DNA from: a virus
Strand: one strand, 5' to 3'
Virus record (IMG/VR): IMGVR_UViG_3300046804_005083
Location: 1 to 64,000 of that record
Length of the DNA stretch: 64,000 nucleotides
How positions within the stretch are numbered: the first letter of the stretch is position 1; each line of letters starts with the position of its first letter. A program made the translations under genes and the position numbers. Under the pieces are notes generated by a model. The model did not search any database. It saw only the letters and a list, made by a program, of their open reading frames with translations, and was not told where the DNA came from. Positions 1 to 64,000 of this stretch are shown piece by piece.

Positions 1-2
1 CT

Positions 3-317
3 GCAGCAATTAAAGAGTATACTCCTTATATTATTAATCGTTGTTTTTCTGGACATATTGATTGTGTTCTCTTTGCAAATGAGATGAATATTCATCACCA
101 TCTTGACAAAGATATGCAATATTCATTTTATCTAAATAGTCTTAGGAAAAGGAAGAGATTTTCTCCCTGGCTCCGTAAGGATAAAGTTACAGACTTAGAA
201 TGTGTCAAACGTTATTATGGTTATAGTAATGAAAAAGCATCTCAAGCTCTGAAGATCCTAAATAAGGAACAAATAAATTTCATTAAAAAACGACTTGACA
301 TTGGAGGAAAAAAATGA
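3..317 (+). CDS. 62: Clamp-loader small subunit gp62 (partial)
   Basis: This is the C-terminal part of the T4-type sliding-clamp loader subunit gp62, which with gp44 loads the gp45 clamp for DNA polymerase. The reading frame is open to the left edge of the window, so the true start lies outside; the ATG at 84 is internal. The call rests on position (directly before regA, as in T4 gene order 44-62-regA-43) and on the Arg/Lys-rich segment SLRKRKRFSPWLRK, where T4 gp62 has a comparable PRGKRYGKW. The stop overlaps the regA start, suggesting translational coupling. Confidence 0.8.
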   Translation, partial: AAIKEYTPYIINRCFSGHIDCVLFANEMNIHHHLDKDMQYSFYLNSLRKRKRFSPWLRKDKVTDLECVKRYYGYSNEKASQALKILNKEQINFIKKRLDIGGKK

Positions 318-751
318 CTACTACGGTAGAACCTACTGTTGAATGGTCTCAAGACCAAATGGTAGAGGTAATTCTTAATGAACCTGATGACTTTCTAAAA
401 GTTCGTGAGACTTTAACTCGTATCGGAGTTGCTTCAAGAAAGGAAAAGAAAATCTATCAATCTTGCCATATTCTTCACAAGCAAGGTAGATATTACATCG
501 TTCATTTTAAAGAACTATTTGCCCTTGATGGCAAACATGCAAATCTTACAGTGAATGATGTTCAAAGACGTAATCGTATTGCTCGTCTTCTTGCGGATTG
601 GGGTTTGATTACTGTTGTAAAACCAGATTCTGTTGCTGATATTGCTCCTCTGAATCAAATCAAAGTTCTTTCTTATAAAGATAAGAGTGATTGGATTCTT
701 GAGCAGAAATATAACATTGGTAAAAAGGGAAAGGTTCAGGAAACCGAATGA
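314..751 (+). CDS. regA: RegA translational repressor
   Basis: RegA binds ribosome-binding sites of early phage mRNAs and represses their translation. The 145-residue protein carries the family core DDFLKVRETLTRIG near the N-terminus followed by YQSCHILHKQGRYYIVHFKE, very close to T4 RegA (122 aa). The extra N-terminal residues before the VILNEPDDF segment make it longer than T4 RegA. ATGA overlap with gp62 and a terminator right after it place it as the last gene of the clamp-loader operon. Confident. Confidence 0.95.
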   Translation: MTTTVEPTVEWSQDQMVEVILNEPDDFLKVRETLTRIGVASRKEKKIYQSCHILHKQGRYYIVHFKELFALDGKHANLTVNDVQRRNRIARLLADWGLITVVKPDSVADIAPLNQIKVLSYKDKSDWILEQKYNIGKKGKVQETE

Positions 752-757
752 TTTTGT

Positions 758-782
758 AGGGAGTTCAACACTCCCTTTTTTT
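758..782 (+). terminator. Rho-independent terminator after regA
   Basis: Stem GGGAGT/ACTCCC with a five-base loop, followed by seven T residues. A TATAAT box lies just downstream at 793-798, before the hsp20 gene, but no convincing -35 element was found at the right distance. Confidence 0.8.
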
Positions 783-858
783 GTATTTGTTGTATAATTA
801 ATATTGGATGCCATAAGGGTCCACAAAACACAAACTCGCTTTAAAAGGAGCTACCATA

Positions 859-1293
859 ATGACTAACATTGCACGTTATACTGCTGCGGATCTTCCTACT
901 CTGATGGATAAGATTACCAAAAACAGTATTGGATTGGATGAATATTTTGATCGTATTTTCAGTCTTCATGAAACGACTTCTAACTATCCTCCATATAATC
1001 TGGTTCAAGTTAGTAATGTAGAATCTAGACTGGAACTTGCACTTGCTGGATTTAAAAAGAATGAAGTATATGTTTACACTCAAGACGGTAAACTGTTTAT
1101 TGAGGGTCAAAAAGAAGATAAGGAAACAGATACCAAGTATGTTCACAAAGGTTTGGCTCAAAGGTCATTTACACGTTCATGGACACTCTCTGACGACACG
1201 GAAGTTAGATCGGTTGATTTTGAAGATGGTCTTTTGACAGTGACTCTTGGTAGAATTGTTCCTGAGCATCATAAGAGAAAAGATTATCTCTAA
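859..1293 (+). CDS. hsp20: Small heat shock protein Hsp20
   Basis: An alpha-crystallin-type small heat shock protein (144 aa), a chaperone that holds unfolded proteins. The alpha-crystallin domain spans about residues 45-135, with the typical strands 'RLELALAGFKKNEVYVYT', 'KLFIEGQ', 'RSFTRSWTL' and the ending 'DGLLTVTLGR'. An AAGGAG ribosome site sits upstream of the ATG. Hsp20 next to regA and gene 43 is the standard arrangement in cyanomyoviruses. Confidence 0.93.
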   Translation: MTNIARYTAADLPTLMDKITKNSIGLDEYFDRIFSLHETTSNYPPYNLVQVSNVESRLELALAGFKKNEVYVYTQDGKLFIEGQKEDKETDTKYVHKGLAQRSFTRSWTLSDDTEVRSVDFEDGLLTVTLGRIVPEHHKRKDYL

Positions 1294-1305
1294 ATAAAAA
1301 TAAAA

Positions 1306-1467
1306 ATGAAAACTTTCCAGGAATTTGTTTCTATTATTAAAGAAATGAAAGGTGATTATGGATCTGGAGTTAAACCATCAAAACCAAAATGTGGTTCAGA
1401 AGGAACCACATCATATGCGATGCTTCCTGGAAAGAAAGTTTGCAAGTTTCACAGAAAACGTGAGTGA
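1306..1467 (+). CDS. Small protein with capsid-targeting-like N-terminus
   Basis: A 53-residue ORF starting MKTFQEFVSIIKEM, followed by a Lys/Gly-rich body with two Cys (PKCGSEG...KVCKFH). The first seven residues resemble the capsid targeting sequence of T4 internal proteins (MKTYQEFIAE), and the gene at 20378 in this window starts with the same MKTFQEF. A CTAAATAA motif resembling a late promoter covers the end of hsp20. I infer a late gene whose small product may be packaged; function unknown. Confidence 0.55.
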   Translation: MKTFQEFVSIIKEMKGDYGSGVKPSKPKCGSEGTTSYAMLPGKKVCKFHRKRE

Positions 1468-1494
1468 TAAATAAAATTGAATATCGTCGGCGCA

Positions 1495-1536
1495 GAGGAG
1501 CACCTGGCAAAAACCAGGTTGACTCCTCCTTTTTTT
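1495..1536 (+). terminator. Two-storey terminator hairpin
   Basis: GAGGAG pairs with CTCCTC enclosing a second stem ACCTGG/CCAGGT, followed by a T run. The -35 box of the next promoter (TTGACT) is built into the 3' side of this hairpin. Confidence 0.8.
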
Positions 1537-1547
1537 GTTGCTAGAAT
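1519..1547 (+). promoter_or_regulatory. Sigma70-type promoter TTGACT-N17-TAGAAT
   Basis: TTGACT at 1519-1524 and TAGAAT at 1542-1547 with the ideal 17-base spacer, just upstream of the gene at 1569. The -35 overlaps the terminator stem, giving a combined terminator and promoter. Confidence 0.7.
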
Positions 1548-1568
1548 AGTAGGAGGCACGGAGTAAAA

Positions 1569-1964
1569 ATGACTGTAAAACTGGTTTTGTTAAAATCTGG
1601 AGAAGATATTATTACAGATCTTCAAGAAATGGTTATTCCTGTAAAAAATCAAGAAGAAATTGAGGAAAAGGTTGTTGGATATTTCTTCAATAAACCTTGT
1701 ATTATAAGCATGAAATCTCCAGAAATTATTGTAGAAACTGATGATATGCCAGCACAAAATAAGATAGAAATTAAATTGAGTCCATGGATTCCTCTATCTA
1801 AAAGTGCTAAAGTTCCAGTTCCACCAGATTGGGTTGTCACTATTGTGGACCCTATTGATAAAGTTAAAGAAATGTATGAAAATCAAGTATTAGAGACTGA
1901 AAAAAATGAAACCAATCAAGATATTAGTATTGACCAACAATCTGATTCTGATCAGTCAGATTGA
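1569..1964 (+). CDS. Conserved cyanophage protein, unknown function
   Basis: A 131-residue acidic protein (MTVKLVLLKSGEDIITDLQEM..., SPWIPLSKSAKVPVPPDWVV). I recognise it as a protein commonly found between hsp20 and gene 43 in T4-like cyanophages, but no enzymatic motif is visible. Residues 1-110 look folded, mostly beta-strand; the tail is Asp/Ser/Gln-rich and probably disordered. An AGGAGG ribosome site precedes the start at close spacing. Confidence 0.75.
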   Translation: MTVKLVLLKSGEDIITDLQEMVIPVKNQEEIEEKVVGYFFNKPCIISMKSPEIIVETDDMPAQNKIEIKLSPWIPLSKSAKVPVPPDWVVTIVDPIDKVKEMYENQVLETEKNETNQDISIDQQSDSDQSD

Positions 1965-2163
1965 AGAAGTTTCTTCCGAACTTGGAGAACCTGATTGTAA
2001 ATTAATTAAACCTTTTGTAATTGGAAAGGAAAGGACATTGGAACCTTTTCTATGCGAATATACTAAACAGGACACATTTATGATGAGTTCTGATAAGATT
2101 CTTACACTTGCTACTGCAACTCCAACTCTTCTTGAAAAATACGAGGACTTAATTAAAGAATGA
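1906..2163 (+). CDS. Small conserved protein before gene 43
   Basis: An 85-residue ORF with a recognisable conserved body, EPDCKLIKPFVIGKERTLEPF and FMMSSDKILTL, seen in the same place in related cyanophages. The only ATG upstream of the conserved part is at 1906, which gives a 59-base out-of-frame overlap with the previous gene; the true start may be a non-ATG codon further right. The stop overlaps the gene 43 start (ATGA). Function unknown. Confidence 0.6.
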   Translation: MKPIKILVLTNNLILISQIEEVSSELGEPDCKLIKPFVIGKERTLEPFLCEYTKQDTFMMSSDKILTLATATPTLLEKYEDLIKE

Positions 2164-4655
2164 GATTTTATACTAATGTCCAGATGATTGGAAATCAATT
2201 TCTGGTTCGTGGATATGAAAATGGCAAACACGTCATGTTTAAAGAAGAGTACTTTCCTACTCTTTTTGTAAAATCAAATAAACCGACAAAATATAAAACA
2301 CTTGAGGGTGAATTTGTAGAAGCAGTTAATCCAGGTACAGTTCGGGATTGTCGTGATTTTTACAAAAAATATGATTCTGTAGATAACTTTAAAATCTATG
2401 GAAATGACAGATACATCTATCAATATATTTCTGATAAGTATCCTGACGATGAAATTAAGTTTGACATTAGTAAAATTAAACTAGCAACACTAGACATTGA
2501 GGTAGCATCGGAGAATGGATTTCCAGATCCTAAAAACTGCGATGAAGAAATTCTTTTGATTACTATTCAAGATTATAATACGAAGAAAATTACAACTTGG
2601 GGTACTAAACCCTATCAAAATACTAGAGAAGATGTAAAGTATATCTATTGCGAATCCGAGTATGCACTTTTAAATTCTTTCCTTCATACTTGGGAAAATA
2701 ATATCCCAGAAGTCATTACTGGGTGGAATATTCAATTCTATGATATTCCTTATATTTGTGGAAGATTGACAAAAGTTCTTGGAGAAAAACGAATGAAAAG
2801 TTTTTCTCCATGGGGACTTGTGACTGAAAATGAAGTCTGGGCAAACAATAGGCAGCAGATATGTATGGATGTTGGGGGTATTACTCAACTAGATTATCTT
2901 GATCTTTATAAGAAATTTACTTATACTGCACAAGAAACATATCGTCTTGACCATATTGCTTCAGTAGAACTTGGACAGAAAAAGCTTGATCACTCTGAGT
3001 TTGATACTTTCAAAGATTTCTACACTAAGGGTTGGAAAAAATTCGTAGACTATAACATCGTTGACGTAGAACTTGTTGACCGTTTGGAAGACAAGATGAA
3101 ACTGATTGAACTTGCGATTACGATGGCATATGACGCAAAGGTCAACTTTGCTGATGTGTTCTATCAAGTTCGTATGTGGGATAATATTATCTACACGTAT
3201 TTAAAGAAACGAGATATTGTTATTCCCCCTAAGGATAAATCGGAAAAGAGTGAAAAGTATGCTGGTGCATATGTAAAGGAACCTATTCCTGGAGTTTATG
3301 ATTGGGTTGTGAGTTTTGACTTGAACTCACTATATCCTCATTTGATCATGCAATATAATATTAGCCCAGAAACCTTGATGGACGAAAGGCACCCATCCGT
3401 AAATGTGGATAAAATTCTAAACAAACAGATTACCTTTGAAATGTATAAGGATTATGCTGTATGTGCTAATGGGGCAATGTTCCGCAAAGATGTTCGTGGA
3501 TTTCTTCCTGAGTTGATGGAGAAGATCTACAATGAACGTGTCATTTTCAAAAAGAAAATGCTTGCTGCTGAGCAAGAGTATGAGAAGACAAAGAACAAGC
3601 AGTTAGTAAAAGAGATTGCACGGTGCAATAATATTCAGATGGCACGTAAGATTCAACTTAACTCTGCTTATGGTGCTATTGGTAATCAGTATTTTCGTTA
3701 TTACAAACTAGAAAATGCTGAAGCAATTACTCTTTCTGGGCAGGTATCCATTCAATGGATCATGAATAAGATGAATTCTTATTTGAATAAAATTCTTAAG
3801 ACAGGAAATGTAGATTATGTTATTGCTTCTGATACCGACTCTCTTTATGTTAATATGGGTCCTCTGGTTGAGAGTGTATTCAAGGGAAGAGAGAAAACTA
3901 CTGAAAGCATTGTCTCATTCCTTGATAAGGTCTGTCAGATGGAATTTGAAAAGTATATTGAAAGTTCTTACCAAGAATTGGCTGAGTATGTAAATGCCTA
4001 TGATCAGAAAATGTTCATGAAACGTGAATGTATTTCTGAACGTGGAATTTGGACAGCAAAGAAAAGATATATTTTAAGTGTCTGGGACAGTGAAGGTGTT
4101 CGTTATGAAGAACCTAAACTAAAGATCAAAGGTATTGAAGCAATCAAATCATCTACTCCTGCTCCTTGTAGGAAAATGTTGAAAGATTCATTTAAGATTA
4201 TGATGACTGGAACTGAAACTGATATGATCAATTATATTGATAAATGCAGATCGGAATTTAATAAATTCCCTCCAGAAGACATTTCATTTCCTCGATCAGC
4301 TTCAGATGTTCGTAAATATCAATCTTCTTCTGACATATATTCAAAAGGAACTCCAATACATATCAGGGGATGTATCTTGTTCAATCATTATATTAAGGAC
4401 AAAAAACTAACAAAGAAATATTCTTTGATTCAGAATGGAGAAAAGATCAAGTTTTGCTATCTTAAGAAACCAAATCCAATTCATGAGAATGTAATCTCTT
4501 TCATTCAAGATTTTCCAAAAGAACTTGCCATAACTCAATATGTTGATTATGATACGCAGTTTGAGAAGGGATTTCTTGAACCACTTAAAACAATTCTAAA
4601 TGCAATTGGATGGAATTGTGAAAGAAAAATGACCCTTGATTCTTTCTTCATGTGA
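2160..4655 (+). CDS. 43: DNA polymerase gp43 (family B)
   Basis: The replicative phage DNA polymerase with 3'-5' proofreading, 831 residues. Exonuclease motif I is LDIEVASE (Asp112 and Glu114). Polymerase motif A is FDLNSLYPHLI (Asp387), motif B is KIQLNSAYGAIGNQY near residue 500, and motif C is SDTDSLYV (Asp558 and Asp560). The C-terminal hydrophobic tail LDSFFM is a likely clamp-binding peptide, as in T4 gp43. Unlike gene 41, this gene is intact, with no intein. Confidence 0.98.
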   Translation: MRFYTNVQMIGNQFLVRGYENGKHVMFKEEYFPTLFVKSNKPTKYKTLEGEFVEAVNPGTVRDCRDFYKKYDSVDNFKIYGNDRYIYQYISDKYPDDEIKFDISKIKLATLDIEVASENGFPDPKNCDEEILLITIQDYNTKKITTWGTKPYQNTREDVKYIYCESEYALLNSFLHTWENNIPEVITGWNIQFYDIPYICGRLTKVLGEKRMKSFSPWGLVTENEVWANNRQQICMDVGGITQLDYLDLYKKFTYTAQETYRLDHIASVELGQKKLDHSEFDTFKDFYTKGWKKFVDYNIVDVELVDRLEDKMKLIELAITMAYDAKVNFADVFYQVRMWDNIIYTYLKKRDIVIPPKDKSEKSEKYAGAYVKEPIPGVYDWVVSFDLNSLYPHLIMQYNISPETLMDERHPSVNVDKILNKQITFEMYKDYAVCANGAMFRKDVRGFLPELMEKIYNERVIFKKKMLAAEQEYEKTKNKQLVKEIARCNNIQMARKIQLNSAYGAIGNQYFRYYKLENAEAITLSGQVSIQWIMNKMNSYLNKILKTGNVDYVIASDTDSLYVNMGPLVESVFKGREKTTESIVSFLDKVCQMEFEKYIESSYQELAEYVNAYDQKMFMKRECISERGIWTAKKRYILSVWDSEGVRYEEPKLKIKGIEAIKSSTPAPCRKMLKDSFKIMMTGTETDMINYIDKCRSEFNKFPPEDISFPRSASDVRKYQSSSDIYSKGTPIHIRGCILFNHYIKDKKLTKKYSLIQNGEKIKFCYLKKPNPIHENVISFIQDFPKELAITQYVDYDTQFEKGFLEPLKTILNAIGWNCERKMTLDSFFM

Positions 4656-4664
4656 TGTTATACT
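4636..4664 (+). promoter_or_regulatory. Promoter for uvsX (TTGATT-N17-TATACT)
   Basis: TTGATT at 4636-4641 and TATACT at 4659-4664, 17 bases apart, straddling the end of gene 43 about 20 bases before the uvsX start. Confidence 0.55.
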
Positions 4665-4685
4665 GATTTTATAGGTAAAAATTTT

Positions 4686-5693
4686 ATGGATTTTCTTAAA
4701 GACATTGTAAAAGAAATTGGTGACGATTACACCAAACTCGCATCTGACATTGATGAAACAGAAACTTATGTTGACACAGGTTCGTATATTTTTAATGCAC
4801 TGGTTTCAGGTAGTATTTTTGGTGGTGTATCTGGGAATAAGATTACTGCTATTGCTGGAGAGTCTTCTACTGGAAAGACTTTCTTCAGCCTCGCCGTTGT
4901 TAAGAATTTTCTTAATAATAATCCCGATGGTTATTGTCTCTACTTTGATACTGAGGCTGCCATTACTAAATCTCTCTTAGAAAGTCGTGGAGTTGACACA
5001 TCAAGGATTGTTGTGGTTAACGTTGTCACTGTAGAAGAGTTTCGCACTAAGGCACTTAAAGCGGTTGATCTTTATATGAAGAAACCTGAGGAAGAACGTA
5101 GTCCGTGCATGTTCGTTCTTGATTCTTTGGGGATGCTCTCTACAAGTAAAGAAATTAATGATGCACTGAATGAAAAGGAAGTTAGAGATATGACTAAATC
5201 TCAACTTATTAAAGGTGCTTTCCGAATGCTAACACTTAAACTAGGTCAAGCAAATGTTCCACTTATTGTCACAAATCATACATACGATGTCATCGGAGCT
5301 TACGTACCAACGAAAGAAATGGGAGGAGGTTCTGGACTCAAATACGCAGCAAGTACGATCATTTATCTCAGCAAAAAGAAAGAAAAAGATGGAACAGAAG
5401 TGGTCGGAAATATTATCAAGGCTAAGACTGCTAAATCACGTCTGAGTAAAGAAAACAAAGATGTAGAAATTCGTTTGTTTTATGATGAACGTGGTCTTGA
5501 TCGTTATTATGGTCTTCTTGAACTTGGTGAAATTGGTGGACTATGGAAAAATGTAGCAGGACGTTATGAGATTGATGGTAAAAAACTTTATGCTAAACAG
5601 ATTCTGAAAGAACCTGAAGTATATTTCACTGAAGAAGTAATGCAACAATTGGACGAAATCGCACGTAAGGAATTTAGTTATGGAGAAAGTTGA
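4686..5693 (+). CDS. uvsX: UvsX RecA-like recombinase
   Basis: Phage RecA homologue for strand exchange and recombination-dependent replication (335 aa; T4 UvsX is about 390). The Walker A motif GESSTGKT is at residues 58-65; Walker B is the CMFVLDSLGML segment; the DNA-binding loop region includes VTNHTYDV. The stop overlaps the start of gene 41 by 14 bases, so the two are probably co-translated. Confidence 0.95.
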   Translation: MDFLKDIVKEIGDDYTKLASDIDETETYVDTGSYIFNALVSGSIFGGVSGNKITAIAGESSTGKTFFSLAVVKNFLNNNPDGYCLYFDTEAAITKSLLESRGVDTSRIVVVNVVTVEEFRTKALKAVDLYMKKPEEERSPCMFVLDSLGMLSTSKEINDALNEKEVRDMTKSQLIKGAFRMLTLKLGQANVPLIVTNHTYDVIGAYVPTKEMGGGSGLKYAASTIIYLSKKKEKDGTEVVGNIIKAKTAKSRLSKENKDVEIRLFYDERGLDRYYGLLELGEIGGLWKNVAGRYEIDGKKLYAKQILKEPEVYFTEEVMQQLDEIARKEFSYGES

Positions 5694-7011
5694 GTTTCTA
5701 ATTCTTAGAAACCTATTGCATAATGAGGAGTTTATTAGGAAAGTACTTCCATTTTTAAAATCAGAATATTTTGAAGATCAAAATCAAAAAATTGTATTTG
5801 AAGAGATTTCTTCTTTTGTTCAACAATACAACCAACTAGCAACTAAAGAAGTTCTTTTTATTGAAGTAGAAAAAAGAAAAGACATCAACGAATCTTCTTT
5901 TAAAGAAGTTTCTCATTTAATTGATTGTTTGGACAACGTTGTAGTTGAATTAGAATGGTTGACAACTACAACAGAAAAGTGGTGTCGTGACCGTGCCATT
6001 TATTTGGCATTGATGGAATCTATTCATATTGCTGATGGCAAGGATGAAAAGAAAAGTAGAGATAGTATTCCTTCAATTCTTTCTGATGCACTTGCAGTAA
6101 GTTTTGATAATCATGTTGGACATGATTATTTGCTTGATTATGAAAAAAGATATGAAGCATATCATAAAAAGGAGGATAAAATTGAATTTGATCTGGAATA
6201 CTTTAACAAAATTACCAAAGGTGGTCTCCCTAACAAAACTCTTAATATCGCTCTTGCTGGTACGGGTGTCGGCAAATCTCTATTCATGTGCCACGTTGCT
6301 AGCTCCGTCTTGTTGCAAGGACGGAACGTTTTGTACATTACGTTGGAAATGGCGGAAGAACGAATTGCTGAACGAATTGACGCAAATCTCTTGAATGTTC
6401 CTATTCAAGATATTGTAGATTTGCCAAAACAAATGTTTGAGAACAAGGTCAACAACCTTGCAAAGAAAACTCAAGGATCACTTATAATTAAGGAATATCC
6501 AACTGCTTCAGCACATGCAGGACATTTTAAAGCACTTCTTAATGAACTTGCACTTAAGAAGTCATTTAGACCTGATATTATTTTTATTGATTACCTTAAT
6601 ATTTGTGCTTCCTCTAGGTATAAGGGAAATCTTTCTGTTAATTCTTATTCGTATATTAAAGCAATTGCAGAGGAACTTAGAGGACTCGCCGTGGAGTTTA
6701 ATGTCCCGATTGTCTCCGCTACTCAGACCACTCGTTCAGGGTATTGCTTGGACTTGAAAACACAAGTTCAAACACCGCAAGGTATGAAAGAACTTTCAAA
6801 TATTCAAGTTGGAGATTTGGTGCTTTCTAATACTGGTTATAATGAAGTTCTAAATGTCTTTCCAAAATCTAAAAAGAAATCTTATAAGATTACTTTGGAT
6901 GATGGTAAAGAAATCATTTGTAGTGAAGAACATTTGTTCCCAACTCAAAATGGTGAAGTGAATATCAAAGGGGGTTTGAAAGAAGGTATGTGTCTTTATG
7001 TAAAGGAATAG
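5680..7011 (+). CDS. 41: gp41 helicase N-extein fused to N-half of split intein
   Basis: Residues 1-355 are the N-terminal part of the replicative DnaB-like helicase gp41 (Walker A AGTGVGKS at 193-200, Walker B IIFIDYLN). At Cys356 (TTRSGY followed by CLDL) an intein begins: residues 356-443 carry block A (CLDLKTQV, with VGDLVLSN) and block B (EEHLFPT), ending at a stop after 88 intein residues. The rest of the intein and the helicase lie at 8276-8698. Protein trans-splicing would join 355 + 103 residues into a 458-residue helicase, close to T4 gp41 (475). The intein half looks nearly identical to the published gp41-1 N-intein, judged from memory. Confidence 0.95.
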   Translation: MEKVEFLILRNLLHNEEFIRKVLPFLKSEYFEDQNQKIVFEEISSFVQQYNQLATKEVLFIEVEKRKDINESSFKEVSHLIDCLDNVVVELEWLTTTTEKWCRDRAIYLALMESIHIADGKDEKKSRDSIPSILSDALAVSFDNHVGHDYLLDYEKRYEAYHKKEDKIEFDLEYFNKITKGGLPNKTLNIALAGTGVGKSLFMCHVASSVLLQGRNVLYITLEMAEERIAERIDANLLNVPIQDIVDLPKQMFENKVNNLAKKTQGSLIIKEYPTASAHAGHFKALLNELALKKSFRPDIIFIDYLNICASSRYKGNLSVNSYSYIKAIAEELRGLAVEFNVPIVSATQTTRSGYCLDLKTQVQTPQGMKELSNIQVGDLVLSNTGYNEVLNVFPKSKKKSYKITLDDGKEIICSEEHLFPTQNGEVNIKGGLKEGMCLYVKE

Positions 7012-7031
7012 TATGTGTAAGTTCTACTTCT

Positions 7032-7039
7032 TATAAATA
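7032..7039 (+). promoter_or_regulatory. Late promoter motif TATAAATA
   Basis: T4-type late promoter box about 22 bases before the start of the GIY-YIG gene inserted in gene 41. Confidence 0.55.
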
Positions 7040-7060
7040 ATAGTAGTATAACTTACTGAT

Positions 7061-7726
7061 ATGAAAGTAAAGATTTATTTGATTACCAACACAGCAGTCA
7101 ATCCACATATGTATTATGTTGGATTGACTAAAAATGAATTAAATAGAAGATTACAAGAACATATTACTCTTGGAAGGCACGAAGGAAATAAACTTCTGTC
7201 TGATGCTATTATTGAATATGGTAAAAGAAACTTTACTATTGAGGTAATAGAAGAAGTTGATGAGAGTGAAGCAAGAATAAAAGAAGATTATTATATTCGC
7301 AAATATAAATCTCATTATAGAGATGGGTGTGGATATAATATGAAATATGAAACTTGCAATCATGAGAAACACTATCACGGAGCAAATCAAGAACTAATAG
7401 AAGAGAATATTAGAAATGGTAGGGTGTGGAACTATGGAATAAGTTTTTCTACACAATCAAAAGAAAAAATGAGAAAAACTAAAAAACATAGATACTCTCT
7501 TGGTCTTTATACTAAATTTAATACAAACCATACACAAGAAACAAAAGATAAAATATCAGAAAGTAAAAGAGGACAAAAACTTACAGAGGAACATAAAAAT
7601 AATATTTCTAAATCTTCTGTTGGTAGAACTTGGATTTATAATCCAGAGTTAGATGAAAGAAAGTTTGTAAAACAGGATGAGTTGGAAATGTTCTTGGAAA
7701 GTGGTTGGAAGAAAGGTAGGTTATAA
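7061..7726 (+). CDS. GIY-YIG homing endonuclease in the split gene 41
   Basis: A 221-residue freestanding homing endonuclease. The GIY-YIG domain is at residues 1-90: 'YLITNTAV' then 'MYYVGLTKNELNRRLQEH', the catalytic Arg being in NRRLQEH, with a downstream Glu. The C-terminal half has NUMOD3-like repeats of the type QSKEKMRKTKKHR, ETKDKISESKRGQKL and EEHKNNISKSS, which bind DNA. It sits between the two halves of the intein-split gp41 gene with its own late promoter, and probably drove or maintains the fracture. Confidence 0.9.
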   Translation: MKVKIYLITNTAVNPHMYYVGLTKNELNRRLQEHITLGRHEGNKLLSDAIIEYGKRNFTIEVIEEVDESEARIKEDYYIRKYKSHYRDGCGYNMKYETCNHEKHYHGANQELIEENIRNGRVWNYGISFSTQSKEKMRKTKKHRYSLGLYTKFNTNHTQETKDKISESKRGQKLTEEHKNNISKSSVGRTWIYNPELDERKFVKQDELEMFLESGWKKGRL

Positions 7727-7729
7727 ATA
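7722..7729 (+). promoter_or_regulatory. Late promoter motif TATAAATA
   Basis: Overlaps the stop codon of the GIY-YIG gene and lies about 23 bases before the virion-like gene at 7752. Confidence 0.55.
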
Positions 7730-7751
7730 AACTTATAGTGTAAAAAAAAAG

Positions 7752-8195
7752 ATGGACGCACAAAATTTTCGTGGGATTCAAGAAGCATATATGGAAGTTG
7801 TTAGTAACAATAATGAGTTGAGTGAAATGTCTTATAAAAAACTTCCTGTCGGCAAAATGATGAGAAAAGTTGAATATAGGGCAGAAAGAGAAGCAGATAC
7901 GAGAGCAGATGCAGAAACAGCAGACACAACTGCTTTTATGAGTCATAATCGGGCATTAAGAGCACACAAACGCGCAGAAAGAAATAAAGAAAGAAGCAAT
8001 AGAATGATAAATGTTGCTGATACTCATAGTAAGAAAGCAGCAAAGGCAAAATCAAAACTTAAAAAAGAACAAGTAGACCTATACGACATCATTCTTTCGC
8101 ACCTTCTTGATGAAGGATATGCTGAAACACCAGAAGCAGCAGAAGCAATTATGGTGAATATGAGTGAAGAGTGGAGAGATAGTATTATTGGTTGA
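7752..8195 (+). CDS. Virion-like protein with YAETxEAAExIMVNMSEEWR module
   Basis: A 147-residue charged, helical protein. The N-terminus (MDAQNFRGIQEAYMEVV) resembles that of the structural protein at 9860 (MDSKEIRGLCEAYSAVY), and the C-terminal module YAETPEAAEAIMVNMSEEWR is shared with it. The middle is rich in Ala, Arg and Lys and probably forms long helices. A late promoter precedes it and a strong terminator follows. I infer a capsid-associated protein. It is an unusual passenger between the two halves of gene 41. Confidence 0.7.
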   Translation: MDAQNFRGIQEAYMEVVSNNNELSEMSYKKLPVGKMMRKVEYRAEREADTRADAETADTTAFMSHNRALRAHKRAERNKERSNRMINVADTHSKKAAKAKSKLKKEQVDLYDIILSHLLDEGYAETPEAAEAIMVNMSEEWRDSIIG

Positions 8196-8216
8196 TAAAA
8201 TCATAAAATCTTTCTC

Positions 8217-8249
8217 AACCACTCACCTTGCTTTTGGTGAGTGGTTTTG
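8217..8249 (+). terminator. Strong terminator hairpin before the gp41 C-half
   Basis: Perfect 11-base stem AACCACTCACC/GGTGAGTGGTT with an eight-base loop, followed by T-rich sequence. It insulates the gp41 C-terminal gene from late transcription of the inserted genes. Confidence 0.8.
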
Positions 8250-8256
8250 TTATAAT
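8228..8256 (+). promoter_or_regulatory. Promoter for the gp41 C-half (TTGCTT-N17-TATAAT)
   Basis: A consensus TATAAT at 8251-8256 follows, at 17 bases, a weaker TTGCTT box that lies in the loop of the terminator hairpin. The gp41 C-half thus appears to have its own promoter. Confidence 0.5.
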
Positions 8257-8275
8257 GTGAATAGGTAAAAACTCT

Positions 8276-8698
8276 ATGATGCTGAAAAAAATTCTAAAAA
8301 TTGAAGAACTTGATGAAAGAGAACTTATAGATATTGAAGTGTCTGGAAATCATTTGTTCTATGCGAATGCTATTCTCACACATAATAGTAGTTCTGATGT
8401 TGAACTTACTGATACTAGTGAGTCCTTTGGTCTCCCTGCTACTGCTGATCTTATGTTTGCCCTTATTAGTACAGAAGAGTTGGAAGGGATGGGACAAATA
8501 CTTGTGAAGCAACTTAAAAATCGTTATAATGATCCAACAATTTTCAAGAGATTTGTTCTTGGAATTGACAGAGCAAAAATGCGTCTTTATGATTGCGAAC
8601 AATCTGCACAAGATAATATACTTGACTCTGGACAAGAAGGAGAGTATGATTATGAAGAAAGAAAACCTAAAAAATCATTTGAAGGATTTAAATTCTAA
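8276..8698 (+). CDS. 41: C-half of split intein fused to gp41 helicase C-extein
   Basis: Residues 1-37 are a C-intein (MMLKKILKIEELDERELIDI..., block F, ending ILTHN in block G) and residue Ser38 starts the C-extein SSSDVELTDTSESFG. Residues 38-140 are the C-terminal helicase domain of gp41, including the arginine-rich RAKMRLYD region and an acidic tail. Trans-splicing with the 5680-7011 product restores gp41. The Met-Met start and the 37-residue length match the gp41-1 C-intein as I remember it. mazG starts two bases after the stop. Confidence 0.95.
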   Translation: MMLKKILKIEELDERELIDIEVSGNHLFYANAILTHNSSSDVELTDTSESFGLPATADLMFALISTEELEGMGQILVKQLKNRYNDPTIFKRFVLGIDRAKMRLYDCEQSAQDNILDSGQEGEYDYEERKPKKSFEGFKF

Positions 8699-8699
8699 T

Positions 8700-9113
8700 A
8701 TGACACAAGTTATTGATACAAACAAATATATTGAATTCGTTCGTCAAACTACAAGTCCTGCAAGTAGTGATCTAGCACAACTTCTTGCTCGTATTACTGA
8801 ACTTGAAGCACGGGATGATGCTGATGTTCCTCGTCTTCTGACTGCTGCTCTTGGTATGAGTGCTGAGGCAGGTGAGTTTACTGAGGTTGTCAAAAAAATC
8901 ATCCTTCAAGGCAAACCTTATAATGAAGAAAATTCTTTTCACCTGAAACGTGAACTTGGTGACATCTGTTGGTATCTTTCTCAGGCATTTATGGCACTTG
9001 ATACTAACTTTGAAGAGATTCTTCAGATGAACTATGAGAAACTGAGTGCTCGTTATCCAGAGGGAACGTTTGACGTATGGAGGAGTGAAAATCGTGTGGA
9101 GGGAGACCTGTGA
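8700..9113 (+). CDS. mazG: MazG-like nucleotide pyrophosphohydrolase
   Basis: A 137-residue all-alpha MazG-type NTP pyrophosphatase. Core motif: ALGMSAEAGEFTEVVKK (ExxE) near residues 50-66, then LKRELGDICWYL (ExxD) near 80-91, the metal-binding residues of the fold. Phage MazG is proposed to alter host nucleotide or ppGpp pools. The frame is open further upstream inside gp41, but the ATG at 8700 fits the family N-terminus. Confidence 0.9.
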   Translation: MTQVIDTNKYIEFVRQTTSPASSDLAQLLARITELEARDDADVPRLLTAALGMSAEAGEFTEVVKKIILQGKPYNEENSFHLKRELGDICWYLSQAFMALDTNFEEILQMNYEKLSARYPEGTFDVWRSENRVEGDL

Positions 9114-9295
9114 GTAAAGAAAAACAAGTAACAATTAAAATGGATGCTCGTCAAGCAGCAGCAGTTCGTCAAATTCTTTTTGAGGCGCAAAAAGGATACA
9201 CTTATGATGAAGTGAGTGTTCCTCCTCGTATTGCTGATGTTCGTTCTGTAATCCAAACTCTTGATGATAATATTGGTGCAGTTCTGGGTATTTGA
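9110..9295 (+). CDS. Small conserved cyanophage protein
   Basis: A 61-residue protein (KMDARQAAAVRQILFEAQKG, then PPRIADVRSVIQTLDDNIG) with a GTG start overlapping the mazG stop. I recognise it as a recurrent cyanophage small protein of unknown function; predicted mostly helical. Confidence 0.7.
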   Translation: MSKEKQVTIKMDARQAAAVRQILFEAQKGYTYDEVSVPPRIADVRSVIQTLDDNIGAVLGI

Positions 9296-9301
9296 TAAAT
9301 A
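9294..9301 (+). promoter_or_regulatory. Late promoter motif GATAAATA
   Basis: Late-type box 15 bases before the metallopeptidase-like gene; marks the switch from early genes to the late virion block. Confidence 0.45.
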
Positions 9302-9315
9302 CTTAGAAAACGACA

Positions 9316-9828
9316 ATGTATTTTTCTGAGTGGAGAAAACTTCAAAGAGACTGTGGGATGTTTAACATTTCGCAGTCTTTTGTTGCAGAAGGAATATCTA
9401 AAGATGATTTTGAAAAGATAGTTCATACCTTCTTGCCTTTTGTAAAAAAAGAATTGGGTATAAAGGAACTTCCAAAAATTCATTTTGTTGATGATCCAAA
9501 GTTTGCAAAAAGAATCGCAGCATTTGGTCAAATTAAAGATAATCGTATTGTAATTGATATTCAGGGTCGTCAAACTATGGATATCTTGAGAACAGTTGCT
9601 CATGAATTGACACATTATCGTCAACATAAAAGAGGAACTATTGGTAGTGGTCATGCAGGAAGTTCCACTGAAAATGAGGCAAACAAACTTGCTGGAACTA
9701 TAGTAAGAAAGTTTGGTGAGAAACATTCTGGTCTATTTCAATTACCGTCAGTAAATGAAGCAAAGAAAAGAAAAAGAAGAAATATGATTGATATTGATTC
9801 TGAGCATTATCCAATAGAGTTGTCTTGA
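9316..9828 (+). CDS. Predicted zinc metallopeptidase (HELTH)
   Basis: A 170-residue protein with VAHELTHYRQH (His96, Glu97, His100), the HExxH zinc site of metallopeptidases; Glu119 or Glu121 in STENEANKLAG is a plausible third ligand. This resembles small SprT- or ImmA-like minigluzincins. The first 25 residues (MYFSEWRKLQ...SFVAEG) look like a separate leader. The late promoter box and position in a virion block suggest it is made late and perhaps packaged. Substrate unknown. Confidence 0.7.
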   Translation: MYFSEWRKLQRDCGMFNISQSFVAEGISKDDFEKIVHTFLPFVKKELGIKELPKIHFVDDPKFAKRIAAFGQIKDNRIVIDIQGRQTMDILRTVAHELTHYRQHKRGTIGSGHAGSSTENEANKLAGTIVRKFGEKHSGLFQLPSVNEAKKRKRRNMIDIDSEHYPIELS

Positions 9829-9830
9829 AT

Positions 9831-9838
9831 TATAAATA
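9831..9838 (+). promoter_or_regulatory. Late promoter motif TATAAATA
   Basis: Late-type box about 22 bases before the structural gene starting near 9860. Confidence 0.55.
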
Positions 9839-9859
9839 ACTAGAAAGTAATTCGTAACA

Positions 9860-11026
9860 ATGGCGATGGATTCAAAGGAAATTAGAGGTTTGTGCGAAGC
9901 ATATTCTGCCGTTTATAATGAAGATCTTAGAGATGAATTAGAAACTTTTTCAATCGAGGAAGATCTCTCAATCATTGATGATCTAAGTGATAATGAGTTG
10001 GATTTAGTAATGGAAAATATTTTTCTCTCAGGAGAATTTGATATTGATGAGTGCTTTGAATCTTTAGATCTTGTTCTCAGTGAAGCAACAGTAACAAGTT
10101 CTGAGGATAGACCTTCTGGTTCTGCAAGAGTTACTTCAAGTGCAGAAAGACCAAGTAGAGCAAAGAGAACTTCAGAAAGACAAAAACAAGTTAGAGTTGG
10201 TAGAATTGCTCAAGCAGCTCAACGTGCTGGAGAAAGGGTAAAGTCGGGTGTTGTAGGTAAAGCAAAGGCAGCAGGTGCAAAGGTTGCTTCTGCTACTCAA
10301 AAGGTAAAGGGATTTTTGGGTAAGGTTGGTCGTGCTGCTGCGGCAGGAGCATCTGCTGCTAGAAAAGAATTCGGTGGTGAGGCAGGAAGAGAAGCAAAGG
10401 CAAGAAAAACTGGTCGTCAAATGAGACGAGCAGCAAGAAAACAAGCATCTGCTGCTAGAGCAAAAGATACTAGTGCTTTCCAAAAACCAAAAGCACCTGT
10501 TGGAACTTCAGCAAATCCCAGAATTGGTCAACCTGGAAAAGAAAGACCAGCACTTCCTGCAGCAAAGACTAAAACAGTTTCTGTAGATAGAAGAAAAGCA
10601 GCAGCTGCTAAACTTGCTTCTGCAGCTGCTGGATCTGGACCATCCGGATCAGTTCAGCAAGGACAACCTGCTGGAACTTTTAAAACCAAAAAGTCTAGAA
10701 TGCAAGCACAAAAAAGAGAGGCAAGACTTACTGCAGCAGAGAGTTTTGAACTTCTGGATATTTTAGTTCAAGATATGATTAATGATGGATATGTAAACAG
10801 TGTTCATGAAGCATACGATTTAATTGAGAATTTGGATGATACTCAAACTATCAATTTAGTTGAATCATATCTAATTGAAGAGGTAGAAACTCTAGATCTT
10901 TATGATGTAGTTCTTGAGCATCTGATTGAGAATGGATATGCTGAAACTGAAGAGGCAGCAGAAGTCATCATGGTAAACATGAGTGAAGAGTGGAGAGAAG
11001 AAATTCTACGTAAAAATAATGGATGA
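9860..11026 (+). CDS. Ala/Arg/Lys-rich virion protein with IMVNMSEEWR module
   Basis: 388 residues. Residues 1-75 are acidic and helical; 80-290 are low complexity, rich in Ala, Ser, Arg and Lys (repeated AAGAKVASATQK-type segments), like a DNA-associated internal protein; the C-terminus has two related helical modules ('LLDILVQDMINDGYVNSVHE' and 'LYDVVLEHLIENGYAETEEA'). The last module is also the C-terminus of the 7752 gene. A late promoter and terminator frame it. I infer a capsid or internal head protein. Confidence 0.7.
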   Translation: MAMDSKEIRGLCEAYSAVYNEDLRDELETFSIEEDLSIIDDLSDNELDLVMENIFLSGEFDIDECFESLDLVLSEATVTSSEDRPSGSARVTSSAERPSRAKRTSERQKQVRVGRIAQAAQRAGERVKSGVVGKAKAAGAKVASATQKVKGFLGKVGRAAAAGASAARKEFGGEAGREAKARKTGRQMRRAARKQASAARAKDTSAFQKPKAPVGTSANPRIGQPGKERPALPAAKTKTVSVDRRKAAAAKLASAAAGSGPSGSVQQGQPAGTFKTKKSRMQAQKREARLTAAESFELLDILVQDMINDGYVNSVHEAYDLIENLDDTQTINLVESYLIEEVETLDLYDVVLEHLIENGYAETEEAAEVIMVNMSEEWREEILRKNNG

Positions 11027-11055
11027 GAAATGAGTAAAAAGTAAATAAAAAAATT

Positions 11056-11079
11056 AACCACCTTCGGGTGGTTTTTTTG
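11056..11079 (+). terminator. Terminator AACCACC-TTCG-GGTGGTT
   Basis: Seven-base stem with a stable TTCG tetraloop and a T run, directly after the 9860 structural gene. Confidence 0.9.
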
Positions 11080-11083
11080 TTCC

Positions 11084-11091
11084 TATAAATA
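11084..11091 (+). promoter_or_regulatory. Late promoter motif TATAAATA
   Basis: Late-type box between the terminator and the gene starting at 11133. Confidence 0.5.
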
Positions 11092-11132
11092 TAGAAAACG
11101 TTGAAAATAAATAAAGTATAATAGAAAATAAT

Positions 11133-12425
11133 ATGAAGAGTTTTTTCTACTTTCTATCAGAAGCAAAGCAGTCACGGGCTTCAATGCAGGCAAAGAAGCT
11201 TGGTCTGCGAGGAGACGGTCATGGTGGATGGGTTGACCGTAGTGGAAAAACTGTAGCAAGAACAGAAGATGGTAAACTGCAGTTTATTGATGGTAGAGAA
11301 GCAGCAGCACAAGAAACTCAAGCAAAGCAACCAACTGCTGCAACACCTATCCCAACACAAGCACCTAAACAGCAAGCACCGGTTACTCCTACTCCGCAAG
11401 TACAGAAAGCACCTTCAGATGAAGAGAAACCAGAAGAGGGTGGAACAGTTACTATAGTTTTTGGACGTTTCAATCCACCTACAGTTGGACATGAAAAACT
11501 TTTAAAATCTGCAAAGAGAATTTCTGCAGGAAGTGATATTAAGATATATCCATCAAGAACACAGGATTCTAAAAAGAATCCTCTGGAAGCATCAACAAAA
11601 ATATCTTATATGAGAAAGATGTTCCCAGAATTTAAAGATAATATTATTAACGATCCTGATATGAAAACAATTTTTAATGTGTTAACCACTGCATATGAAG
11701 ATGGATATTCAAATGTTAACATTGTAGTAGGTTCTGATCGTCAAGCAGAGTTTGAAAATCTTGCTCAGAAGTATAATGGAGATCTTTACACTTTTGATTT
11801 GATTCGTGTTGTATCTGCTGGTGTTCGTGATGCAGATGCTGAAGGTGTGGAAGGAATGTCGGCATCTAAAATGAGAAAAGCAGTTATGGACAATGACTTT
11901 GAATCTTTCCGTAGAGGAACTCCTAAGACATTAGATGATGGAGATGCACAGACTTTATTTGATGCTGTTCGTCAGGGAATGAAAGTTAAGAAAACTAAAG
12001 TTAAAAAGGAAAGTTATAATGTTTGGGAAATTGCTCCAAAGTGTGACATGAAAAATCTTCGTGAAAATTATGTAAGGGGTAAAATTTTTAGAATTGGAGA
12101 TAAGGTTGAAAACTTAAATACTGGTTTGATTGGTGAGGTAATGCGTAGAGGAACTAATCATTTAATCTGTGTAACTGAAGAAGGTTATATGTTTAAATCT
12201 TGGATTAAAGATTTGATGGAATATACTGAAGTAAAAGTGGATAGTCCAATGAGAGATAAAACTCATCCTACTACTTTAGTCGGTACAAAAGGAACATTTA
12301 TAAATTATGCGTCAAAAACTCCAGGTGCAATTGGTACTGGAAAACAAAATTTGCAAATGGGAGGAAAGGCTTATGGTATCAATTTCATAAATAAGTATAA
12401 GGCAAAGAAAGTAAGTACTTATTAA
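11133..12425 (+). CDS. Virion protein with nucleotidyltransferase domain
   Basis: 430 residues. The start MKSFFYFLSEAKQS resembles the capsid targeting leader (with an LSE cleavage-like site). Residues 18-55 form a conserved 'KKLGLRGDGHGGWVDRSGK' segment; 60-103 is a Pro/Gln/Thr linker. Residues 105-275 form a cytidylyltransferase-fold domain: VFGRFNPPTVGHEKLL (HxGH-type motif, His120) and the SASKMRKA motif replacing the usual ISSTxxR, as in NMN adenylyltransferases. The C-terminal 130 residues are an SH3-like domain (KIFRIGDKVENLNTGLIGEV). Probably an enzyme carried in the capsid; substrate not known. Confidence 0.75.
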   Translation: MKSFFYFLSEAKQSRASMQAKKLGLRGDGHGGWVDRSGKTVARTEDGKLQFIDGREAAAQETQAKQPTAATPIPTQAPKQQAPVTPTPQVQKAPSDEEKPEEGGTVTIVFGRFNPPTVGHEKLLKSAKRISAGSDIKIYPSRTQDSKKNPLEASTKISYMRKMFPEFKDNIINDPDMKTIFNVLTTAYEDGYSNVNIVVGSDRQAEFENLAQKYNGDLYTFDLIRVVSAGVRDADAEGVEGMSASKMRKAVMDNDFESFRRGTPKTLDDGDAQTLFDAVRQGMKVKKTKVKKESYNVWEIAPKCDMKNLRENYVRGKIFRIGDKVENLNTGLIGEVMRRGTNHLICVTEEGYMFKSWIKDLMEYTEVKVDSPMRDKTHPTTLVGTKGTFINYASKTPGAIGTGKQNLQMGGKAYGINFINKYKAKKVSTY

Positions 12426-12426
12426 G

Positions 12427-13842
12427 ATGTCTATTAATCCTCTGAACGATATTTCTAAAGTTTATTTGGAGCAGGTTGCTGAATCGGCAGTTCCTGGTAA
12501 ACCTGCAGAAAAACTTGGTGCTGTGACTGCTATTCCGCAAGAGGAACGTGATGCTGCAAGAAAAAGAGCACTTGCAAAAGCAGCTGCTATAAGAGCAAAG
12601 AAAGGTATTAAAGAAGCAACAAAAGCAAAACCAGATTATTTGGATTTTGATGGAGATGGTAATACGAAAGAGTCAATGAAAAAAGCTTTAAGAGATAAAG
12701 CAAAACAAAAAGTACAAGAAGCAAAAAAACCAAATGATGGTAATTTAGCAAACAACTATCCTCCATATGACAAAGTTACTAGAGGAGATATAATTGCTGG
12801 CGCTCTAGGTCAAGATCAAATGGGAGGTAAAAAAAAGAAAAAATCAGTAAAAGAAGGATATTCAAATTGGAGAGAGGAACTTTCCGAAGTAATAGAAGTA
12901 GTTGGAAAGGATAAGAATGATGAAAAAATAATAGAGAAAAAAGTCAGTAATAAAATTAAAATTAATCCAAGCATACGTGAAGCAGTAGAAAATCTTGGTG
13001 GAATTCTTCTAGAAATGGAAGAACTTGATGAGAAAGCTTATAGAAATCTAGGTGTCGGTAGGGTTGAAAGAGTAAGTAGTGGTTCTTATGTTGCGCCAGA
13101 AACAACAGGTGCTGCTGCTAAGAAAAAATCTGCAGCTGCTGCGTCAAAATCAAAACCAGAAAAACCAGTTACTGCAATTACAACTGTTGAGAAACCTAAA
13201 CCAAAAGCAAAACCAGAAAAACCAGTTGCGGTAAATGTTGAGAAACCTCAACCAAAAGAAGAAGGAAGAAGAGCAAGAAGAAGAAGGAAGAGTAGTCCTT
13301 CCTATCCCGAAATCAAAGCAGGTATTGAAGCAAGAGAGGCAAAGAAAAAAAGAAGAGGAAAGAAAAAAAGAACTGATAAGTTAGATGATTTACTTGCTTC
13401 AATAAGAAGTGAAAAAAATGAAAGTTTTCAACTTTCAGAAAAGGCAGAGAGTGAACAGCAACAAAAACTTTTTGGACTTGCTCTTTCAGTAAAAAGAGGA
13501 CAAACATCAAGATCTGAAGTAAGTGATGCTGTTCTTAAAATTGCTGATGGTATGAGTGAGAAAAAGATTCGTGATTTTGCTAAAACTAAGCACGAAGGAC
13601 TTCCTAAAAAAGTTGAAACAAAGGAAGAAGCAATTCAATATGCTTTGATTGATAGAATGACAAAAAAGATTGCAGAGCAAGCAGTAGAAACACCAAAAAA
13701 AACTCCACAACAGAAAAACATTAGTCAACTTAATCAAGTTTTGACTGCAAAGAAAACTGTTAATGATGCTCAAAAGAAACTTGATCAAGCTTTAAAAACT
13801 GCTGCTCAAAGAAACCTTGATTTACAATCTATCTCTTCATAA
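12427..13842 (+). CDS. Lys/Ala-rich virion protein
   Basis: 471 residues. A conserved N-terminus (MSINPLNDISKVYLEQVAES) is followed by a calcium-loop-like stretch YLDFDGDGNTKES at about 71-83. Long Lys-, Ala- and Pro-rich low-complexity regions follow (PEKPVTAITTVEKPKPKAK, repeated), then a helical C-terminus. It starts two bases after the previous stop and is probably co-transcribed with it. I recognise the type as a structural protein of T4-like cyanophages; exact role unknown. Confidence 0.65.
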   Translation: MSINPLNDISKVYLEQVAESAVPGKPAEKLGAVTAIPQEERDAARKRALAKAAAIRAKKGIKEATKAKPDYLDFDGDGNTKESMKKALRDKAKQKVQEAKKPNDGNLANNYPPYDKVTRGDIIAGALGQDQMGGKKKKKSVKEGYSNWREELSEVIEVVGKDKNDEKIIEKKVSNKIKINPSIREAVENLGGILLEMEELDEKAYRNLGVGRVERVSSGSYVAPETTGAAAKKKSAAAASKSKPEKPVTAITTVEKPKPKAKPEKPVAVNVEKPQPKEEGRRARRRRKSSPSYPEIKAGIEAREAKKKRRGKKKRTDKLDDLLASIRSEKNESFQLSEKAESEQQQKLFGLALSVKRGQTSRSEVSDAVLKIADGMSEKKIRDFAKTKHEGLPKKVETKEEAIQYALIDRMTKKIAEQAVETPKKTPQQKNISQLNQVLTAKKTVNDAQKKLDQALKTAAQRNLDLQSISS

Positions 13843-13892
13843 GAGTTAAATCCTAAATAGGAGAGGATACTCTCTATAAGGAGGACAACATC

Positions 13893-14063
13893 ATGGGTGC
13901 ATTAGTAAATGCTTTAAAACCACTTCTTATTGCTGCCATGAATTCTTGCCAAACCAAGAAACTTGTATGTGAACTTCTTGATCGTTATGTAAATACAACT
14001 GACAATGACATTGATAATGTAATTGCAGCAACAGTAAGAACAGCACTTCTCAAAGATTGCTGA
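13893..14063 (+). CDS. Small conserved helical protein
   Basis: A 56-residue ORF behind a very strong ribosome site (AAGGAGG, eight bases before ATG). Sequence MGALVNALKPLLIAAMNSCQ..., with a helical C-terminal half (NDIDNVIAATVRTALLK). Its stop overlaps the next ATG. Function unknown; its neighbours are virion genes. Confidence 0.65.
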   Translation: MGALVNALKPLLIAAMNSCQTKKLVCELLDRYVNTTDNDIDNVIAATVRTALLKDC

Positions 14064-14224
14064 TGCTTACTTGTTTATTGACAAATTGGGGAGCTACTGT
14101 TATTCTTGCTTTACTTTTATCTTTTTCGGAATTTCTTGCGAAAACAGAACGATTTAAAGAGAATGGAATAATAGATTTTATATCTTATTATTTGAGATTA
14201 GTGTTAAAGAGGGATCAAAACTAA
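14063..14224 (+). CDS. Small single-pass membrane protein
   Basis: A 53-residue ORF overlapping the previous stop (TGATG). Residues 3-25 form one hydrophobic helix (CLLTNWGATVILALLLSF), followed by a charged tail ending in KRDQN. Unknown function; the coupled 56- and 53-residue pair could act together. A weak hairpin and a T run follow. Confidence 0.6.
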   Translation: MLTCLLTNWGATVILALLLSFSEFLAKTERFKENGIIDFISYYLRLVLKRDQN

Positions 14225-14237
14225 GGTCTCTCTTTTT

Positions 14238-14245
14238 TATAAATA
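14238..14245 (+). promoter_or_regulatory. Late promoter motif TATAAATA
   Basis: Late-type box 35 bases before the gene at 14280, overlapping the T run that ends the upstream unit. Confidence 0.55.
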
Positions 14246-14279
14246 TTTCATAGCAAATAATTTTTACGGAAGAAAAAAC

Positions 14280-15053
14280 ATGGCACTCTGGGGAAATAAT
14301 GATGCAAAAGGTTCTGGTGGAACAGTATCTCTAAACTATGCCACCCTAACTGTTACTGGTAGTGGAACAACTTTCGGACAAGTTGGTGCAGCTGCAACTG
14401 GTGATGTAATTCGTTTTGGGTTAAGAACAGGAACTTATTATGGTGATGCCGTAATTGTTGGAATTGCAAGTACAACTCAACTTTCAATTGCTTCCACTTC
14501 TAATCTAAGTGGTGCTTCTATTTCTGGGGTACAATTTGACATTAGTCAACTTCCCAAGTACACAGTTCTTGATAGTACTTTCAGTGCAGCAAACATTGCA
14601 AGTCCCTCTTTTGTTTCTATTTCATATGTTGGTACTGCAACAACAAATGCTGGAATTGGAACAAATATTGTTCCTGTAGTTGTTAAGAGTGGTGCAACTA
14701 CTGTAGTTGTTGGAGATGCTCTTGTAAATAATGGCAACAATATACAAATTACAGCAATTGGTGCAGCAAATATTTCTTTAGCATCGACAATTAGTGCTGG
14801 AATTGCTACTGGTGCTACTCTCACATTTAAGAGACTTGCTGATGGTTATTCCAAGTCTGTTTATGGTGTAGCAGATGCTGGAATTGCTGCAGCACAAGGA
14901 ACTGCATATGAACTAACTCATGAAGGATGGGTTGGACTTACAACTTATAGAGGTTCTGAAGGAGAATTGAGAGTTAAGAAAGAAGTTCTTGTTGCAATGT
15001 CTGGAATTACCACTGGAAACACTCCATTGTATGATGCAAATCCACTAGTATGA
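14280..15053 (+). CDS. Beta-rich virion structural protein
   Basis: 257 residues, rich in Gly, Ala, Thr, Ser and Val. It has the conserved cyanophage N-terminus MALWGNNDAKGSGGTV and repeated beta segments of the type VTGSGTTF, VIVGIASTTQLSI, ISLASTISAGIATGA. The C-terminal region HEGWVGLTTYRGSEGELRVKKEVLV ends the fold. It has no enzymatic motif and a late promoter; I infer an exposed structural or decoration protein. Confidence 0.75.
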   Translation: MALWGNNDAKGSGGTVSLNYATLTVTGSGTTFGQVGAAATGDVIRFGLRTGTYYGDAVIVGIASTTQLSIASTSNLSGASISGVQFDISQLPKYTVLDSTFSAANIASPSFVSISYVGTATTNAGIGTNIVPVVVKSGATTVVVGDALVNNGNNIQITAIGAANISLASTISAGIATGATLTFKRLADGYSKSVYGVADAGIAAAQGTAYELTHEGWVGLTTYRGSEGELRVKKEVLVAMSGITTGNTPLYDANPLV

Positions 15054-15059
15054 TAACTT

Positions 15060-15452
15060 ATGATTTTTAATGAACTGAATGAGGATAATTTCCTCTTATT
15101 TGCTATTAAAAATTATGAGAATCCTCAGGCAGTCACTAAGGAAGATTTTGATAAGGATTTAAATCATTTCAAGTATATTAAAAGATTGTTGAAAAGATAT
15201 AAAAAATCAGGTGAACTAAAAACTCACCTGATTTTAAATCACTTTATAATTCTTTATAATATATTTGGTGAAGCAGCAACTCCTATGTTATTTTTTAAGA
15301 TTGAAAAGGAGTTATGGTCTTCTTTAAAATCTTTTGTATTATTTTTGGGAAAACTTCCCGAATATCCAAAATCAGGTATTCATGATATTCAAGTTGACTT
15401 ATATTGTTTGTCGCAACTTTACAAAATCTACAATGGAAAAGAAGAAGATTGA
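15060..15452 (+). CDS. Conserved cyanophage protein, unknown function
   Basis: 130 residues, helical, with the conserved segment FKYIKRLLKRYKKSGELKTH followed by LILNHFIILYNIFGEAATPM and ending QLYKIYNGKE. I recognise it as a core T4-like cyanophage hypothetical next to the 14280-type structural gene. It overlaps the next gene by 20 bases. Confidence 0.75.
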   Translation: MIFNELNEDNFLLFAIKNYENPQAVTKEDFDKDLNHFKYIKRLLKRYKKSGELKTHLILNHFIILYNIFGEAATPMLFFKIEKELWSSLKSFVLFLGKLPEYPKSGIHDIQVDLYCLSQLYKIYNGKEED

Positions 15453-15672
15453 TAGAATTATTGAAGCATTTCGGAATTATATAAATCTGAAAGAAGAAGG
15501 AATGGTTGTAGGTCCAACTAATAATGTTGGTGGTGGAAAAATATCAGGAACTCCTCAAGCAGATCCTGGAAACCCTCCAGTGTTCAGAAAAAGAAAAAAA
15601 GATGAGAAGAAACCGCAGAAATATATTTATCAAAAAGGATTGAGAAAGTGGTGGCGTCAGAATATTGGATAA
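15433..15672 (+). CDS. Small conserved cyanophage protein (VVGPTNNVGGG)
   Basis: 79 residues, starting MEKKKIDRIIEAFRNYINLK, then the conserved GMVVGPTNNVGGGKISGTP and a basic C-terminus (QKGLRKWWRQN). The ATG at 15433 fits the conserved N-terminus better than upstream in-frame starts. Function unknown; adjacent to virion genes. Confidence 0.75.
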   Translation: MEKKKIDRIIEAFRNYINLKEEGMVVGPTNNVGGGKISGTPQADPGNPPVFRKRKKDEKKPQKYIYQKGLRKWWRQNIG

Positions 15673-15680
15673 AATAAATA
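15673..15680 (+). promoter_or_regulatory. Late promoter-like AATAAATA
   Basis: Directly after the preceding stop and about 60 bases before the gene at 15743. Confidence 0.35.
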
Positions 15681-15742
15681 ATAACAAAACTACTTGAGTT
15701 GCTTGTTTTAGTAGTATACGAAAATAATAACTCAAAAAAAAA

Positions 15743-16180
15743 ATGTTTAATCCTAATCAATCTGCAGATACTAAAATTGCTGTATTAGAAGAACGTCTTT
15801 CATCTTATGAAATTATGATGAAAAAAATTGATGAAGCAATTCAGATTATGGGAAAGACAAGTCAAAATATCAGTAAAATGCTTGCAGTTCATGATGAAAG
15901 AATTGAGCAGTGTCACAAAGCAGATGATTATATTGGGAGAGTTATAGAAGAATTGCGATTGGAAAATAAAGATCAACATGAAGCAGTATCAGAAAGAATT
16001 GATAAGATAGAAGTAGAAGTAAAAGAAATAGGTAAAATTAAATGGATGACTGTCGGATGTGGAATTCTTCTCGCAGTTTTAACAACAGCATTTTCAACAC
16101 TTGCTTCTGGATGGTGGACACCATCAGAAATGCAAATGCAACATCAGGGACATATTCATCAACAAAATGTTACTGATTAA
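15743..16180 (+). CDS. Coiled-coil membrane-anchored protein
   Basis: 145 residues. Residues 8-100 are a long coiled coil (VLEERLSSYEIMMKKIDEAI ... RIDKIEVEVKEIGK); residues 103-125 are a transmembrane helix (KWMTVGCGILLAVLTTAF); the His/Gln/Met-rich tail is MQMQHQGHIHQQ. The architecture resembles phage holin-like or membrane-tethered accessory proteins, but no homologue is recognised with certainty. Confidence 0.7.
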   Translation: MFNPNQSADTKIAVLEERLSSYEIMMKKIDEAIQIMGKTSQNISKMLAVHDERIEQCHKADDYIGRVIEELRLENKDQHEAVSERIDKIEVEVKEIGKIKWMTVGCGILLAVLTTAFSTLASGWWTPSEMQMQHQGHIHQQNVTD

Positions 16181-16204
16181 TAAATAATCAAGTGTTGGCA
16201 TAAG

Positions 16205-16318
16205 ATGCCAATGAAAACTAAAAAGAAAATAACAAACTACACTCTACAAAAGACAACAAATTCAGTCATTAAGTGGACGGCAATAATCACCTCTCTGTGT
16301 CTTGACAAAGTAAGATAA
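16205..16318 (+). CDS. Possible basic micropeptide
   Basis: A 37-codon ORF (MPMKTKKKITNYTLQKTTNS...) in the gap between the coiled-coil gene and gene 61. Its start lies in a hairpin TTGGCAT/ATGCCAA (16196-16212) and its end overlaps the gene 61 promoter. It could equally be non-coding leader. Low confidence. Confidence 0.2.
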   Translation: MPMKTKKKITNYTLQKTTNSVIKWTAIITSLCLDKVR

Positions 16319-16329
16319 ACAAGTAGAAT
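16302..16329 (+). promoter_or_regulatory. Promoter for gene 61 (TTGACA-N16-TAGAAT)
   Basis: Consensus TTGACA at 16302-16307 and TAGAAT at 16324-16329, 27 bases before the gene 61 start. A strong host-type (early) promoter. Confidence 0.75.
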
Positions 16330-16355
16330 AGTAGGACTGTTCTCTCAACCTGATT

Positions 16356-17324
16356 ATGGATTTTGTTGATGTTAAGTACATCAATTTGATTTCTTCTCGA
16401 CTTCAAAGATTTAAAAAGGTCAAAAATAATCTTTATAACTTTAGGTGTCCAATATGCGGAGATTCGCAGAAAAATAAAACGAAGGCTAGGGGATACCTGT
16501 ATCAAGTAAAAAACAATACAAATTATAAGTGTCATAATTGTGGATTAAATATATCCTTTAATAATTTTCTAAAACAAATTGATAATACGACACACAAACA
16601 ATACATTTTTGAGAAATTTAAAGAGGGACATTCTGGGAAAAACTTTACTGCAGAAAAACCAAAACTGGAATTTACTGCTCCAAAATTTAAACCGAAATTG
16701 GATCTACCAAAAGCATCTGCAAATACCTTTGCAAAAAAATATCTGGAAGATAGAAAATTAAACCCGGATAAATTTTATTACACGGACAATTTTAAATCGT
16801 GGACCAATTCTATAAAGAAAGTCTTCGATGATACTTCTAAAGATGAACCTAGGATTATTATTCCTTTGTTCTATCAAAATACACTTATCGGATTTCAAGG
16901 AAGAGCACTTGGTCCAAATAAAGTTAAATATATCACTATAATGCTGGATGATGATGCTCCAAAAATATACGGTCTTGATGAAATCGACAAAAGTAAAACA
17001 GTCTACATTACCGAAGGTCCTTTTGATTCAACATTCATACATAACTCTATTGCACTCTGCGGTGCTGATGGTGATGTTAGTAAGTGGGGTATTAACGACT
17101 GTGTGTGGATATATGATAACGAACCACGTAATTCAGAAATCTTATCCAGAATATCCCGTGTCATTGAAAGTGGACAAAAAATTGTAATATGGCCTTCAAC
17201 TGTAAATCAAAAAGACATTAATGATATGATTTTATCTGGACTTAATGTTCAGTCTATGATAGAATTAAATACCTATTCTGGTTTAGAAGCAAAACTTAAG
17301 TTTACCACCTGGAAAAAAATATGA
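16356..17324 (+). CDS. 61: DNA primase gp61
   Basis: Phage primase that works with gp41 in the primosome, 322 residues. An N-terminal zinc ribbon is formed by Cys31-Cys34 (CPICGD) and Cys59-Cys62 (CHNCG); the TOPRIM catalytic core includes ITEGPFDSTF with Glu220 and the CGADGD motif just after. The stop overlaps the nrdA start (ATGA). Confidence 0.95.
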   Translation: MDFVDVKYINLISSRLQRFKKVKNNLYNFRCPICGDSQKNKTKARGYLYQVKNNTNYKCHNCGLNISFNNFLKQIDNTTHKQYIFEKFKEGHSGKNFTAEKPKLEFTAPKFKPKLDLPKASANTFAKKYLEDRKLNPDKFYYTDNFKSWTNSIKKVFDDTSKDEPRIIIPLFYQNTLIGFQGRALGPNKVKYITIMLDDDAPKIYGLDEIDKSKTVYITEGPFDSTFIHNSIALCGADGDVSKWGINDCVWIYDNEPRNSEILSRISRVIESGQKIVIWPSTVNQKDINDMILSGLNVQSMIELNTYSGLEAKLKFTTWKKI

Positions 17325-19621
17325 GCAACGGAACCAAAGTTAAAAAACGTGATGGAAGAATTGAGTCACTTGACCTAGAGAAGATGCACTTGATGGTTGA
17401 AGAGGCATGTAAGGGTCTTGCAGGGGTCTCTGCGAGTCAAGTTGAGATGACCTCTGGTATACAGTTTTATGATGGAATTACTACTGCAGAAATTCAAGAG
17501 ATTTTGATTCGTAGTGCTAGTGACCTAATTGATTTGGATCATCCAAATTACCAATATGTTGCTGCTCGTTTGCTCCTTTTTGCCGTTCGTAAGCAATTGT
17601 ATGGAAAAATGCGAGAACTTCCTGATCTTGAACAACACATTTATAATTGTGTAAATTCTGAAGTATATGACTCTGATATTTACAGTAAGTATTCTAAAGA
17701 AGATATTGTTAAGGCAAATTCATATATTGATCATGATCGAGATTATCTTTTCACTTATGCGGGCCTTCGTCAGGTAGTAGATAAATATTTGGTTCAGGAT
17801 CGTAGTAGTGGTGGAGTATATGAAACTCCTCAGTTTATGTACATGATGATTGCTCTGACAATCTTTGCCGAATATCCCAAAGAAACAAGAATGTCATACG
17901 TTAAGAGGTACTATGACGCAATCTCAAAACACAAAATCAACATCCCAACCCCAATCATGGCAGGAGTGCGAACTCCGCTTAGACAATTTGCTAGCTGTGT
18001 TCTTGTTGACGTTGATGACACCCTCGATAGTATCTTTAGCAGTGATATGGCTATTGGCAGATACGTTGCACAGAGGGCGGGCATCGGCATCAACGCAGGT
18101 CGAATCCGTGGCATCAATTCTAAAATCAGAGGTGGAGAAGTTCAACATACAGGTGTTGTCCCTTTCCTCAAGAAGTTTGAGGCGACTGTCCGATGCTGCA
18201 CACAAAATGGCATTAGAGGTGGAAGCGCAACTGTCCACTTCCCAATTTGGCACCAAGAAATAGAGGATATTCTGGTACTAAAAAACAATAAAGGTACAGA
18301 GGATAATCGTGTTCGTAAACTTGATTACAGTATTCAAATTAGCAAACTCTTCTATGAAAGGTTCATTCAAGATGGTGAGATCACGCTTTTCTCCCCACAT
18401 GATGTACCTGGACTATATGATAGCTTCGGACTCCCTAATTTTGATGATCTCTACGTTTCGTATGAAAAAGATCCGTCCATTAAGAAAAAAACTGTTAAAG
18501 CACAGGAACTTATTCTTGACCTTCTCAAGGAACGTGCAGAAACGGGTCGTATCTACATTATGAATATTGATCATTGTAATTCTCATTCTTCATTTAAAGA
18601 TAAAGTCGAGATGAGTAATTTGTGTCAAGAGATTACTCTTCCAACATATCCAATTCAGCATATTGATGATACTAGTGGTGAAATTGCTCTTTGCATTCTT
18701 TCTGCTATTAACGTTGGTAAAGTAAAGTCTGATGAAGAACTTGAAGAACTATGCGATCTTTCAGTTCGTGGACTTGATGAACTGATTGATTACCAGAAGT
18801 ATCCTGTGGCAGCAGCAGAACTTGCTACAAAGGCACGTAGATCCCTTGGGATTGGTTTTATTGGTCTTGCTCATTATCTTGCTAAACTTGGATTTAACTA
18901 TGACTCTCAGGAGGCATGGGATGCAGTTCATGGACTTTCTGAGTCATTCCAATATTATCTCTTGAAAGCATCCAATCAACTTGCTAAAGAAAAGGGTTAT
19001 TGTGAATACTTTGGACGTACTAAGTATGCTGATGGTATTCTTCCGATTGATACTTACAAAAAGGATGTAGATGAAATTTCTTCCGTCGCATATGAACACG
19101 ATTGGGAATCTCTCAGAACTTCTATCTTGGAACACGGTCTCAGGCACTCAACACTGTCCGCACAGATGCCATCGGAGAGCAGTTCCGTTGTGTCAAATGC
19201 CACAAACGGAATTGAACCTCCTAGAGATTACTTGTCCGTTAAGAAGTCCAAAAAAGGACCTCTCAAACAGATTGTTCCGCAGTATCATACCCTTAAGAAC
19301 AACTATACACTTCTTTGGGAGATGTCTAGCAATCGTGGGTATATTAATATTGTTGCAGTTATGCAGAAGTTCTTTGATCAAGCGATTTCTGGAAACTGGT
19401 CCTATAATCCAGAGAATTATGAAAACAATGAAGTTCCTACTTCAGTGATGGCGCACGATATGCTTTACTCATATTCTGTTGGTTGGAAAACGAGTTATTA
19501 TCAAAACACCTATGATATTAAGACCGATGAAGTAGTGGAAGAACCAAAACAAGACCTTCAATCACTCCTTCAAGAACTTTCTGGTGCTGAAGAGGAAGAT
19601 TGCGAAAGTTGTAAAATTTGA
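17321..19621 (+). CDS. nrdA: Ribonucleotide reductase large subunit NrdA
   Basis: Class Ia ribonucleotide reductase alpha subunit (766 aa), converting ribonucleoside to deoxyribonucleoside diphosphates. An N-terminal ATP-cone (KKRDGRIESLDLEKM) is followed by the ten-stranded barrel: FASCVLVDVDDT carries the first active-site Cys, the loop with NLCQEITLP the radical Cys, and the mobile tail ends EEEDCESCKI with the redox Cys pair. Reducing power may come from the phage glutaredoxin at 52013. A near-copy of this tail is found just before nrdB (21129-21215). Confidence 0.97.
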   Translation: MSNGTKVKKRDGRIESLDLEKMHLMVEEACKGLAGVSASQVEMTSGIQFYDGITTAEIQEILIRSASDLIDLDHPNYQYVAARLLLFAVRKQLYGKMRELPDLEQHIYNCVNSEVYDSDIYSKYSKEDIVKANSYIDHDRDYLFTYAGLRQVVDKYLVQDRSSGGVYETPQFMYMMIALTIFAEYPKETRMSYVKRYYDAISKHKINIPTPIMAGVRTPLRQFASCVLVDVDDTLDSIFSSDMAIGRYVAQRAGIGINAGRIRGINSKIRGGEVQHTGVVPFLKKFEATVRCCTQNGIRGGSATVHFPIWHQEIEDILVLKNNKGTEDNRVRKLDYSIQISKLFYERFIQDGEITLFSPHDVPGLYDSFGLPNFDDLYVSYEKDPSIKKKTVKAQELILDLLKERAETGRIYIMNIDHCNSHSSFKDKVEMSNLCQEITLPTYPIQHIDDTSGEIALCILSAINVGKVKSDEELEELCDLSVRGLDELIDYQKYPVAAAELATKARRSLGIGFIGLAHYLAKLGFNYDSQEAWDAVHGLSESFQYYLLKASNQLAKEKGYCEYFGRTKYADGILPIDTYKKDVDEISSVAYEHDWESLRTSILEHGLRHSTLSAQMPSESSSVVSNATNGIEPPRDYLSVKKSKKGPLKQIVPQYHTLKNNYTLLWEMSSNRGYINIVAVMQKFFDQAISGNWSYNPENYENNEVPTSVMAHDMLYSYSVGWKTSYYQNTYDIKTDEVVEEPKQDLQSLLQELSGAEEEDCESCKI

Positions 19622-19630
19622 CGAAAGTGT

Positions 19631-19664
19631 AAAGACCTGTTATTATAAATAGTAATAGGTCTTT
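19631..19664 (+). terminator. Hairpin terminator with a late promoter box in its loop
   Basis: AAAGACCT pairs with AGGTCTTT around an inner TTATTA/TAGTAA stem, followed by T-rich DNA. The loop contains TATAAATA (19644-19651), placed to drive the GIY-YIG gene at 19675. One element thus seems both to end nrdA transcription and to start late transcription. Confidence 0.6.
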
Positions 19665-19674
19665 ATTTTATCTT

Positions 19675-20364
19675 ATGGAAGGTCGTATTTACAAAATAAC
19701 AAATCAATCCAATGGTAAGTTCTATGTTGGTATGACCAGAAAGAAATTGAAATATAGATTTAATAATCATTGTTATGATGCATTAATTAGAAACTCAAAT
19801 TCTTATTTTCATAAAGCAATAAGAAAATATGGTAAAGAAAATTTTATCATTGAAGAAATTGAGGTGTGTGAAAAAAATTTGCCCGATAGAGAAGTATTTT
19901 GGATTTCTAAATTAAAACCTGATTATAACCAAACTATTGGTGGAGATAATGGTATTCTTGGATTTAGACATACCGAAGAAACTAAAAACTTTCTTTCCAA
20001 AAAAAGAAAGGGAAAATATACTGGAGAAAAAAATCCTTTTTATGGGCAGCATCATACACAAAAAACAAAAGATAAACTAAGTCAAATGAGAAAAGGACAA
20101 CCATCACCTTGCGGATTTGCTGGAAAATCACATAAAGAGGAAAGTAAATCTAAAACTTCTCAAACACTTAAAAATAATCCAAATGTAAAAAGAACCAAAG
20201 TATTTCAGTATGATATTGAAGGAAACTTTTTAAGGGAGTTCCAATCTATTAGTGATGCTTCTAAATTCGTAGGAACAACTCCTTCTAATATAAAATATAC
20301 CTGCGAAGGAAAATTTAATCATTGTAAAGGATATAAATGGAGTTATGAAAAACTAAATACCTAA
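19675..20364 (+). CDS. GIY-YIG homing endonuclease between nrdA and nrdB
   Basis: 229 residues. The GIY-YIG domain has RIYKITNQSNGKFYVGMTRK, a catalytic Arg in KYRFNNH, and Glu in DREVFWISKL. NUMOD3-like repeats follow (HTEETKNFLSKKRKG, HTQKTKDKLSQMRKG) and a NUMOD1-type C-terminus (VFQYDIEGNFLREFQSISDA ... CKGYKWSY). A freestanding mobile gene in a reductase operon, a favoured homing target in T4-like phages. Confidence 0.93.
   Translation: MEGRIYKITNQSNGKFYVGMTRKKLKYRFNNHCYDALIRNSNSYFHKAIRKYGKENFIIEEIEVCEKNLPDREVFWISKLKPDYNQTIGGDNGILGFRHTEETKNFLSKKRKGKYTGEKNPFYGQHHTQKTKDKLSQMRKGQPSPCGFAGKSHKEESKSKTSQTLKNNPNVKRTKVFQYDIEGNFLREFQSISDASKFVGTTPSNIKYTCEGKFNHCKGYKWSYEKLNT
20353..20360 (+). promoter_or_regulatory. 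Late promoter-like CTAAATAC
   Basis: Overlaps the end of the GIY-YIG gene, 18 bases before the ADP-ribosyltransferase-like gene; suggests late expression of that gene. Confidence 0.4.
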
Positions 20365-20377
20365 AAACAAATAAGAA

Positions 20378-20842
20378 ATGAAAACATTTCAAGAGTTTAT
20401 TGCAGAAGCAAAAAGAATAAAATTTTATACATTACATCACGGCACTTCTCCTGAAGCAAAAAAATCAATTCAACAATCTGGATTTAGAAATTCTGGTTCT
20501 GCTGGTGCTTATGGTCCTGGAGTATATACTTCTACTAATAGAAGAGTAGCAAATGTACACGGGAGTAGTACAATAACTATGAGAGTTCCTGCAAAGAAAG
20601 TAAAAACAATGGATATTAAACCTAAATCTCAATCTGGAACTAATGCATTAGATAAAGGTGAAACTGCAGTTAGAATACCAAATGCAGGAACAAGAACAAG
20701 TGCATATAGAAATCTAAAAGGAAAAAAACATTTTGTTGTAGTTGATAAAGATGTAGCAAATAAAAATGTTGTAAAAAATCCTTCACCTACACTTAAATCT
20801 GGTAAAGACAAAAGAACAAAAACACAACCAAAGAAAAAATAA
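20378..20842 (+). CDS. Predicted capsid-packaged ADP-ribosyltransferase
   Basis: 154 residues. It starts MKTFQEFIAEAKR, nearly identical to the T4 IPIII capsid targeting sequence MKTYQEFIAEA, which the prohead protease gp21 cuts after Glu10. The rest resembles an ADP-ribosyltransferase fold: LHHGTS at 19-24 (NAD-binding His), SAGAYGPGVYTSTNRRVAN at 41-59 (PARP-like GxGVY with Tyr50), and a candidate catalytic Glu95 in KGETAVRI. A late-type motif lies upstream. T4 packages the ADP-ribosyltransferase Alt to modify host RNA polymerase; this small unrelated-looking protein may do an analogous job. The fold call is from motifs only. Confidence 0.65.
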   Translation: MKTFQEFIAEAKRIKFYTLHHGTSPEAKKSIQQSGFRNSGSAGAYGPGVYTSTNRRVANVHGSSTITMRVPAKKVKTMDIKPKSQSGTNALDKGETAVRIPNAGTRTSAYRNLKGKKHFVVVDKDVANKNVVKNPSPTLKSGKDKRTKTQPKKK

Positions 20843-20851
20843 AACCATTTA

Positions 20852-20890
20852 ATTAACTGGCACATACTATCTTGTTAAGTGTCAGTTAAT
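20852..20890 (+). promoter_or_regulatory. Inverted repeat overlapping a promoter
   Basis: ATTAACTGGCAC and GTGTCAGTTAAT pair at 11 of 12 positions with a 15-base loop. The hairpin is not followed by a T run and covers the -35 box of the promoter next to it, so it may be an operator or an attenuating hairpin. Confidence 0.5.
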
Positions 20891-20900
20891 GCTTTATAAT
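20872..20900 (+). promoter_or_regulatory. Promoter TTGTTA-N17-TATAAT
   Basis: TTGTTA at 20872-20877 and consensus TATAAT at 20895-20900 with 17-base spacing. It would restart transcription toward nrdB downstream of the inserted endonuclease and ADP-ribosyltransferase genes. Confidence 0.6.
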
Positions 20901-20937
20901 GACTTTGTTGGTAAAATCTAAAGCATTAGGTGAAGTT

Positions 20938-21132
20938 ATGATTAAAAAGCAATATCCTTTTGTTGAAACTCCTAAACCTGTGAACGAAATGACGCAGGAT
21001 GAATTGACTTATTTTCTCAACAAAAGTTTTCCAGATGGCAAAATAATTCCAGATTACATCGTGACAGAATGGACTATTCCTTGGTGGGCAATTGCTTTAG
21101 GTTTGCTTGTCTTTATTTTAATCGTATTATGA
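20938..21132 (+). CDS. Small C-terminal-anchored membrane protein
   Basis: 64 residues (MIKKQYPFVETPKPVNEMTQ...), ending in one transmembrane helix (WTIPWWAIALGLLVFILIVL). I prefer the ATG at 20938 over 20899 because the latter overlaps the TATAAT box. Its stop overlaps the start of the next tiny ORF. Function unknown. Confidence 0.6.
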   Translation: MIKKQYPFVETPKPVNEMTQDELTYFLNKSFPDGKIIPDYIVTEWTIPWWAIALGLLVFILIVL

Positions 21133-21215
21133 AATCCAAATATTTTTTAGAGGTAAATAGAATGTGTGAGTTAAGTTCAGTAGAGGAGGGAGAGTGTGAA
21201 TCCTGTGCAGTTTAA
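21129..21215 (+). CDS. Micro-ORF resembling the NrdA C-terminal tail
   Basis: A 28-residue ORF ending ELSSVEEGECESCAV. The true NrdA ends ELSGAEEEDCESCKI: 9 of 15 residues match, including the redox pair CESC, although the DNA differs at many positions. It lies immediately upstream of nrdB, overlapping its GTG start. It may be the remnant 3' end of an older nrdA left behind when the endonuclease cassette inserted, or a small redox peptide in its own right. Confidence 0.45.
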   Translation: MKSKYFLEVNRMCELSSVEEGECESCAV

Positions 21216-22386
21216 GATTTCTTCCACAGAAGAACCCCAAACAAATATTAAAGGAATGACTGTATTTAATACTGAAAAAGTTGACACTAAAAAACAACCA
21301 ATGTTTTTTGGAAAACCTCTTGGAATTCAGAGATACGATTCATACAAATATCCCGTATTTGATAAATTAACAACCCAACAACTTGGATATTTCTGGAGAC
21401 CTGAAGAGGTTTCTCTCCAGAAGGATCGTGGAGATTATCAAACACTTCGTCCTGAACAAAAACATATCTATACTTCTAATTTGAAATATCAGATCATGCT
21501 TGATTCTGTTCAGGGTCGTGGTCCTGGTATGGCATTTATTCCATATTGTTCTCTTCCTGAATTGGAAGCATGTATGGAAGTATGGGGATTTATGGAGATG
21601 ATCCATTCACGTTCATACACTTATATCATTAAGAACGTTTATTCGGACCCTTCTGAGGTGTTTGATACTATTATTCAAGATGAACGCATTCTAGAACGTG
21701 CTAAGAGTGTTACGGAGTCATATGATGACTTTATTCAATCAGCACAAAGTTATGGTACATCCAATGCTTGGATGCATAATCTTGAGGGAGTTTCATATGC
21801 AAAGGAATCAATCAACGATGTCAAAAGAAAACTTTACAGGGCAGTTGCGAACGTGAATATCCTTGAGGGTATTCGTTTTTATGTTTCTTTTGCTTGCAGT
21901 TTTGCTTTTGGTGAACTAAAACTCATGGAAGGATCCGCTAAAATCATTTCTCTTATCGCAAGAGACGAAAACCAACATCTAGCAATTACTCAAAATATTC
22001 TAAACAAGTGGAGGGATGGTGACGATCCTGAGATGAAGCAGATTATGAAAGAAGAAGAAGAGTGGACGTATAAGATGTTTGATATTGCTGTAAATGAAGA
22101 AAAGCGTTGGGCAGATTATCTGTTCAAAGATGGAAGTATGATTGGTCTGAATGATAAACTTCTTCAGCAATATGTTGAATGGATTGCTAATCGTCGTCTA
22201 AAATCTATTGGTCTTAAACCTCAATATGATATTTCGGCAAACAATAACCCTCTTCCATGGACTCAGCACTGGATTTCTTCCAAAGGTCTTCAGGTTGCTC
22301 CACAAGAAACGGAAATCGAAAGTTACGTAGTTGGAGGAATTAAGCAAGATGTTACCAAAAATACTTTTGCAGGATTCCAACTATGA
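21196..22386 (+). CDS. nrdB: Ribonucleotide reductase small subunit NrdB
   Basis: Class Ia ribonucleotide reductase beta subunit, which carries the di-iron tyrosyl radical. Conserved parts: FWRPEEVSLQKD, MEMIHSRSYTYI (iron ligands Glu, His), EGIRFYVSFACSFAFGE and IARDENQHL (Glu, His). Two starts are possible: GTG at 21196, behind a strong GGAGG ribosome site, gives 396 residues; ATG at 21256 (MTVFNTEKVD) matches the T4 NrdB N-terminus and gives 376. The first is favoured by the ribosome site, the second by family length. Confidence 0.95.
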   Translation: MNPVQFKISSTEEPQTNIKGMTVFNTEKVDTKKQPMFFGKPLGIQRYDSYKYPVFDKLTTQQLGYFWRPEEVSLQKDRGDYQTLRPEQKHIYTSNLKYQIMLDSVQGRGPGMAFIPYCSLPELEACMEVWGFMEMIHSRSYTYIIKNVYSDPSEVFDTIIQDERILERAKSVTESYDDFIQSAQSYGTSNAWMHNLEGVSYAKESINDVKRKLYRAVANVNILEGIRFYVSFACSFAFGELKLMEGSAKIISLIARDENQHLAITQNILNKWRDGDDPEMKQIMKEEEEWTYKMFDIAVNEEKRWADYLFKDGSMIGLNDKLLQQYVEWIANRRLKSIGLKPQYDISANNNPLPWTQHWISSKGLQVAPQETEIESYVVGGIKQDVTKNTFAGFQL

Positions 22387-22498
22387 TGAATGGTGCGAAC
22401 AGGCAATCATAAATGCCTATAGAGAGGCTGCAGAATGTGATGAGTTTATGTTCGGAGATTATGACTTTTGTAACGAATGGTTGGGTGCAAATGAATAG
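22349..22498 (+). CDS. Small acidic protein overlapping the nrdB end
   Basis: A 49-codon ORF (MLPKILLQDSNYDEWCEQAI...) overlapping the nrdB 3' end by 38 bases in another frame. The part beyond nrdB (ECDEFMFGDYDFCNEWLGAN) is rich in aromatic and acidic residues, unlike random sequence. Unknown function; moderate support. Confidence 0.45.
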   Translation: MLPKILLQDSNYDEWCEQAIINAYREAAECDEFMFGDYDFCNEWLGANE

Positions 22499-22502
22499 AT
22501 AT

Positions 22503-22525
22503 AGGAGGTTATACCTCCTTTTTTT
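22503..22525 (+). terminator. Terminator after nrdB
   Basis: AGGAGG/CCTCCT stem with a five-base loop and a run of T residues; ends the reductase unit. Confidence 0.85.
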
Positions 22526-22681
22526 ATGTCAAAAAATCAACTTACAAAAGATGAATTAAGAGTTCGTGTTTTAAAACTAAAAGATAGATTATATAAAGAT
22601 CAACCAAGTTGGGACTCTAAAGGTCTTGCCCATAAATATCTGAATGCAGTTCTTGACATAATTGATGAGTACAGATATTGA
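22526..22681 (+). CDS. Small conserved cyanophage protein (LTKDELRVRVLKLKD)
   Basis: 51 residues: MSKNQLTKDELRVRVLKLKD, then WDSKGLAHKYLNAVLDIIDE. Amphipathic helices; I recognise it as a recurrent cyanophage small protein beside the nrdB gene. Function unknown. Overlaps the next gene by 17 bases. Confidence 0.65.
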   Translation: MSKNQLTKDELRVRVLKLKDRLYKDQPSWDSKGLAHKYLNAVLDIIDEYRY

Positions 22682-23108
22682 CTATGAGAATCCTTGGAAC
22701 TATAATGGAGTTCCATTTACTAGTGCAGACATTAATGATTATTTTGGGTTTGTTTATTTGATAGAAAATAAACTGAATGGTAGAAAATATATTGGCAGAA
22801 AATATCTATGGAGTTTTAGAACTCCTAAAGGTAAAAAAAGAAAAGTAAAATCAGAATCAGATTGGAAAAAATACTATGGGTCTTGTCCGGAACTTAAAGA
22901 AGACATTGAAAAATTTGGCAGAGAAAATTTTAGTAGAACTATCTTATCATTACATAAAACAAAGGGCAAAACAAACTACGAAGAGACACGACAACTTTTC
23001 ACAAATAACGTACTCACGGAGTCCCTTGACAACGGATATCCAGCCTATTACAATAGTAACATCCTCTCAAGGTACTACCGAAAAGATTACTATGGAAACC
23101 CAGATTGA
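22665..23108 (+). CDS. GIY-YIG-like nuclease-domain protein
   Basis: 147 residues. Residues 20-50 contain DYFGFVYLIENKLNGRKYIG, a GIY-YIG-like strand pair (VYL...YIGRKY), followed by a Lys-rich segment and SDWKKYYGSCPELKEDIEKF. The family occurs as a single copy next to nrd genes in T4-like cyanophages, so it may be a resident nuclease rather than a mobile one. ATG at 22665 is preferred over a TTG just upstream. Confidence 0.65.
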   Translation: MSTDIDYENPWNYNGVPFTSADINDYFGFVYLIENKLNGRKYIGRKYLWSFRTPKGKKRKVKSESDWKKYYGSCPELKEDIEKFGRENFSRTILSLHKTKGKTNYEETRQLFTNNVLTESLDNGYPAYYNSNILSRYYRKDYYGNPD

Positions 23109-23301
23109 TCCTGTTAATTATGTTCGTGACTGGGCAATTGAAAAAATTGAACTTCTGCATGAAGCAGATCGTCACAGGAATGCAAAAGCACTTCTAGCAG
23201 AGTTTGATGAGTGGATTAATCTTCCAGAAGGTGAAGATGAAATCAATTATCTGTGCCTTGAAGATGATACATGGGGTGATCAAGAAATTGATGTACGGTA
23301 A
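23092..23301 (+). CDS. Small acidic conserved protein
   Basis: 69 residues, starting METQIDPVNYVRDWAIEKIE, ending CLEDDTWGDQEIDVR. Acidic and helical; overlaps the preceding gene by 17 bases. Upstream in-frame starts would overlap that gene much more. Function unknown. Confidence 0.6.
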   Translation: METQIDPVNYVRDWAIEKIELLHEADRHRNAKALLAEFDEWINLPEGEDEINYLCLEDDTWGDQEIDVR

Positions 23302-23310
23302 ACCAAATTA

Positions 23311-23339
23311 TTGACAAAACCTAAATATTAACTTATTAT
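23311..23339 (+). promoter_or_regulatory. Promoter TTGACA-N17-TATTAT
   Basis: Consensus TTGACA at 23311-23316 and TATTAT at 23334-23339 with 17-base spacing. Transcription would begin near 23347, immediately before a short hairpin and a structured leader, about 140 bases upstream of the RlpA-like gene. Confidence 0.7.
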
Positions 23340-23359
23340 GGTAAAAACCGATCTAGGTT

Positions 23360-23380
23360 CCCCATTATGAGTGGGGTTTT
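23360..23380 (+). terminator. Hairpin CCCCA/TGGGG with short T run
   Basis: Five-base stem with a seven-base loop and TTTT. So close to the promoter start that it may act as an attenuator rather than a full terminator. Confidence 0.5.
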
Positions 23381-23411
23381 CTTATTATGAGTCTTTGATA
23401 TTGATTTAGAG

Positions 23412-23461
23412 CCGTGGGCACTGCCCCTTGAGAAAGGGGAACTTCTCCTTTGCCTATACGG
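23412..23461 (+). ncRNA. Candidate structured leader RNA
   Basis: Nested pairing: CCGT (23412) with ACGG (23458), GGCA (23417) with TGCC (23451), and an inner hairpin CCCCTT-GAGA-AAGGGG. An alternative pairing GAGAA/TTCTC is possible, so it could switch. It lies between the hairpin above and the RlpA-like gene, without an ORF. A leader element or small RNA is inferred from folding by eye only. Confidence 0.35.
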
Positions 23462-23483
23462 ATGTAGAGTTCTATTAATTTTA

Positions 23484-23846
23484 ATGCTTTTAAAAACACT
23501 TTCAATTATTGCTATTGCCACTGTAGGACTAGCACCCCTTCAAGCAAAAGCAGCGAGCGGATGTTCCCTCGCATCACATTATGGAATCGGTGATGGATAT
23601 CATGGCAGAATTACTGCAAGTGGAGAAACATTCAATGCTTATGGTAAATCTGTTGCACATCGTTGGTTGCCATTTGGTACGAAACTGAGGGTGACTAATC
23701 AATCAAATGGTAAATCAGTGATTGTGCGTGTAAATGATCGTGGACCTTATGTTGGTGGCAGAGATCTTGATCTATCATATGGTGCATTCTCTTCTATTGC
23801 TTCACCAAGTCAAGGCGTTGCCAACATTTGCTATGCTCAGATCTAA
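23484..23846 (+). CDS. rlpA: Secreted RlpA-like double-psi beta-barrel protein
   Basis: 120 residues. Residues 1-22 form a signal peptide (MLLKTLSIIAIATVGLAPLQ, cleavage after AKA). The mature part is one RlpA domain: ASHYGIGDGYHGRITASGE, AHRWLPFGTKLRVTNQSNGK, VRVNDRGPYVGGRDLDLSY, with the conserved Asp of NDRGP. RlpA proteins act as lytic transglycosylases on peptidoglycan in the periplasm. In a phage this could help lysis or remodel the wall. An unusual phage gene, probably host-derived. Confidence 0.88.
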   Translation: MLLKTLSIIAIATVGLAPLQAKAASGCSLASHYGIGDGYHGRITASGETFNAYGKSVAHRWLPFGTKLRVTNQSNGKSVIVRVNDRGPYVGGRDLDLSYGAFSSIASPSQGVANICYAQI

Positions 23847-23895
23847 TTAGGTAATAAATAAGGGTGAGTGCTGCAGACCTTACCCTTTCTTAGTA

Positions 23896-23903
23896 TATAA
23901 ATA
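23896..23903 (+). promoter_or_regulatory. Late promoter motif TATAAATA
   Basis: Late-type box 22 bases before the Hc1-like gene, after a weak AAGGGT/ACCCTT hairpin (23860-23887). Confidence 0.5.
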
Positions 23904-23925
23904 ATTTTTTTTAAATTGGAGTATT

Positions 23926-24117
23926 ATGTCGGATACCGTACAAAAAATGCTTGAGGCATTTGAAAATTTGAAAATTGAAGATGAAAAATTTGTAAATGGT
24001 AATAGTTCTGCTGGAACTAGAGCACGTAAAGCACTTCAAGAAATTGCACAACTTGCAAAAGCACGTAGAGTAGAAATTACAGAGGAGAAGAATGCTCGTA
24101 AAGGAGCAAATACCTGA
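23926..24117 (+). CDS. Hc1-like small DNA-binding protein
   Basis: 63 residues, basic at the C-terminal half: 'EDEKFVNGNSSAGTRARKAL' then 'QEIAQLAKARRVEITEEKN'. The pattern GNxxAxxRxRKxLxxIxxLAKxxR resembles histone H1-like Hc1 proteins of bacteria. A late promoter precedes it, fitting a protein packaged with or condensing phage DNA. Role inferred. Confidence 0.65.
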   Translation: MSDTVQKMLEAFENLKIEDEKFVNGNSSAGTRARKALQEIAQLAKARRVEITEEKNARKGANT

Positions 24118-24155
24118 ACCATAAATACATGGGAGTGTGATGCTTTTCTTTCCTT

Positions 24156-24554
24156 ATGTTCAAATTTAGTTTTGGAAAAAAGAAAGCAACAATAAAAACA
24201 ATACTTATACTTAGTTTAATAGTTGCAGCACTCTCTTCTTTTTTTAAAATTGAAGACAAATATATTTGGGATATTATTTACGAAACCTTAGTAAAGTATC
24301 AACCAGATTCTCCACTTATACCAGAATTGCAGAAAGATTCTGGTATAGTGGAAAGAAAATCAAAAAGAACCGTTGATAAAGCAATCTATGATTATGAACG
24401 GTTGACAGGGGACGATGGAACTGTTAGAATTCCATCACCACGACATTCGGAGAAACCAGTAGACACCTCTGTGTGCTACACTTCCGAATGTCAGGCATTA
24501 GGAGGAGAAATCCGACTCTGTGCTCCTTGGGTTGACGACTGCCCTAAGGACTGA
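24156..24554 (+). CDS. Membrane-anchored protein with Cys-rich C-terminus
   Basis: 132 residues. Residues 12-32 form a transmembrane helix (TIKTILILSLIVAALSSFF) after a basic N-terminus. The extramembrane domain contains a Pro/Lys-rich stretch and ends with four Cys (VCYTSECQALGGEIRLCAPW...DDCPK), likely disulphide-bonded in the periplasm. Function unknown. Confidence 0.65.
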   Translation: MFKFSFGKKKATIKTILILSLIVAALSSFFKIEDKYIWDIIYETLVKYQPDSPLIPELQKDSGIVERKSKRTVDKAIYDYERLTGDDGTVRIPSPRHSEKPVDTSVCYTSECQALGGEIRLCAPWVDDCPKD

Positions 24555-24560
24555 TATAAT
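24532..24560 (+). promoter_or_regulatory. Promoter of the tRNA cluster (TTGACG-N17-TATAAT)
   Basis: TTGACG at 24532-24537 and consensus TATAAT at 24555-24560. The leader to the first tRNA (24561-24646) holds no gene but has a hairpin CCTTCC/GGAAGG (24607-24640). Confidence 0.75.
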
Positions 24561-24646
24561 AATCTCACAGGCAACAGGGGTCCAAACCTTGTGTAAGTCC
24601 TACACCTTCCATGCCTCTCAACGATGCACAAACAGGAAGGTCTCTT

Positions 24647-24720
24647 GTCTCAGTAGCTCAGTTGGATAGAGCATCTGCCTTCTAAGCAGTTGGTCGGGGG
24701 TTCAAGTCCCTCCTGAGACG
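24647..24720 (+). tRNA. tRNA-Arg (TCT)
   Basis: Acceptor GTCTCAG/CTGAGAC, loop CTTCTAA with anticodon TCT, T arm GGGGG TTCAAGT CCCTC. Reads AGA, common in A/T-rich phage genes. Confidence 0.93.
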
Positions 24721-24760
24721 TTTGACAATCAAACTTAAGTAGTTTATGATTGTCTCATAT

Positions 24761-24832
24761 GCGGAGTTAGTTCAGCGGTAGAACGCTATCCTTCCAAGTT
24801 AGATGTCGTCGGTTCGATTCCGATACTCCGCT
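24761..24832 (+). tRNA. tRNA-Gly (TCC)
   Basis: Acceptor GCGGAGT/ACTCCGC, loop CTTCCAA with anticodon TCC, T loop TTCGATT. Reads GGA. Confidence 0.93.
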
Positions 24833-24890
24833 CTTGGAGATTATTCTCCATATATAAAAGTGATGGAGCATAAGTCCCTGTTATATTCTT

Positions 24891-25109
24891 ATGAAGTATA
24901 TTACACTTATGTCATCAATCTTATTCTTTATGAAGGAAGAAGTTAATTCTATAAACATCGCAAGACTTCTAAGTGAACTTGAAGGTTCATATGTCCTCAC
25001 CAAATATATGGGATTTGAGGATGATATGAAAATTCTTGACGAAATGAAAAAACGATTTTATAAACTTTATTTCAAACTTTATAAAGAAGAAAAAAATAAT
25101 GGGGTGTAG
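24891..25109 (+). CDS. Small protein between tRNA genes
   Basis: 72 residues (MKYITLMSSILFFMKEEVNS...), helical, with a Lys- and Tyr-rich C-terminus (KRFYKLYFKLYKEEKNN). Its last ten bases overlap the 5' end of the tRNA-Asn gene, so mRNA and tRNA processing would compete. No recognised family. Confidence 0.5.
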   Translation: MKYITLMSSILFFMKEEVNSINIARLLSELEGSYVLTKYMGFEDDMKILDEMKKRFYKLYFKLYKEEKNNGV

Positions 25110-25172
25110 CTCAGCGGTAGTAGCGGGATGCTGTTAACATCTAGGTCGCAGGTTCGATCCCTGCCGCCCCAG
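25100..25172 (+). tRNA. tRNA-Asn (GTT)
   Basis: Acceptor TGGGGTG/CGCCCCA, anticodon loop CTGTTAA (GTT), T arm GCAGG TTCGATC CCTGC. The 5' end overlaps the stop of the preceding small gene. Confidence 0.92.
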
Positions 25173-25205
25173 TTGATAGGGTTGGAAATGTCCGATTCTA
25201 TCATA

Positions 25206-25274
25206 TTTTCACCGCCCTCTAATGCGGTGAAAATTGCGGAAAGTGTCTTCCGCTGGTGATGGGCACTCATCACC
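25206..25274 (+). ncRNA. Array of three perfect hairpins inside the tRNA cluster
   Basis: Three back-to-back stems: TTTTCACCGC/GCGGTGAAAA (10 pairs), GCGGAA/TTCCGC (6 pairs) and GGTGATG/CATCACC (7 pairs), separated by only 1-2 bases. No T run follows, and no plus-strand ORF is credible here. Possibly a structured RNA, a processing signal or a transcription barrier within the tRNA transcript. Confidence 0.4.
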
Positions 25275-25361
25275 GTTCTGTAGGTGCCAAATACCCCTTC
25301 TGGTTACGACTGGAAGAAGTAAAGAGGGAGAACATAGGTAAAGTTCTTTCCACCTACCATA

Positions 25362-25436
25362 TCCTCTGCGTAGTCCATTGGTAAGGACGGGTGGACAACA
25401 CACATGGAAACTGGGTTCGATTCCCAGCCAGAGGAC
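25362..25436 (+). tRNA. Degenerate tRNA-like element
   Basis: Acceptor stem TCCTCTG/CAGAGGA and T arm CTGGG TTCGATT CCCAG are perfect, and a GTCC/GGAC D stem is present. The anticodon arm (GGGTGGACAACACACATGG) cannot form a normal stem, lacks the invariant T33, and extra bases flank the acceptor. It is either a decayed tRNA or a tRNA-mimicking RNA; no anticodon can be assigned. Confidence 0.45.
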
Positions 25437-25438
25437 AC

Positions 25439-25511
25439 GGGGAATTAACTCAGTTGGTAGAGTGACAGCTTTGCAAGCTGTAAGTCAGGGGTTCAAGTCC
25501 CCTATTCTCCA
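25439..25511 (+). tRNA. tRNA-Ala (TGC)
   Basis: Acceptor GGGGAAT/ATTCTCC (one G-T pair), perfect anticodon stem ACAGC/GCTGT with loop TTTGCAA, T loop TTCAAGT. Confidence 0.95.
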
Positions 25512-25514
25512 TTG

Positions 25515-25522
25515 CATAAATA
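25515..25522 (+). promoter_or_regulatory. Late promoter motif CATAAATA
   Basis: Late-type box 16 bases before the dps-like gene. Confidence 0.5.
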
Positions 25523-25538
25523 TTTCAAAAAGAGTATA

Positions 25539-26048
25539 ATGGAAAAACTGTTTAAACTCTTAAGTGATGCTCAGGCATCACTTTTTGTTCTATTTCATAA
25601 AACTTGGGTTTATCATTGGAATGTTGTTGGAAAAGATTTCCAGCAACTTCATACTCTTTTTGGTGGTCAGTATGAGACTATGTTTGAGGAGATTGATCGT
25701 CTCTCAGAACATATGAGATACTTGAATGTAAAACCTTTGAGTAGTTTAGATCGTGTTCTTGAGGTTTCTAAAATTAAAGAAGCATCAAGTTCTGCGAATT
25801 CTGAGAGTATGATCTCAGATCTTCTTCAATCAAATAATGATTTTTGTGATATGATGAGAGGAATATCTGAAGAAGCAGAAACTCAAAAACAGTATGCTAC
25901 AGCAAATCTAGTTCAGGATTTAATGGAGTCTCACGGTAAGTTTGTTTGGATGCTTCGTTCATTCTCAGATTCTGGATCTAAAAAAGTTCAAGAAGAAGTG
26001 GAGGAAGTTGTTGAAGAACAAATAAAAGAAGAAACAACTGAAGAATAA
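25539..26048 (+). CDS. dps: Dps-like ferritin-family protein
   Basis: 169 residues, a ferritin-like four-helix protein of the Dps type that oxidises and stores iron and protects DNA. The ferroxidase signature LFHKTWVYHWNVVGKDFQQL followed by EEIDRLSEHMR gives the His...Asp...Glu ligands at residues 20-55. The C-terminal tail is very acidic (EEVEEVVEEQIKEE). The ATG at 25539 is preferred to an upstream TTG touching the tRNA. A host-derived gene with a late promoter. Confidence 0.88.
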   Translation: MEKLFKLLSDAQASLFVLFHKTWVYHWNVVGKDFQQLHTLFGGQYETMFEEIDRLSEHMRYLNVKPLSSLDRVLEVSKIKEASSSANSESMISDLLQSNNDFCDMMRGISEEAETQKQYATANLVQDLMESHGKFVWMLRSFSDSGSKKVQEEVEEVVEEQIKEETTEE

Positions 26049-26056
26049 TTAGGATT

Positions 26057-26314
26057 ATGGAAAACTTAAAAATAAGATGCCGTACTTGCGGCAGAGAGTT
26101 GGAGGGACATCCAACAAAAACAATATCTTGTGGTTGCTCCAACATGGCAACAATTCGTGGAGATAAGATTTCGGCACTTGACTTATCTCAAATTGTTATG
26201 TTAAACTCATTGAAGCAAAATCAAAACAAAAGTGTCCTAACTTCTCAAGATATTGCTTGGCAAGAAGCACGTCGTCAACGTAAAGTTAGACGACTTGATT
26301 TTGAAGTCCGTTAA
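26057..26314 (+). CDS. Zinc-ribbon-like small protein
   Basis: 85 residues. The N-terminus has CRTCGRELEG and SCGCSNMATI, giving paired Cys that could bind zinc; the rest is Gln/Arg-rich helix (SQDIAWQEARRQRKVRR). I recognise it as a recurrent cyanophage small protein next to tRNA genes; possibly nucleic-acid-binding. Confidence 0.65.
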   Translation: MENLKIRCRTCGRELEGHPTKTISCGCSNMATIRGDKISALDLSQIVMLNSLKQNQNKSVLTSQDIAWQEARRQRKVRRLDFEVR

Positions 26315-26326
26315 GCACTTAATATT

Positions 26327-26413
26327 GGAAGCGTGGCAGAGTCCGGTTTATTGCGTTTGTCTTGAAAACAAATGAGGGTAACACCTCCACTGGTTCAAAT
26401 CCAGTCGCTTCCG
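26327..26413 (+). tRNA. tRNA-Ser (TGA)
   Basis: Acceptor GGAAGCG/CGCTTCC, anticodon stem TTTGT/ACAAA with loop CTTGAAA (TGA), a long variable arm GAGGG...CCTC, T loop TTCAAAT. Confidence 0.95.
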
Positions 26414-26473
26414 TTAATAAACATTATAAATTTAACATTTTCTTAAACAGTGTTACGTAATGAACACAATTTG

Positions 26474-26501
26474 TTGACGATGAAAAGTCTGTGATTAGTA
26501 T
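26474..26501 (+). promoter_or_regulatory. Promoter TTGACG-N16-TAGTAT
   Basis: Located 26 bases before a chain of small genes beginning at 26527. Confidence 0.55.
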
Positions 26502-26526
26502 ATAGTAGTACTAACGCAAAAAACCC

Positions 26527-26676
26527 ATGGATCAGCATACTTATGAGAACTGGGTAAAAATTAAAGCAACATTTGAAGAATCGGGTAACACTGATAATAT
26601 GTTTTATAAGAGAGCAGTGGAAATTGTAAAAACGAGGAGAGATCCTCTGGCAAAGTTTCTTGGAGATGAGAAATAA
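26527..26676 (+). CDS. Small conserved cyanophage protein (MDQHTYENWVKIK)
   Basis: 49 residues: MDQHTYENWVKIKATFEESG then NMFYKRAVEIVKTRRDPLAK. A helical protein that I recognise as frequent in cyanomyoviruses. Its stop overlaps the next start. Function unknown. Confidence 0.65.
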   Translation: MDQHTYENWVKIKATFEESGNTDNMFYKRAVEIVKTRRDPLAKFLGDEK

Positions 26677-26879
26677 TGATGGAACCTCAAGACGAATTTA
26701 TTACTCGTTCAGAAGTTCAGGAGATGATTGATGCAGCAATACGACGACACAACCGTAATGCTTCTATCATTAGTATGTGCGTCGGTTGGGTGGTTCTTGC
26801 TTTATTTGCTGAAGGACTACTCCGATTGATTGGTGTGATTCCCCCAATTCTACCTTGGCTTAAAATCACTTTAAACTAA
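26676..26879 (+). CDS. Small membrane protein
   Basis: 67 residues. Residues 1-28 are charged (DEFITRSEVQEMIDAAIRRH), followed by one transmembrane helix (SMCVGWVVLALFAEGLLRLI) and a hydrophobic C-terminus. Coupled by overlaps to its neighbours on both sides. Confidence 0.6.
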   Translation: MMEPQDEFITRSEVQEMIDAAIRRHNRNASIISMCVGWVVLALFAEGLLRLIGVIPPILPWLKITLN

Positions 26880-26983
26880 TGTCAGAAGAAGATTTAGAAG
26901 AACTATTAAAAAGAGTTTTACAACAAAAAATGAATGAACTTTTTGAAGAACCTTCTACATACGAGGACGAAGAAGATGAATAG
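26879..26983 (+). CDS. Acidic micropeptide
   Basis: 34 residues, MSEEDLEELLKRVLQQKMNE followed by an acidic tail (YEDEEDE). A predicted amphipathic helix. Start overlaps the previous stop (TAATG). Unknown function. Confidence 0.5.
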   Translation: MSEEDLEELLKRVLQQKMNELFEEPSTYEDEEDE

Positions 26984-27065
26984 TACCATATATACAGCAA
27001 TGACAATTTTTGGTATAATAGGATTGTTCATTATTTGGGCACTTACTCACGCATATCCACAATGA
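26976..27065 (+). CDS. Transmembrane micropeptide
   Basis: 29 residues dominated by one transmembrane helix (TAMTIFGIIGLFIIWALTHA), overlapping both neighbours. The size and composition recall small photosystem or cytochrome subunits, but no specific match can be claimed. Confidence 0.5.
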   Translation: MNSTIYTAMTIFGIIGLFIIWALTHAYPQ

Positions 27066-27178
27066 TTTTCCATATCGTTGAAGCACTCGCAGTAAATCCT
27101 TTCTTTCTTTTTCTTTGCGGGTGTGGGTTGACAATCATTCCATTTGCTGGTATTATGTATATACATAGAGATAAGTAA
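27062..27178 (+). CDS. Transmembrane micropeptide ending in HRDK
   Basis: 38 residues: one hydrophobic segment (NPFFLFLCGCGLTIIPFAGI) then YIHRDK. It starts inside the previous stop (ATGA) and its stop directly abuts the tRNA-Pro gene. Confidence 0.5.
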   Translation: MIFHIVEALAVNPFFLFLCGCGLTIIPFAGIMYIHRDK

Positions 27179-27252
27179 CCGGGTTTAGCGCAGTTTGGTA
27201 GCGCATCTGCTTTGGGAGCAGAGGGTCGCAGGTTCGAATCCTGCAACTCGGA
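27179..27252 (+). tRNA. tRNA-Pro (TGG)
   Basis: Acceptor CCGGGTT/AACTCGG, anticodon stem TCTGC/GCAGA with loop TTTGGGA, T arm GCAGG TTCGAAT CCTGC. Confidence 0.95.
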
Positions 27253-27268
27253 CTCATAAAATTACTTT

Positions 27269-27502
27269 ATGAAAATGAATCAAGAAATCGAAAAACTTCC
27301 ATCCTTTACAATTGAAGAGTTTCAAGTAGATTTTGATAATCTTATGAATAGAGTGGAAAACGGAGAAACACTACTTATTAAAAGTGAACACGGAAACGCA
27401 GTAATGGTTCCTTATAAAGAAGTCGTTAGTGTATGTAATGAAGCAAGTGTGGATTTTGAAGAGATAGTTAAAATCCACACAGACCACGAAGAAGGGTCTT
27501 GA
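27269..27502 (+). CDS. Phd/YefM-like antitoxin, no partner
   Basis: 77 residues. The core FQVDFDNLMNRVENGETLLI followed by SEHGNAVMVPYKEVV matches the Phd/YefM pattern (N-terminal DNA-binding fold, with 'NG..-I....G..AV.VP..'), except that the usual toxin-binding tail is short and acidic. No toxin gene lies beside it. It could neutralise a host toxin or repress a promoter. Confidence 0.65.
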   Translation: MKMNQEIEKLPSFTIEEFQVDFDNLMNRVENGETLLIKSEHGNAVMVPYKEVVSVCNEASVDFEEIVKIHTDHEEGS

Positions 27503-27540
27503 CGAAGGGTTCCAAATCTCCTACAATGATTTGGTCTTAA

Positions 27541-27612
27541 GGGGGTGTCGCATAAAGGTCAATGCGCTCTGCTTATAACGGAGTCATCCTGGTTCAAGTC
27601 CAGGCATCCCTA
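27541..27612 (+). tRNA. tRNA-Ile (TAT)
   Basis: Acceptor GGGGGTG/CATCCCT with two G-T pairs, D stem GCAT/ATGC, anticodon stem CTCTG/CGGAG with loop CTTATAA (TAT), T arm CCTGG TTCAAGT CCAGG. Reads the AUA codon that is rare in many bacteria. Confidence 0.92.
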
Positions 27613-27616
27613 CCTT

Positions 27617-27689
27617 GCTGGTTTAGCTCTCTGGAGAAAGCACTGCCCTCATAAGGCAAGATAGGTCGGTTCGATCCCGACAACCAGCA
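27617..27689 (+). tRNA. tRNA with CAT anticodon (Met)
   Basis: Acceptor GCTGGTT/AACCAGC, loop CTCATAA (CAT), T arm GTCGG TTCGATC CCGAC. Could be elongator Met or, if modified at the wobble base, Ile; sequence alone does not decide. Confidence 0.92.
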
Positions 27690-27692
27690 CTT

Positions 27693-27712
27693 GGACACTT
27701 ACCAAAGTGTCC
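27693..27712 (+). terminator. Hairpin at the end of the tRNA cluster
   Basis: GGACACTT/AAGTGTCC, eight pairs with a four-base loop. No clear T run follows, so it may serve processing or partial termination. Confidence 0.5.
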
Positions 27713-27715
27713 CAC

Positions 27716-27744
27716 TTGACTTTCCCAAGTCAAACTTTTATAAT
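27716..27744 (+). promoter_or_regulatory. Promoter TTGACT-N17-TATAAT with palindrome
   Basis: TTGACT at 27716-27721 and TATAAT at 27739-27744. The -35 is half of an inverted repeat TTGACTT-TCCC-AAGTCAA that could bind a repressor dimer. Confidence 0.7.
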
Positions 27745-27766
27745 AACAAGGTCAACATTCAAAACA

Positions 27767-27982
27767 ATGACTCTTACAGCAAAATTCAAGAAAGACGTTC
27801 AAACTCTTCGTGGTGCCGCAAATGGCGAATTCTACCTTGATGTGAAGAATCCAAAACTCTACAAAAAGGTTCGTCGTTATTATGAAAACGAAGGTGTAGT
27901 TTTCTCTGGTGATCCTCTGGATGATTATGAGATGCTTATGGAATATGTTCTTGCTGATCTTGAATCTGTAGAAGTGGCATGA
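27767..27982 (+). CDS. Small conserved cyanophage protein (TLRGAANGEFYLD)
   Basis: 71 residues: MTLTAKFKKDVQTLRGAANG, then KLYKKVRRYYENEGVVFSGD and an acidic end. I recognise it as a recurrent cyanophage protein of unknown function. The ATG at 27767 follows its promoter at the right distance. Confidence 0.7.
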   Translation: MTLTAKFKKDVQTLRGAANGEFYLDVKNPKLYKKVRRYYENEGVVFSGDPLDDYEMLMEYVLADLESVEVA

Positions 27983-28215
27983 AATCAAAAGTTATTTTTG
28001 AACGAGAAGGATATCGTTTTATTGAAGCAGGTATTCTAGAAATTAATGGGAAACCAGACTATAGAATGCAAAAACAAAATTATTATACAAAACGTTGGAA
28101 CGATATTTATCTTTTTGATAATGGTATGCAGTGTTCTCTAGCAATGGAAGACATTGAATATGCTCGTTGGCTTGATCCAGATAGAGTTCCTTGTTATGTG
28201 AGAGATGATGATTAA
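27979..28215 (+). CDS. Small conserved protein coupled to the previous gene
   Basis: 78 residues, rich in Tyr, Arg and Asp (EREGYRFIEAGILEINGKPD, YYTKRWNDIYLFDNG). ATGA overlap with the gene before it. Likely a small beta-rich domain; function unknown. Confidence 0.65.
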   Translation: MKSKVIFEREGYRFIEAGILEINGKPDYRMQKQNYYTKRWNDIYLFDNGMQCSLAMEDIEYARWLDPDRVPCYVRDDD

Positions 28216-28270
28216 ATAGTTAAATAGTCACGGAGAGACTTAAAAAGTACTGGTCGGGAGCAAACCCCTT

Positions 28271-28504
28271 ATGTCCAAAACAAGTGTCCTAAGATATCTT
28301 GGGAACCTTCTCCTCATTATTGGTTATCAAACTATGTTATGGGGAGATTTTAAATTTGGTTTGATGATAAAATGTATTGGAGGATTACTAACAGTGCCTT
28401 TTGCTATCAAACTCAAACTCTGGGATGTACTATTCCTATGCGCTTTCTTTGGTATTTCCGAGATATCAAAGGTTGTACAACTTTTCTTAGTTAGTATAAA
28501 CTAA
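28271..28504 (+). CDS. Two-to-three-helix membrane protein
   Basis: 77 residues, mostly hydrophobic: helices around VLRYLGNLLLIIGYQTMLWG, FGLMIKCIGGLLTVPFAI and WDVLFLCAFFGISEI. Function unknown; a hydrophobic protein at the edge of the glycan island. Confidence 0.6.
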   Translation: MSKTSVLRYLGNLLLIIGYQTMLWGDFKFGLMIKCIGGLLTVPFAIKLKLWDVLFLCAFFGISEISKVVQLFLVSIN

Positions 28505-28578
28505 GTGGTGGAACCAAATGACCCCCTTTATGAGTTTCCAATTTCTCTAAAAAATTGGTGGCGAGCCTGAGTACAGAA

Positions 28579-28605
28579 GGTGGGTTGCATAAACCCACCT
28601 TTTTT
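28579..28605 (+). terminator. Strong terminator before the glycan island
   Basis: GGTGGGTT/AACCCACC with a five-base loop and six T residues. A second hairpin CCAATTT/AAATTGG lies just upstream (28538-28558). Confidence 0.9.
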
Positions 28606-28648
28606 AGTATGATATATACTACAGACATAATTAAAATACTGAAAAATT

Positions 28649-29695
28649 ATGAGTCAATACGTTAAAACTGCACTTGTACTTGGTGCAGGTGGTTTTATTG
28701 GAAGTCATATGGTAAGAAGGCTTCGTTCTGAGGGATATTGGGTAAGAGGAGTAGATCTTAAGAGACCTGAGTTTTCGGAAACAGAAGCACACGAATTTAT
28801 TCAAGGAGATCTTCGTGATCTAACCTTTGTAGAAAGAGTTCTTCAGTACAAAGGTCCTTATTGCAATTTCTATAACTTTGTTCCTTCAAAACATATTGAT
28901 ACTTTTGATGAGATCTATCAGTTTGCTGCTGATATGGGTGGAGCAGGATTTGTTTTTACTGGTGAGAATGATGCTGATATCATGCACAACTCTGCAACTA
29001 TTAACCTCAACGTCCTTGAAGCACAAAGACAACTGAATGATTTTAGAGGAGTAAATAAGACCAAAATCTTCTATTCTGGATCTGCTTGTATGTATCCAGA
29101 GCACAATCAACTTGACCCAGATAACCCTGATTGTCGTGAAGAATCGGCATATCCAGCAAATCCAGACTCAGAATATGGATGGGAAAAACTCTTCTCTGAA
29201 CGTCTATACTTTGCTTACCACCGTAATTATGGTATCCCTGTTAGGGTTGCTCGTTATCACAATATTTTTGGACCTGAGGGAACCTGGGAAGGTGGAAGAG
29301 AAAAGGCACCAGCAGCCATCTGCCGTAAAGTTGCTTATCTCCCGTCCGAAGGTGGAACTATAGAAGTTTGGGGTGATGGTAAACAGACCCGTTCATTCCT
29401 TTACATTGATGAATGTATTGAAGCAACTCGCAGAATGATGGAATCGGATTTCATTGGACCCGTAAATATTGGTTCTGAGGAAATGGTAACTATCAACCAA
29501 CTTGTTGATACTGCTGCTAAAGTTTCTGGTAAGAAAGTAGAGAAAAATCATATTAATGGTCCTCTTGGAGTTCGTGGTCGTAATTCCAATAATGATTTGA
29601 TTCGTGAAAAACTTGGTTGGGATTATTCCCAATCTCTTGAAGAGGGTATTCGTAAGACATACGAATGGATTAGTGAACAAATTGCAAAAGGTTGA
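28649..29695 (+). CDS. GDP-mannose 3,5-epimerase-like enzyme
   Basis: 348 residues, an extended-SDR nucleotide-sugar enzyme. The NAD site GAGGFIG is at 12-18. The family's catalytic set is present: Cys147 in SGSACMYPE, Tyr176/Lys180 in EYGWEK, and Lys219 in GGREKAPAA. The signatures FGPEGTWEGGREKAP, WGDGKQTRSFLYIDE and GVRGRNSNNDLI closely match GDP-mannose 3,5-epimerase, which makes GDP-L-galactose (and GDP-L-gulose). Opens a 15-gene overlapping operon of glycosyltransferases that could use its product. Confidence 0.85.
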   Translation: MSQYVKTALVLGAGGFIGSHMVRRLRSEGYWVRGVDLKRPEFSETEAHEFIQGDLRDLTFVERVLQYKGPYCNFYNFVPSKHIDTFDEIYQFAADMGGAGFVFTGENDADIMHNSATINLNVLEAQRQLNDFRGVNKTKIFYSGSACMYPEHNQLDPDNPDCREESAYPANPDSEYGWEKLFSERLYFAYHRNYGIPVRVARYHNIFGPEGTWEGGREKAPAAICRKVAYLPSEGGTIEVWGDGKQTRSFLYIDECIEATRRMMESDFIGPVNIGSEEMVTINQLVDTAAKVSGKKVEKNHINGPLGVRGRNSNNDLIREKLGWDYSQSLEEGIRKTYEWISEQIAKG

Positions 29696-29697
29696 AT

Positions 29698-30534
29698 ATG
29701 GATTTAAGTATTGTTCTAGGTGGCCGTGATGATAATTACGGTGAAAATTTTATTGAGAGATTAAATCAAGCATTAACAGCAAATATAAAAAATCTAGATC
29801 AAACTGATTTAGATTATGAAATTATTGTTGTAGATTTTAATCCATTAGATCAAAAGTATCTGCACAATAATTTAATTCTCAAAGAAGTTCTATCAAATTC
29901 GAGAGTGAGAAATATTGTTATTGATCCTTCTGTATCTGAGGAAGAGGATTTGTCTCCTGGCACTTACTATGAGTATTTTGCTAAAAATGTAGGAGCAAAA
30001 CGATCAACGGGAGAATTTATTTTTACTACAAATTCTGACATTATTCTTTCAAAATCGTTGATTAATGATATTAAACACGAGTTGGGTAATGAGGAAAGAA
30101 ATGATCTTTTCTATCGTTGTAGGTATAGGGGAGAAATAAATCTGGGATTTGATCCTGATGACAATACTCCAGCAGCAGATTTGCATAATCCATCTTTTCC
30201 TGATGCTTGTATTTGTGGATTGTTCTCTGGAGATGCTACAATGTTTACTAGAGAAGTATTCTTCAATGTAGCAACTGGTTATAATGAAGGAGAAAAGAGG
30301 CATAGAACTCATCTCAGTCAATCTGCAATGGATGGTGAAATTCTTTGGAATGTTTATAAGAAAGGCAAAAAACTAAAGTTTTTAGAATCACCTTATTACC
30401 ATATTAATCATGGTAGACCAAATCCAAGAGACAATTTTTACTCTCAGGATACTTACACTAACAAAGAAAATTGGGGATTTGTTGATTACACCGAAGATAA
30501 ACTAAACGAAAACACTATTTTGATTAGATCATGA
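29698..30534 (+). CDS. Family 2-like glycosyltransferase
   Basis: 278 residues with a GT-A-type layout: an N-terminal strand MDLSIVLGGRDDNYGENF, YEIIVVDFNP near 42-51 and FIFTTNSDIILSK near 108-120, the position of the DxD-like metal site. Similar in plan to the gene at 33557 (both end with WGxVDY). The ATG at 29698 is preferred over a TTG overlapping the previous stop. Donor and acceptor unknown. Confidence 0.75.
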   Translation: MDLSIVLGGRDDNYGENFIERLNQALTANIKNLDQTDLDYEIIVVDFNPLDQKYLHNNLILKEVLSNSRVRNIVIDPSVSEEEDLSPGTYYEYFAKNVGAKRSTGEFIFTTNSDIILSKSLINDIKHELGNEERNDLFYRCRYRGEINLGFDPDDNTPAADLHNPSFPDACICGLFSGDATMFTREVFFNVATGYNEGEKRHRTHLSQSAMDGEILWNVYKKGKKLKFLESPYYHINHGRPNPRDNFYSQDTYTNKENWGFVDYTEDKLNENTILIRS

Positions 30535-31298
30535 TTTTAGGACTAAAAAAATATCAAGAATATATTCTACACCCAGAATCTAGACTTTTAGGAACATATT
30601 CTACAGAAAGACTAACTTCAGAAAAAGAAGTAAAGTGTCCTTGGGGATCACCTGAAACAAACTCAGCAGATCCTGGGCATAAAAATGGAGGTCTTTTTGA
30701 AAGACATGGATTCAAATATCCAAATGGGGTAATTCACGTTGGAATGTGGAAATTTGAAGAGTCTGAGGACTATGAATATCTTGTTGATAGTAATGTCATT
30801 GGTATTGAAGCACATCCAGATGTATACAAAGATTATAGTAGAGTAACTTCTGATCTTTATGGATTTAAATCATTTAACTTTGCTGCAAGTGATGTTGATG
30901 ATGATTATGCGATTCTTTTTTGCAATCCCTATAGACAAGATACTAGTACAATATGTGCTAGTTATTTGAATGATAATGCTGAGTATGAAATTAAAAAAGT
31001 AAAAACAAAAACTCTTGATACTTTTGTTGAAGAGAACAGTATTGATGTTAAAAAGTTTAATTTCTTAAATGTTGATGCTGAAGGTGCGGAATACAAAGTT
31101 ATTAAAGGATTTTCAAAAAATTTGAAGGATATTGACTATATTGTTTTAGAAACATCTGTGAATGATAGATTTGGAAATAATCAAGATCTGGATGTTATTA
31201 ATCCTTTTTTAGAAAAACATGGTTTTGAAATTAAAGAAATGGATGGCAACTTTCTTTATGAAGGTTGGGGTGATGTATTTTTTGCAAGAGTAAAATGA
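30531..31298 (+). CDS. FkbM-family methyltransferase
   Basis: 255 residues. SAM-dependent FkbM-type O-methyltransferase: NGVIHVGMWKFEESEDY (motif I-like), NVIGIEAHPDVY, then 'LDTFVEENSIDVKKFNFLNV' and 'DAEGAEYKVIKGF', the family's conserved block. Likely methylates a sugar in the glycan. ATGA overlaps on both sides. Confidence 0.85.
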   Translation: MILGLKKYQEYILHPESRLLGTYSTERLTSEKEVKCPWGSPETNSADPGHKNGGLFERHGFKYPNGVIHVGMWKFEESEDYEYLVDSNVIGIEAHPDVYKDYSRVTSDLYGFKSFNFAASDVDDDYAILFCNPYRQDTSTICASYLNDNAEYEIKKVKTKTLDTFVEENSIDVKKFNFLNVDAEGAEYKVIKGFSKNLKDIDYIVLETSVNDRFGNNQDLDVINPFLEKHGFEIKEMDGNFLYEGWGDVFFARVK

Positions 31299-32101
31299 AA
31301 CAGAAATTTAATCTAGTTGGAAATACTTTTACCCACCTTACAGATGGCAATAAAGGATATTCTGTTCACGGGAAAGAATCTAAATTTATTGAATGGGTGA
31401 AAGATGGAAGTGGTAATGCCACTTTTTATATTGACAGTACTCTATCTCAAGCACAGTTTGATGATGTTTCTGGACCAAAATATGGATGGTTATTGGAGTC
31501 TCAATATATTACTCCTCAGATTGTAGATTCTGTAAAAATGTTTCCAGAAAAATATTTGGAATCATTTGATGCAATTTTTACTCACAATCAAGAACTTCTT
31601 AAAATTGATTCTAAGTTTAAGTGGGTTCCTGCCCAAGGATTTTGGATTAAAGAACCTAAAATTTATGAGAAATCAAAAATGATTTCTATGATTGCATCAA
31701 ATAAAAGAATGTGTGATGGGCATAGGATTCGTTTAGAGTGGATAGAAAGATTGTGGGGACAAGTAGATCTTTACGGTAGAGGATTTAATGAAATTGCTCT
31801 AAAAGAAGAAGGTTTATGTGATTATATGTTTTCTGTTGCTATTGAAAATGGACAATATGAGACATATTTCACAGAAAAGATTTTAGACTGTTTTGCTACT
31901 GGAACTATTCCAGTTTATTTGGGTGCTCCTGATATTGGAAACTATTTTAATAAGAAAGGTATTATTGATCTTACTGAAGAATTTGACGTATCCGATGAAA
32001 TTTATTATAGTAAGATGGATGCAATTAAGGACAATTTAGAACGTGCTAAGAAAATGGAAATTTTGGAAGATTTCATTTACGAAAATTATCTGAGAGGTTG
32101 A
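31295..32101 (+). CDS. GT10 fucosyltransferase-like protein
   Basis: 268 residues. The C-terminal half has the GT10 signature: MFSVAIENGQYETYFTEKIL and CFATGTIPVYLGAPDIGNYF, which bind the nucleotide sugar (GDP-fucose or a GDP-hexose). Its GDP-sugar preference fits the GDP-mannose epimerase at the head of the operon. Confidence 0.85.
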   Translation: MKQKFNLVGNTFTHLTDGNKGYSVHGKESKFIEWVKDGSGNATFYIDSTLSQAQFDDVSGPKYGWLLESQYITPQIVDSVKMFPEKYLESFDAIFTHNQELLKIDSKFKWVPAQGFWIKEPKIYEKSKMISMIASNKRMCDGHRIRLEWIERLWGQVDLYGRGFNEIALKEEGLCDYMFSVAIENGQYETYFTEKILDCFATGTIPVYLGAPDIGNYFNKKGIIDLTEEFDVSDEIYYSKMDAIKDNLERAKKMEILEDFIYENYLRG

Positions 32102-32102
32102 A

Positions 32103-32606
32103 ATGAATAATATTTCAAAAATGTTTAAGAAATATCGAAAAGGATGCTCTTACTTTATTGAAACGGGCACATATAAAGGATATGGAATTGACGCGGCCAA
32201 AGATGTTGGATTTGAAAAATACTATAGTGCAGAATATTTAACTTCTCTTTATAAGGAGTGTTTGGAAAAATTCAAAGATCATGATGATATATTCCTCTAT
32301 AATGGATCTTCTGAAGATTGTTTAGAATCATTTCTTGATGAAGTTGATAAAAGAAGTCTATTTTGGTTAGATGCTCACGACAGCTTTGGTACTGGTGGTG
32401 GAGTTCCTACATTTGAAGAACTTAAAATAATTAAAGAACATCCAATCAAAAATCATACTCTTTTGATTGATGATATTCCTCTTTATTTTGGAGATGGTCA
32501 AGAATTAAAGGAACGAATTCTGGAAATAAATACAAAATACAAATTTAAAACACACGATCCAGATACAAGACCAGATTACATTTTGGTTGCGTATATTGAT
32601 GAATGA
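32103..32606 (+). CDS. Small SAM-methyltransferase-like protein
   Basis: 167 residues with the start of a Rossmann methyltransferase: SYFIETGTYKGYGIDAA, YYSAEYL, and FWLDAHDSFGTGGGVPTFEE. The domain is short; a class I methyltransferase related to those in surface-glycan clusters is most likely. Two bases separate it from the preceding stop. Confidence 0.65.
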   Translation: MNNISKMFKKYRKGCSYFIETGTYKGYGIDAAKDVGFEKYYSAEYLTSLYKECLEKFKDHDDIFLYNGSSEDCLESFLDEVDKRSLFWLDAHDSFGTGGGVPTFEELKIIKEHPIKNHTLLIDDIPLYFGDGQELKERILEINTKYKFKTHDPDTRPDYILVAYIDE

Positions 32607-32641
32607 TGTTAGTATTACTAATTCGAAAAGAGATTTGAATA

Positions 32642-33553
32642 ATGAAAAAATTTATCGTAACAACAACAATCAATAGTCCAACTATTGCCACTAAAAAATT
32701 CTGCGAATTTAAAGATTGGACTTTAATAGTAGTTGGCGATACTAAAACTCCTCATCGTGAATATGAGGATTTAGATTGCATTTACTTGTCTCCTGATGAA
32801 CAGGAAAATATTAGTAAAGAACTTTCTGATATTATTGGATGGAAAAGTATTCAACGAAGAAACGTTGGGTTCCTCTTTGCATATCAACAAGGCGCAGACA
32901 TTGTTGCAACAGTTGATGATGATAATATTCCTTATGATGATTGGGGGAAAGATGTTTATGTTGGACAAGAGATAGAGTGTGACCTTTATGAGTCGGAGCA
33001 CGGTGTTTTTGATCCTCTTTCTGTAACTTCAAGAAATGAAGTTTGGCATCGTGGATATCCTATTGAATATGTTCCTACTCGTCATAGAGTTGAGTATAAA
33101 GGTAAAACAAAACGAAAGGTTTTAGTTCAAGCAGATTTATGGGACGGTGATCCTGATATTGATGCTATGGCAAGACTTTCAATTAAACCCATTGTCAAGT
33201 ATACTGATGTAACAAAACCATATTGTTCCAATCAAATTGCTCCATTTAATAGTCAGAATACTTTTCTTGCCCGTGAAGTAATTCCTTTTTATTCAGTTCT
33301 TCCGCACATTGGCAGGATGGATGATATCTGGGGTTCTTATATTCTTCAACACTATTTCCCAAATTCAGTCATTTATAATAAAGCATCGGTTTATCAGGAT
33401 AGAAACGTTCAAGATTTAATTACAAATCTTGAAAATGAAATTATTGGTTATAGGAATACTTTGAAACTCGTAAATAATCTGGAAAATTATGAAGACTATC
33501 TTCCAGAAAAAGCAAAATTGTTCTACCAAATTTATAGAAATTGTTTTAACTAA
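32642..33553 (+). CDS. STELLO-like glycosyltransferase
   Basis: 303 residues. The N-terminal part (WTLIVVGDTKTPHREYED, CIYLSPDEQ, RRNVGFLFAYQQGADIVATV) followed by VDDDNIPYDDW matches the STELLO/DUF288 glycosyltransferase family, with DDD as the metal site. Its start is 35 bases after the previous stop, the largest gap in this part of the operon. Confidence 0.75.
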   Translation: MKKFIVTTTINSPTIATKKFCEFKDWTLIVVGDTKTPHREYEDLDCIYLSPDEQENISKELSDIIGWKSIQRRNVGFLFAYQQGADIVATVDDDNIPYDDWGKDVYVGQEIECDLYESEHGVFDPLSVTSRNEVWHRGYPIEYVPTRHRVEYKGKTKRKVLVQADLWDGDPDIDAMARLSIKPIVKYTDVTKPYCSNQIAPFNSQNTFLAREVIPFYSVLPHIGRMDDIWGSYILQHYFPNSVIYNKASVYQDRNVQDLITNLENEIIGYRNTLKLVNNLENYEDYLPEKAKLFYQIYRNCFN

Positions 33554-33556
33554 AAA

Positions 33557-34390
33557 ATGTCTACTACTACAATTGTTGTCACTTCAAGAAATGATGGATA
33601 TGGCGGGAACCTTGAATTACGTGGTTCCCACGCATTAAATACTATGATCCAGCATTATGATGAAGTCATTTATGTGGATTGGAATTCGCCTAATGATGAT
33701 AGTCTAATTAATCACTTAACATTGGAGGGAAAGGAAAACCTTCGTCACATTCAAGTAAAAAGATCAGATATTGAAAAAATAAATCCAAAATTACTTGAAC
33801 TGCCAATAGTTGAAGTTCTTGGAAGAAATATTGGTATTCGTAGAGCAAAATCTGATTGGATTGTTTCAAGTAACATTGACATTATGCCAGACGAACTTGA
33901 CACTTCCAATCTAGAAGAAAATGTCTTTTATGCAGTGGCACGAAGAAATGTTCCAGTTCCATTTTTTCAATCTGTAGAGAAAGACTTTTTTTCATATTGT
34001 AAGAAAAACGTTAATAAGTTTGAGCAAGCATACATCATAGAAAACGAACAATGGGCAGGGCAATACAATCCCTGGTCCTTGGTCGTTTGTTGTGGTGACT
34101 ATCAATTAGCACATTCAAGTCTTTGGAATAGAATGAAAGGATTTGAAGAGAGAATGATATATAGAGACTGTGCAGACACTAATGTTATGAAGAAAGGAAA
34201 AATCTATGGTGATGATTCTAGAATTTTGGATCTAGATGTTTTTCATTTGGATCATAGTGGGCACGAAATGAAAGTTGGAGGAAAGTCGTTATTTAATAGT
34301 TGGGATGAATATGTTGTAAATTTTGAAAATACTTTTAACGAAGATAGTTGGGGATTGGTTGACTATCCATTCTTTGAGGAGATAATCTAA
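33557..34390 (+). CDS. Family 2-like glycosyltransferase
   Basis: 277 residues, GT-A type: MSTTTIVVTSRNDGYGGNLE, VIYVDWNSPND, GRNIGIRRAKSDWIVSSNID (DxD-like). Similar in plan to the gene at 29698, suggesting duplication. Its last base is the first base of the next gene. Confidence 0.75.
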   Translation: MSTTTIVVTSRNDGYGGNLELRGSHALNTMIQHYDEVIYVDWNSPNDDSLINHLTLEGKENLRHIQVKRSDIEKINPKLLELPIVEVLGRNIGIRRAKSDWIVSSNIDIMPDELDTSNLEENVFYAVARRNVPVPFFQSVEKDFFSYCKKNVNKFEQAYIIENEQWAGQYNPWSLVVCCGDYQLAHSSLWNRMKGFEERMIYRDCADTNVMKKGKIYGDDSRILDLDVFHLDHSGHEMKVGGKSLFNSWDEYVVNFENTFNEDSWGLVDYPFFEEII

Positions 34391-35010
34391 TGCTAGAAAA
34401 CTATAATAAAAATAAAGATGGAATAATCTATCAAGTTGATAAGACTCCATTTGACTATACTGGTTCATACAACGAATATTATAAAAAGATTGAGTCTTAT
34501 AGTTGGCATACTTCATATCTTCGTTTGGGTTATATTGTTGGTTCTATTGGAAGAGTTCCAAAAAGTATTTTGGATGTTGGGTATGGTACTGGTGCATTTT
34601 TGAAAGTGTGTGAGGATGAAATTGTAGATAGATATGGGCACGATATATCTGGATGGCAAGTTCCTGATGGATGCTTTTTTGTTGAAAATATTTTAGAATC
34701 TGAATATGATGTAATTACATTTTTTGATTCTTTAGAGCATATGAATGACATTGAGTTTGTCAAAGATTTGAAATGTAATTACGTTTGTATATCAGTGCCT
34801 TGGTGCCATAATTTTAGTGATGAATGGTTTAAAAGTTGGAAGCATAGAAAACCAGATGAGCATCTTTGGCACTTTAATGATCAATCTCTTCAAACATTTA
34901 TGAGTAGGATGGGATACGAAACCATCAATGTATGTAATTTGGAAGATATTACTAGAAAAAATAATCAACCATATCAAAATATCCTTACAGGAATTTTTAA
35001 AAAACTATGA
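34390..35010 (+). CDS. Class I SAM-dependent methyltransferase
   Basis: 206 residues. Motif I ILDVGYGTGAFLKV at about 58-71, the acidic loop YGHDISGW, and YDVITFFDSLEHMND, typical of methyltransferase family 11/23. Probably a glycan methyltransferase. Confidence 0.85.
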   Translation: MLENYNKNKDGIIYQVDKTPFDYTGSYNEYYKKIESYSWHTSYLRLGYIVGSIGRVPKSILDVGYGTGAFLKVCEDEIVDRYGHDISGWQVPDGCFFVENILESEYDVITFFDSLEHMNDIEFVKDLKCNYVCISVPWCHNFSDEWFKSWKHRKPDEHLWHFNDQSLQTFMSRMGYETINVCNLEDITRKNNQPYQNILTGIFKKL

Positions 35011-35732
35011 CTAAAACTTGTTTAATATATCAACCTTTGGGACTAGGTGATATCATTTGGTTACTCCCAATCGTTGATACTATTATTAAAAGTGGATATA
35101 AAGTTTATTATCCAGTTGGTGATGTTTATTATGATATGGTTTCTGAATATATTGAAAAAGAAAATTTATTTTGGGTAAAGGAATCTGATGATTTTCCATT
35201 AAAAGATTATTATGGATCTTTTAATGTTATTGATAAAGAAGATATTCTTTATTTGCCTTTAAGATTTGCTGATAGATATATTCCAAATTGCTCTGTAATG
35301 ATCTCCAAGTATTACTTTTTATCCATTCCAATTGGTGATTGGAGGAAAAGTTTTGAATTAAAAAGAAATTATGACCGAGAAATGGTATTGATGAAAAAAT
35401 ATAATTTAGATGATGATTATATTTTAGTTAATAAATCGTTCGGAACTGAATATCAGAATAGAGAATTGGTGATTGAATCTGATAAGAAAGTTCATTATAT
35501 GGATATTGAAGAAGATAAGAAAAATGGATTTCACCTATTTGATTGGATTGGTGCTTTAGAAAATGCTGGTGAGATTCACACTGTAGAAACTTCTCTGTGC
35601 TTCTTAATTGACAAGTATTGTTTGAATAATAAGATTCATATGTATGAAAAGAGAAAGGAATCGGAAGAAAATACATATTATAAAAATATAAATTTGCTTT
35701 TTAGAAATCCTAACTGGGTATATGAAAATTGA
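35007..35732 (+). CDS. GT9-like (heptosyltransferase-type) protein
   Basis: 241 residues. The N-terminus MTKTCLIYQPLGLGDIIWLL followed by PIVDTIIKSGYKVYYPV matches the GT-B GT9 family, which normally transfers heptose to LPS core. The domain is shorter than canonical GT9 proteins. Overlaps the next gene by 11 bases. Confidence 0.65.
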   Translation: MTKTCLIYQPLGLGDIIWLLPIVDTIIKSGYKVYYPVGDVYYDMVSEYIEKENLFWVKESDDFPLKDYYGSFNVIDKEDILYLPLRFADRYIPNCSVMISKYYFLSIPIGDWRKSFELKRNYDREMVLMKKYNLDDDYILVNKSFGTEYQNRELVIESDKKVHYMDIEEDKKNGFHLFDWIGALENAGEIHTVETSLCFLIDKYCLNNKIHMYEKRKESEENTYYKNINLLFRNPNWVYEN

Positions 35733-36093
35733 AGTTTCTAATGGAGAGATAGTAGATAAGTTTACTATACTTGAAATTAAAAAAGAAAAGTGCTATGATT
35801 CTAATAAATTATTTAATATTGAAAGAGAATTAAATTACTTGTCAATCATTGTATCATCTTTAAATGTTCCAGTAGATCTCATTGAATCTTTAAGAGATAT
35901 TAATAAAAAACTTTGGGAAATAGAAGATGAGATTAGAACATTTGAAAAGAAATTTATTTTTGATGATGACTTTATATCTCTAGCAAGACTGGTTTACTAT
36001 ACGAATGATAAGAGATTTGAGATTAAAAACAAAATTAATAATCTAACTAATAGTAACTTTAAAGAAGAAAAAATTCTACCAGATTATGAATAA
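35722..36093 (+). CDS. DUF6165-like protein
   Basis: 123 residues: KIEVSNGEIVDKFTILEIKK, LWEIEDEIRTFEKK, RLVYYTNDKRFEIKNKIN. I recognise this as the DUF6165 type, often found in LPS and capsule gene clusters. All-helical; role unknown. Confidence 0.7.
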   Translation: MKIEVSNGEIVDKFTILEIKKEKCYDSNKLFNIERELNYLSIIVSSLNVPVDLIESLRDINKKLWEIEDEIRTFEKKFIFDDDFISLARLVYYTNDKRFEIKNKINNLTNSNFKEEKILPDYE

Positions 36094-36427
36094 TAGAGAA
36101 ACGAGACCTTGGGGTTGGTTTGAAACAATAGAAGAAGCACCAAACTACAAGTTAAAAAAGATTTATGTAAATCCGAATCAACAATTTTCACTTCAATACC
36201 ATAATAATCGTGATGAACATTGGATTATTGTTGAGGGTACTGGAGTTATTACCTTAGGGGAGGAAAAATCTTTTGCAAAAGAAAATGATTCATATTTTAT
36301 AGAAAAAAAATTAACTCACAGAATGAGTTCTGGAAATAATGGTATTTTGTTCTATGAAGTTCAGATGGGAATTTGTGAAGAAGAAGATATTGTTAGAATT
36401 GAAGATGATTATGGGAGAGTAAAATGA
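36086..36427 (+). CDS. Cupin, mannose-6-phosphate isomerase type
   Basis: 113 residues. RPWGWFETIEEAPNYKLKKI, then QFSLQYHNNRDEHWIIVEGT with His/His/Glu metal ligands, and the second cupin motif around KKLTHRM. Like the C-terminal domain of type II mannose-6-phosphate isomerase/GDP-mannose pyrophosphorylase, here free-standing. Could supply mannose phosphate toward GDP-mannose. Confidence 0.8.
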   Translation: MNNRETRPWGWFETIEEAPNYKLKKIYVNPNQQFSLQYHNNRDEHWIIVEGTGVITLGEEKSFAKENDSYFIEKKLTHRMSSGNNGILFYEVQMGICEEEDIVRIEDDYGRVK

Positions 36428-37266
36428 CTATAGGATATAATCGTTTGGGATCCAATGGAAGACTTGGAAACCAAATGTTTCAGTATGCAGGACTTCGTGG
36501 AATTGCAGCACATAAAAATTATGAGTGGATGATTCCTGAACCTGTAAGTTATGGTGATAGTAACTATGGATTATTTGACTGTTTTGAAATGTCCACAGTT
36601 GCAAAAAAGAATTTTGGATTTGTAAAAGGACAATCAATTCAAACTGGGTGCTTTCATTTCAGTCAAGAATTTTTTGATAACTGCCCAGACAATGTAAATC
36701 TTCATGATTATTTTCAAACCGAAAAATACTTTGAAAATATAACCGACACTATTCGTGAAGACTTTACTTTTAAGAAAGAAATATTGAATCCTTGTTTAGA
36801 AATCATTGGTGAACTGGATAGTCCAATTTTTATTCATATTAGAAGGGGAGATTATGTAAACCAACCCAATAATCATCCAGTTTGTCCATTTTCTTATTAT
36901 GAAAAATCATTAGAACTATTTGATAATAATTCTCCAGTTCTTGTTTTTTCTGATGATCTTGATTGGTGTAGGGAAAATTTTAAAGATGATAGATTTCTAA
37001 TTCCAACAGAAAATCCCATGTATAATCATCTGTCTGATACGAATGATGGTAGAGTTAACTCATTTATTCCATATTATGATCTTTGTATGATGTCAATGTG
37101 TTCTGGAGCAATTATTGCAAATAGCTCCCTAAGTTGGTGGGGTGCTTGGTTAATTGAAAACCCAAATCAACCAATTGTTGCTCCAATTCCTTGGTTTGGA
37201 GAAAACTATGGTCATTTTATAATGAAAGATTTAATTCCTGAGAGGTGGGTAATAAAGAATGTATAA
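36424..37266 (+). CDS. GT11 alpha-1,2-fucosyltransferase-like (copy 1)
   Basis: 280 residues. GT11 signatures: GSNGRLGNQMFQYAGLRGIA near the N-terminus, FIHIRRGDYV (the HxRRxDY donor site) near 138-147, and IANSSLSWWGAWL near 228-240. Paralogue at 38062. GDP-fucose-type donor expected. Confidence 0.9.
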   Translation: MTIGYNRLGSNGRLGNQMFQYAGLRGIAAHKNYEWMIPEPVSYGDSNYGLFDCFEMSTVAKKNFGFVKGQSIQTGCFHFSQEFFDNCPDNVNLHDYFQTEKYFENITDTIREDFTFKKEILNPCLEIIGELDSPIFIHIRRGDYVNQPNNHPVCPFSYYEKSLELFDNNSPVLVFSDDLDWCRENFKDDRFLIPTENPMYNHLSDTNDGRVNSFIPYYDLCMMSMCSGAIIANSSLSWWGAWLIENPNQPIVAPIPWFGENYGHFIMKDLIPERWVIKNV

Positions 37267-38065
37267 TTTAACTTTTCTTATTCCAATTAGAATTGAGACT
37301 GAAGATAGACTAAGAAACGTCATATCTTCAGTTTCTTATTTGCTTAAAAATATTCCAGCAAAGGTACTAGTTAAAGAGGTATCAAATCATCCTACTTTCC
37401 AATTTAGAGCAATTCCAGAAATTAAAAAGCACATAGATACGTCAAATCTTGAATATCTTTATGAAGAATCTCAAGAACCTCTTTTTTGTAAAAGCAAAGT
37501 TTTGAATGATTTGATTGTTACATCATCTACCAAAGTTGTTGCAAACTATGATGCTGACTGTATTCTCCCAATTAGTTCATATCACCAGGCATATAATGCA
37601 ATCAATGATGATCAGGTAGACTTAGTGTATCCTTATGGTTGTGGGATTTATCAATGGAGAGCAGAATATAATTCGGAGATTTATGAAAAGTTTATTAAAT
37701 CTTTAGACATTTCTATTTTAGATCAAAACAAATCTCTTTCTAATTCTACGATTGGGTGGACTCAATTTGTGAATAGAAAAAAATATATTGAGTCTTATAT
37801 GATGAATGAAAACTTTATTTCTTGGGGATGTGAAGATGATGAATTTTATTATCGCATGAGTATGCTTGGAAATCGTATTGGAAGAATTGATAATTATGTT
37901 TATCATTTAGAACATTCAAGAACTCATAACTCTTGGTTTAGTAATCCAAAATTTAATAGTAACTATCATCTTTGGAATCAAATTAAAACATTTGACAGAA
38001 ATAAACTGATAAGATATTATGAAAGTCAGGACTATGTAAAAAATCGCAGAAGTCAAATACAATGA
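37259..38065 (+). CDS. Glycosyltransferase, GT2/galactosyltransferase-like
   Basis: 268 residues. LTFLIPIRIETEDRLRNVIS, ANYDADCILP (DxD) near 94-103, and the C-terminal ENFISWGCEDDEFYYRMSML block seen in galactosyltransferases (W.G.EDDD.). Lies between the two GT11 copies with ATGA-type overlaps. Confidence 0.8.
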   Translation: MYNLTFLIPIRIETEDRLRNVISSVSYLLKNIPAKVLVKEVSNHPTFQFRAIPEIKKHIDTSNLEYLYEESQEPLFCKSKVLNDLIVTSSTKVVANYDADCILPISSYHQAYNAINDDQVDLVYPYGCGIYQWRAEYNSEIYEKFIKSLDISILDQNKSLSNSTIGWTQFVNRKKYIESYMMNENFISWGCEDDEFYYRMSMLGNRIGRIDNYVYHLEHSRTHNSWFSNPKFNSNYHLWNQIKTFDRNKLIRYYESQDYVKNRRSQIQ

Positions 38066-38886
38066 TTGGGTTTAATGCATTAGGTAGAATGGGACGTTTG
38101 GCAAATCAAATGTTCCAGTATGCTTCACTTAAAGGAATTGCAAAAAATATAGGAACAGATTTTTGCATACCAAATCATTCTCAAGCAATTGATGATGGTA
38201 TTGGAAACAAACTAAGGACAGAACTTTTTGATTCTTTTGATTTGAGAGTTAACGTTGGTCTTTTAAATAATGGGCACGCTCCTACAGTTCAGGAAAGGTA
38301 TTTTCATTTTGATGAAGAACTCTTTAAAATGTGTCCTGATCATGTAAATCTCCAAGGTTATTTTCAAACAGAAAAATACTTCAAACATATTGAATCTGAA
38401 ATTCGTGAGGATTTTACTTTTAAGGATGAAATTCTGAAACCTTGTAAAGAAATGATTTCTTCTGTTGAAAATCCAATAGCACTTCATGTGAGGAGAACTG
38501 ATTATATTGTAAATAGTGATAATCATTTTAATCTGCCATTAGAATATTATGAGGCAGCACTAAATTATTTTGATAATGATCGCAACGTGATTATTTTTTC
38601 TGATGATCCTGAATGGTGTAAGTCTCAAAAATTATTCTCAGATGATAGATTTATGGTTTCTGAAAATACAGACAACAGAGTTGATCTCTGTTTAATGTCT
38701 CTTTGTAATGACTTTATTATTGCAAATTCGTCTTATTCTTGGTGGGCTGCTTGGTTGTCCTCTAATAAGAATAAAAAGGTTATTGTACCTTTCCAGTGGT
38801 TTGGTAAAACTGGATATACAAAAGATCACGATACCAAAGATTTGATTCCCAATGAATGGACAAGAATTACTGATGGACAAGAATAA
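38062..38886 (+). CDS. GT11 alpha-1,2-fucosyltransferase-like (copy 2)
   Basis: 274 residues. LGRMGRLANQMFQYASLKGI, ALHVRRTDYIV and IANSSYSWWAAWLSS give the GT11 pattern. It aligns along its length with the copy at 36424 but has diverged, so acceptors probably differ. Confidence 0.9.
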   Translation: MIGFNALGRMGRLANQMFQYASLKGIAKNIGTDFCIPNHSQAIDDGIGNKLRTELFDSFDLRVNVGLLNNGHAPTVQERYFHFDEELFKMCPDHVNLQGYFQTEKYFKHIESEIREDFTFKDEILKPCKEMISSVENPIALHVRRTDYIVNSDNHFNLPLEYYEAALNYFDNDRNVIIFSDDPEWCKSQKLFSDDRFMVSENTDNRVDLCLMSLCNDFIIANSSYSWWAAWLSSNKNKKVIVPFQWFGKTGYTKDHDTKDLIPNEWTRITDGQE

Positions 38887-39670
38887 GTCCTTATATAAAC
38901 TCAAAGGAATTCCTCATATTTACTGGTTAAATTTAGATGCAGATACTCATCGTCGTGAGTATATGGAGTCGCAGTTTAAATACTGGGAAATAGAAAATCA
39001 TACTCGTATTTCTGGGTATGATGGAAGAGAAGATGATGTATCAAGTTATCTTAGGGGAAGAATTCCTGATAATGTCACTCAAAATGAGTTGGGATGTTGT
39101 ATGTCTCATCTTAAGGCAATCAAACATTTTTATGAAAATAGTGCAGATGATTATTGTTTGATTCTTGAAGATGATGTGAATTTTGATATTGTAAAATATT
39201 GGAACTTTACTTGGACTGATTTTTTTGCCGAAGTTCCTTATGATTGGGACTGTGTACAGTTAACTACAATTTGCACTGGAGATATTCATGTTAAGTTGCA
39301 TTTAAAATTTATTAATGATTTCTCTGCAGCAATCTATCTGATTACAAGACATCATGCATCTAAGATTATCAAGAACCACATTCGTGGTGACAAATATAAA
39401 CTTGATAATGGTGTGAAACCTAGGGCAGTTTCTGAAGATGTCATTTTAGAAACTGGGAAGACATATACAATCCCACTATTTTTGTATAATCTTCAAATGG
39501 GATCCGCAATTCATCCAGAACACATTGATATATTTCATAAAGCACCTCATGATGCATTGCTAAATTATTGGCAACAAATGGGTGCTCAGATTAATATTAA
39601 GGAACATATGGATTATGATCCTTATCTTGGTCGGATAACCGAAAATTCATCCGCACAAAAACAAGCTTGA
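38873..39670 (+). CDS. GT25 LPS-type glycosyltransferase
   Basis: 265 residues. GT25 family: IPHIYWLNLDADTHRREYME at the N-terminus, TQNELGCCMSHLKAIKHF, and YCLILEDDVNFD (EDD metal site) at about 100-111. Another in-frame ATG at 38852 exists; the one at 38873 gives the shorter overlap. Last gene of the glycan operon. Confidence 0.85.
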   Translation: MDKNKSLYKLKGIPHIYWLNLDADTHRREYMESQFKYWEIENHTRISGYDGREDDVSSYLRGRIPDNVTQNELGCCMSHLKAIKHFYENSADDYCLILEDDVNFDIVKYWNFTWTDFFAEVPYDWDCVQLTTICTGDIHVKLHLKFINDFSAAIYLITRHHASKIIKNHIRGDKYKLDNGVKPRAVSEDVILETGKTYTIPLFLYNLQMGSAIHPEHIDIFHKAPHDALLNYWQQMGAQINIKEHMDYDPYLGRITENSSAQKQA

Positions 39671-39695
39671 CACAATCCTAAAAAAATTGTAAGAT
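39667..39695 (+). promoter_or_regulatory. Porin promoter (TTGACA-N17-TAAGAT)
   Basis: TTGACA overlaps the stop of the GT25 gene; TAAGAT follows at 17 bases and is itself part of AGATAAATACC, resembling a late box. Could serve early and late transcription of the porin. Confidence 0.65.
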
Positions 39696-39769
39696 AAATA
39701 CCGTGATGTGACGATGCCGCAATTAATTGCAAAGTTGCATAATGTCCTATAGAACAAAAACAAATTTTT

Positions 39770-41278
39770 ATGAAACTCAAACAACTGATGCTTGCACCTG
39801 TTGCTCTGGGAATGGTTGCTCCTGTTGCTGCAAGTGCGGCAGACCTTAATATTGCAGCAATCAACCAGTACTCTACTGAACAGGTCACAAGTATCAATCA
39901 ACTGTCTGATGTAAAATCTACTGACTGGGCATATCAAGCACTCAGCAACCTTGTAGAGCGTTATGGTTGTGTTGCTGGTTATCCTAACGGCACCTATGGT
40001 GGTGGTCAAGCAATGACTCGTTATGAAGCAGCAGCTCTTCTGAATGCTTGTCTCGATCGTGTAACTGAAGTTACCGACGAACTGAAGCGTCTTCAAACCG
40101 AATTTGCTGCTGAACTTGCTGTAATCCGTGGTCGTGTAGACAAACTGGAAGCACAAGTCGGCACTCTTGAGGCAACTCAATTCTCCACGACTACCAAACT
40201 TCGTGGTGAAGCATCCTTCGTTCTTGGTGGTGTTGATAATGCCTGGACCCCTGGTACTTCCAAGAATCCTGCTAGTACGAATGTTGGTAACACCGCATTC
40301 AACTATGACCTCCGTATCAACCTTGATACTTCGTTCACTGGTAAAGACCTGCTTCGTACTCGTCTGCGTTCTGGTAACTTCTCTTCCCAACCGTTTGGTT
40401 CCAGTTCTTCACTCTTTAAACTGGATAAAGCAGAGAACACTGCTGATGCAGTCAAAATTGATCGCCTGTATTACAGTTTCCCTGCCCTTACAAAAGGTCT
40501 GACTCTGACTGCGGGTGCTCTGGTTCGTAACACCGAAATTGCGTGGGTTCCTTCCGCATACAAATCGGATGTTCTGGACTTCTTCCAACTTGCTGGTGCT
40601 CCTGGTGTCTATAACAAGGCAACTGGTTCTGGTTTTGGTATTCAGTATGTTCAACCTAATAAGAAGGGTGGATTCGTTGCTGGTGTCAACTATGTTGCAC
40701 AAAGCGGTTCTGACTCTACCAAAGGTGAGTTTAATGAAAAGGGTGCTCTGAACACTCTTGCTCAGTTTGGTTATCGTGCTCCTAACTATGGTATTGCCTT
40801 TGGTTATCGTTATGGTACAGAAGGCACCCGTGTTCGCACTTTCAATGGACTTGCTGGTGCTTCTGGTGCCCTTGCTCCTGGTCAGACCTCTAATGGTTAT
40901 GCTCTGAGTGCTTACTGGCAACCTTCCAAGTCAGGTATCATTCCTTCGGTGAGTGGTGGTTATGGTTGGAACACTGTAAGTCGCAATGCCCTTAATCAGG
41001 AAACTCCTGCTGGTGCTACTAATTCGCAAACTTGGTATGCTGGTCTCCAGTGGTCTGATGTGCTTGCAAAGGGCAACTCCGCTGGTTTTGCTGTTGGTCA
41101 ACCTGGCAATGCAGAAGGACTTGATAAGGATGCAACTATGTGGGAAGCATTCTACAAGTATCGTGTAAGTGATAATATCACCATCACACCTGCTGTGTTT
41201 TATGTTTCTAACAATCAGGCACTTGCTGATACTTCCTCCAACTTTGGTGGAATTATTCAGACAACCTTTAGGTTCTGA
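39770..41278 (+). CDS. Cyanobacterial outer-membrane porin (SLH-OprB type)
   Basis: 502 residues. A signal peptide (MKLKQLMLAPVALGMVAPVA, cleavage after ASA); an S-layer-homology domain about 47-105 (STDWAYQALSNLVERYGC, AMTRYEAAALLNACLD); a short coiled coil (AVIRGRVDKLEAQVGTLEA); then an OprB-type beta barrel ending in the C-terminal aromatic FRF. This is the Som/iron-uptake porin type of cyanobacteria, clearly host-derived; codon use looks less A/T-rich than its neighbours. It may keep nutrients flowing during infection. Confidence 0.92.
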   Translation: MKLKQLMLAPVALGMVAPVAASAADLNIAAINQYSTEQVTSINQLSDVKSTDWAYQALSNLVERYGCVAGYPNGTYGGGQAMTRYEAAALLNACLDRVTEVTDELKRLQTEFAAELAVIRGRVDKLEAQVGTLEATQFSTTTKLRGEASFVLGGVDNAWTPGTSKNPASTNVGNTAFNYDLRINLDTSFTGKDLLRTRLRSGNFSSQPFGSSSSLFKLDKAENTADAVKIDRLYYSFPALTKGLTLTAGALVRNTEIAWVPSAYKSDVLDFFQLAGAPGVYNKATGSGFGIQYVQPNKKGGFVAGVNYVAQSGSDSTKGEFNEKGALNTLAQFGYRAPNYGIAFGYRYGTEGTRVRTFNGLAGASGALAPGQTSNGYALSAYWQPSKSGIIPSVSGGYGWNTVSRNALNQETPAGATNSQTWYAGLQWSDVLAKGNSAGFAVGQPGNAEGLDKDATMWEAFYKYRVSDNITITPAVFYVSNNQALADTSSNFGGIIQTTFRF

Positions 41279-41286
41279 TAAATATG

Positions 41287-41310
41287 GGGAGAAGTTTTTC
41301 TCCCTTTTTT
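41287..41310 (+). terminator. Terminator after the porin
   Basis: GGGAGAA/TTCTCCC with a four-base loop and six T residues. Confidence 0.9.
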
Positions 41311-41322
41311 ACAAATAAAACA

Positions 41323-41622
41323 ATGAAAAAGATACTTTCTACTATTGCTTTAGTTTTTATTCCATCCATTGCTTATGCAGGTCCTACCCTGACATATGGA
41401 ATTAAACAAGGTGGAAGTCAAATTGCTTGCATTCAAAAAGCAGAATCTAAACTAGCACAAATTTCTGCTACCAATATTTCAAAAAATAATTCAATAAACA
41501 TTTTTGGAGAATATCCAAAAACAACCATTGGGATTATGTGTAGAAATAATGGTGAAGTTCTTGTAACAGTTGCAGGAGAAGATGCATATCTTTTTAGAGA
41601 TGAAATTCTAAATGCATTTTGA
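41323..41622 (+). CDS. Small secreted protein
   Basis: 99 residues. Signal peptide MKKILSTIALVFIPSIAYAG, then a small domain with two Cys (QIACIQKAESKLA, GIMCRNNGEVLVTVAGED) that may form a disulphide in the periplasm. A GATAAATA late-type box lies at 41277-41284. Function unknown. Confidence 0.7.
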   Translation: MKKILSTIALVFIPSIAYAGPTLTYGIKQGGSQIACIQKAESKLAQISATNISKNNSINIFGEYPKTTIGIMCRNNGEVLVTVAGEDAYLFRDEILNAF

Positions 41623-41645
41623 TAAGGTACTCATAGGTTGAGTTG

Positions 41646-41673
41646 AACCACTCCAACAGAGTGGTTCTTTTTT
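41646..41673 (+). terminator. Terminator before pstS
   Basis: AACCACTC/GAGTGGTT, eight pairs, five-base loop, followed by C and six T residues. Confidence 0.9.
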
Positions 41674-41686
41674 ATGAAATCAAAAC

Positions 41687-41716
41687 CTTAACCAAATCTT
41701 AGTGGACTTTAAGGTT
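41687..41716 (+). promoter_or_regulatory. Probable Pho box upstream of pstS
   Basis: Three eight-base units at 11-base spacing: CTTAACCA (41687), CTTAGTGG (41698) and TTAAGGTT (41709). The first matches the cyanobacterial PhoB site CTTAACCT-type repeat well, the others partly. Suggests control of phage pstS by the host PhoR-PhoB phosphate-starvation system, as shown for other cyanophage pstS genes. Confidence 0.65.
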
Positions 41717-41755
41717 GTTTTCCAGTATTATTACTTACGAAGTTATTCACTTTTT

Positions 41756-42718
41756 ATGAAACTCAAAAACTTTATTGCTGTTGGTCTGGTTGCTGCTCCT
41801 GCTGCTGCTGTTGCTGGACCTGCTCTGAATGGTGCTGGTGCCACCTTTCCTGCACCGATTTACCAACGTTGGTTCCAAGATTATGCACGAACTTCTGGGA
41901 GTAGGATTAATTATCAGTCCGTTGGTTCTGGTGCTGGTGTTCGTCAATTCGTTGCGGGCACAGTTGACTTCGGAGCAAGTGACGAACCCATCAAACCCGC
42001 AGAAGCAGCAAAAGTGAAACGTGGTGTCGTTCAAATCCCGATGGTCGGTGGAACGATTGCTGTTGCTTACAATAAACCTGGATGCTCTCTGAAACTGACA
42101 CAGAAGCAAACTGTTGATATTTTTGCTGGACGTACTAAAGATTGGAAAGCACTTGGATGTGCTTCTGGTCCTATTCGGGTTGTGCATCGTGCTGATGCTT
42201 CTGGAACCACCTTTGCCTTCACTAACTCTCTGGAAGCATTTGGTGGTTGGACTTATGGTGTTGCCAAGTCTGTGAACTGGCCCATTGGTGTTGCCTCTAA
42301 GGGTAATGAAGGTGTTGCTGGTACAATCAAGAACACTCCTGGATCTATTGGTTATGTAACGACTGGATTTGTTCGTTCTAACAAACTCCAAGCAGCAGCA
42401 ATTCAAAACAAGGCAGGTAAGTTTATTCTTCCGACTGCTTCTTCTGGTTCTGCTGCTCTGAACAGTATTACTCTTGATAGTAATCTTGCTGGTGAAAATC
42501 CAAATCCTGCAAATGTAGGTGCTTATCCTATCTCCACTCTGACTTGGATCCTTGCCTATAAGACAGGTAATGGTGAGAAGGTAGATGATATTCGTGCTGC
42601 CATTAAGTATGCTCTGAGCACTCCAGCACAGAGTATTGCTGATGATCTGGGTTATGTCCCTTTGAGTGGTTCTGTTCTCAACAAGGCACGTATTGCTACT
42701 GACCGTATCGGTAAGTGA
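41756..42718 (+). CDS. pstS: Phosphate-binding protein PstS
   Basis: 320 residues, periplasmic phosphate-binding subunit of the Pst ABC transporter. Signal peptide MKLKNFIAVGLVAAPAAAVA; binding-site segments GAGATFPAPIYQRW, GSGAGVRQF, DFGASDEP and HRADASGTT (the Ser/Thr and Asp residues that hold phosphate). The ATG at 41756 gives a proper signal peptide. Host-derived, boosts phosphate uptake during infection. Confidence 0.95.
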   Translation: MKLKNFIAVGLVAAPAAAVAGPALNGAGATFPAPIYQRWFQDYARTSGSRINYQSVGSGAGVRQFVAGTVDFGASDEPIKPAEAAKVKRGVVQIPMVGGTIAVAYNKPGCSLKLTQKQTVDIFAGRTKDWKALGCASGPIRVVHRADASGTTFAFTNSLEAFGGWTYGVAKSVNWPIGVASKGNEGVAGTIKNTPGSIGYVTTGFVRSNKLQAAAIQNKAGKFILPTASSGSAALNSITLDSNLAGENPNPANVGAYPISTLTWILAYKTGNGEKVDDIRAAIKYALSTPAQSIADDLGYVPLSGSVLNKARIATDRIGK

Positions 42719-42736
42719 CGAAACTCTGACAGTCAG

Positions 42737-42751
42737 GACGGGAAACCGTCT
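42737..42751 (+). terminator. Short GC-rich hairpin after pstS
   Basis: GACGG-GAAA-CCGTC, followed immediately by the TTGACT box of the hli promoter, another terminator and promoter fusion. Confidence 0.6.
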
Positions 42752-42779
42752 TGACTTTTCTTAACATTTCCTATATACT
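42751..42779 (+). promoter_or_regulatory. hli promoter (TTGACT-N17-TATACT)
   Basis: TTGACT at 42751-42756 and TATACT at 42774-42779, 25 bases before the hli gene. Confidence 0.75.
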
Positions 42780-42804
42780 ATTGTTGTAAATCGTTACAAA
42801 AGAC

Positions 42805-42999
42805 ATGACTGTTACTTCTAATGAGTACGGACAACAAAATATGTGGGCGAAAGAACCCGTAATGTACTATGAAAACTACGGAATGCTGACCCCCAACCAA
42901 GTCAAGGAGAGGACTAATGGACGCTGGGCGATGATGGGATTTGTTGCTGGTGTTATTTCTTATGCTATCACTGGCAACTTCTTCTTCGGTATCTTCTGA
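42805..42999 (+). CDS. hli: High-light-inducible protein
   Basis: 64 residues, a single-helix chlorophyll-binding stress protein of the thylakoid. The LHC motif ERTNGRWAMMGFVAGVISYA (with the Glu, Asn and Arg that ligate chlorophyll) is at about 35-54. Protects the photosystems while the phage replicates. Confidence 0.95.
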   Translation: MTVTSNEYGQQNMWAKEPVMYYENYGMLTPNQVKERTNGRWAMMGFVAGVISYAITGNFFFGIF

Positions 43000-43085
43000 T
43001 GACTGAAGCAATCTTTACCGTCACTAGTGTTGCATTTTTAGTTCTTCTGAGTTATTCTGTAGAGAAACTTTGTGAAACTTACTGA
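42999..43085 (+). CDS. Transmembrane micropeptide after hli
   Basis: 28 residues (MTEAIFTVTSVAFLVLLSYS, then VEKLCETY), one transmembrane helix. Start overlaps the hli stop; stop overlaps the next start. Possibly a small thylakoid-membrane partner; unproven. Confidence 0.5.
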   Translation: MTEAIFTVTSVAFLVLLSYSVEKLCETY

Positions 43086-43360
43086 TGAGTATTAATGTTA
43101 ATGAGCAAATTGAAAATGCTCTTGAAAAACTTAAATGGGAAAAAAGTGATGAAATCGTAGTTGAAATTGGTGGAGTAGCAGTAACAGGAACTGCTACTTC
43201 TCCTACTTCAAATCCAAAATGGTCTAAACCTTTTGGTACAGTTTCATATCAAAATGATTCTTTTATTATTATTAAAAACAAATCTAGGAATCCTGTGATT
43301 CCATCTCAACCAAATCCTGAACTTAAACAACAACATTCTTATCAAGGAGAAAACAAATGA
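43085..43360 (+). CDS. Small protein between hli genes
   Basis: 91 residues: NEQIENALEKLKWEKSDEIV, then VEIGGVAVTGTATSPTSNPK and a Pro/Gln-rich end. Not recognised. ATGA-type overlaps link it with both hli neighbours. Confidence 0.55.
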   Translation: MSINVNEQIENALEKLKWEKSDEIVVEIGGVAVTGTATSPTSNPKWSKPFGTVSYQNDSFIIIKNKSRNPVIPSQPNPELKQQHSYQGENK

Positions 43361-43476
43361 ACAAAATTTTTACGGATGCTGCTGAAAAACTGAACGGTCG
43401 CGCTGCGATGATTGGATTTGTTGCTGCTGCTGGTTCTTATCTGATTACCGGTCAGATCATTCCCGGTGTCTTCTGA
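43357..43476 (+). CDS. hli: Short high-light-inducible protein
   Basis: 39 residues holding only the core helix: AEKLNGRAAMIGFVAAAGSY followed by LITGQIIPGVF. Shorter than typical Hli proteins but with the Glu, Asn, Arg chlorophyll ligands. Second hli in the cluster. Confidence 0.9.
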   Translation: MNKIFTDAAEKLNGRAAMIGFVAAAGSYLITGQIIPGVF

Positions 43477-43492
43477 TTAATAGATTATAATT

Positions 43493-44068
43493 ATGTTTAA
43501 TATTTTTAAGAAAAAGGAAGAGAAAACTGTGGAGGTTAAAATGCGTAGTGAAGGTTATCAAATTCCTCATGTTGAATTTGTGTTCCGTGAGTCTGGTGAG
43601 TTTGTAAATCATACTTCTGCTGAACTTTTTCACGGAAAACGTGTAGTTATTTTCTCTCTTCCTGGTGCATTTACTCCTACCTGTAGTGCTTATCAACTTC
43701 CTGGATTTGAGGAAAAGTATAATGAATTCAAAGCACTTGGTATTGAAGAAATCTATTGTATCTCAGTGAATGATGGTTTTGTTATGAATGCCTGGGCACA
43801 AGATCAAAACATTCAAAACGTAAAACTGATTCCTGATGGAAATGCACACTTCACCCGTAGTATGGGTATGCTCGTTAATAAATCAAACTTTGGGTTCGGT
43901 GAGCGCAGTTGGCGTTACTCTGCTGTGGTAGACAACGGGATTATTGAAAAGATCTTTGTTGAAGAAGGTCAACGTGATAATGCTGATACGGATCCTTACG
44001 AAGCAACAAAACCAGAATCAGTTCTGGATTATGTAAAATCTACAATTTTAGAAAAAGAACTGGTGTGA
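43493..44068 (+). CDS. Peroxiredoxin (Prx5-like)
   Basis: 191 residues. Peroxidatic Cys64 in LPGAFTPTCSAYQLPGFEE, then YCISVNDGFVMNAWAQDQ and a conserved Arg in SWRYSAVV. Reduces hydrogen peroxide and alkyl peroxides, which fits with the neighbouring hli genes as protection against light stress. A glutaredoxin in this genome (52013) could recycle it. Confidence 0.92.
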   Translation: MFNIFKKKEEKTVEVKMRSEGYQIPHVEFVFRESGEFVNHTSAELFHGKRVVIFSLPGAFTPTCSAYQLPGFEEKYNEFKALGIEEIYCISVNDGFVMNAWAQDQNIQNVKLIPDGNAHFTRSMGMLVNKSNFGFGERSWRYSAVVDNGIIEKIFVEEGQRDNADTDPYEATKPESVLDYVKSTILEKELV

Positions 44069-44074
44069 TTTAAA

Positions 44075-44098
44075 GGAGGGGTAAAACTCTCCTTTTTT
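44075..44098 (+). terminator. Terminator after the peroxiredoxin gene
   Basis: GGAGGG/CTCTCC with one G-T pair, six-base loop, six T residues; a late-type AATAAATA box follows at 44099-44106. Confidence 0.8.
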
Positions 44099-44128
44099 AA
44101 TAAATACATTTGCTCATGCAAAAGAGAA

Positions 44129-44830
44129 ATGCAAATAGATCTTCATAACTTTTTTAGATATTATGATGAAAAGAATCCCAAACACGTTGCGGCAGTAGAG
44201 CAACTTGAAAAGGATTTGCTCTTGAAAGCACAAGGTCTGATGCAAGATGATGCAAATTGGGTAAGAATCTATAGAACAAAACCAGAAGCACCAAAATCAA
44301 ATATTCTTGCGGTTCCATTTTACCCACAAACAGACAACTACAGGGATGCAAATAGAACCTGCAATTCTTCTTCCTGTGCAATGTGCCTTGAGTATTTTAA
44401 ACCAGGAACTTTAAAAGGAGCAAAAGGCGATGATGCCTATGTTCAAAAAGTTTTTGCAATTGGTGACTCAACTGATCACTTGGTTCAAACCCGTGTGCTG
44501 GCGTCTTATGATGTTCAGTCATCTTTTAGTTACAGCCTCTCTTTTGATGATCTTGATAATGAGTTATCCAACAATAGACCTGTTGTCATTGGTATTTTAC
44601 ATAGGGGTCCTATATCTGCTCCTACTGGTGGGCACATGATTGTAGTTATTGGCAAAACTCCAGCAGGAGATTATGTTGTAAATGATCCTTATGGTTCTTT
44701 AAATGATGGATATACTGGTGCGGTAATTAATGGTAAAGGTGTAATATACAAGAAATCTGAACTAGTTCGTAGATGGACTCCAGATGGTCCTAAATCTGGT
44801 TGGGGAAGAATTTTCCGAACAAAAAAGTAG
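44129..44830 (+). CDS. C39-like cysteine peptidase, N-part of a frameshifted lysis protein
   Basis: 233 residues, papain-like peptidase of the C39_2 type: TCNSSSCAMCLEYF (probable catalytic Cys83), GGHMIVVIG (His169) and VVNDPYGS (Asp186). It ends ...GWGRIFRTKK at TAG. The last codons before the stop are ACA AAA AAG, the classic A_AAA_AAG slippery site in the correct frame; a -1 slip continues into the GH24 lysozyme. I infer a peptidase plus muramidase endolysin. A one-base homopolymer error is the main alternative. Confidence 0.8.
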   Translation: MQIDLHNFFRYYDEKNPKHVAAVEQLEKDLLLKAQGLMQDDANWVRIYRTKPEAPKSNILAVPFYPQTDNYRDANRTCNSSSCAMCLEYFKPGTLKGAKGDDAYVQKVFAIGDSTDHLVQTRVLASYDVQSSFSYSLSFDDLDNELSNNRPVVIGILHRGPISAPTGGHMIVVIGKTPAGDYVVNDPYGSLNDGYTGAVINGKGVIYKKSELVRRWTPDGPKSGWGRIFRTKK

Positions 44831-45309
44831 AATCAACATTGCAAGGCAGTATCCCTCAATGTGGTGTTGATTTAATCAAACAATTTGAGGGATGTCACTT
44901 GAATGCTTATCCTGATCCTTTAACTGGAGGATTGCCTATTACAATAGGGTGGGGAAGCACTAAAGATTTTGATGGATCTTTCTTTAAGATGGGAAGAAAA
45001 ATAACACAACAGTATGCAGATAAACTGTTAATTTATAGTTTAAAAGTAAGATTTATTCCTTTATTAGAAAAAATACCTTATTGGAATGAAATGAATGAAA
45101 ATCAACAAGGAGCACTTATTTCTTTTGCTTATAATCTTGGTGCTAGTTTTTACGGGTCTCCCAATTTTAATAGTATAAGTAAAGTTCTTAAATATAAGCA
45201 ATGGAATAAAGTTCCTGATACTTTGTATCTTTATAGGAATCCTGGAAGTAAAGTTGAAGAAGGATTGATGAAAAGAAGAAAAACTGAGGGACAACTTTGG
45301 ATGAATTAA
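44800..45309 (+). CDS. GH24 lysozyme domain (endolysin), -1 frame of the peptidase gene
   Basis: A T4-lysozyme-type muramidase: CGVDLIKQFEGCHLNAYPDP (catalytic Glu30 of this frame, Asp39), LPITIGWGST, then ENQQGALISFAYNLGASFY, ending RRKTEGQLW. The frame has no ATG near its start; only a TTG at 44800, inside the peptidase gene and lacking a convincing ribosome site at the right spacing. Expression through -1 frameshifting at 44821-44827 would start the domain at VESTLQG and give a fusion of about 394 residues. Confidence 0.85.
   Translation: MGKNFPNKKVESTLQGSIPQCGVDLIKQFEGCHLNAYPDPLTGGLPITIGWGSTKDFDGSFFKMGRKITQQYADKLLIYSLKVRFIPLLEKIPYWNEMNENQQGALISFAYNLGASFYGSPNFNSISKVLKYKQWNKVPDTLYLYRNPGSKVEEGLMKRRKTEGQLWMN
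44821..44893 (+). promoter_or_regulatory. Candidate -1 programmed frameshift signal
   Basis: Slippery heptamer A AAA AAG (44821-44827) followed at once by TAG. Upstream, GGGGAAG (44802-44808) could act as a Shine-Dalgarno-type stimulator, as in dnaX. Downstream, ATCCCTCAA (44851) pairs perfectly with TTGAGGGAT (44885), with a further inner TTGAT/ATCAA stem. The 23-base distance to this hairpin is longer than usual. Confidence 0.55.
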
Positions 45310-45340
45310 TCAATAGTCCAATGATGGATATATTTTTTAT

Positions 45341-45679
45341 TTACATATAAGGATGAGCAATACCTTCATTCAACATTTTTTGATTTACTGTAATTGAATC
45401 GCCTACACAATAAAGAGTACCAAGTATTCTTCCATACTTATCTTCTTTAAATGTTTCTACAATCCACTCTCCTTCACGGGAGAGTTCTTTTTTTAGATAT
45501 TCTTTTGCTTGTAGACCTTTTTCTTTCTCTTCTGCATTTAAGGTTCTTGTTTCCGAAGCATTGATACCTTTTAGACGAACTCTTTGCTTAATTGTAAGAC
45601 TAAACCCCAGATCAATATCAAGATCAACGGTGTCTCCATCAATCACTCTGTTGATCTTTTTTATTTTGTACTGATACAT
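45341..45679 (-). CDS. Staphylococcal-nuclease-like (SNase) protein
   Basis: 112 residues, a thermonuclease-type Ca2+-dependent nuclease: INRVIDGDTVDLDIDLGF (metal Asp), VRLKGINASETR (catalytic Arg and Glu) and the third motif EDKYGRILGTLY. No signal peptide, so it acts inside the cell, perhaps degrading host nucleic acid. First of four minus-strand genes when read from the left. Confidence 0.92.
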   Translation of the reverse strand: MYQYKIKKINRVIDGDTVDLDIDLGFSLTIKQRVRLKGINASETRTLNAEEKEKGLQAKEYLKKELSREGEWIVETFKEDKYGRILGTLYCVGDSITVNQKMLNEGIAHPYM

Positions 45680-45779
45680 TTTCTTGATTTGCAGTGAGTA
45701 GAATTTTATAAATTGCCCAAGCAGTTCCTAATAATCCAATTCCAAGTAAAATATTTACACTCCAGACTACATCGGTCAT
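45639..45779 (-). CDS. Small membrane protein
   Basis: 46 residues: MTDVVWSVNILLGIGLLGTA, then WAIYKILLTANQENVSVQNK. One transmembrane helix with a short hydrophilic tail. Overlaps the nuclease start by about 40 bases and the gene before it by four (ATGA on the minus strand). Unknown function. Confidence 0.6.
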   Translation of the reverse strand: MTDVVWSVNILLGIGLLGTAWAIYKILLTANQENVSVQNKKDQQSD

Positions 45780-45967
45780 CTTTCCTCTTGTTTATGGATC
45801 CAAGTCTTTAATTCACTTACATATACTCTCAGCATTTCTGCTTTTTCTAGATGCCACAAATCACCACTCTTGAAATACTCTTGAGTGTGATTATCTATTG
45901 CTTTAAGGATATTATGAATAGGTGCGTTCCAAGGTTCCCTTTTGGGAGTATTCCATTCTCGTGGCAA
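45776..45967 (-). CDS. Small conserved protein (MPREWNTPKREPW)
   Basis: 63 residues: MPREWNTPKREPWNAPIHNI, LKAIDNHTQEYFKSGDLWHL, then an amphipathic helix. I recognise the type as a cyanophage small protein. Function unknown. Confidence 0.6.
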   Translation of the reverse strand: MPREWNTPKREPWNAPIHNILKAIDNHTQEYFKSGDLWHLEKAEMLRVYVSELKTWIHKQEER

Positions 45968-45976
45968 GGTGACACC

Positions 45977-46078
45977 TCACTTTTTCTTGCCACCATTTTT
46001 TGCTTTCTTCGCAGTCGCATTACCTTGATTTTGTTTTGAAGGTCCCTTCTTACCCTTCTTGTTAGGCGACTTAGACAT
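45977..46078 (-). CDS. Lys-rich micropeptide
   Basis: 33 residues, MSKSPNKKGKKGPSKQNQGN followed by ATAKKAKNGGKKK; strongly basic and disordered, likely nucleic-acid- or ribosome-associated. Opens the minus-strand cassette that ends at the nuclease gene. Confidence 0.5.
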   Translation of the reverse strand: MSKSPNKKGKKGPSKQNQGNATAKKAKNGGKKK

Positions 46079-46113
46079 TAGTAGTCCTTATGATACAAGA
46101 GTATTTAGAGGGG

Positions 46114-46142
46114 TTGACAGGTCCATGAAGAACTGTTATAAT
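46114..46142 (+). promoter_or_regulatory. psbA promoter (TTGACA-N17-TATAAT)
   Basis: A perfect consensus promoter at 46114-46119 and 46137-46142. The leader to psbA is about 165 bases (46149-46312), holds no gene, and contains AGGTTAAAC-type and GGAGGGTGCTG segments; a late-type AATAAATA overlaps just after the -10. Confidence 0.85.
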
Positions 46143-46312
46143 AAATACATCAACAAGTTAAGAAATGTAACAAGTTCTTAATGTTGCCCTCTACCTAACC
46201 GAGACCTATGGGGAGGTTAAACACAGTCTCTCATATCCACACTGGAGGGTGCTGTGGAACATAACAATAATCGTTCGTCCCCCCGAACTCTTATCTAACT
46301 CTCTTAACAAAA

Positions 46313-47320
46313 ATGACTGCTACACTTTCACAACAACGACAATCAAATACTTGGGAACAATTTTGCGAATGGGTCACTTCCACTAATAATCGTCTATATA
46401 TCGGAAATTTTGGAACCTTGATGATTCCAACGCTGCTTGCTGCAACAATGTGCTTCATCATTGCCTTCATTGCTGCACCTCCTGTAGACATTGACGGTAT
46501 TCGTGAACCAGTTGCTGGTTCACTTATGTATGGAAACAACATCATTTCAGGTGCTGTAGTTCCTTCAAGCAACGCCATTGGTCTTCACTTCTATCCAATC
46601 TGGGAAGCAAATTCACTTGATGAATGGCTTTATAATGGTGGTCCTTACCAACTGGTAGTGTTCCACTTCCTTATCGGTGTATTCTCTTATATGGGTCGTG
46701 AGTGGGAACTTTCCTATCGTCTTGGTATGCGTCCTTGGATCTTCGTTGCTTACAGTGCTCCTGTTGCTGCTGCAACTGCCGTATTCCTGGTTTATCCTTT
46801 CGGTCAAGGTTCTTTCTCTGATGGTATGCCTCTGGGTATCTCTGGTACGTTCAACTACATGCTTGTGTTTCAGGCAGAACATAACATTCTGATGCACCCT
46901 TTCCATATGCTTGGAGTTGCTGGTGTCTTCGGTGGATCATTGTTCAGTGCTATGCACGGTTCTCTGGTGACTTCTTCCCTTATTCGTGAAACGACTGAAG
47001 ATATCTCTCAGAACTATGGTTATAAGTTTGGTCAAGAAGAAGAAACCTATAACATTGTTGCTGCTCATGGATACTTTGGTCGTCTGATCTTCCAATATGC
47101 TTCCTTCAACAACTCTCGTTCACTTCACTTCTTCCTTGCTGCTTGGCCTGTAGTTGGTATCTGGTTTGCTGCTCTTGGTGTTTCCACGATGGCATTCAAT
47201 TTGAATGGATTCAACTTTAATCAATCACTTCTGTCTTCTGATGGTCGTGTGATTAATACTTGGGCTGACATTCTGAATCGTGCCAATCTCGGATTCGAGG
47301 TGATGCACGAAAGGAACGCT
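46313..47320 (+). CDS. psbA: Photosystem II D1 protein PsbA, exon 1
   Basis: D1, the reaction-centre protein of photosystem II, replaced during infection to keep photosynthesis running. Exon 1 codes for 336 residues through the fifth transmembrane helix to VMHERNA. Typical segments: [59 protein letters not shown] (chlorophyll and iron-ligand His). The ORF runs on into an intron and would stop after seven wrong residues; splicing to 47579 gives a 359-residue D1. Confidence 0.97.
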
Positions 47321-47578
47321 AGATTTGTTGGTGTTCTTGCCTAGTAATAGGCATTAGTAAAATCGGGTTAAACGGGGAAACTCTCTATGAGACAATCCCG
47401 TACCAAGTCAGAAAGGGTTTAAGTTTTCTGAAAGGTCTAACGACTAGGTAGTGAGTCCCAACAATAATCTACCCACGAATGCCCGACTCCTTAATAAACA
47501 TAAGGATGAAGAGATAGTCTGAACTTACTGGTGACAGTAAGAAGTAAAGAATAAAGAGTCTTTACGATAACAAAATTG
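47321..47578 (+). other. Group I intron in psbA
   Basis: 258 bases between codons for Ala (GCT) and His (CAC) near the end of psbA, in phase 0. The 5' exon ends in T and the intron in G, as group I introns require. It has P7-like sequence GAAGAGATAGTCTGAAC near the 3' part and several pairable segments (GGTGTTCTTGCC, GTAAGAAG and others) but no ORF. A psbA group I intron is known in cyanophage S-PM2. The fold was judged by eye. Confidence 0.88.
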
Positions 47579-47650
47579 CACAACTTCCCACTTGATCTTG
47601 CGGCAGCAGAAGTAACACCAGTTGCTCTTACTGCTCCTACTATTGGTTGA
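47579..47650 (+). CDS. psbA: Photosystem II D1 protein PsbA, exon 2
   Basis: 23 residues, HNFPLDLAAAEVTPVALTAP then TIG, the standard D1 C-terminus with the His, Asp and Ala residues that bind the manganese cluster (His-Asn-Phe-Pro-Leu-Asp-Leu-Ala) and the processing site after the LDLA region. It has no start of its own and must be joined to exon 1 by RNA splicing. Confidence 0.95.
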   Translation, partial: HNFPLDLAAAEVTPVALTAPTIG

Positions 47651-47677
47651 TATAAAATTGAATATGTGATATAATTA

Positions 47678-47700
47678 AGAGACCTTCGGGTCTCTTTTTT
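47678..47700 (+). terminator. psbA terminator
   Basis: AGAGACC-TTCG-GGTCTCT with T run; a TATAAATA late box follows directly (47700-47707) for the endonuclease gene. Confidence 0.92.
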
Positions 47701-47733
47701 ATAAATAGTTATGGAAAGTTATGAGCAACTTAT

Positions 47734-48331
47734 ATGGATTTACACAAATTAGTAATAAATGAATGTGAAAGACGAGGACTGGAATTAATATATCTCCCAG
47801 AAAAACTTGTGCGTCGTTCTACTGATGTGATTGTTAGTTGCCCCTGCACAGGAAAAAGAAATATGAGTATAAGAAACTTTATTGTGACTTATGAGAAAGA
47901 TGGTGAAGCATTTTGTTGTAAAAGAAAATCAAAAGTTGGAAAAAACAATCCAGCATTTGGAAAACCAACTTGGAATGCTGGAACTGTTGGTGTATCAAAA
48001 AGTTATGGATTTTTTGGGTTTAAGGAGGAATGGTCTGATAGAGAAGATTATTTGTATTTTATAGAAACTACATATGGAACCTATAAAATAGGTAGGTCTT
48101 TTCACGGAATAAAATATCGTTTTACTGAAACTACAAAAGAACTTGGTGAATGGAAAGCAACTCATAAAGAAGTATTTGATTGTGAAAGATACATATTGAA
48201 CACATATAAACAATATCAAAAAAAAGATTGATGGTATAATTGGAGGGTCTGAACATTTCACAAAAGATTTGCCTATAGATAAAGTTATAGAATACGCTAA
48301 TAGTAATTTGCACAAGAACAATGTCTCATAA
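47734..48331 (+). pseudogene. Freestanding GIY-YIG-like homing endonuclease, frameshifted
   Basis: The intact frame gives 165 residues: an N-terminal domain with CPCTGKRNMSIRNF and NPAFGKPTWNAG (NUMOD-like), then DYLYFIETTYGTYKIGRSF, a GIY-YIG/T5orf172-like core, and a Glu in FDCERYILN. It stops at 48231 after a run of eight A bases (48218-48225). Removing one A continues the frame into GGSEHFTKDLPIDKVIEYAN to 48331, the expected C-terminus. So it is a decayed gene, a slippage-dependent one, or a sequencing error. Position right after an intron-bearing psbA recalls the intron plus freestanding endonuclease pair of S-PM2. Confidence 0.7.
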
Positions 48332-48440
48332 ACCTCAACACGAACCTATGGAGCCCTGGGTAGTCTGGGCAGGTATAGGGATTATGTTGTTCACAGTTAT
48401 TATATTTCTCGTATTTACTCTCAGTTTAATATATTTTTAA
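48321..48440 (+). CDS. Transmembrane micropeptide
   Basis: 39 residues, MSHKPQHEPMEPWVVWAGIG then a long hydrophobic helix IMLFTVIIFLVFTLSLIYF. Overlaps the end of the endonuclease remnant. Typical of the tiny membrane proteins near photosynthesis genes in cyanophages; function unknown. Confidence 0.5.
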   Translation: MSHKPQHEPMEPWVVWAGIGIMLFTVIIFLVFTLSLIYF

Positions 48441-48444
48441 ACAT

Positions 48445-48513
48445 ATGTTTTTCATTCTCGCAGTTCTTATTCTTTTTGGAATCTTTATGTTTGTAATGTC
48501 TATGATAGAGTAA
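48445..48513 (+). CDS. Possible membrane micropeptide
   Basis: 22 residues, almost entirely hydrophobic (MFFILAVLILFGIFMFVMSM). No clear ribosome site. It may be real because two similar ORFs lie in tandem, but chance cannot be excluded. Confidence 0.3.
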   Translation: MFFILAVLILFGIFMFVMSMIE

Positions 48514-48536
48514 TATCTTCAATTCATAACATTTGG

Positions 48537-48564
48537 ATGACATAGAAAAAGGACTCAGTATAAT
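48537..48564 (+). promoter_or_regulatory. Promoter of the talC operon (ATGACA-N16-TATAAT)
   Basis: TATAAT at 48559-48564 and ATGACA at 48537-48542, 24 bases before talC. One promoter could serve talC, zwf and gnd. Confidence 0.6.
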
Positions 48565-48587
48565 TACTTAGGAGTTCTTTTTCTTTT

Positions 48588-49253
48588 ATGAAGATCTTTT
48601 TAGACACAGCAGATGTTGATATGATTGGTCCAGCATATGATACTGGACTGTTGGATGGAGTCACTACGAACCCAACTCTCATCCTCAAAAGTGGAAGACA
48701 ATTAAAGGAAGTTATTGAAAATATTTCACAAGCATTTTCAAAGTTGGAAAGCATTTCTGCAGAAGTAGTTGCAGATACATCAGAAGAAATGCTTTCTCAG
48801 GCAGAAAAGTATTACACAATTGCACCAGCAGTCACAATCAAAGTTCCTTGTACTGTAGAAGGACTGAAGGCTTGTAAGTTTCTTTCTGACAAAGGAATTA
48901 AAACGAATGTAACTCTTGTGTTCTCAGTTGCACAAGCAATCCTTGCATCAAAAGCAGGAGCAACTTACATCTCTCCTTTCGTAGGAAGATGGATGGACAA
49001 CTCTATTGATGGTATTGAACTCATCAAGAATATTCGTAAGACATTTGATCTTTCTGGTACATCAACACAAATTCTTGCAGCATCTCTTCGTGATGTGAGG
49101 CAGGTAGAACAATCTGCTCTTTCTGGTGCAGATGTTGTTACAATTCCACCAGTTGTATTCTGGTCAATGTATAAGAATGTAATGACTGAAGTTGGACTTG
49201 ATTTATTCCAAAAAGATTGGGAGGAAGTTCTTAAGAGTAAAGGTGAAGAATGA
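48588..49253 (+). CDS. talC: Transaldolase TalC
   Basis: 221 residues, the short TalC/fructose-6-phosphate aldolase-like transaldolase. Starts KIFLDTADVDMIGPA, contains GVTTNPTLILKSG, the Schiff-base Lys85 in VTIKVPCTVEGLKA and ISPFVGRWMDN. Works in the pentose phosphate pathway; with zwf and gnd it diverts host carbon to NADPH and ribose. ATGA overlap with zwf. Confidence 0.95.
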   Translation: MKIFLDTADVDMIGPAYDTGLLDGVTTNPTLILKSGRQLKEVIENISQAFSKLESISAEVVADTSEEMLSQAEKYYTIAPAVTIKVPCTVEGLKACKFLSDKGIKTNVTLVFSVAQAILASKAGATYISPFVGRWMDNSIDGIELIKNIRKTFDLSGTSTQILAASLRDVRQVEQSALSGADVVTIPPVVFWSMYKNVMTEVGLDLFQKDWEEVLKSKGEE

Positions 49254-50575
49254 AAGGTATAGTTATATTCGGGGCAACTGGAGATCTCTGTAAAAAGAAA
49301 TTAATTTCGGCACTTTATACTCTTCATAAGAAAAGTCTTTTGCCAAAAGGACTAAAGATCATCGGTGCCTCCAGAACCCAACACACAAAAGAAAGTTGGG
49401 TTGGAATTCTTGATAGTTATTCTCAAGAGTTTATTAAGAGACTTGAATATGTTTCTTGTGATTTAAGTGATGCTGAATCTCTTAAATCGTTGCCTGATTA
49501 TGAGGATATGACATACTTCTTGTCAGTTCCTCCAGAACGATATGCCGATGCTGTTACAAACCTCAAAGAAGCAGGTAAGTTAGATGACGCAGAAAAATCA
49601 AGAGTTATTATTGAGAAACCTTTTGGCACCGATCTTCAATCTGCTAATTATTTACAATCTGTGGTGGCTGGATATCTACGGGAAAAACAAGTATATCGCA
49701 TTGACCATTATCTCGGTAAAGATACTGTTAATAACATTCTTGCCACTCGTTTTAGCAATATACTTTTGGAACCACTATGGAATAGAAGTTTCATAGAAGA
49801 AATCCAGATTTTTGCTACGGAAACAATTGGTTGTGAAGGACGAGCACAGTATTATGATACTGCTGGTGCTGTGAGAGATATGCTCCAGAACCATATGCTT
49901 CAGGTTCTGGCACTGATTGCTATGGAACCACCTTGTAGAAATGACGCAAGGGAAATCCGTAGAGAGAAGGTTAAGGTTCTTGCTGCAACCAGATTAGGTG
50001 ATAATGTAGTTCTTGGACAATATGATGGTTACAAGAATGAAGACGGAGTAAAGTATGACTCGCAAACACCAACCTTTGTTGCTGGTGAGTTGTATATTGA
50101 TAACTGGAGATGGAAAGGAGTTCCTTTTTACTTCATGACTGGTAAGAAAATGCCAGTTGGATGTGTGGAAGTTGTGATTAAATTTAAAGCACCTCCACAG
50201 CAATTGTTTGAAGGGCATGAATGTAATGATAGAATAGTCATGAGATTACAACCAGATCCACATTTGGATATGCGTATTGATATTAAATCTCCAGGACTAA
50301 ATGATAATGTAGAACCAGCACTTCTTCAGTATCATTATCCTGTGGAGAAAGCGATTGATGGTTATGTGAAACTTTTTTATGATGCTCTTAACGAAGATCA
50401 ATCACACTTTGTTCACGCAGATGAAGTGTTGGAGTCGTGGAGAATTGTTGATGATCTCTTATGTACTGGAGATTATTGCCCGATTAATACAAGACCTTAT
50501 TCTTATAATGAAAGCACTTGGGGTCCAGAAGAAAAAACAATTACGAAGTGGGACTATCCACTCAAATTAAAGTAG
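49250..50575 (+). CDS. zwf: Glucose-6-phosphate dehydrogenase
   Basis: 441 residues. NADP-binding start GIVIFGATGDLCKKKLISAL; active site RIDHYLGKDTVNN (Asp152, His153, Lys157). Catalyses the first oxidative pentose-phosphate step and yields NADPH for ribonucleotide reduction. Somewhat shorter than bacterial enzymes (about 490-510) but with all main motifs. Confidence 0.95.
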   Translation: MKGIVIFGATGDLCKKKLISALYTLHKKSLLPKGLKIIGASRTQHTKESWVGILDSYSQEFIKRLEYVSCDLSDAESLKSLPDYEDMTYFLSVPPERYADAVTNLKEAGKLDDAEKSRVIIEKPFGTDLQSANYLQSVVAGYLREKQVYRIDHYLGKDTVNNILATRFSNILLEPLWNRSFIEEIQIFATETIGCEGRAQYYDTAGAVRDMLQNHMLQVLALIAMEPPCRNDAREIRREKVKVLAATRLGDNVVLGQYDGYKNEDGVKYDSQTPTFVAGELYIDNWRWKGVPFYFMTGKKMPVGCVEVVIKFKAPPQQLFEGHECNDRIVMRLQPDPHLDMRIDIKSPGLNDNVEPALLQYHYPVEKAIDGYVKLFYDALNEDQSHFVHADEVLESWRIVDDLLCTGDYCPINTRPYSYNESTWGPEEKTITKWDYPLKLK

Positions 50576-50585
50576 GAGAAAGAAG

Positions 50586-51608
50586 ATGAGAGTAGGAATG
50601 ATTGGACTGGGAAGAATGGGAGAAGGAATGTCCCGTCGTATGATGAAAGCGGGAATTGAAGTGTGGGGTTACAGGAGGAACTATGAGAAGGCAAAAGAAG
50701 CATATGAAAACGGATATGTTAATGGTGTTACAACTACTATACAAAGCCTTGTTCAAGTAGTTAAGCAAAAAGACCAACCAGGAATTTTCCAGATGGTAGT
50801 TCCAGCAGAAACTGTAGAGGAGACGATTAATGAGTTACTACGATTTTGTGGTGAAGGAGATATTATTATTGATCATGGCAATAGCAATTTTAAGGACAGT
50901 AGGAAGAGAGCAGAAAGGTTGGCAAAACTTGGCATCCAATATATTGATTGCGGCACTTCTGGGGGTGTTTATGGTTTGGATCGTGGATACTGTCTTATGG
51001 TTGGCGGTGGAGATACTGCAGTCGCCACTTGTAAAAGCATTTTTAATGCCCTTGCCCCAGGAGTCGATGCTGCCCCGAGGACTGAGTTTGACTCACCTAT
51101 AACATCTGCTGAGTATGGTTGGTTGCATTGTGGTGGTCCTGGTGCTGGACATTTTGTGAAGATGGTTCACAATGGCATTGAGTACGGTATTATGCAAGCA
51201 TATGCCGAAGGATTTAATATCATCAAGAACGCAAACGCAGGTGTCAAATATGTTAGAGAAGGAGACGCAGAGGTGGCCCCTATGGCAGACCCAGAATCCT
51301 ACTGCTATGATATTGACGTTGCTGAGGTTGCTGAGTTATGGCGTCGTGGTAGTGTTGTTGGTTCTTGGTTACTTGACCTTACTGCTGATGTGTTGCGCCG
51401 CAGCCCACAGCTTTCTAACTTCTCTGGAGGGGTATCCGACAGTGGTGAAGGTAGGTGGACGGTTAATGCTGCTGTGGATCTGGGGGTTCCCGCTCCTGTC
51501 ATCACAACTGCTCTTTATGAAAGATTTAATAGTCGCAATCTGGGTACTTTCGCAGCCAAGATTCTAAATGGTATGAGATATATGTTTGGAGGACACCACG
51601 TTAGATGA
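50586..51608 (+). CDS. gnd: 6-phosphogluconate dehydrogenase (short, decarboxylating)
   Basis: 340 residues. NAD(P) site RVGMIGLGRMGEGMSRRM, then IIDHGNSNFKDSRKRAE, CGTSGGVYGLDRGYCLMVGG and GPGAGHFVKMVHNGIEYGIM (substrate Lys, Asn, Glu). This is the short form found in some bacteria and phages. Oxidises 6-phosphogluconate to ribulose-5-phosphate. Confidence 0.95.
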   Translation: MRVGMIGLGRMGEGMSRRMMKAGIEVWGYRRNYEKAKEAYENGYVNGVTTTIQSLVQVVKQKDQPGIFQMVVPAETVEETINELLRFCGEGDIIIDHGNSNFKDSRKRAERLAKLGIQYIDCGTSGGVYGLDRGYCLMVGGGDTAVATCKSIFNALAPGVDAAPRTEFDSPITSAEYGWLHCGGPGAGHFVKMVHNGIEYGIMQAYAEGFNIIKNANAGVKYVREGDAEVAPMADPESYCYDIDVAEVAELWRRGSVVGSWLLDLTADVLRRSPQLSNFSGGVSDSGEGRWTVNAAVDLGVPAPVITTALYERFNSRNLGTFAAKILNGMRYMFGGHHVR

Positions 51609-51724
51609 TTAGTTCAACAACTCCTTATAAAGTTGCTGAGATTATTCGGGATACTTGGCCTGGACTTTACAGACCACCAAAGAAGACCTATAATAAGTCC
51701 AATACTCCAAAAAAGAATGAATGA
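51605..51724 (+). CDS. Small basic protein after gnd
   Basis: 39 residues (MISSTTPYKVAEIIRDTWPG, then LYRPPKKTYNKSNTPKK); starts inside the gnd stop. The basic, Pro-containing tail looks disordered. Not recognised; not a CP12 (no Cys pairs). Confidence 0.5.
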   Translation: MISSTTPYKVAEIIRDTWPGLYRPPKKTYNKSNTPKKNE

Positions 51725-51992
51725 ATACTATTCAGTAATTAACCTCAATACTGGTGAAAAAGTCTGCGAATGTGCTACATTAGAAGATGCTCAAATGGTA
51801 GTTGGATTAAATCCAGCAAATAGAGCATACCGAAGGGATAGATTTCTTTTAGATCAAGTGATTGATGTAACATCAACAACCGATAAACAACTCCCAGGTC
51901 AATTGGGATTACCTGAAGGTAAATATCCTCTACCTCCACTTCAACAAGAAATATGTCTTCCTGAAAGTGAAGCAAAACCAATTAATATATAA
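51717..51992 (+). CDS. Small conserved protein
   Basis: 91 residues: MNEYYSVINLNTGEKVCECA, TLEDAQMVVGLNPANRAYRR and a Pro-rich end (LPEGKYPLPPLQQEICLP). Overlaps the previous gene by eight bases. Function unknown. Confidence 0.65.
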   Translation: MNEYYSVINLNTGEKVCECATLEDAQMVVGLNPANRAYRRDRFLLDQVIDVTSTTDKQLPGQLGLPEGKYPLPPLQQEICLPESEAKPINI

Positions 51993-52012
51993 TATTAAGT
52001 TTTATAAAGCAT

Positions 52013-52252
52013 ATGAAATTTACAGTTTATTCTAAGAACGGTTGTCCTTATTGCGAAAAAATTAAACAAGTGTTAGAGTTGGCAAATCTTGAACATGTTG
52101 TTTATACTCTTGATGAAGATTTCACAAGGGATCAGTTTTATGCTGAATTTAGTGAAGGGTCAACCTTTCCTCAAGTTATTTTAAATGATCAAGAACATCT
52201 TGGTGGATGCACTGATACAGTCCTATATCTAAAGGAGAATAGTTTAGTTTAA
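52013..52252 (+). CDS. grx: Glutaredoxin
   Basis: 79 residues, thioredoxin-fold glutaredoxin with active site CPYC at 11-14 (SKNGCPYCEKIKQVL), cis-Pro in STFPQVILN and the GGCTDT glutathione-binding turn. Probable electron donor for the phage ribonucleotide reductase. Confidence 0.95.
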   Translation: MKFTVYSKNGCPYCEKIKQVLELANLEHVVYTLDEDFTRDQFYAEFSEGSTFPQVILNDQEHLGGCTDTVLYLKENSLV

Positions 52253-52611
52253 TGGAATCAACAGTTCACGAAATTTATTTTGATGTAGAAAAAGCAATTG
52301 ACTATGCATTTAATGGGCAATTTGTGTTAAAGTTTTATGATTACCTAAAAGTTCGTGGAACAAAAAAAATGGAAGTTGAAGAATTTATTGAAAGTAAGAC
52401 AGCATTCAATATTAGTGAACTTGTGATGGATCTTGATCAATATCTAGAAGGTGGTTCTGATATTAATCATAAACAACTTCGTGAGGCATACGGGCATATT
52501 CCAAAACCTCAAGCAAGAAAAATAAAGAATTACCTTTATGGCATTCTTGAAGATGCATGGAGATATAGTAATGATAGAAGACCAGGAAGGAGAAAAAAGC
52601 AAACTAAATAA
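52252..52611 (+). CDS. Conserved cyanophage protein, unknown function
   Basis: 119 residues: HEIYFDVEKAIDYAFNGQFV, ISELVMDLDQYLEGGSD and a basic tail (NDRRPGRRKKQTK). Shares one base with the glutaredoxin stop. I recognise it from this genome region of related phages; function unknown. Confidence 0.7.
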   Translation: MESTVHEIYFDVEKAIDYAFNGQFVLKFYDYLKVRGTKKMEVEEFIESKTAFNISELVMDLDQYLEGGSDINHKQLREAYGHIPKPQARKIKNYLYGILEDAWRYSNDRRPGRRKKQTK

Positions 52612-52777
52612 CAATGAACTCCAAATTAATCGGGGTGTTGAATTACTACTACGCAATAGGAGAAGAAAGGAATCAAAACCAAAAACTTTTCAAGTGAAGT
52701 TTGGTAAGATGATTTCTCTCTTCCAAAGAGAGTTTCATTTTTTTATAGAATTTAACTTTGATGTAAAGAAGAAATAA
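52571..52777 (+). CDS. Small conserved protein (FQVKFGKMISLFQREFHF)
   Basis: 68 residues. The core NNELQINRGVELLLRNRRRK and FQVKFGKMISLFQREFHFFI is typical of a small T4-like cyanophage protein. Overlaps the previous gene by about 40 bases. Unknown function. Confidence 0.65.
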   Translation: MIEDQEGEKSKLNNNELQINRGVELLLRNRRRKESKPKTFQVKFGKMISLFQREFHFFIEFNFDVKKK

Positions 52778-52796
52778 ACTCTCTGGAGAAAAAAAA

Positions 52797-53021
52797 ATGG
52801 AAACAGCATACGTCATAACATTCACAGTAATGTTCACTTTGCTCTTTTTTATGGTTGGTAGTATAATTGGGTGGTTAGTGTATAGGCATCTTTTAGAGTC
52901 TAGACCTCCATATCTGCATCCAGAGTTTTTTGATGAAAATGGTCAGGTGATTCCTGATGAAATTGTATCTGTAAGATTTGAAAACGATTATGACTACGAC
53001 GACGAAGACGAAGAGGACTGA
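52797..53021 (+). CDS. Membrane protein with acidic tail
   Basis: 74 residues: one N-terminal transmembrane helix (AYVITFTVMFTLLFFMVGSI) and a cytoplasmic tail ending YDYDDEDEED. Conserved in cyanomyoviruses; function unknown. Confidence 0.7.
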   Translation: METAYVITFTVMFTLLFFMVGSIIGWLVYRHLLESRPPYLHPEFFDENGQVIPDEIVSVRFENDYDYDDEDEED

Positions 53022-53556
53022 AAAACCATTAGAAACTCTTCCAACAAATCCTTTTGTATTTGAAATTCTAGAACTTGCTTCTAAACAAAGAAGTAATGCA
53101 AAGAAAGTAGAAGTTCTAAAAACATATGAACACGATTCTCTTAAGACTGTTTTTATTTGGAATTTTGATGATTCTGTGATTTCTCTTCTTCCTGAAGGAG
53201 AAGTTCCTTATGGGAATGCTGATCAGCAATCCGTATATTCCGGAACTTTATCGGAGAATCTTAAAAAAGAAGCATACGGTGGAGAATCTGCCACAGGACA
53301 AGATCTAGATGGTCGTGGTAGAACTTCATTACGCAGAGAGTATCAAAATCTCTACCACTATGTAAAAGGTGGAAACAATACTCTTACTACAATTCGTAGA
53401 GAGATGATGTTTATTAATCTCCTACAAGGACTTCATCCAAAAGAAGCAGAAGTAATAATTCTTACTAAGGATAAAAAACTTACTGATAAATACAAAATAA
53501 GTTTTGATAATGTAAAAGAGGCTTATCCTGATATTCAATGGGGTGGTCGTTCATGA
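52990..53556 (+). CDS. Conserved cyanophage protein (DUF6433-like)
   Basis: 188 residues: NPFVFEILELASKQRSNAKK, LKTVFIWNFDDSVISLLPEG, and LHPKEAEVIILTKDKKL. I recognise it as a core T4-like cyanophage protein whose N-terminal part resembles T4-type hypothetical proteins near the late genes. The ATG at 52990 is preferred over a TTG just upstream. Confidence 0.75.
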   Translation: MTTTTKTKRTEKPLETLPTNPFVFEILELASKQRSNAKKVEVLKTYEHDSLKTVFIWNFDDSVISLLPEGEVPYGNADQQSVYSGTLSENLKKEAYGGESATGQDLDGRGRTSLRREYQNLYHYVKGGNNTLTTIRREMMFINLLQGLHPKEAEVIILTKDKKLTDKYKISFDNVKEAYPDIQWGGRS

Positions 53557-53888
53557 GTGTAGCAGTAAGCACGGAGAAAGATATGGCAGATTATGGAAAC
53601 GAAGAAAGAGAAGTTCTGCCCTCTAAATATGGTTGTGAAGTTCTTCTAGAAAAAACAACACTGGCAAAAGCAAAAGATTCTTCATTTCCAAATGATGCTT
53701 ATCTAATTTGGTATGAACTAAAAGGAAAAGAACATATGGACTTAGTTCGTGGAACAAGAGTTCGTATTTTTGATATGTACTATGACAAATATGGTCCTGG
53801 TGCTATTAAAAAAATTGATTTTGGTTATGGTCGTGTGAGCCCCAAATTGTGGGGTTATAAACAACCTGAAAAGAAGAAAAGAAAATGA
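53553..53888 (+). CDS. Conserved cyanophage protein, unknown function
   Basis: 111 residues: LPSKYGCEVLLEKTTLAKAK, DAYLIWYELKGKEHMDLVRG, then VRIFDMYYDKYGPGAIKKID. Beta-rich core with a Lys-rich tail. Start overlaps the previous stop (ATGA). Confidence 0.72.
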   Translation: MSVAVSTEKDMADYGNEEREVLPSKYGCEVLLEKTTLAKAKDSSFPNDAYLIWYELKGKEHMDLVRGTRVRIFDMYYDKYGPGAIKKIDFGYGRVSPKLWGYKQPEKKKRK

Positions 53889-54097
53889 GTGCTGGATTTG
53901 GGGGAGATCCTAATCAGGGAAGAACTGGTAAGGACTTAAGTATCAATATTGATCTAGATAATGTTGACTTTATTTTAAGGCAATATAAAAAGATTAAAAA
54001 ATATCAAAAATCATCTCTGTATGCTATCAAAACAATGGACGGCACAGAAGAGATTGTGAGTTCATTGATTAAAGAGGCGGAGGATAATCCACTATAA
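53885..54097 (+). CDS. Small conserved cyanophage protein
   Basis: 70 residues: a glycine-rich start (MSAGFGGDPNQGRTGKD) and a helical rest (NVDFILRQYKKIKKYQKSS). ATGA overlap upstream and direct abutment to speD. Confidence 0.68.
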   Translation: MSAGFGGDPNQGRTGKDLSINIDLDNVDFILRQYKKIKKYQKSSLYAIKTMDGTEEIVSSLIKEAEDNPL

Positions 54098-54424
54098 ATG
54101 GGAAAGCATTATCTACTTAACTTGTATGGATGCTCGTTTGTTCTTTTGGACGACGAGCGTTGTCTTATAGACCTATTAGAAAACGCAGCAGCAGCAAGTG
54201 GTGCTACTGTGGTTCAGACAATTTCAAAAAAGTTTGAACCACAGGGAGTCACTGTAATTTGTTTGTTGTCGGAAAGTCATATTAGCATTCATACATGGCC
54301 AGAAGAAGGTAAAGCAGCAGTAGATGTTTATACTTGTGGAGACTGCAACCCAAAGATTGGATGTGATATAATCATTCAACAATTATATGCAACTAATCAT
54401 ACTCTGAGTTATATTGAAAGATAA
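54098..54424 (+). CDS. speD: S-adenosylmethionine decarboxylase SpeD
   Basis: 108 residues, pyruvoyl enzyme making decarboxylated SAM for polyamine synthesis. The self-cleavage site LSESHISIHTWPE places the pyruvoyl Ser at residue 60; DVYTCGDCNPKIG follows. Widespread in cyanophages; polyamines may help DNA packaging. Confidence 0.95.
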   Translation: MGKHYLLNLYGCSFVLLDDERCLIDLLENAAAASGATVVQTISKKFEPQGVTVICLLSESHISIHTWPEEGKAAVDVYTCGDCNPKIGCDIIIQQLYATNHTLSYIER

Positions 54425-54542
54425 ATTTTGTATTGAATTATACAAAATAAATCTTATACATATTTTACGTTCATCACATTATGTGACGGAAGTACCATTT
54501 AGGGAAGGAACGCACCAATACCAAAAGTAAAGGAGCAAACCA

Positions 54543-54629
54543 ATGGCACTTATTCTGATTAAACAGAAACTTCTCAAAGAGCAACGTCTTCGTGAAGCAC
54601 AACTTTATATGGCATCACGACTTGCCTGA
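54543..54629 (+). CDS. Conserved micropeptide
   Basis: 28 residues (MALILIKQKLLKEQRLREAQ, then LYMASRLA), an amphipathic helix behind a good AAAGGAG ribosome site. I recognise similar short ORFs in related phages. The upstream gap (54425-54542) holds a weak TTGAAT-N16-TATACA promoter and a TCACATTATGTGA palindrome. Confidence 0.55.
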   Translation: MALILIKQKLLKEQRLREAQLYMASRLA

Positions 54630-54633
54630 TATC

Positions 54634-54662
54634 AGAGGGGACTTGACTCCCCTCTTTTTTTT
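54634..54662 (+). terminator. Terminator after the micropeptide
   Basis: AGAGGGGA/TCCCCTCT, eight pairs, six-base loop, then T run. Confidence 0.92.
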
Positions 54663-54694
54663 GTCTATAATTGATTGCGTGAGAGTTCTATCAA

Positions 54695-54859
54695 ATGAAC
54701 AAAGAAAAATTAAAATTAATCGTAAGAAATCTTGAACTGCTTGTTCAATCACTAAAAGAAGAACTTGATTTGGAAGATAGACCACAATATAATTACGAAG
54801 AAATTACATCTAATTTAACTGATTACGACGAAGTATTTTATGACGAAGACGATGAATGA
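54695..54859 (+). CDS. Small acidic conserved protein
   Basis: 54 residues: MNKEKLKLIVRNLELLVQSL, a helix, then an acidic tail ending YDEDDE. Overlaps the thyX start. Function unknown. Confidence 0.6.
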   Translation: MNKEKLKLIVRNLELLVQSLKEELDLEDRPQYNYEEITSNLTDYDEVFYDEDDE

Positions 54860-55574
54860 ATTCTTAACAGAGTTTGAGTTTATGAAACCCGAAGTAAAAC
54901 TAGTATCAGTAACACCAGATGCAGAAAAGCATATGGCATATTGTGCTCGGGTTTCAAATCCATCAAATCAAACAAACCAAAAGTTTGCAGGACTTCTCAA
55001 ATACTGCATTGAACACCAACATTGGAGTATCTTTGAACAGGCAATCATGACAGTAGAAATCAATACTACAAGAGGTATTGCTGCTCAAATTCTACGTCAT
55101 AGGTCATTTACTTTTCAGGAGTTTTCCCAAAGGTATGCTGATACCAATCTTCTAAATCAAACTATTCCTCTTCCTGAACTTCGTCGTCAAGACACAAAGA
55201 ACCGACAGAACTCAATTGATGATCTTCCAGACTATTTGAAACTTACTCTACTAGAAGACATTCGTGTTCTGTTTGAGCAGTCGCAGAGAGTCTACAACCG
55301 TCTTCTGGACAAAGGAGTAGCAAAGGAGTGTGCAAGGTTTGTACTACCCTTAGCAACCCCTACAAGACTCTACATGACAGGTTCTGTGAGGTCTTGGATT
55401 CATTACATCAATCTTCGTGCTGGACATGGAACACAGAAAGAACATATGGATATTGCTGAGGCAATTCGTTGTATTTTTACTTGTCAATTCCCAGCAGTTT
55501 CTTCTGCTCTTGATTGGACTCGTGATAACTGTGTCGATTGTGAAAGTATTCAACCATCAGTTCGTATAGACTAA
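54852..55574 (+). CDS. thyX: Thymidylate synthase ThyX
   Basis: 240 residues, FAD-dependent thymidylate synthase. The signature RHRSFTFQEFSQRY starts near residue 82; YCARVSNPSNQ is in the N-terminal region. Makes dTMP for phage DNA using NADPH. An alternative ATG at 54840 would add four residues. Confidence 0.95.
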   Translation: MNEFLTEFEFMKPEVKLVSVTPDAEKHMAYCARVSNPSNQTNQKFAGLLKYCIEHQHWSIFEQAIMTVEINTTRGIAAQILRHRSFTFQEFSQRYADTNLLNQTIPLPELRRQDTKNRQNSIDDLPDYLKLTLLEDIRVLFEQSQRVYNRLLDKGVAKECARFVLPLATPTRLYMTGSVRSWIHYINLRAGHGTQKEHMDIAEAIRCIFTCQFPAVSSALDWTRDNCVDCESIQPSVRID

Positions 55575-55603
55575 ATATTGACATATAAAATGGAGGAATA
55601 AAT

Positions 55604-55852
55604 TTGGCGACTTATCCTGTTGTTAATACAAAAACTGGTGAGCAAAAAGAAGTTGTCATCAGTGTTCATGAGTGGGATCAGTGGAAAAAAGATAATCCAG
55701 ACTGGACAAGAGATTGGAGTGATCCTTCAACTTGCCCTGCTTCTGGAGAAGTTGGTGAAGTTTATGATCGTCTTAAAAAATCTCATCCAGGTTGGAACCA
55801 AATCTTACATAAAGCAAGCAAGGTTCCGGGATCAAAAGTTAAACCAGTTTAA
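55604..55852 (+). CDS. Conserved small protein with TTG start
   Basis: 82 residues: TYPVVNTKTGEQKEVVISVH, EWDQWKKDNPDWTRDWSDPS. Start is TTG at 55604, supported by a GGAGG ribosome site eight bases upstream and by the conserved N-terminus. I recognise it as a core cyanophage protein, sometimes labelled FmdB-like; it lacks the Cys of zinc ribbons. Confidence 0.75.
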   Translation: MATYPVVNTKTGEQKEVVISVHEWDQWKKDNPDWTRDWSDPSTCPASGEVGEVYDRLKKSHPGWNQILHKASKVPGSKVKPV

Positions 55853-55864
55853 TCCATGTTATAA

Positions 55865-55872
55865 TATAAATA
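55865..55872 (+). promoter_or_regulatory. Late promoter motif TATAAATA
   Basis: 25 bases before the HNH endonuclease gene. Confidence 0.5.
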
Positions 55873-55896
55873 GTTTATATTATTCCAACCTGGTTT

Positions 55897-56499
55897 ATGC
55901 GTAAAAATTATACAAAACATCCAGAAATAAAAGTTGGGGATAAATTTTATTTTCTTGAAGTTATATCTCCTCCTTTTTTTGAAACATATCCAAATGGAAA
56001 AAAAAGAAAAAAACTTTTATGTAGATGTATTTGTGGAAAAGAAAAAATTTTTAGATATGATAGTTTTGTATGTAAAAATGAATTAGACAGAGCAAAAAGT
56101 TGCGGATGCAAACATGTTTATAGAAACAATCTTAATGCTCAAAAAAGAAGAAAACCTGAGAGTGTTTACAGATACATTTATGAACAATATCAATCTAGTG
56201 CTAAAACTAGAAATATAGATTTTTTATTGACAAAAGATGAATATATTGAAATTGTAAAGAAAAATTGTAATTATTGTGGAGAACCTGCACCAGTTAAACA
56301 ACCAAATAGAGGAAAGGAAAAATACGTAGGAGTTCCTGTTACATATAATGGAATTGATAGGATAGATAGTAATAGAGGATACGAAAAAGAAAATTGTGTA
56401 TCTTGTTGCACTAAATGTAATTATATGAAAAGTGATATGGATGTATCTTTATTTACTGAACACATTTTAAAAATTGCAAACCATTTACAGAAATTTTAA
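55897..56499 (+). CDS. HNH homing endonuclease
   Basis: 200 residues. An N-terminal DNA-binding part with RCICGKEKIF and SCGCKH (zinc-finger-like), then the HNH-type nuclease: CNYCGEPAP, NGIDRIDSNRGYEKENCVSC and CTKCNYMK. Freestanding mobile gene inserted between the 55604 gene and phoH; its stop shares the first base of phoH. Confidence 0.9.
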   Translation: MRKNYTKHPEIKVGDKFYFLEVISPPFFETYPNGKKRKKLLCRCICGKEKIFRYDSFVCKNELDRAKSCGCKHVYRNNLNAQKRRKPESVYRYIYEQYQSSAKTRNIDFLLTKDEYIEIVKKNCNYCGEPAPVKQPNRGKEKYVGVPVTYNGIDRIDSNRGYEKENCVSCCTKCNYMKSDMDVSLFTEHILKIANHLQKF

Positions 56500-57254
56500 T
56501 GGCAAGAAGAAATCGGAAGGAAGATCAACCAATTGGTGTTGGAATGACTGCTAAGCAGATGAAGAGGAAAAAACCAATCAACTCAGATTTAATGAGAGAG
56601 ATTGAACCTTTAACAGAAAATCAAAAACTATTGTATTCTGCTTACGAAAAGAATCAGAATATCGTAGCATATGGATGTGCTGGTACTGGTAAAACCTTTA
56701 TCACTCTCTATAATGCACTTCAAGATGTTTTAGATGAAAGAAGTCCTTACGAAAAAATTTATATTGTAAGATCTCTTGTTGCTACCCGTGAGATTGGATT
56801 CCTTCCTGGAGATCATGAAGATAAATCCTCTCTCTATCAAATTCCGTATAAGAACATGGTTAAGTACATGTTCCAACTTCCTACAGATGCTGACTTTGAG
56901 ATGCTCTATGGAAACCTCAAAACTCAAGGAACGATTAGTTTTTGGAGTACTTCTTTTATTAGGGGAACTACTCTGGACAATGCAATCATTATCGTAGATG
57001 AATTTCAAAACCTAAACTACCATGAGTTAGATTCTATTATTACCCGTGTTGGTGAAAATAGTAAAATTATGTTCTGTGGTGATGCAACTCAGAGTGATCT
57101 GATCCGAACAAATGAAAAGAATGGAATCATTGATTTTATGAAGGTTCTTCGCATCATGCCTTCAATGGATATTATTGAATTTGGTGTTGATGATATTGTT
57201 CGTTCTGGTCTAGTTAAGGAGTATATTCTTGCAAAAATGCAAATAGGTGTATGA
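56499..57254 (+). CDS. phoH: PhoH-like ATPase
   Basis: 251 residues, P-loop ATPase of the PhoH family (RNA-helicase-like). Walker A GCAGTGKT at 59-66, Walker B IIIVDEFQNL near 165-174, then FCGDATQSDL. Very common in cyanophages. ATGA overlap with the next gene. Confidence 0.95.
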   Translation: MARRNRKEDQPIGVGMTAKQMKRKKPINSDLMREIEPLTENQKLLYSAYEKNQNIVAYGCAGTGKTFITLYNALQDVLDERSPYEKIYIVRSLVATREIGFLPGDHEDKSSLYQIPYKNMVKYMFQLPTDADFEMLYGNLKTQGTISFWSTSFIRGTTLDNAIIIVDEFQNLNYHELDSIITRVGENSKIMFCGDATQSDLIRTNEKNGIIDFMKVLRIMPSMDIIEFGVDDIVRSGLVKEYILAKMQIGV

Positions 57255-57931
57255 GTTTTATTCATCATAATTTTCTAGGTGATATTGAATTAGAAAAGAA
57301 AGAAACAAACGGCATCCGCCTTTACCATCTTCCTGATGGACAGTGGGTGCCTTCTATTACTTCTGTTACTTCATTTTATAATCGTCAAATCTTTATTGAC
57401 TGGCGAAAACGAGTAGGACTTGAAGAAGCAAATCGCATTACCAAAAGAGCAACTGCAAGAGGAACTGATTTCCACCTAATCTGCCAAGATTATCTTGAAA
57501 ACAAAGAACTTGAATGGAATGATTATCAACCTCTGACAAAGATTATGTTTCATTATGCTAAACCTTATCTTGATAAGATAAATAATATTCATGCAATTGA
57601 AAGAACTTTGTACTCTCAGTATTTTGGACTTGCTGGACGAGTTGACTGTATTGCTGAGTATGAAGGAGAACTTGCAGTTATAGACTTTAAAACTTCAGAT
57701 AAAATCAAGCCAGAAAAATGGATTGAGAATTATTTTGTTCAAGAGATGTTTTATGCATCTGCTTATTATGAGATGACTGGAAAACCAATTAAAAAACTGA
57801 TTACATTAATGGTGACTCCTGGTGGAGAAGTTAAAGTATTTGACAAAAGAAACAAAGGGGATTATATTAAACTATTAGTTCGGTATATTAAAGAATTTGT
57901 ACATCACAATATTAGGGAAAATGGAGAATGA
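57251..57931 (+). CDS. RecB/MGME1-like exonuclease
   Basis: 226 residues, PD-(D/E)XK exonuclease fold: ARGTDFHLICQDYLE (His), FGLAGRVDCIAEYEGELAVI with Asp, DFKTSDK with Lys, then YFVQEMFYASAYYEM (Gln and Tyr of motif IV). Similar to mitochondrial genome maintenance exonuclease 1. Probably processes DNA ends in replication and recombination; neighbours are replication genes. Confidence 0.88.
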   Translation: MSFIHHNFLGDIELEKKETNGIRLYHLPDGQWVPSITSVTSFYNRQIFIDWRKRVGLEEANRITKRATARGTDFHLICQDYLENKELEWNDYQPLTKIMFHYAKPYLDKINNIHAIERTLYSQYFGLAGRVDCIAEYEGELAVIDFKTSDKIKPEKWIENYFVQEMFYASAYYEMTGKPIKKLITLMVTPGGEVKVFDKRNKGDYIKLLVRYIKEFVHHNIRENGE

Positions 57932-58178
57932 ATTAGAGAAAGCATTAGAAAATAAATTTTATTGCCCATCTAAATTCGCACAAGAAATTGAAAATCTTGT
58001 GAGGTATAACAATGACATGAATTATATTGATGCTATTGTTTATTTTTGTGAGCAGAATAATCTAGATTTAGAATCTGTTCCAAAACTAATTTCAAAGCCA
58101 CTTAAAGAAAAAATTCGTTATGAAGCAATGGAACTTAATTTTCTGAAAAAGACCTCCCGAGCAAAATTAATCTTTTAA
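57921..58178 (+). CDS. 33: Late transcription co-activator gp33
   Basis: 85 residues. The pattern CPSKFAQEIENLVRYNNDMN, YIDAIVYFCEQNNLDLESVP, LISKPLKEKIRYEAMELNFL matches cyanophage gp33, which links RNA polymerase to the sliding clamp for late transcription. Its presence fits the many TATAAATA boxes in this window. Confidence 0.85.
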   Translation: MENELEKALENKFYCPSKFAQEIENLVRYNNDMNYIDAIVYFCEQNNLDLESVPKLISKPLKEKIRYEAMELNFLKKTSRAKLIF

Positions 58179-58774
58179 TGGTCCCTTTTGATTGCTATAA
58201 AACATATCTTGCATTAAAAAATCATTTCACAAAAGATAGTTACGACTATCATAAGTATTGTAAAAAAACTAGAGCAACTGTTCAATCTTTTTATAAGAGG
58301 AAAGATAGGTTTTTCTTTGAAAAAATGTCCAGACAAAGAAATGAAAAGGAAGTAGAAGATTTCTTTGTAGCAAATTTTGTTTCTTGTAATGATCCAGAAT
58401 CTTTATGGATTGGTGAAATAATTAAAGAAGGAGAAGGTAGGTATAGGAATTGGCAGAAAAAACTGCAGTCCTTATCCTACCTTTTTAAAGAAGAATCTCA
58501 GTCTCTCTTTGAAGAGAATAAGTTTGATGATGTTTTTAATTGTTCTAAAGGTCATCCCCCTCTTCTAAAAAAATTCCTTATTGGGAAAATTAGTCTAGAA
58601 ACATTGGTAATTTATGATAAAATATTCCTATTTGGGAATAAGTTTGATAAGAAACTTCAAGATCCAGTGTGGGAAACCGTAAGTCGTAGAATTAAAAAAT
58701 ATAGTCCGTTTCTAAATATTGATGTATTTCTTTATCGTAAAATTTTAAAAGAATTGATCCTGGGGGAAAAATGA
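58178..58774 (+). CDS. 59: Helicase loader gp59
   Basis: 198 residues, all-alpha: YKTYLALKNHFTKDSYDYHK near the N-terminus is the gp59 signature, with KIFLFGNKFDKKLQDPVWE later. Loads gp41 (here the split-intein helicase) on gp32-coated DNA. Next to gp33 and gp32, as expected. Confidence 0.88.
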   Translation: MVPFDCYKTYLALKNHFTKDSYDYHKYCKKTRATVQSFYKRKDRFFFEKMSRQRNEKEVEDFFVANFVSCNDPESLWIGEIIKEGEGRYRNWQKKLQSLSYLFKEESQSLFEENKFDDVFNCSKGHPPLLKKFLIGKISLETLVIYDKIFLFGNKFDKKLQDPVWETVSRRIKKYSPFLNIDVFLYRKILKELILGEK

Positions 58775-59115
58775 GTTTTTTTGAATCTGAAGTTGTTCGT
58801 GCTGAAATGGTAGAAATATCAGAACTTCAAGAAGAAATATATTCTAATGTATTTGAATTTCCTAGTATGTCAAAAGAGGAAAAAATTGAACATGTCAACA
58901 TATTAGAAAAACTTCTTGACAAACAAAAAGTTTTGTATACACGTTTGAGTTTATCTGATGATCCAGAAGCCCAGGAAATGAAAGAAAGAGTTATTGAATC
59001 TGCTCAATTGATGGGACTTCCTCCCAATGTTGACATGAATGTTATTTTTAACAACATGTCAAAAATGCTTGAGGTCATGAAAGAGCAGATTGACAAAACG
59101 GGTTCCGACCTGTAA
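58771..59115 (+). CDS. DUF1825-like conserved protein
   Basis: 114 residues: MSFFESEVVRAEMVEISELQ, EEIYSNVFEFPSMSKEEKIE, LSLSDDPEAQEMKERVIESA. This is the DUF1825 type, found in cyanobacteria and their phages. Helical; function unknown. ATGA overlap with gene 59. Confidence 0.8.
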   Translation: MSFFESEVVRAEMVEISELQEEIYSNVFEFPSMSKEEKIEHVNILEKLLDKQKVLYTRLSLSDDPEAQEMKERVIESAQLMGLPPNVDMNVIFNNMSKMLEVMKEQIDKTGSDL

Positions 59116-59162
59116 AATAAAGAGGTACACAAAGGCCAAATCCAATTTAATCCGAGGTACAC

Positions 59163-60122
59163 ATGTCTAATTTCGCAAATCTTAAAAAACAATCTTCCGT
59201 TGGTTCACTTACCGAAAAACTAGTGAAGCAAGTAGAGAAGATGAACTCCACTTCTGGTGGTTCTGATGAACGTCTCTGGAAACCAGAAATGGATAAAACT
59301 GGAGTAGGTTCAGCAGTTATTCGTTTCCTTCCTGCCCCTGATGGAGAAGAACTTCCTTGGGTCAAGATGTATTCCCATGGATTCCAAGGTCCTGGTGGTT
59401 GGTATATTGAAAACTCACTAACAACTCTTAGTCAAAAAGATCCCGTTACTGAGTACAACCGTATGCTCTGGAACAGTGGTAATCCTAAAGATCAAGACAC
59501 TGTACGTAAGCAAAAACGCAAACTCTCTTACTACAGCAATATTTACGTCGTAAAGGATCCTCTTCATCCTGAGAATGAAGGTAAGGTATTCCTCTTCAAG
59601 TATGGTAAGAAAATCTTTGATAAGATTCTGAATGCTATGCAACCTGAGTTTGATGATGAAGAACCAATCAATCCATTTGATTTCTGGAAAGGTGCTAACT
59701 TCCGTCTGAAGATTCGTAAGGTAGAAGGTTACTGGAACTATGACAAGTCAGAGTTTGATTCATCTTCACCTCTTCTAGATGATGACGATGCACTAGAAGC
59801 ACTATGGAAAAAAGAGCATTCTCTCTCTGCTCTGATTGCTCCAGATCAATTTAAAACCTACGAGGAACTTGAGAAACGTCTGAACTATGTTCTGGGAATT
59901 AATCAGACAAGTTCTCCTACTCAATCCCGTGCTGTGGTTGAACAAGAAGATGATTATGAATCATATTCTCAACCAGTAAGTCGTGAAGAAAAAGTAATGG
60001 AAGAACTAGAACAATCTTATACTCGTTCTAAGTCACCTTCACCATCACTTCCTAAAATCACACAGGATGATGAGGATGAAGATGATGCTCTCAGTTACTT
60101 CCAACGACTTGCAGAAGATTGA
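59163..60122 (+). CDS. 32: Single-stranded DNA-binding protein gp32
   Basis: 319 residues. The N-terminal basic segment (NFANLKKQSSVGSLTEKLVK, corresponding to the T4 LAST cooperativity motif), an OB-fold core with VIRFLPAPDGEELPWV and WYIENSLTTL, and an acidic C-terminal tail (DDEDEDDALSYFQRLAED) that recruits partners. It contains no Cys at all, so the zinc site of T4 gp32 is absent. Confidence 0.95.
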   Translation: MSNFANLKKQSSVGSLTEKLVKQVEKMNSTSGGSDERLWKPEMDKTGVGSAVIRFLPAPDGEELPWVKMYSHGFQGPGGWYIENSLTTLSQKDPVTEYNRMLWNSGNPKDQDTVRKQKRKLSYYSNIYVVKDPLHPENEGKVFLFKYGKKIFDKILNAMQPEFDDEEPINPFDFWKGANFRLKIRKVEGYWNYDKSEFDSSSPLLDDDDALEALWKKEHSLSALIAPDQFKTYEELEKRLNYVLGINQTSSPTQSRAVVEQEDDYESYSQPVSREEKVMEELEQSYTRSKSPSPSLPKITQDDEDEDDALSYFQRLAED

Positions 60123-60130
60123 TTAACTGA

Positions 60131-60943
60131 TTAACTGAATAACTTAATATTATCTCCTCTCTTCAGGGTTCTAGACACATACTGTTTAGAACCCTGTTTA
60201 TATGGCATAATATCACTCATATCATTTAGTACAATATTTAAGTACTGTTTCTTAAGTAAAAATATATTTCTCTTCCCCTCTTCAAGTTTTACTTCATATT
60301 CATAGTTTGTAACTGGATTAGTAAATTCAGTTGTAGGAATTACAACCTCTGTTTGAAGCCCATTGTCATAATATGAATAACCGATTACTAAGGTTGTGTT
60401 TCCATTTGCAGCAACAAACCTTCTAGTTTCTGGAAGGAAGTATGGAACTGCAACTCTTTTAACGGCATCTTTTTCTACTACATATTCTACTCTATAACCT
60501 AGTCTTACTCCTTTTGGAATTAATGTTATTCCATTAGAATCCTTTACATCATTAGTTACTTCAAAGTGATGAGGAGCATAAAAATCTGTTCCAGTATCTC
60601 CAACAGAATATAGATTTTCATAGGAACCATACTTATCTAAAACACAATTCTCAAAGGATTGCTGAGGCATAGGCCATTCACTTTGAACATTCAAAATATT
60701 ATTTGATAATAATACCAACCAATCTAGAGTCTCATCCCCATAATATTTAAATGCTACGTTATCTGGTCTTTCATCTCCAATAATATTATATTTTTCAAAG
60801 AACACAGCACTTTGAAATATTTCATCTCTAATCTTTCCTCTTTTGAAAAGATTTTTTACTGGTATGTATTCTGAAATGTTTCTTTCTTTTGGGTTCCTAT
60901 TGACATATTCAAAGTTAGGAACTTGTCTAAAGTAACTTGGCAT
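60131..60943 (-). CDS. 53: Baseplate wedge subunit gp53
   Basis: 270 residues. The N-terminal part YFRQVPNFEYVNRN, NIIGDERPDNVAFKYYGDET, LDWLVLLSNNILNVQSEWPM matches T4 gp53, and a LysM-like C-terminal segment (KQYVSRTLKRGDNIKL) ends it. Last gene of the minus-strand structural operon. Confidence 0.9.
   Translation of the reverse strand: MPSYFRQVPNFEYVNRNPKERNISEYIPVKNLFKRGKIRDEIFQSAVFFEKYNIIGDERPDNVAFKYYGDETLDWLVLLSNNILNVQSEWPMPQQSFENCVLDKYGSYENLYSVGDTGTDFYAPHHFEVTNDVKDSNGITLIPKGVRLGYRVEYVVEKDAVKRVAVPYFLPETRRFVAANGNTTLVIGYSYYDNGLQTEVVIPTTEFTNPVTNYEYEVKLEEGKRNIFLLKKQYLNIVLNDMSDIMPYKQGSKQYVSRTLKRGDNIKLFS
60164..60196 (+). terminator. Strong hairpin inside the end of gene 53, facing gene 32
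   Basis: CAGGGTTCTA pairs perfectly with TAGAACCCTG (10 pairs, 13-base loop) about 40 bases after the gp32 stop. Short TTTAT follows. It may terminate gp32 transcripts within the convergent gene. Confidence 0.45.
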
Positions 60944-60944
60944 C

Positions 60945-62342
60945 TTAGAAACCTATTGGGTGATCTTCTTCATAATCCTTATCATATAGTGGAACAAGTT
61001 CTGAAAATGTTAAGTTTATGGTATAAGAAACCATGGTTGCTTCATCATCAATAAATGTTGAATATGTACCTAATGGAGTATAATCAACTACACAATTTTG
61101 CAATGCACACATTTTAATCAGATTAATAGATTTGTGATTATCACTCGTTCCTCCATTTATGTATTGTATTCTAAAAATATTTGGAGCACCTAAAAATATT
61201 CCATTAATTTTTGGTGCCATATTTTTTTTGAATGCTCTAATAATTTTTTTTACAATATCAGACTCGTCTTCACTTCTTGGCGAAAGTTTAAATGTAAAAT
61301 TAAATGGTCTTAATTGTGGACCTTGGAATAGTAATTCCATATTTGGATTTAAAATTCCACCAGTTGCTCTTGAAAGTAATCCTGGTGCTTGAACTGCTTG
61401 TTCAAGGAGAGCAGTAAGAAGTAAATTTTGAAATTGTCCACCATAGTTTTTTACAGTGGTTGCAATATCTTGCATTCCTTTGCCTAATGCAGATGCAAAA
61501 CCACCAGGACTAGTCATTCCCGTGGCTGAAGCTTTTACTAACATTCTTTGTAATTCATTTAATTCTCCTGGTCCCCAATTCACAACGTTTTGATCATTAA
61601 TTGGTGCTTGTATTGGAAGAATTATTGGTTTTTCTGATGAAACTTTTTCATACAAATTAGTGTCTACACTTGATCCAAATTTTTGATTTTCTCTTGCACT
61701 TTTAAAAGCATCTGGAAGTTTTTTATAATCCATGTCAGGATTTTTTTTCAATTTCCAAATTTCAAATCTTACATGATCTTGCGATTCAAGCATTTTTTCT
61801 GGATAAACAAGAACCGTTGGATCTTTTGTTACACGAAATGGTTGTTCATTTGGTGCTGTTGGTGCTGGAGTAGATCCACCTGTTGGAGAAGATTGTGAAT
61901 TTGGATCTGTTGGTGCTGGAGTAGATCCTCCTCCTGGTGTTCCTTGTTGGTTTGGATCTGTTAGTTGTCTTCTTAAATTTGAATCTGAAAAGATAGAAGT
62001 TGCTTGATCATAATTTCCATTATCGCGTTCATTTCCAGGAGGATATGTTGTGAAGGTCCAATTTCCATTCGGTTGTTGTACATATCCAGAGTGTTGAACA
62101 TAAAATTTTCCAGTAGTGGGATCTCTTCCAGCATATTGACTTCCACTTACTTGAGATGTTGTTTGCTGAGAAACTGGTGCATTTGGGTTATTAATTATTG
62201 TATATGTTTTGTTAGCAACTCTTTGTGCTTCAGTTTCATTCGTTTCATAGTATATAAAAACTGTTTTTCCGTCCTCACTAGGTACTGATTTCCAGGGTAA
62301 TTTCCTTCCTCCGTGCATAAAGGTTTGTTCTTTTAATGTCAT
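60945..62342 (-). CDS. 48: Baseplate tail-tube cap gp48
   Basis: 465 residues. C-terminal half: ILNPNMELLFQGPQLRPFNF, TFKLSPRSEDESDIVKKIIR and FIDDEATMVSYTINLTFSEL, the gp48 signature. The N-terminal half is variable, with a Pro/Thr/Gly linker holding two copies of GGSTPAPT-type sequence near residues 140-165. Start chosen at 62342 because GGAGG lies seven bases before it; a TTG at 62357 is the alternative. Confidence 0.88.
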   Translation of the reverse strand: MTLKEQTFMHGGRKLPWKSVPSEDGKTVFIYYETNETEAQRVANKTYTIINNPNAPVSQQTTSQVSGSQYAGRDPTTGKFYVQHSGYVQQPNGNWTFTTYPPGNERDNGNYDQATSIFSDSNLRRQLTDPNQQGTPGGGSTPAPTDPNSQSSPTGGSTPAPTAPNEQPFRVTKDPTVLVYPEKMLESQDHVRFEIWKLKKNPDMDYKKLPDAFKSARENQKFGSSVDTNLYEKVSSEKPIILPIQAPINDQNVVNWGPGELNELQRMLVKASATGMTSPGGFASALGKGMQDIATTVKNYGGQFQNLLLTALLEQAVQAPGLLSRATGGILNPNMELLFQGPQLRPFNFTFKLSPRSEDESDIVKKIIRAFKKNMAPKINGIFLGAPNIFRIQYINGGTSDNHKSINLIKMCALQNCVVDYTPLGTYSTFIDDEATMVSYTINLTFSELVPLYDKDYEEDHPIGF

Positions 62343-62416
62343 CAAATCACCTCCCAACCAAGAGGATTAACAATCTCAATTTTTTGTAGAGTATGAGACA
62401 TTGATGAGAGTGGTTT

Positions 62417-62809
62417 TTATTTATTTAGACGGAATTTTTCATAAGGTATTGAAAGAAGTTCATCTAATTCATTATACTTGACACTATAAAGTTTTCCGGC
62501 AACTTCTGCCCAAGTATAATTCCTATATTTTCTCCAATGAAAATTTAAACCTCTAAATCCCCAATTAAACAATTTTGTACAAACAATTAAAGGGTGTTGA
62601 TCGTATTCAATATCGGGAGTTTTTGGATTATATACAAAAGTATAAAACTTATCTTGTTCGGGAAGTATGGAATCTTCTTTGAAGATTTCCATAATTAACA
62701 ACATTAAATCTTCAGCATCAGTTACTTTTTCTTTGGCAATTCTTTTTTTTAATTCTCTAACTCTTGGAGTTGTTGATTTTTCTATGTACTGACCGAAACC
62801 TTCTGCCAT
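62417..62809 (-). CDS. Conserved cyanophage structural-operon protein
   Basis: 130 residues: MAEGFGQYIEKSTTPRVREL, ILPEQDKFYTFVYNPKTPDI, WGFRGLNFHWRKYRNYTWAE. Lies between gp48 and gp4, overlapping gp4 by one base. The FNWGFRGLNFHW motif is conserved among cyanomyoviruses; likely a tail or baseplate accessory. Confidence 0.75.
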   Translation of the reverse strand: MAEGFGQYIEKSTTPRVRELKKRIAKEKVTDAEDLMLLIMEIFKEDSILPEQDKFYTFVYNPKTPDIEYDQHPLIVCTKLFNWGFRGLNFHWRKYRNYTWAEVAGKLYSVKYNELDELLSIPYEKFRLNK

Positions 62810-63252
62810 TATTTGATACCTAAGTGATCTTCTGTAACCAGCATAAATTCTATCATTCTATCTTTACAAAATTCTTCTGCTGCTTTCCACTTTGCTTGAT
62901 TGACTGCATAAGTTCTGCATTCGTGCAGATAAGATTTAGTCACTCTTGATTTTTGTTTTGGTGGAACTGTTTGCTTCTTTGGTTTCACTTCAACAACATA
63001 AGTTTTAATTTGTCCTGATTGTTCTTTGACTTTAATAAGATAATCAGGAAAATATCTATGAACTCTATTATCTATAGGTGACACATAAGGAACACAAAAT
63101 TCCTCTGAAGCCCAGGAAACTATACTTGGATTATGGTCGCACCAATAACAAAATTTTCTTTCCCAACTACTTCTACAAATAATATTATTATAGTCTCCTT
63201 TGTACTTGTTAGGATGAGAAGGTTTGTAGATGCTCTTGAGACTTTCTGCCAT
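62809..63252 (-). CDS. 4: Head completion protein gp4
   Basis: 147 residues. IICRSSWERKFCYWCDHNPS, RYFPDYLIKV and VVEVKPKKQT match T4 gp4 (gp50), which has a restriction-endonuclease-like fold with conserved Glu, Asp and ExK residues. Needed to finish DNA-filled heads. First gene of the minus-strand operon. Confidence 0.92.
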   Translation of the reverse strand: MAESLKSIYKPSHPNKYKGDYNNIICRSSWERKFCYWCDHNPSIVSWASEEFCVPYVSPIDNRVHRYFPDYLIKVKEQSGQIKTYVVEVKPKKQTVPPKQKSRVTKSYLHECRTYAVNQAKWKAAEEFCKDRMIEFMLVTEDHLGIK

Positions 63253-63282
63253 TATCCTGTCTACATAATATATTAGTAAAAG

Positions 63283-63290
63283 TATTTATA
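63283..63290 (-). promoter_or_regulatory. Late promoter motif TATAAATA (minus strand)
   Basis: Reads TATAAATA on the minus strand, about 30 bases before the gp4 start; drives the gp4 to gp53 operon. It also lies directly before the plus-strand gene at 63292. Confidence 0.6.
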
Positions 63291-63291
63291 G

Positions 63292-64000
63292 ATGGCTGGT
63301 CCCTCTACAAGAACATATTCTGTAGCAGACTTAAAAGCAAGGTTAATGAGACCTGCTTTAACTTCTCATTATGTGTGCAGATTTCAACCTCCTCAAGATG
63401 TTGTAGAATGGATGGCAGCAAGATCTGATGCAGGTGCTTCTGGAGAAAACTATAATGATACTTTTATTCAAGAATTGATTGAAATTTCTTGTTCTGAAGC
63501 ATCTTTGCCAGGATCATCACTGACTACAAACGATGTGAATGATGATTATACTGGTGTAACCCAAAAGTTTGCGTATAGAAGATTATATGATTCTACTGCA
63601 GACTTTACTTTTTATGTTGATAATAATTACACGACTCTTAGTTTTTTTGAAGGTTGGTTGTCTTATATTGTAAGAGAAGACATAACCAGTGGAGTTCAAA
63701 ATGAAAATTATTTTTATCGTGTAAGATTTCCAGAATCTTATAGAACACCTTATTTGTATATTACCAAATTTGAAAAAGATCATAACAGTCTTGAATCTGG
63801 ACCATATTTGAATTATCAATTTATTGGAGCATATCCAATAAGCATTTCTTCAATGCCAGTAAATTATGATCAATCTCAATTATTAAAGTGTACTGTTTCT
63901 TTTACTTATGATAGATATGTACTTACTAAAACTCCGTTAAGTCCACTTCAAAGAGGATTTATTCAAGATAGACTTGTTCGTGAAGATAATGCAAGAGGAG
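63292..64000 (+). CDS. Tail-tube/baseplate protein (gp54-like, partial)
   Basis: The open frame starts MAGPSTRTYSVADLKARLMR and runs off the window after 236 codons. RPALTSHYVCRFQPPQ, YRRLYDSTADFTFYVDNN, YRVRFPESYRTPYLYITKFE and YPISISSMPVNYDQSQLLKC followed by TVSFTYDRY show the tail-tube fold (gp19/gp48/gp54 class). Divergent from gp4. Best guess is the tube initiator gp54, but gp19-like paralogues cannot be excluded. Confidence 0.7.
   Translation, partial: MAGPSTRTYSVADLKARLMRPALTSHYVCRFQPPQDVVEWMAARSDAGASGENYNDTFIQELIEISCSEASLPGSSLTTNDVNDDYTGVTQKFAYRRLYDSTADFTFYVDNNYTTLSFFEGWLSYIVREDITSGVQNENYFYRVRFPESYRTPYLYITKFEKDHNSLESGPYLNYQFIGAYPISISSMPVNYDQSQLLKCTVSFTYDRYVLTKTPLSPLQRGFIQDRLVREDNARG

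What the first reader, a model, noticed from the sequence alone, without database searches (positions are those of the whole stretch)
5680..8698. Gene 41 helicase fractured by a gp41-1-type split intein
The helicase gene is in two separate ORFs. The first ends with an N-intein starting at Cys356 (88 residues), the second starts with a 37-residue C-intein ending in ILTHN before Ser. Together they rebuild a complete 458-residue gp41. The intein halves look nearly identical to gp41-1, the very fast split intein first reported from marine metagenomes, so this window may place that intein in an actual phage genome.
Basis: partly seen in the sequence, partly recalled or inferred. Interest (0 to 1): 0.9.

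Follow-up and report, generated by a model that had tools for sequence, protein, structure and literature searches.

The report
Phage helicase broken by mobile split intein
In a virus related to known cyanobacterial phages, the essential replication helicase is encoded as two separate pieces that a near-copy of the laboratory tool intein gp41-1 should stitch together, and the DNA around it shows that this intein, with a DNA-cutting enzyme gene lodged between its halves, has been moving between viruses.

Summary
Confirmed. Gene 41 is two ORFs: 5680-7011 (355-aa N-extein, 88-aa N-intein) and 8276-8698 (37-aa C-intein, 103-aa C-extein); the spliced product is 458 aa. The intein is about 95% identical to gp41-1 (PDB 6QAZ/6RIZ) with every splicing residue present. 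The split intein and the 'fractured gene' layout are already known. The genomic biology is the new part. The same intein occurs in 49 IMG/VR phage contigs, all split, but in no annotated phage record above 60% identity. Between the halves lie a GIY-YIG homing endonuclease gene, intact and under purifying selection, and usually a phage late gene. The cassette is mobile: the window and L003 differ at one base across 6718-8416, while the flanking helicase is only 73-82% identical. Intein presence is scattered over the helicase tree. Ser at +1 comes with the intein; nearest intein-less relatives mostly have Gly. The endonuclease leader resembles T4 I-TevI: a late promoter inside an inverted repeat over the start site (hairpin not proven by covariation). 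The C-half has a terminator and its own sigma-70-type promoter. Some related phages split this helicase into three pieces using two split inteins. Trans-splicing and cleavage were not tested.

The parts
5680..6744 (+). gene 41 helicase, N-extein (355 aa, Walker A GTGVGKS uninterrupted)
   Evidence: PHROG_19 DnaB-like replicative helicase E 2e-109
6745..7011 (+). gp41-1-type N-intein (88 aa, Cys1, His63) and stop
7017..7028 (+). 5' arm of a 12-bp inverted repeat (GTAAGTTCTACT; one mismatch in this window, perfect in most loci)
7032..7039 (+). TATAAATA, T4/cyanophage late-promoter motif, inside the loop of the inverted repeat, 21 nt before the endonuclease ATG
   Evidence: motif in PMC2984593
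7045..7056 (+). 3' arm of the inverted repeat (AGTATAACTTAC), overlapping the translation start region of the endonuclease
7050..7061 (+). AACTTACTGATA, 12-mer shared with the C-extein at 8403-8414; candidate endonuclease operator
7061..7726 (+). GIY-YIG / NUMOD3 homing endonuclease gene (221 aa)
   Evidence: TIGR01453 68 bits over cut-off 56; NUMOD3, PHROG_314 and PHROG_5123; open in 39 loci, dN/dS about 0.16
7722..7729 (+). TATAAATA late-promoter motif, 22 nt before ORF147
7752..8195 (+). ORF147, likely late cyanophage gene of unknown function (PHROG_3708) with a C-terminal motif shared with ORF 9860-11026
8217..8246 (+). intrinsic terminator (11-bp stem)
   Evidence: (z -3.9)
8248..8256 (+). 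extended -10 promoter element TGTTATAAT for the C-half
   Evidence: sequence and conservation
8276..8386 (+). gp41-1-type C-intein (37 aa, ...ILTHN)
8387..8698 (+). gene 41 helicase, C-extein (103 aa, Ser at +1) and stop
8403..8414 (+). AACTTACTGATA in the C-extein, candidate part of the homing site

Best explanation
A mobile split-intein cassette interrupts the replicative helicase gene of a phage related to T4-like cyanophages. The N-half is transcribed with the replication genes. The C-half is transcribed from its own sigma-70-type promoter behind a terminator. The two proteins associate through the gp41-1 intein halves and trans-splice into the full 458-aa helicase. The GIY-YIG endonuclease between the halves cuts intein-less helicase genes of co-infecting relatives, and repair copies in the intein, endonuclease and neighbouring cargo together, with about 30 bp of extein on each side including the Ser+1 codon. 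The endonuclease is kept for late infection: its leader has a late promoter inside an inverted repeat that, in read-through early RNA, would hide its start site. Shown here: anatomy, identity to gp41-1, open and conserved endonuclease gene, recent horizontal transfer with short co-transferred flanks. Inferred: trans-splicing in vivo, cleavage site, late timing, promoter and hairpin function.
For: Intein about 95% identical to gp41-1 with all splicing residues. The IMG/VR relatives that could be read are split at the same place, 39 loci with an open full-length GIY-YIG gene (window copies included), dN/dS about 0.16. Window versus L003: one mismatch in 6718-8416 while exteins are 73-82% identical. 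Third-codon-position identity 0.82 in the intein against 0.54 in the extein, intein more alike in 99% of pairs. Intein presence on the helicase tree needs 30 changes for 34 intein-bearing leaves, shuffled mean 32. Ser+1 in 43 of 43 intein-bearing loci, against Gly in 7 and Ala in 1 of 8 intein-less isolates; nearest intein-less relative has Gly for 31 of 34. The 52-nt leader with TATAAATA is almost unchanged in about 40 loci; the same motif precedes other ORFs of the window at similar short distances. Terminator plus TGTTATAAT conserved in the ORF147-type loci. I-TevI precedent for late promoter, hairpin and operator: PMC2988022 and PMC3014915.
Against: Splicing, cleavage and timing are untested. 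Hairpin covariation does not exceed the shuffles, the window's own arm has a mismatch (z -1.5), and L025 and L034 fold differently. The sigma-70-type promoter has a weak -35 (TTGCTT) and was not called by the scan. The 12-mer operator match is suggestive only: 3 of 914 other pieces of the window do as well, and only 14 of 41 intein-bearing loci keep it in the extein. Six loci keep the split intein without any endonuclease, so mobility is not universal. The intein-less samples were cut at 120 rows each.
Confidence: 0.87

Rival explanations
1. Vertically inherited relic: the intein was split once, the endonuclease is now only a passenger, and the split persists because it cannot be undone.
For: Six loci (L005 type) have lost the endonuclease and L031 keeps only ORF147, yet the intein is still split. 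No contiguous gp41-1 at this site was found, even among 54-57% relatives.
Against: Open endonuclease gene under purifying selection; near-identical cassette in 73-82% identical helicases; scattered distribution.
Confidence: 0.08
2. The intein has been domesticated as a control switch: separate promoters for the two halves make helicase assembly depend on timing or dose, for the phage's benefit.
For: Conserved terminator and separate promoter for the C-half in the ORF147-type loci.
Against: Other loci express the C-half without that module, by stop/start overlap with the upstream gene; closely related phages do without the intein.
Confidence: 0.08
3. Broken gene or assembly artefact: the helicase is inactive and its halves do not rejoin.
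For: None beyond the break itself.
Against: Same arrangement in 49 other contigs, complete splicing residues, conserved C- and N-exteins; the only intein matches in the 117-kb record are these two halves.
Confidence: 0.02

Closest known systems
gp41-1 split intein (PDB 6QAZ, 6RIZ; Carvajal-Vallejos 2012 and Dassa 2009, both cited within PMC7090010; originals not held)
   Same: Same insertion context (TRSGY|SSSDV, the published context from memory), same split after residue 88, about 95% identical, all catalytic residues
   Different: Six substitutions; here inside a 117-kb phage record with the insert and control regions readable
Fractured genes with split inteins and free-standing endonucleases (Dassa et al. 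2009, NAR 37:2560; not held, from memory)
   Same: Conserved replication gene broken by a split intein with an endonuclease gene between
   Different: Endonuclease here is GIY-YIG with NUMOD3, not the Vsr-like family described there; whether their gp41-1 locus carried this gene could not be checked
T4 td intron and I-TevI (GIY-YIG), reviewed in PMC2988022 and PMC3014915
   Same: GIY-YIG endonuclease inside an intervening element of an early replication gene; late promoter within an inverted repeat over its start; promoter-proximal sequence resembling the target
   Different: Host element is a split intein rather than a group I intron; hairpin and operator not proven here
Synechococcus phage S-SRM01 gp41 (NC_070963)
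   Same: Helicase about 84% identical in DNA over the matched part; same gene neighbourhood
   Different: Continuous, Gly at +1, an unrelated HNH-type homing endonuclease gene just upstream
VidaL-type short-N split inteins (16 aa N-part, PMC13014065)
   Same: Walker-A intein of L013 and L043 is split after about 16-18 residues
   Different: Not in the window; family identity not tested by sequence

Membership tests
gp41-1 split intein | Sequence match across both halves | tested here: met
   6 differences in residues 2-125 against PDB 6QAZ
gp41-1 split intein | Cys1, block-B His, THN end, Ser at +1 | tested here: met
   roles of His63, Thr123, His124, Asn125 from PMC12245125
gp41-1 split intein | Fast trans-splicing | not testable with these tools
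   needs co-expression
Fractured gene with split intein | Enzyme gene in two ORFs, each ending or starting in an intein half, with an endonuclease gene between | tested here: met
Fractured gene with split intein | Vsr-like endonuclease (present in about half of the original loci, from memory; not required of all) | tested here: not met
   insert is GIY-YIG/NUMOD3
GIY-YIG homing endonuclease | Family profile above cut-off | tested here: met
   TIGR01453 68.2 bits, cut-off 56.05; NUMOD3 above cut-off. PF01541 alone did not call it
GIY-YIG homing endonuclease | YxI...YVG, Arg and Glu of the active site | tested here: met
   YLI..YYVG, NRRLQEH and EARIKED in the window; pattern largely kept across 39 loci; residue roles from established knowledge of I-TevI
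GIY-YIG homing endonuclease | Site-specific cleavage and homing | not testable with these tools
   only the population signature of transfer was seen
I-TevI-type late switch | Late-promoter motif between upstream gene and endonuclease | tested here: met
   TATAAATA at fixed place in about 40 loci
I-TevI-type late switch | Hairpin hiding the ribosome site in read-through RNA | tested here: inconclusive
   12-bp arms, z -2.95 in L010 but -1.5 in the window; covariation not above shuffles
I-TevI-type autorepression | Operator resembling the homing site | tested here: inconclusive
   shared 12-mer, about 3 in 1000 by chance against other window pieces

The most novel reading that the evidence does not exclude
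The gp41-1 cassette is an actively homing genetic element with its own two-phase expression programme (late, hairpin-gated and perhaps self-repressed endonuclease; separate early promoter for the C-half). It rewrites Gly to Ser at the junction when it invades. In some relatives it combines with a second split intein, so that one replicative helicase is assembled from three separately made proteins.
Probability: 0.5. Interest if true: 0.68.

Novelty: new member of a known kind. Interest (0 to 1): 0.5.

Why it matters
gp41-1 is among the fastest inteins in use, and here its natural setting can be read: which phages carry it, what lies between its halves, how each half is probably expressed and how it spreads. 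The Gly-to-Ser change and the sharp edges of the shared tract make homing of a split intein directly testable. The related loci show one Walker-A intein continuous, split without an insert, and split around an endonuclease gene, which bears on how split inteins arise.

Tried and rejected
Contiguous gp41-1 at this site: none among 49 loci or the 54-57% relatives; bacterial and archaeal genomes gave none. PDB search of the endonuclease: nothing useful. First stem test used wrong columns and was redone. First ungapped comparison of exteins was spoiled by an indel in L015 and redone with codon alignment. The idea that Ser+1 marks all once-inteinated genes was dropped: Ser+1 intein-less genes are common in more distant helicases. 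Dassa 2009 and Carvajal-Vallejos 2012 are not in the paper library.

Full report
OBSERVATION. ORF 5680-7011 is 443 aa: 355 aa of helicase and an 88-aa N-intein beginning at Cys356. ORF 8276-8698 is 140 aa: a 37-aa C-intein ending ILTHN, then 103 aa of helicase. Joined at GY|SSS the exteins make 458 aa, a DnaB-like replicative helicase of PHROG_19. Against the PDB, the joined intein matches gp41-1 chains 6QAZ and 6RIZ over residues 2-125, with six differences from 6QAZ, and Cys1, His63, Thr123-His124-Asn125 and Ser+1 are present. Residue 120, Ala here and Asp in gp41-1, varies naturally among relatives.

SETTING. The window is part of a 117,152-bp viral record. Its best matches are cyanophages, chiefly Synechococcus phage S-SRM01 and other Kyanoviridae. 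In 50,697 phage records no N-intein exceeds 60% identity, whereas 485 records match the queried region by DNA, mostly cyanophages matching the exteins, and the eight junctions read were all continuous. In IMG/VR 49 loci carry the N-intein at 83-100% identity. Those that could be read are split after residue 88, in gp41, at the same place. L002, a 153,677-bp contig, encodes the same proteins at 100%. Two more distant relatives at the same site, L095 and L096 (54-57%), are split too. Bacterial and archaeal genomes gave none.

THE INSERT. Between the halves lies a 221-aa GIY-YIG endonuclease gene (TIGR01453 above cut-off; NUMOD3; PHROG homing endonucleases). It is open in 39 of 39 full-length copies with median dN/dS about 0.16. 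Many loci then have an ORF147-like gene (PHROG_3708, unknown), whose last 41 residues resemble those of ORF 9860-11026 and of hypothetical proteins in cyanophages. Six loci (L005, L007, L008, L009, L047, L049) have lost the endonuclease and L031 keeps only ORF147, but the intein stays split.

MOBILITY. Window and L003 differ at one base between 6718 and 8416, while their exteins are 73-82% identical. The shared tract starts 27 bp before the intein and ends 30 bp after it, as expected of homing with short co-conversion. Across 42 loci, third-codon-position identity averages 0.82 in the intein and 0.54 in the nearby extein, and the intein is the more alike in 99% of pairs; a weak correlation between the two remains (Mantel r 0.25). 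On a helicase tree of 34 intein-bearing and 186 intein-less sequences, intein presence needs 30 changes; shuffled labels need 32. All 43 readable intein-bearing loci have Ser at +1. Of eight intein-less isolates seven have Gly and one Ala. The nearest intein-less relative has Gly for 31 of 34. Ser+1 without intein is common only in more distant helicases (at most 82.5% identical). So Ser+1 most likely arrives with the intein. Limits: the intein-less samples were cut at 120 rows, and the tree rests on 154 residues.

EXPRESSION. The 52 nt between the N-intein and the endonuclease are almost unchanged in about 40 loci. They hold TATAAATA, the T4 late-promoter motif, with NATAAATA reported for cyanophage S-PM2 (PMC2984593). 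It lies 21 nt before the endonuclease ATG, and the motif stands at similar short distances before other ORFs of the window. It sits in the loop of a 12-bp inverted repeat whose 3' arm covers the start region. T4 I-TevI has this layout, where read-through early RNA hides the start site and late RNA does not (PMC2988022, PMC3014915). The fold is strong in L010 (z -2.95) but weaker in the window (-1.5) and different in L025 and L034. Pairing is 90% of cells but covariation does not exceed shuffles. I call the hairpin likely, not shown. The leader also shares the 12-mer AACTTACTGATA with the C-extein 17-28 nt past the intein, as the I-TevI operator resembles its homing site; this is a lead only. 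Upstream of the C-half are a terminator (8217-8246) and an extended -10 element TGTTATAAT (8248-8256), conserved in the ORF147-type loci. In several other loci the C-half start lies at or overlaps the stop codon of the gene before it.

RELATED LOCI. In L013 and L043 the helicase has a second intein at Walker A, split after about 16-18 residues, so that it comes as three proteins. In L034 a second split intein lies 12 residues after gp41-1, leaving a 12-residue middle extein. The Walker-A intein is continuous in L005, split without an insert in L037, and split around a reverse-strand HNH-like gene in L013.

NOVELTY. The intein and the fractured layout are known. New, as far as the held literature shows, are the phage setting, the transfer evidence, the Ser+1 change, the I-TevI-like leader and the three-piece helicases. 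Dassa 2009 could not be read; from memory its abstract mentions control elements brought in with the endonuclease gene, so part of this may have been noted there.

Noticed in passing
L013:595-4320 and L043:1288-4894: gp41 encoded in three ORFs: a Walker-A intein split after about 16-18 residues plus gp41-1, so the helicase needs two trans-splicing events. L014, L037 and L040 look similar but are incomplete.
   Followed up: partly
L034:2287-3255: Second split intein 12 residues after gp41-1 in the same helicase, giving a middle piece with a 12-residue extein SSSDPELTDTSE.
   Followed up: partly
L005:1418-1850, L037:4069-4520, L013:1210-2340: One Walker-A intein in three states: continuous, split by stop/start overlap without insert, and split around a reverse-strand HNH-like gene.
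   Followed up: partly
L025:300-1400: uvsX of the same contig also carries a split intein (EMGGG|CLVAGTK) with an HNH-like ORF, next to the gp41-1-split helicase.
   Followed up: no
L056 (Shigella phage ESh36, ON528746.1, record marked UNVERIFIED):1882-4862: gp41 of an isolate T4-type phage split by a different intein at SDIAE|C, with a 332-aa ORF between; L101 has a continuous intein at a matching site.
   Followed up: partly
window 7752-8195 and 9860-11026: Two ORFs share a C-terminal motif (LLDEGYAETPEAAEAIMVNMSEEWRDSI) found in hypothetical proteins of several cyanophages; both follow late-promoter motifs.
   Followed up: partly
window 19675-20364: Second GIY-YIG/NUMOD3 endonuclease ORF in the window, also preceded by TATAAATA (19644).
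   Followed up: no
L051:5173-5754 (S-SRM01): HNH-type homing endonuclease gene directly upstream of an intein-less gp41.
   Followed up: no

Follow-up and report, generated by a model that had tools for sequence, protein, structure and literature searches.

Probable programmed −1 frameshifting between a C39-like peptidase and a GH24 lysozyme in cyanophage endolysin loci

In the −1 frameshifting systems covered by the accessible text of PMC4066793, which cites the dnaX and IS911 stem-loops, stimulatory structures generally lie 5–8 nt downstream of the slippery site. Among phages, the tail assembly chaperones gpG/gpGT are a known case, with −1 frameshifting keeping a conserved ratio of the two products, as described in the relevant portions of PMC5009743 and PMC6316719. 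As for lysis genes, the available text of the PRFect paper (PMC10885494) counts lysins among genes in which frameshifts are known, with reference to a lactococcal phage study of 1994, and remarks that genes fused in some genomes may frameshift in others. That remark, as worded there, is the pattern that we find at the C39–GH24 loci described below.

The locus in question lies in the first 64 kb (hereafter the window) of a 117,152-bp IMG/VR viral record, a cyanophage contig. The window carries nine tRNAs, along with genes that we recognize as psbA, a transaldolase-like gene, a peroxiredoxin and a PstS-like gene. Such a set is typical of cyanobacterial T4-like phages, and Synechococcus phages of the Kyanoviridae are the best relatives of the window virus. 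The window also contains two long antisense ORFs (minus strand, 39647–40390 and 41747–42406; 247 and 219 aa) opposite genes of 502 and 338 aa, which are probably codon-bias artefacts.

On the plus strand at 44129–44830, a zero-frame ORF encodes a C39-like (papain-like) peptidase of 233 aa, the product expected without a shift. Its 3' end reads CGA ACA AAA AAG TAG, so that, as the sequence-only reading of this DNA had stated, the gene ends in an A_AAA_AAG heptamer (44821–44827) in exact zero-frame register, directly followed by the TAG stop (44828–44830). The −1 frame is open from the GTA at 44827 through 45309, giving 160 aa after the shift, and it does encode the complete GH24 lysozyme (muramidase) claimed for it, matching Pfam Phage_lysozyme (PF00959) over the full profile (1–125 of 125, E 1.9e-20). 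The trans-frame product (44129–45309) would thus be a peptidase-muramidase of 233 + 160 = 393 aa, as suggested by the frames and by relatives in which a single ORF carries both domains in this order.

The upstream ORF matches Peptidase_C39_2 (PF13529) over 1–143 of 143 (E 1.1e-12), and each of the two Pfam families has one match in the whole 117,152-base record. C83, H169 and D186 of the peptidase are invariant among 36 aligned homologues, as are E21, D30 and T39 of the lysozyme among 30; the latter three make up the GH24 catalytic Glu/Asp/Thr triad. A structure model of the peptidase (mean pLDDT 83.6, built on 26 sequences) resembles, with modest scores, papain-like enzymes such as PeiR and the C39 domains of PCAT/ComA: Foldseek ranks the peptidase domain of PCAT1, a C39 enzyme, first among PDB entries (E 4.3e-5; TM score 0.44 on the query), the pseudomurein endoisopeptidase PeiR follows at E 0.0037, and in a viral structure library the ACG-2014f lysozyme is matched at E 1.7e-32. 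A PDB sequence search with the peptidase profile gave no match, while GH24 enzymes of solved structure are matched by the lysozyme sequence. PHROG 3617 is a single profile of 405 with the peptidase at 1–235 and the lysozyme at 243–404, and since it covers both domains, the fused form is present in other phages. Taken with PHROG and record annotation, these domains point to an endolysin role, namely degradation of host peptidoglycan at lysis.

For comparison, IMG/VR was scanned twice at the protein level and once with a DNA pattern; together with the window locus and six phage records this supplied 285 loci, the DNA pattern spanning the peptidase end with the A run excluded. Removal of 113 duplicates and 8 loci without a usable peptidase end left 164 distinct loci, where distinct sequences are not to be equated with independent events; because the probes were made from the window, the sample leans toward its relatives. 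Peptidase and lysozyme are adjacent with an intervening stop in 116 loci (window included) and fused in a single ORF in nine; the lysozyme lies further downstream in 20, upstream in five and nowhere nearby in 13, and one locus sits at a contig end. In every one of the 116 adjacent loci the lysozyme is in the −1 frame, with no case in the zero frame after a stop and none in +1, and the distance from stop to GH24 core varies from 11 to 62 nt. A separate scan with the slippery pattern itself, kept out of these counts, returned at least 120 matching stretches, and a junction pattern run on the window alone gave no match, the window departing from that pattern. The frameshift type is widely spread over a FastTree peptidase tree, whose forks are weak and which we use solely for this point. 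Two of the other arrangements deserve mention as such. In one locus (L243, 217–1108) a frameshift-type C39–GH24 junction is present and the C39 domain recurs right after the lysozyme, this further copy matching residues 92–230 of the query; having first been filed as "lysozyme upstream", it stays outside the 116. Four others (L144, L154, L155, L161) have about 0.7–1 kb between peptidase and lysozyme.

The heptamer is kept in register at 113 of the 116 junctions, 90 times directly before the stop and 23 times one codon earlier. Of the remaining three, one has A_AAA_AAA and two have neither, both of these with an ATG that overlaps the peptidase stop. Which stop codon is used varies (TAG 82, TGA 24, TAA 10), as does the codon before the lysines, which among 114 loci, the A_AAA_AAA one included, is GCA in 60, GTA in 48, ACA in four, and GAA and ATA in one each, always with A as its third base. 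Elsewhere in these peptidase genes Lys-Lys pairs are written AAA-AAG in 12 of 96 cases (Fisher p 4e-44). That the preceding codon varies yet ends in A, and that AAA-AAG is so infrequent elsewhere, shows selection on the nucleotides rather than on two lysines. As a check on chance, the 68 window ORFs of at least 100 aa hold nine in-frame A_AAA_AAG heptamers, of which two lie no more than 15 nt from a stop. The second of these, at 52593 in the ORF 52252–52611, stands 9 nt before the stop without a −1 extension; we rejected it as a frameshift site, given a −1 frame that closes two codons on and a fold of little strength. Twelve nucleotides upstream of the heptamer at our locus, GGGGAAG (44802–44808, plus strand), the purine-rich stretch that the sequence-only reading took for a stimulator, could act in a Shine-Dalgarno-like way. 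Its codons belong to a GWGR motif that is invariant in the protein, found also in loci without the frameshift signal, and its conservation can therefore not be credited to an RNA role.

Downstream of the heptamer, the window has a stem, here termed S1, whose 5' arm spans 44830–44843 and whose 3' arm, within the lysozyme coding sequence, spans 44860–44873 (plus strand). The sequence-only reading had described a nine-pair hairpin; the stem is there and is conserved, but it has 14 pairs, ten Watson-Crick and four G-U. RNAalifold finds this same 14-pair stem unaided in the window family of 21 relatives, where four pairs have changed on both sides, a level reached by two of 500 shuffles and by none of the slid controls, all of which gave 0. 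A second stem family of 11 sequences shows covariation no greater than shuffles (243 of 500). To gauge the hairpin across the survey, we took the 20 nt that follow the heptamer and expressed their complementarity with the next 60 nt as a z score, with a cut at −2. The median is −4.2 in the 66 loci whose lysozyme has no candidate start codon (60 beyond the cut) and −4.3 in the 27 with some other start in the span (26 beyond), so that a hairpin is predicted in 86 of the 93 frameshift-type loci. Minimum-energy z scores are weaker, passing −2 in 45 of the 66 and 20 of the 27. The complementarity score falls to −1.3 where a GTG or TTG overlaps the stop (5 of 11 beyond the cut) and to −1.5 among the nine fusions (four beyond). 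No hairpin is detected by this measure in any of the 12 loci with an overlapping ATG (median 0.0) or after the peptidase stop in any of the 20 separate-gene loci (median 0.4). The stem sequences differ wholly between lineages and, measured against the lysozyme frame, occupy three registers or more (30, 29 and 20 loci in the commonest three); registers were selected by the best helix they gave, which makes pair percentages partly circular, and the shuffles and the ATG-overlap group are the fair controls. The first pair lies 2–8 nt past the heptamer in 92 of the 93 loci, 28 of them at 2 nt, and thus many stems stand closer than the usual 5–8.

The window family may go one step further, to a pseudoknot. 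The S1 stem is the optimal fold of the window up to 60 nt, while at 66 nt a competing fold is favored (−18.3 vs −13.0 kcal/mol by a nested folding model) that uses a possible second stem, S2, formed between the loop segment ATCCCTCAA (44851–44859) and TTGAGGGAT (44885–44893, both plus strand), the latter comprising the catalytic FEG codons. A program limited to nested folds would be expected to show a pseudoknot in this way. Across the 21 relatives 97.9% of the S2 cells are paired, with no pair changed on both sides. The GAG codon is used in 24 of 25 loci with a complementary loop versus 23 of 90 others, a test inflated by related sequences, and this bias tentatively favors a pseudoknot in the window family.

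We searched the lysozyme frame for ATG, GTG or TTG, from the −1 stop that lies upstream to the start of the GH24 core, and found none in 66 of the 116 loci, a GTG or TTG overlapping the stop in 11, an ATG overlapping it in 12, and some other start within the span in 27, the window among them. The sequence-only reading had described the lysozyme as lacking a good start of its own; this is borne out by the startless majority and is less clear-cut for the window, which has TTG at 44800 and 44839, codons missing from most relatives. These TTGs, the overlapping starts (ATG in 12 loci, GTG or TTG in 11), and the annotation of S-SRM01, which has the heptamer, an ATGA overlap and no hairpin, with a separately started lysozyme, could be taken to mean that the lysozyme is a separate protein made by translational coupling, with ribosomes reinitiating at a weak start, such as a TTG, close to where the peptidase ends; a lysozyme made only from an independent start had been named by the sequence-only reading as an outcome that would refute it. 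Such coupling would leave both the heptamer and the hairpin unexplained, and it is precisely where an ATG does overlap the stop that the hairpin is missing; with the majority startless and the window TTGs not conserved, we consider it very improbable. Nor is the startless lysozyme a dead one. Its dN/dS has a median of 0.107 (72 close pairs in the startless group), similar to that of the peptidase (0.092, 218 pairs), and it is under purifying selection. Since it is selected yet startless, recoding or a non-standard start is needed.

Programmed ribosomal slippage is not the only route that would give these two products from one gene. An RNA polymerase adding an A within the A6 run would place both domains in one mRNA frame, and the same pair of proteins would be expected; L189, with seven A and a plain fusion, and S-CAM7, with eight T, fit such transcriptional slippage. 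Bacterial polymerase slippage, however, usually occurs at longer runs, and here nearly every locus has six A and then a G, with no trend to longer runs. Because a conserved mRNA hairpin starts at the stop and the codon register is strict, we favor the ribosome over the polymerase and think transcriptional slippage very unlikely. Lastly, the junction might be a sequencing error in what is truly a simple fusion, or the remains of a decayed gene, for which the single-ORF fusions of L189 and ACG-2014f could be cited. The in-register six-A heptamer recurs at 113 of 116 junctions from many assemblies and in the isolate S-PM2; one relative, L189, reads seven A bases, the plain-fusion outcome that the sequence-only reading had named as refuting it; the triad is invariant and the dN/dS low, and error or decay seems to us scarcely credible. 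As we read it, the sequence comparison removes chance and sequencing error as explanations, and it contradicts plain coupling and a dead lysozyme as well.

Among isolates, the reference cyanophage S-PM2 has GCA AAA AAG TAA, an 11-pair stem and no start codon. In the three S-CAM7 isolates one sees GTT TTT TTT CCA CAG TAG, with T_TTT_TTT in place of A_AAA_AAG, a hairpin six bases on, from the stop onward, and, on our reading of the sequence, a −1 frame without a start codon; in the tree the S-CAM7 peptidase groups with those of fused forms, an indication that its signal arose separately. Because the lysozyme has no start codon of its own, the lysins of both phages are annotated as fragments starting inside the GH24 domain, that of S-PM2 from locus position 2460 where the match begins at 2220, and those of S-CAM7 from 1729 or 1783 where it begins at 1501. 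In DSL-LC02 and DSL-LC03 the peptidase and lysozyme are separate genes. The survey has 20 separate-gene loci and 12 with an overlapping ATG, so the mechanism is not universal. Fusions, which had been suggested as a thing to look for in relatives, occur in nine loci including ACG-2014f, from which it follows that the fused protein is workable. Three of them carry an in-register A_AAA_AAG (ACG-2014f, or L006; L182; L271), L189 carries A_AAA_AAA, and the other five have no such site. In ACG-2014f and L182 the −1 frame reads V and then stop, with a hairpin next, so that a shift would here make a short form. The heptamer, −1 stop and hairpin of ACG-2014f are kept in all six records examined of 45 matching, close relatives of one another, and the −1 stop follows from its Ser-Asp/Glu codons; we regard short-form slippage in these two fusions as a lead, not a result.

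Other pairings of lytic domains were also seen. S-CREM1 (L005, 1489–2670) and three further loci (L127, L131, L132) have the reversed order, lysozyme and then peptidase in one frame, an independent arrangement which suggests that the two activities belong together. In S-CRM01 (L289, NC_015569; 2080–2240) gp113, a GH24 lysozyme, is interrupted close to the C-terminal end and gp112, in the −1 frame, continues (WNYVPSALMLYRNPGS); the part of gp112 after WNYVPSALMLYRNPGS has a domain resembling, by eye, an L,D-transpeptidase. This break may be a sequencing error, decay or another frameshift.

What can be seen in the sequence itself is the heptamer, its register, a predicted hairpin, a startless majority, patterns of conservation and loss, and purifying selection on the lysozyme. 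On these grounds we consider it very probable that programmed −1 frameshifting of the dnaX/IS type yields a 233-aa peptidase and a 393-aa peptidase-muramidase. The two-product event postulated by the sequence-only reading thereby gains support from the heptamer register, the hairpin, the startless relatives and the conservation. The locus would be a two-output endolysin: most ribosomes would read the C39-like peptidase and terminate at the TAG, and some, held up by the hairpin while AAA-AAG is occupied by two tRNA-Lys, would move one base backward, decode GTA in place of TAG and continue through the GH24 lysozyme, so that free peptidase and fusion would be made at a fixed ratio. We infer slippage in infected cells and its efficiency, the action of both products on peptidoglycan, and the importance of their ratio for lysis.

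On the decoding side, a tRNA-Lys pattern run on four cyanobacterial genomes found no match, the pattern evidently being too strict, and a tRNA family search was used instead. Among tRNA genes at 39 places in a Cyanobium MAG, the sole tRNA-Lys is UUU, with no CUU; the MAG is possibly incomplete and may differ from the phage's true host. Decoding of AAG by tRNA-Lys(UUU) only is a condition that has been tied to AAG slippage in E. coli (reference 41 of PMC4066793, as cited in the available text).

A bolder proposal, which we hold tentatively and would ourselves bet against, is that the selected trait is the proportion, held fixed, of free peptidase and peptidase-muramidase, which may be reached by any recoding at hand: A_AAA_AAG in most; T_TTT_TTT in S-CAM7; and, in fusions, a mirror-image, dnaX-like slip (ACG-2014f and L182, for example, whose −1 stop would give a short form from a default-long gene). 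In the window family the signal would be a coaxial H-type pseudoknot with the FEG codons in its second stem. The two forms might then act jointly, for example in one lytic complex. Frameshift, ATG overlap, fusion, reversed fusion and separate genes together amount to a natural experiment on the fixed ratio of two lytic activities, in phages whose hosts are ecologically important cyanobacteria. If the arrangement recurs elsewhere, such lysozymes will have been missed by gene callers.

How, then, does this locus compare with known systems? With E. coli dnaX and the IS3-family transposases it shares the heptamer class, the zero-frame register, a nearby stem-loop and, as predicted, a second product with a common N-terminus. 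It differs from them in being a phage endolysin; because the stop directly follows the heptamer, the shift would lengthen the product, whereas the E. coli dnaX shift gives a shorter one. The stem is also often closer (2–8 nt), and GGGGAAG is at most a candidate Shine-Dalgarno-like stimulator. Like gpG/gpGT, the locus is a gene pair, here probably joined by −1 frameshifting, although those are tail assembly chaperones rather than lysis enzymes and the proteins are unrelated. Mycobacteriophage Ms6 LysA likewise gives two enzyme forms from one lysis gene, but, according to the accessible text of PMC3111421, through a second gene that is nested in-frame within the first, and with no frameshifting. 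The lactococcal phage lysin of 1994, so far as its citation describes it, similarly involves two overlapping frames, in another host and phage group. Closest in protein content are the endolysins of PHROG 3617 and the reversed PHROG 10051, to which, judging from profile domain order, ACG-2014f and S-CREM1 would respectively belong. They have the same two domains, at roughly 61–78% identity, and differ in using one frame, the long form being made without a frameshift. A search of titles and abstract openings, covering mostly open-access journal papers, found no literature report of a frameshifted cyanophage endolysin. A lysis enzyme would join the short list of phage functions under programmed frameshifting; the mechanism is a known one, and its lineage-wide use in an endolysin is, provisionally, a new and strongly conserved setting for it.
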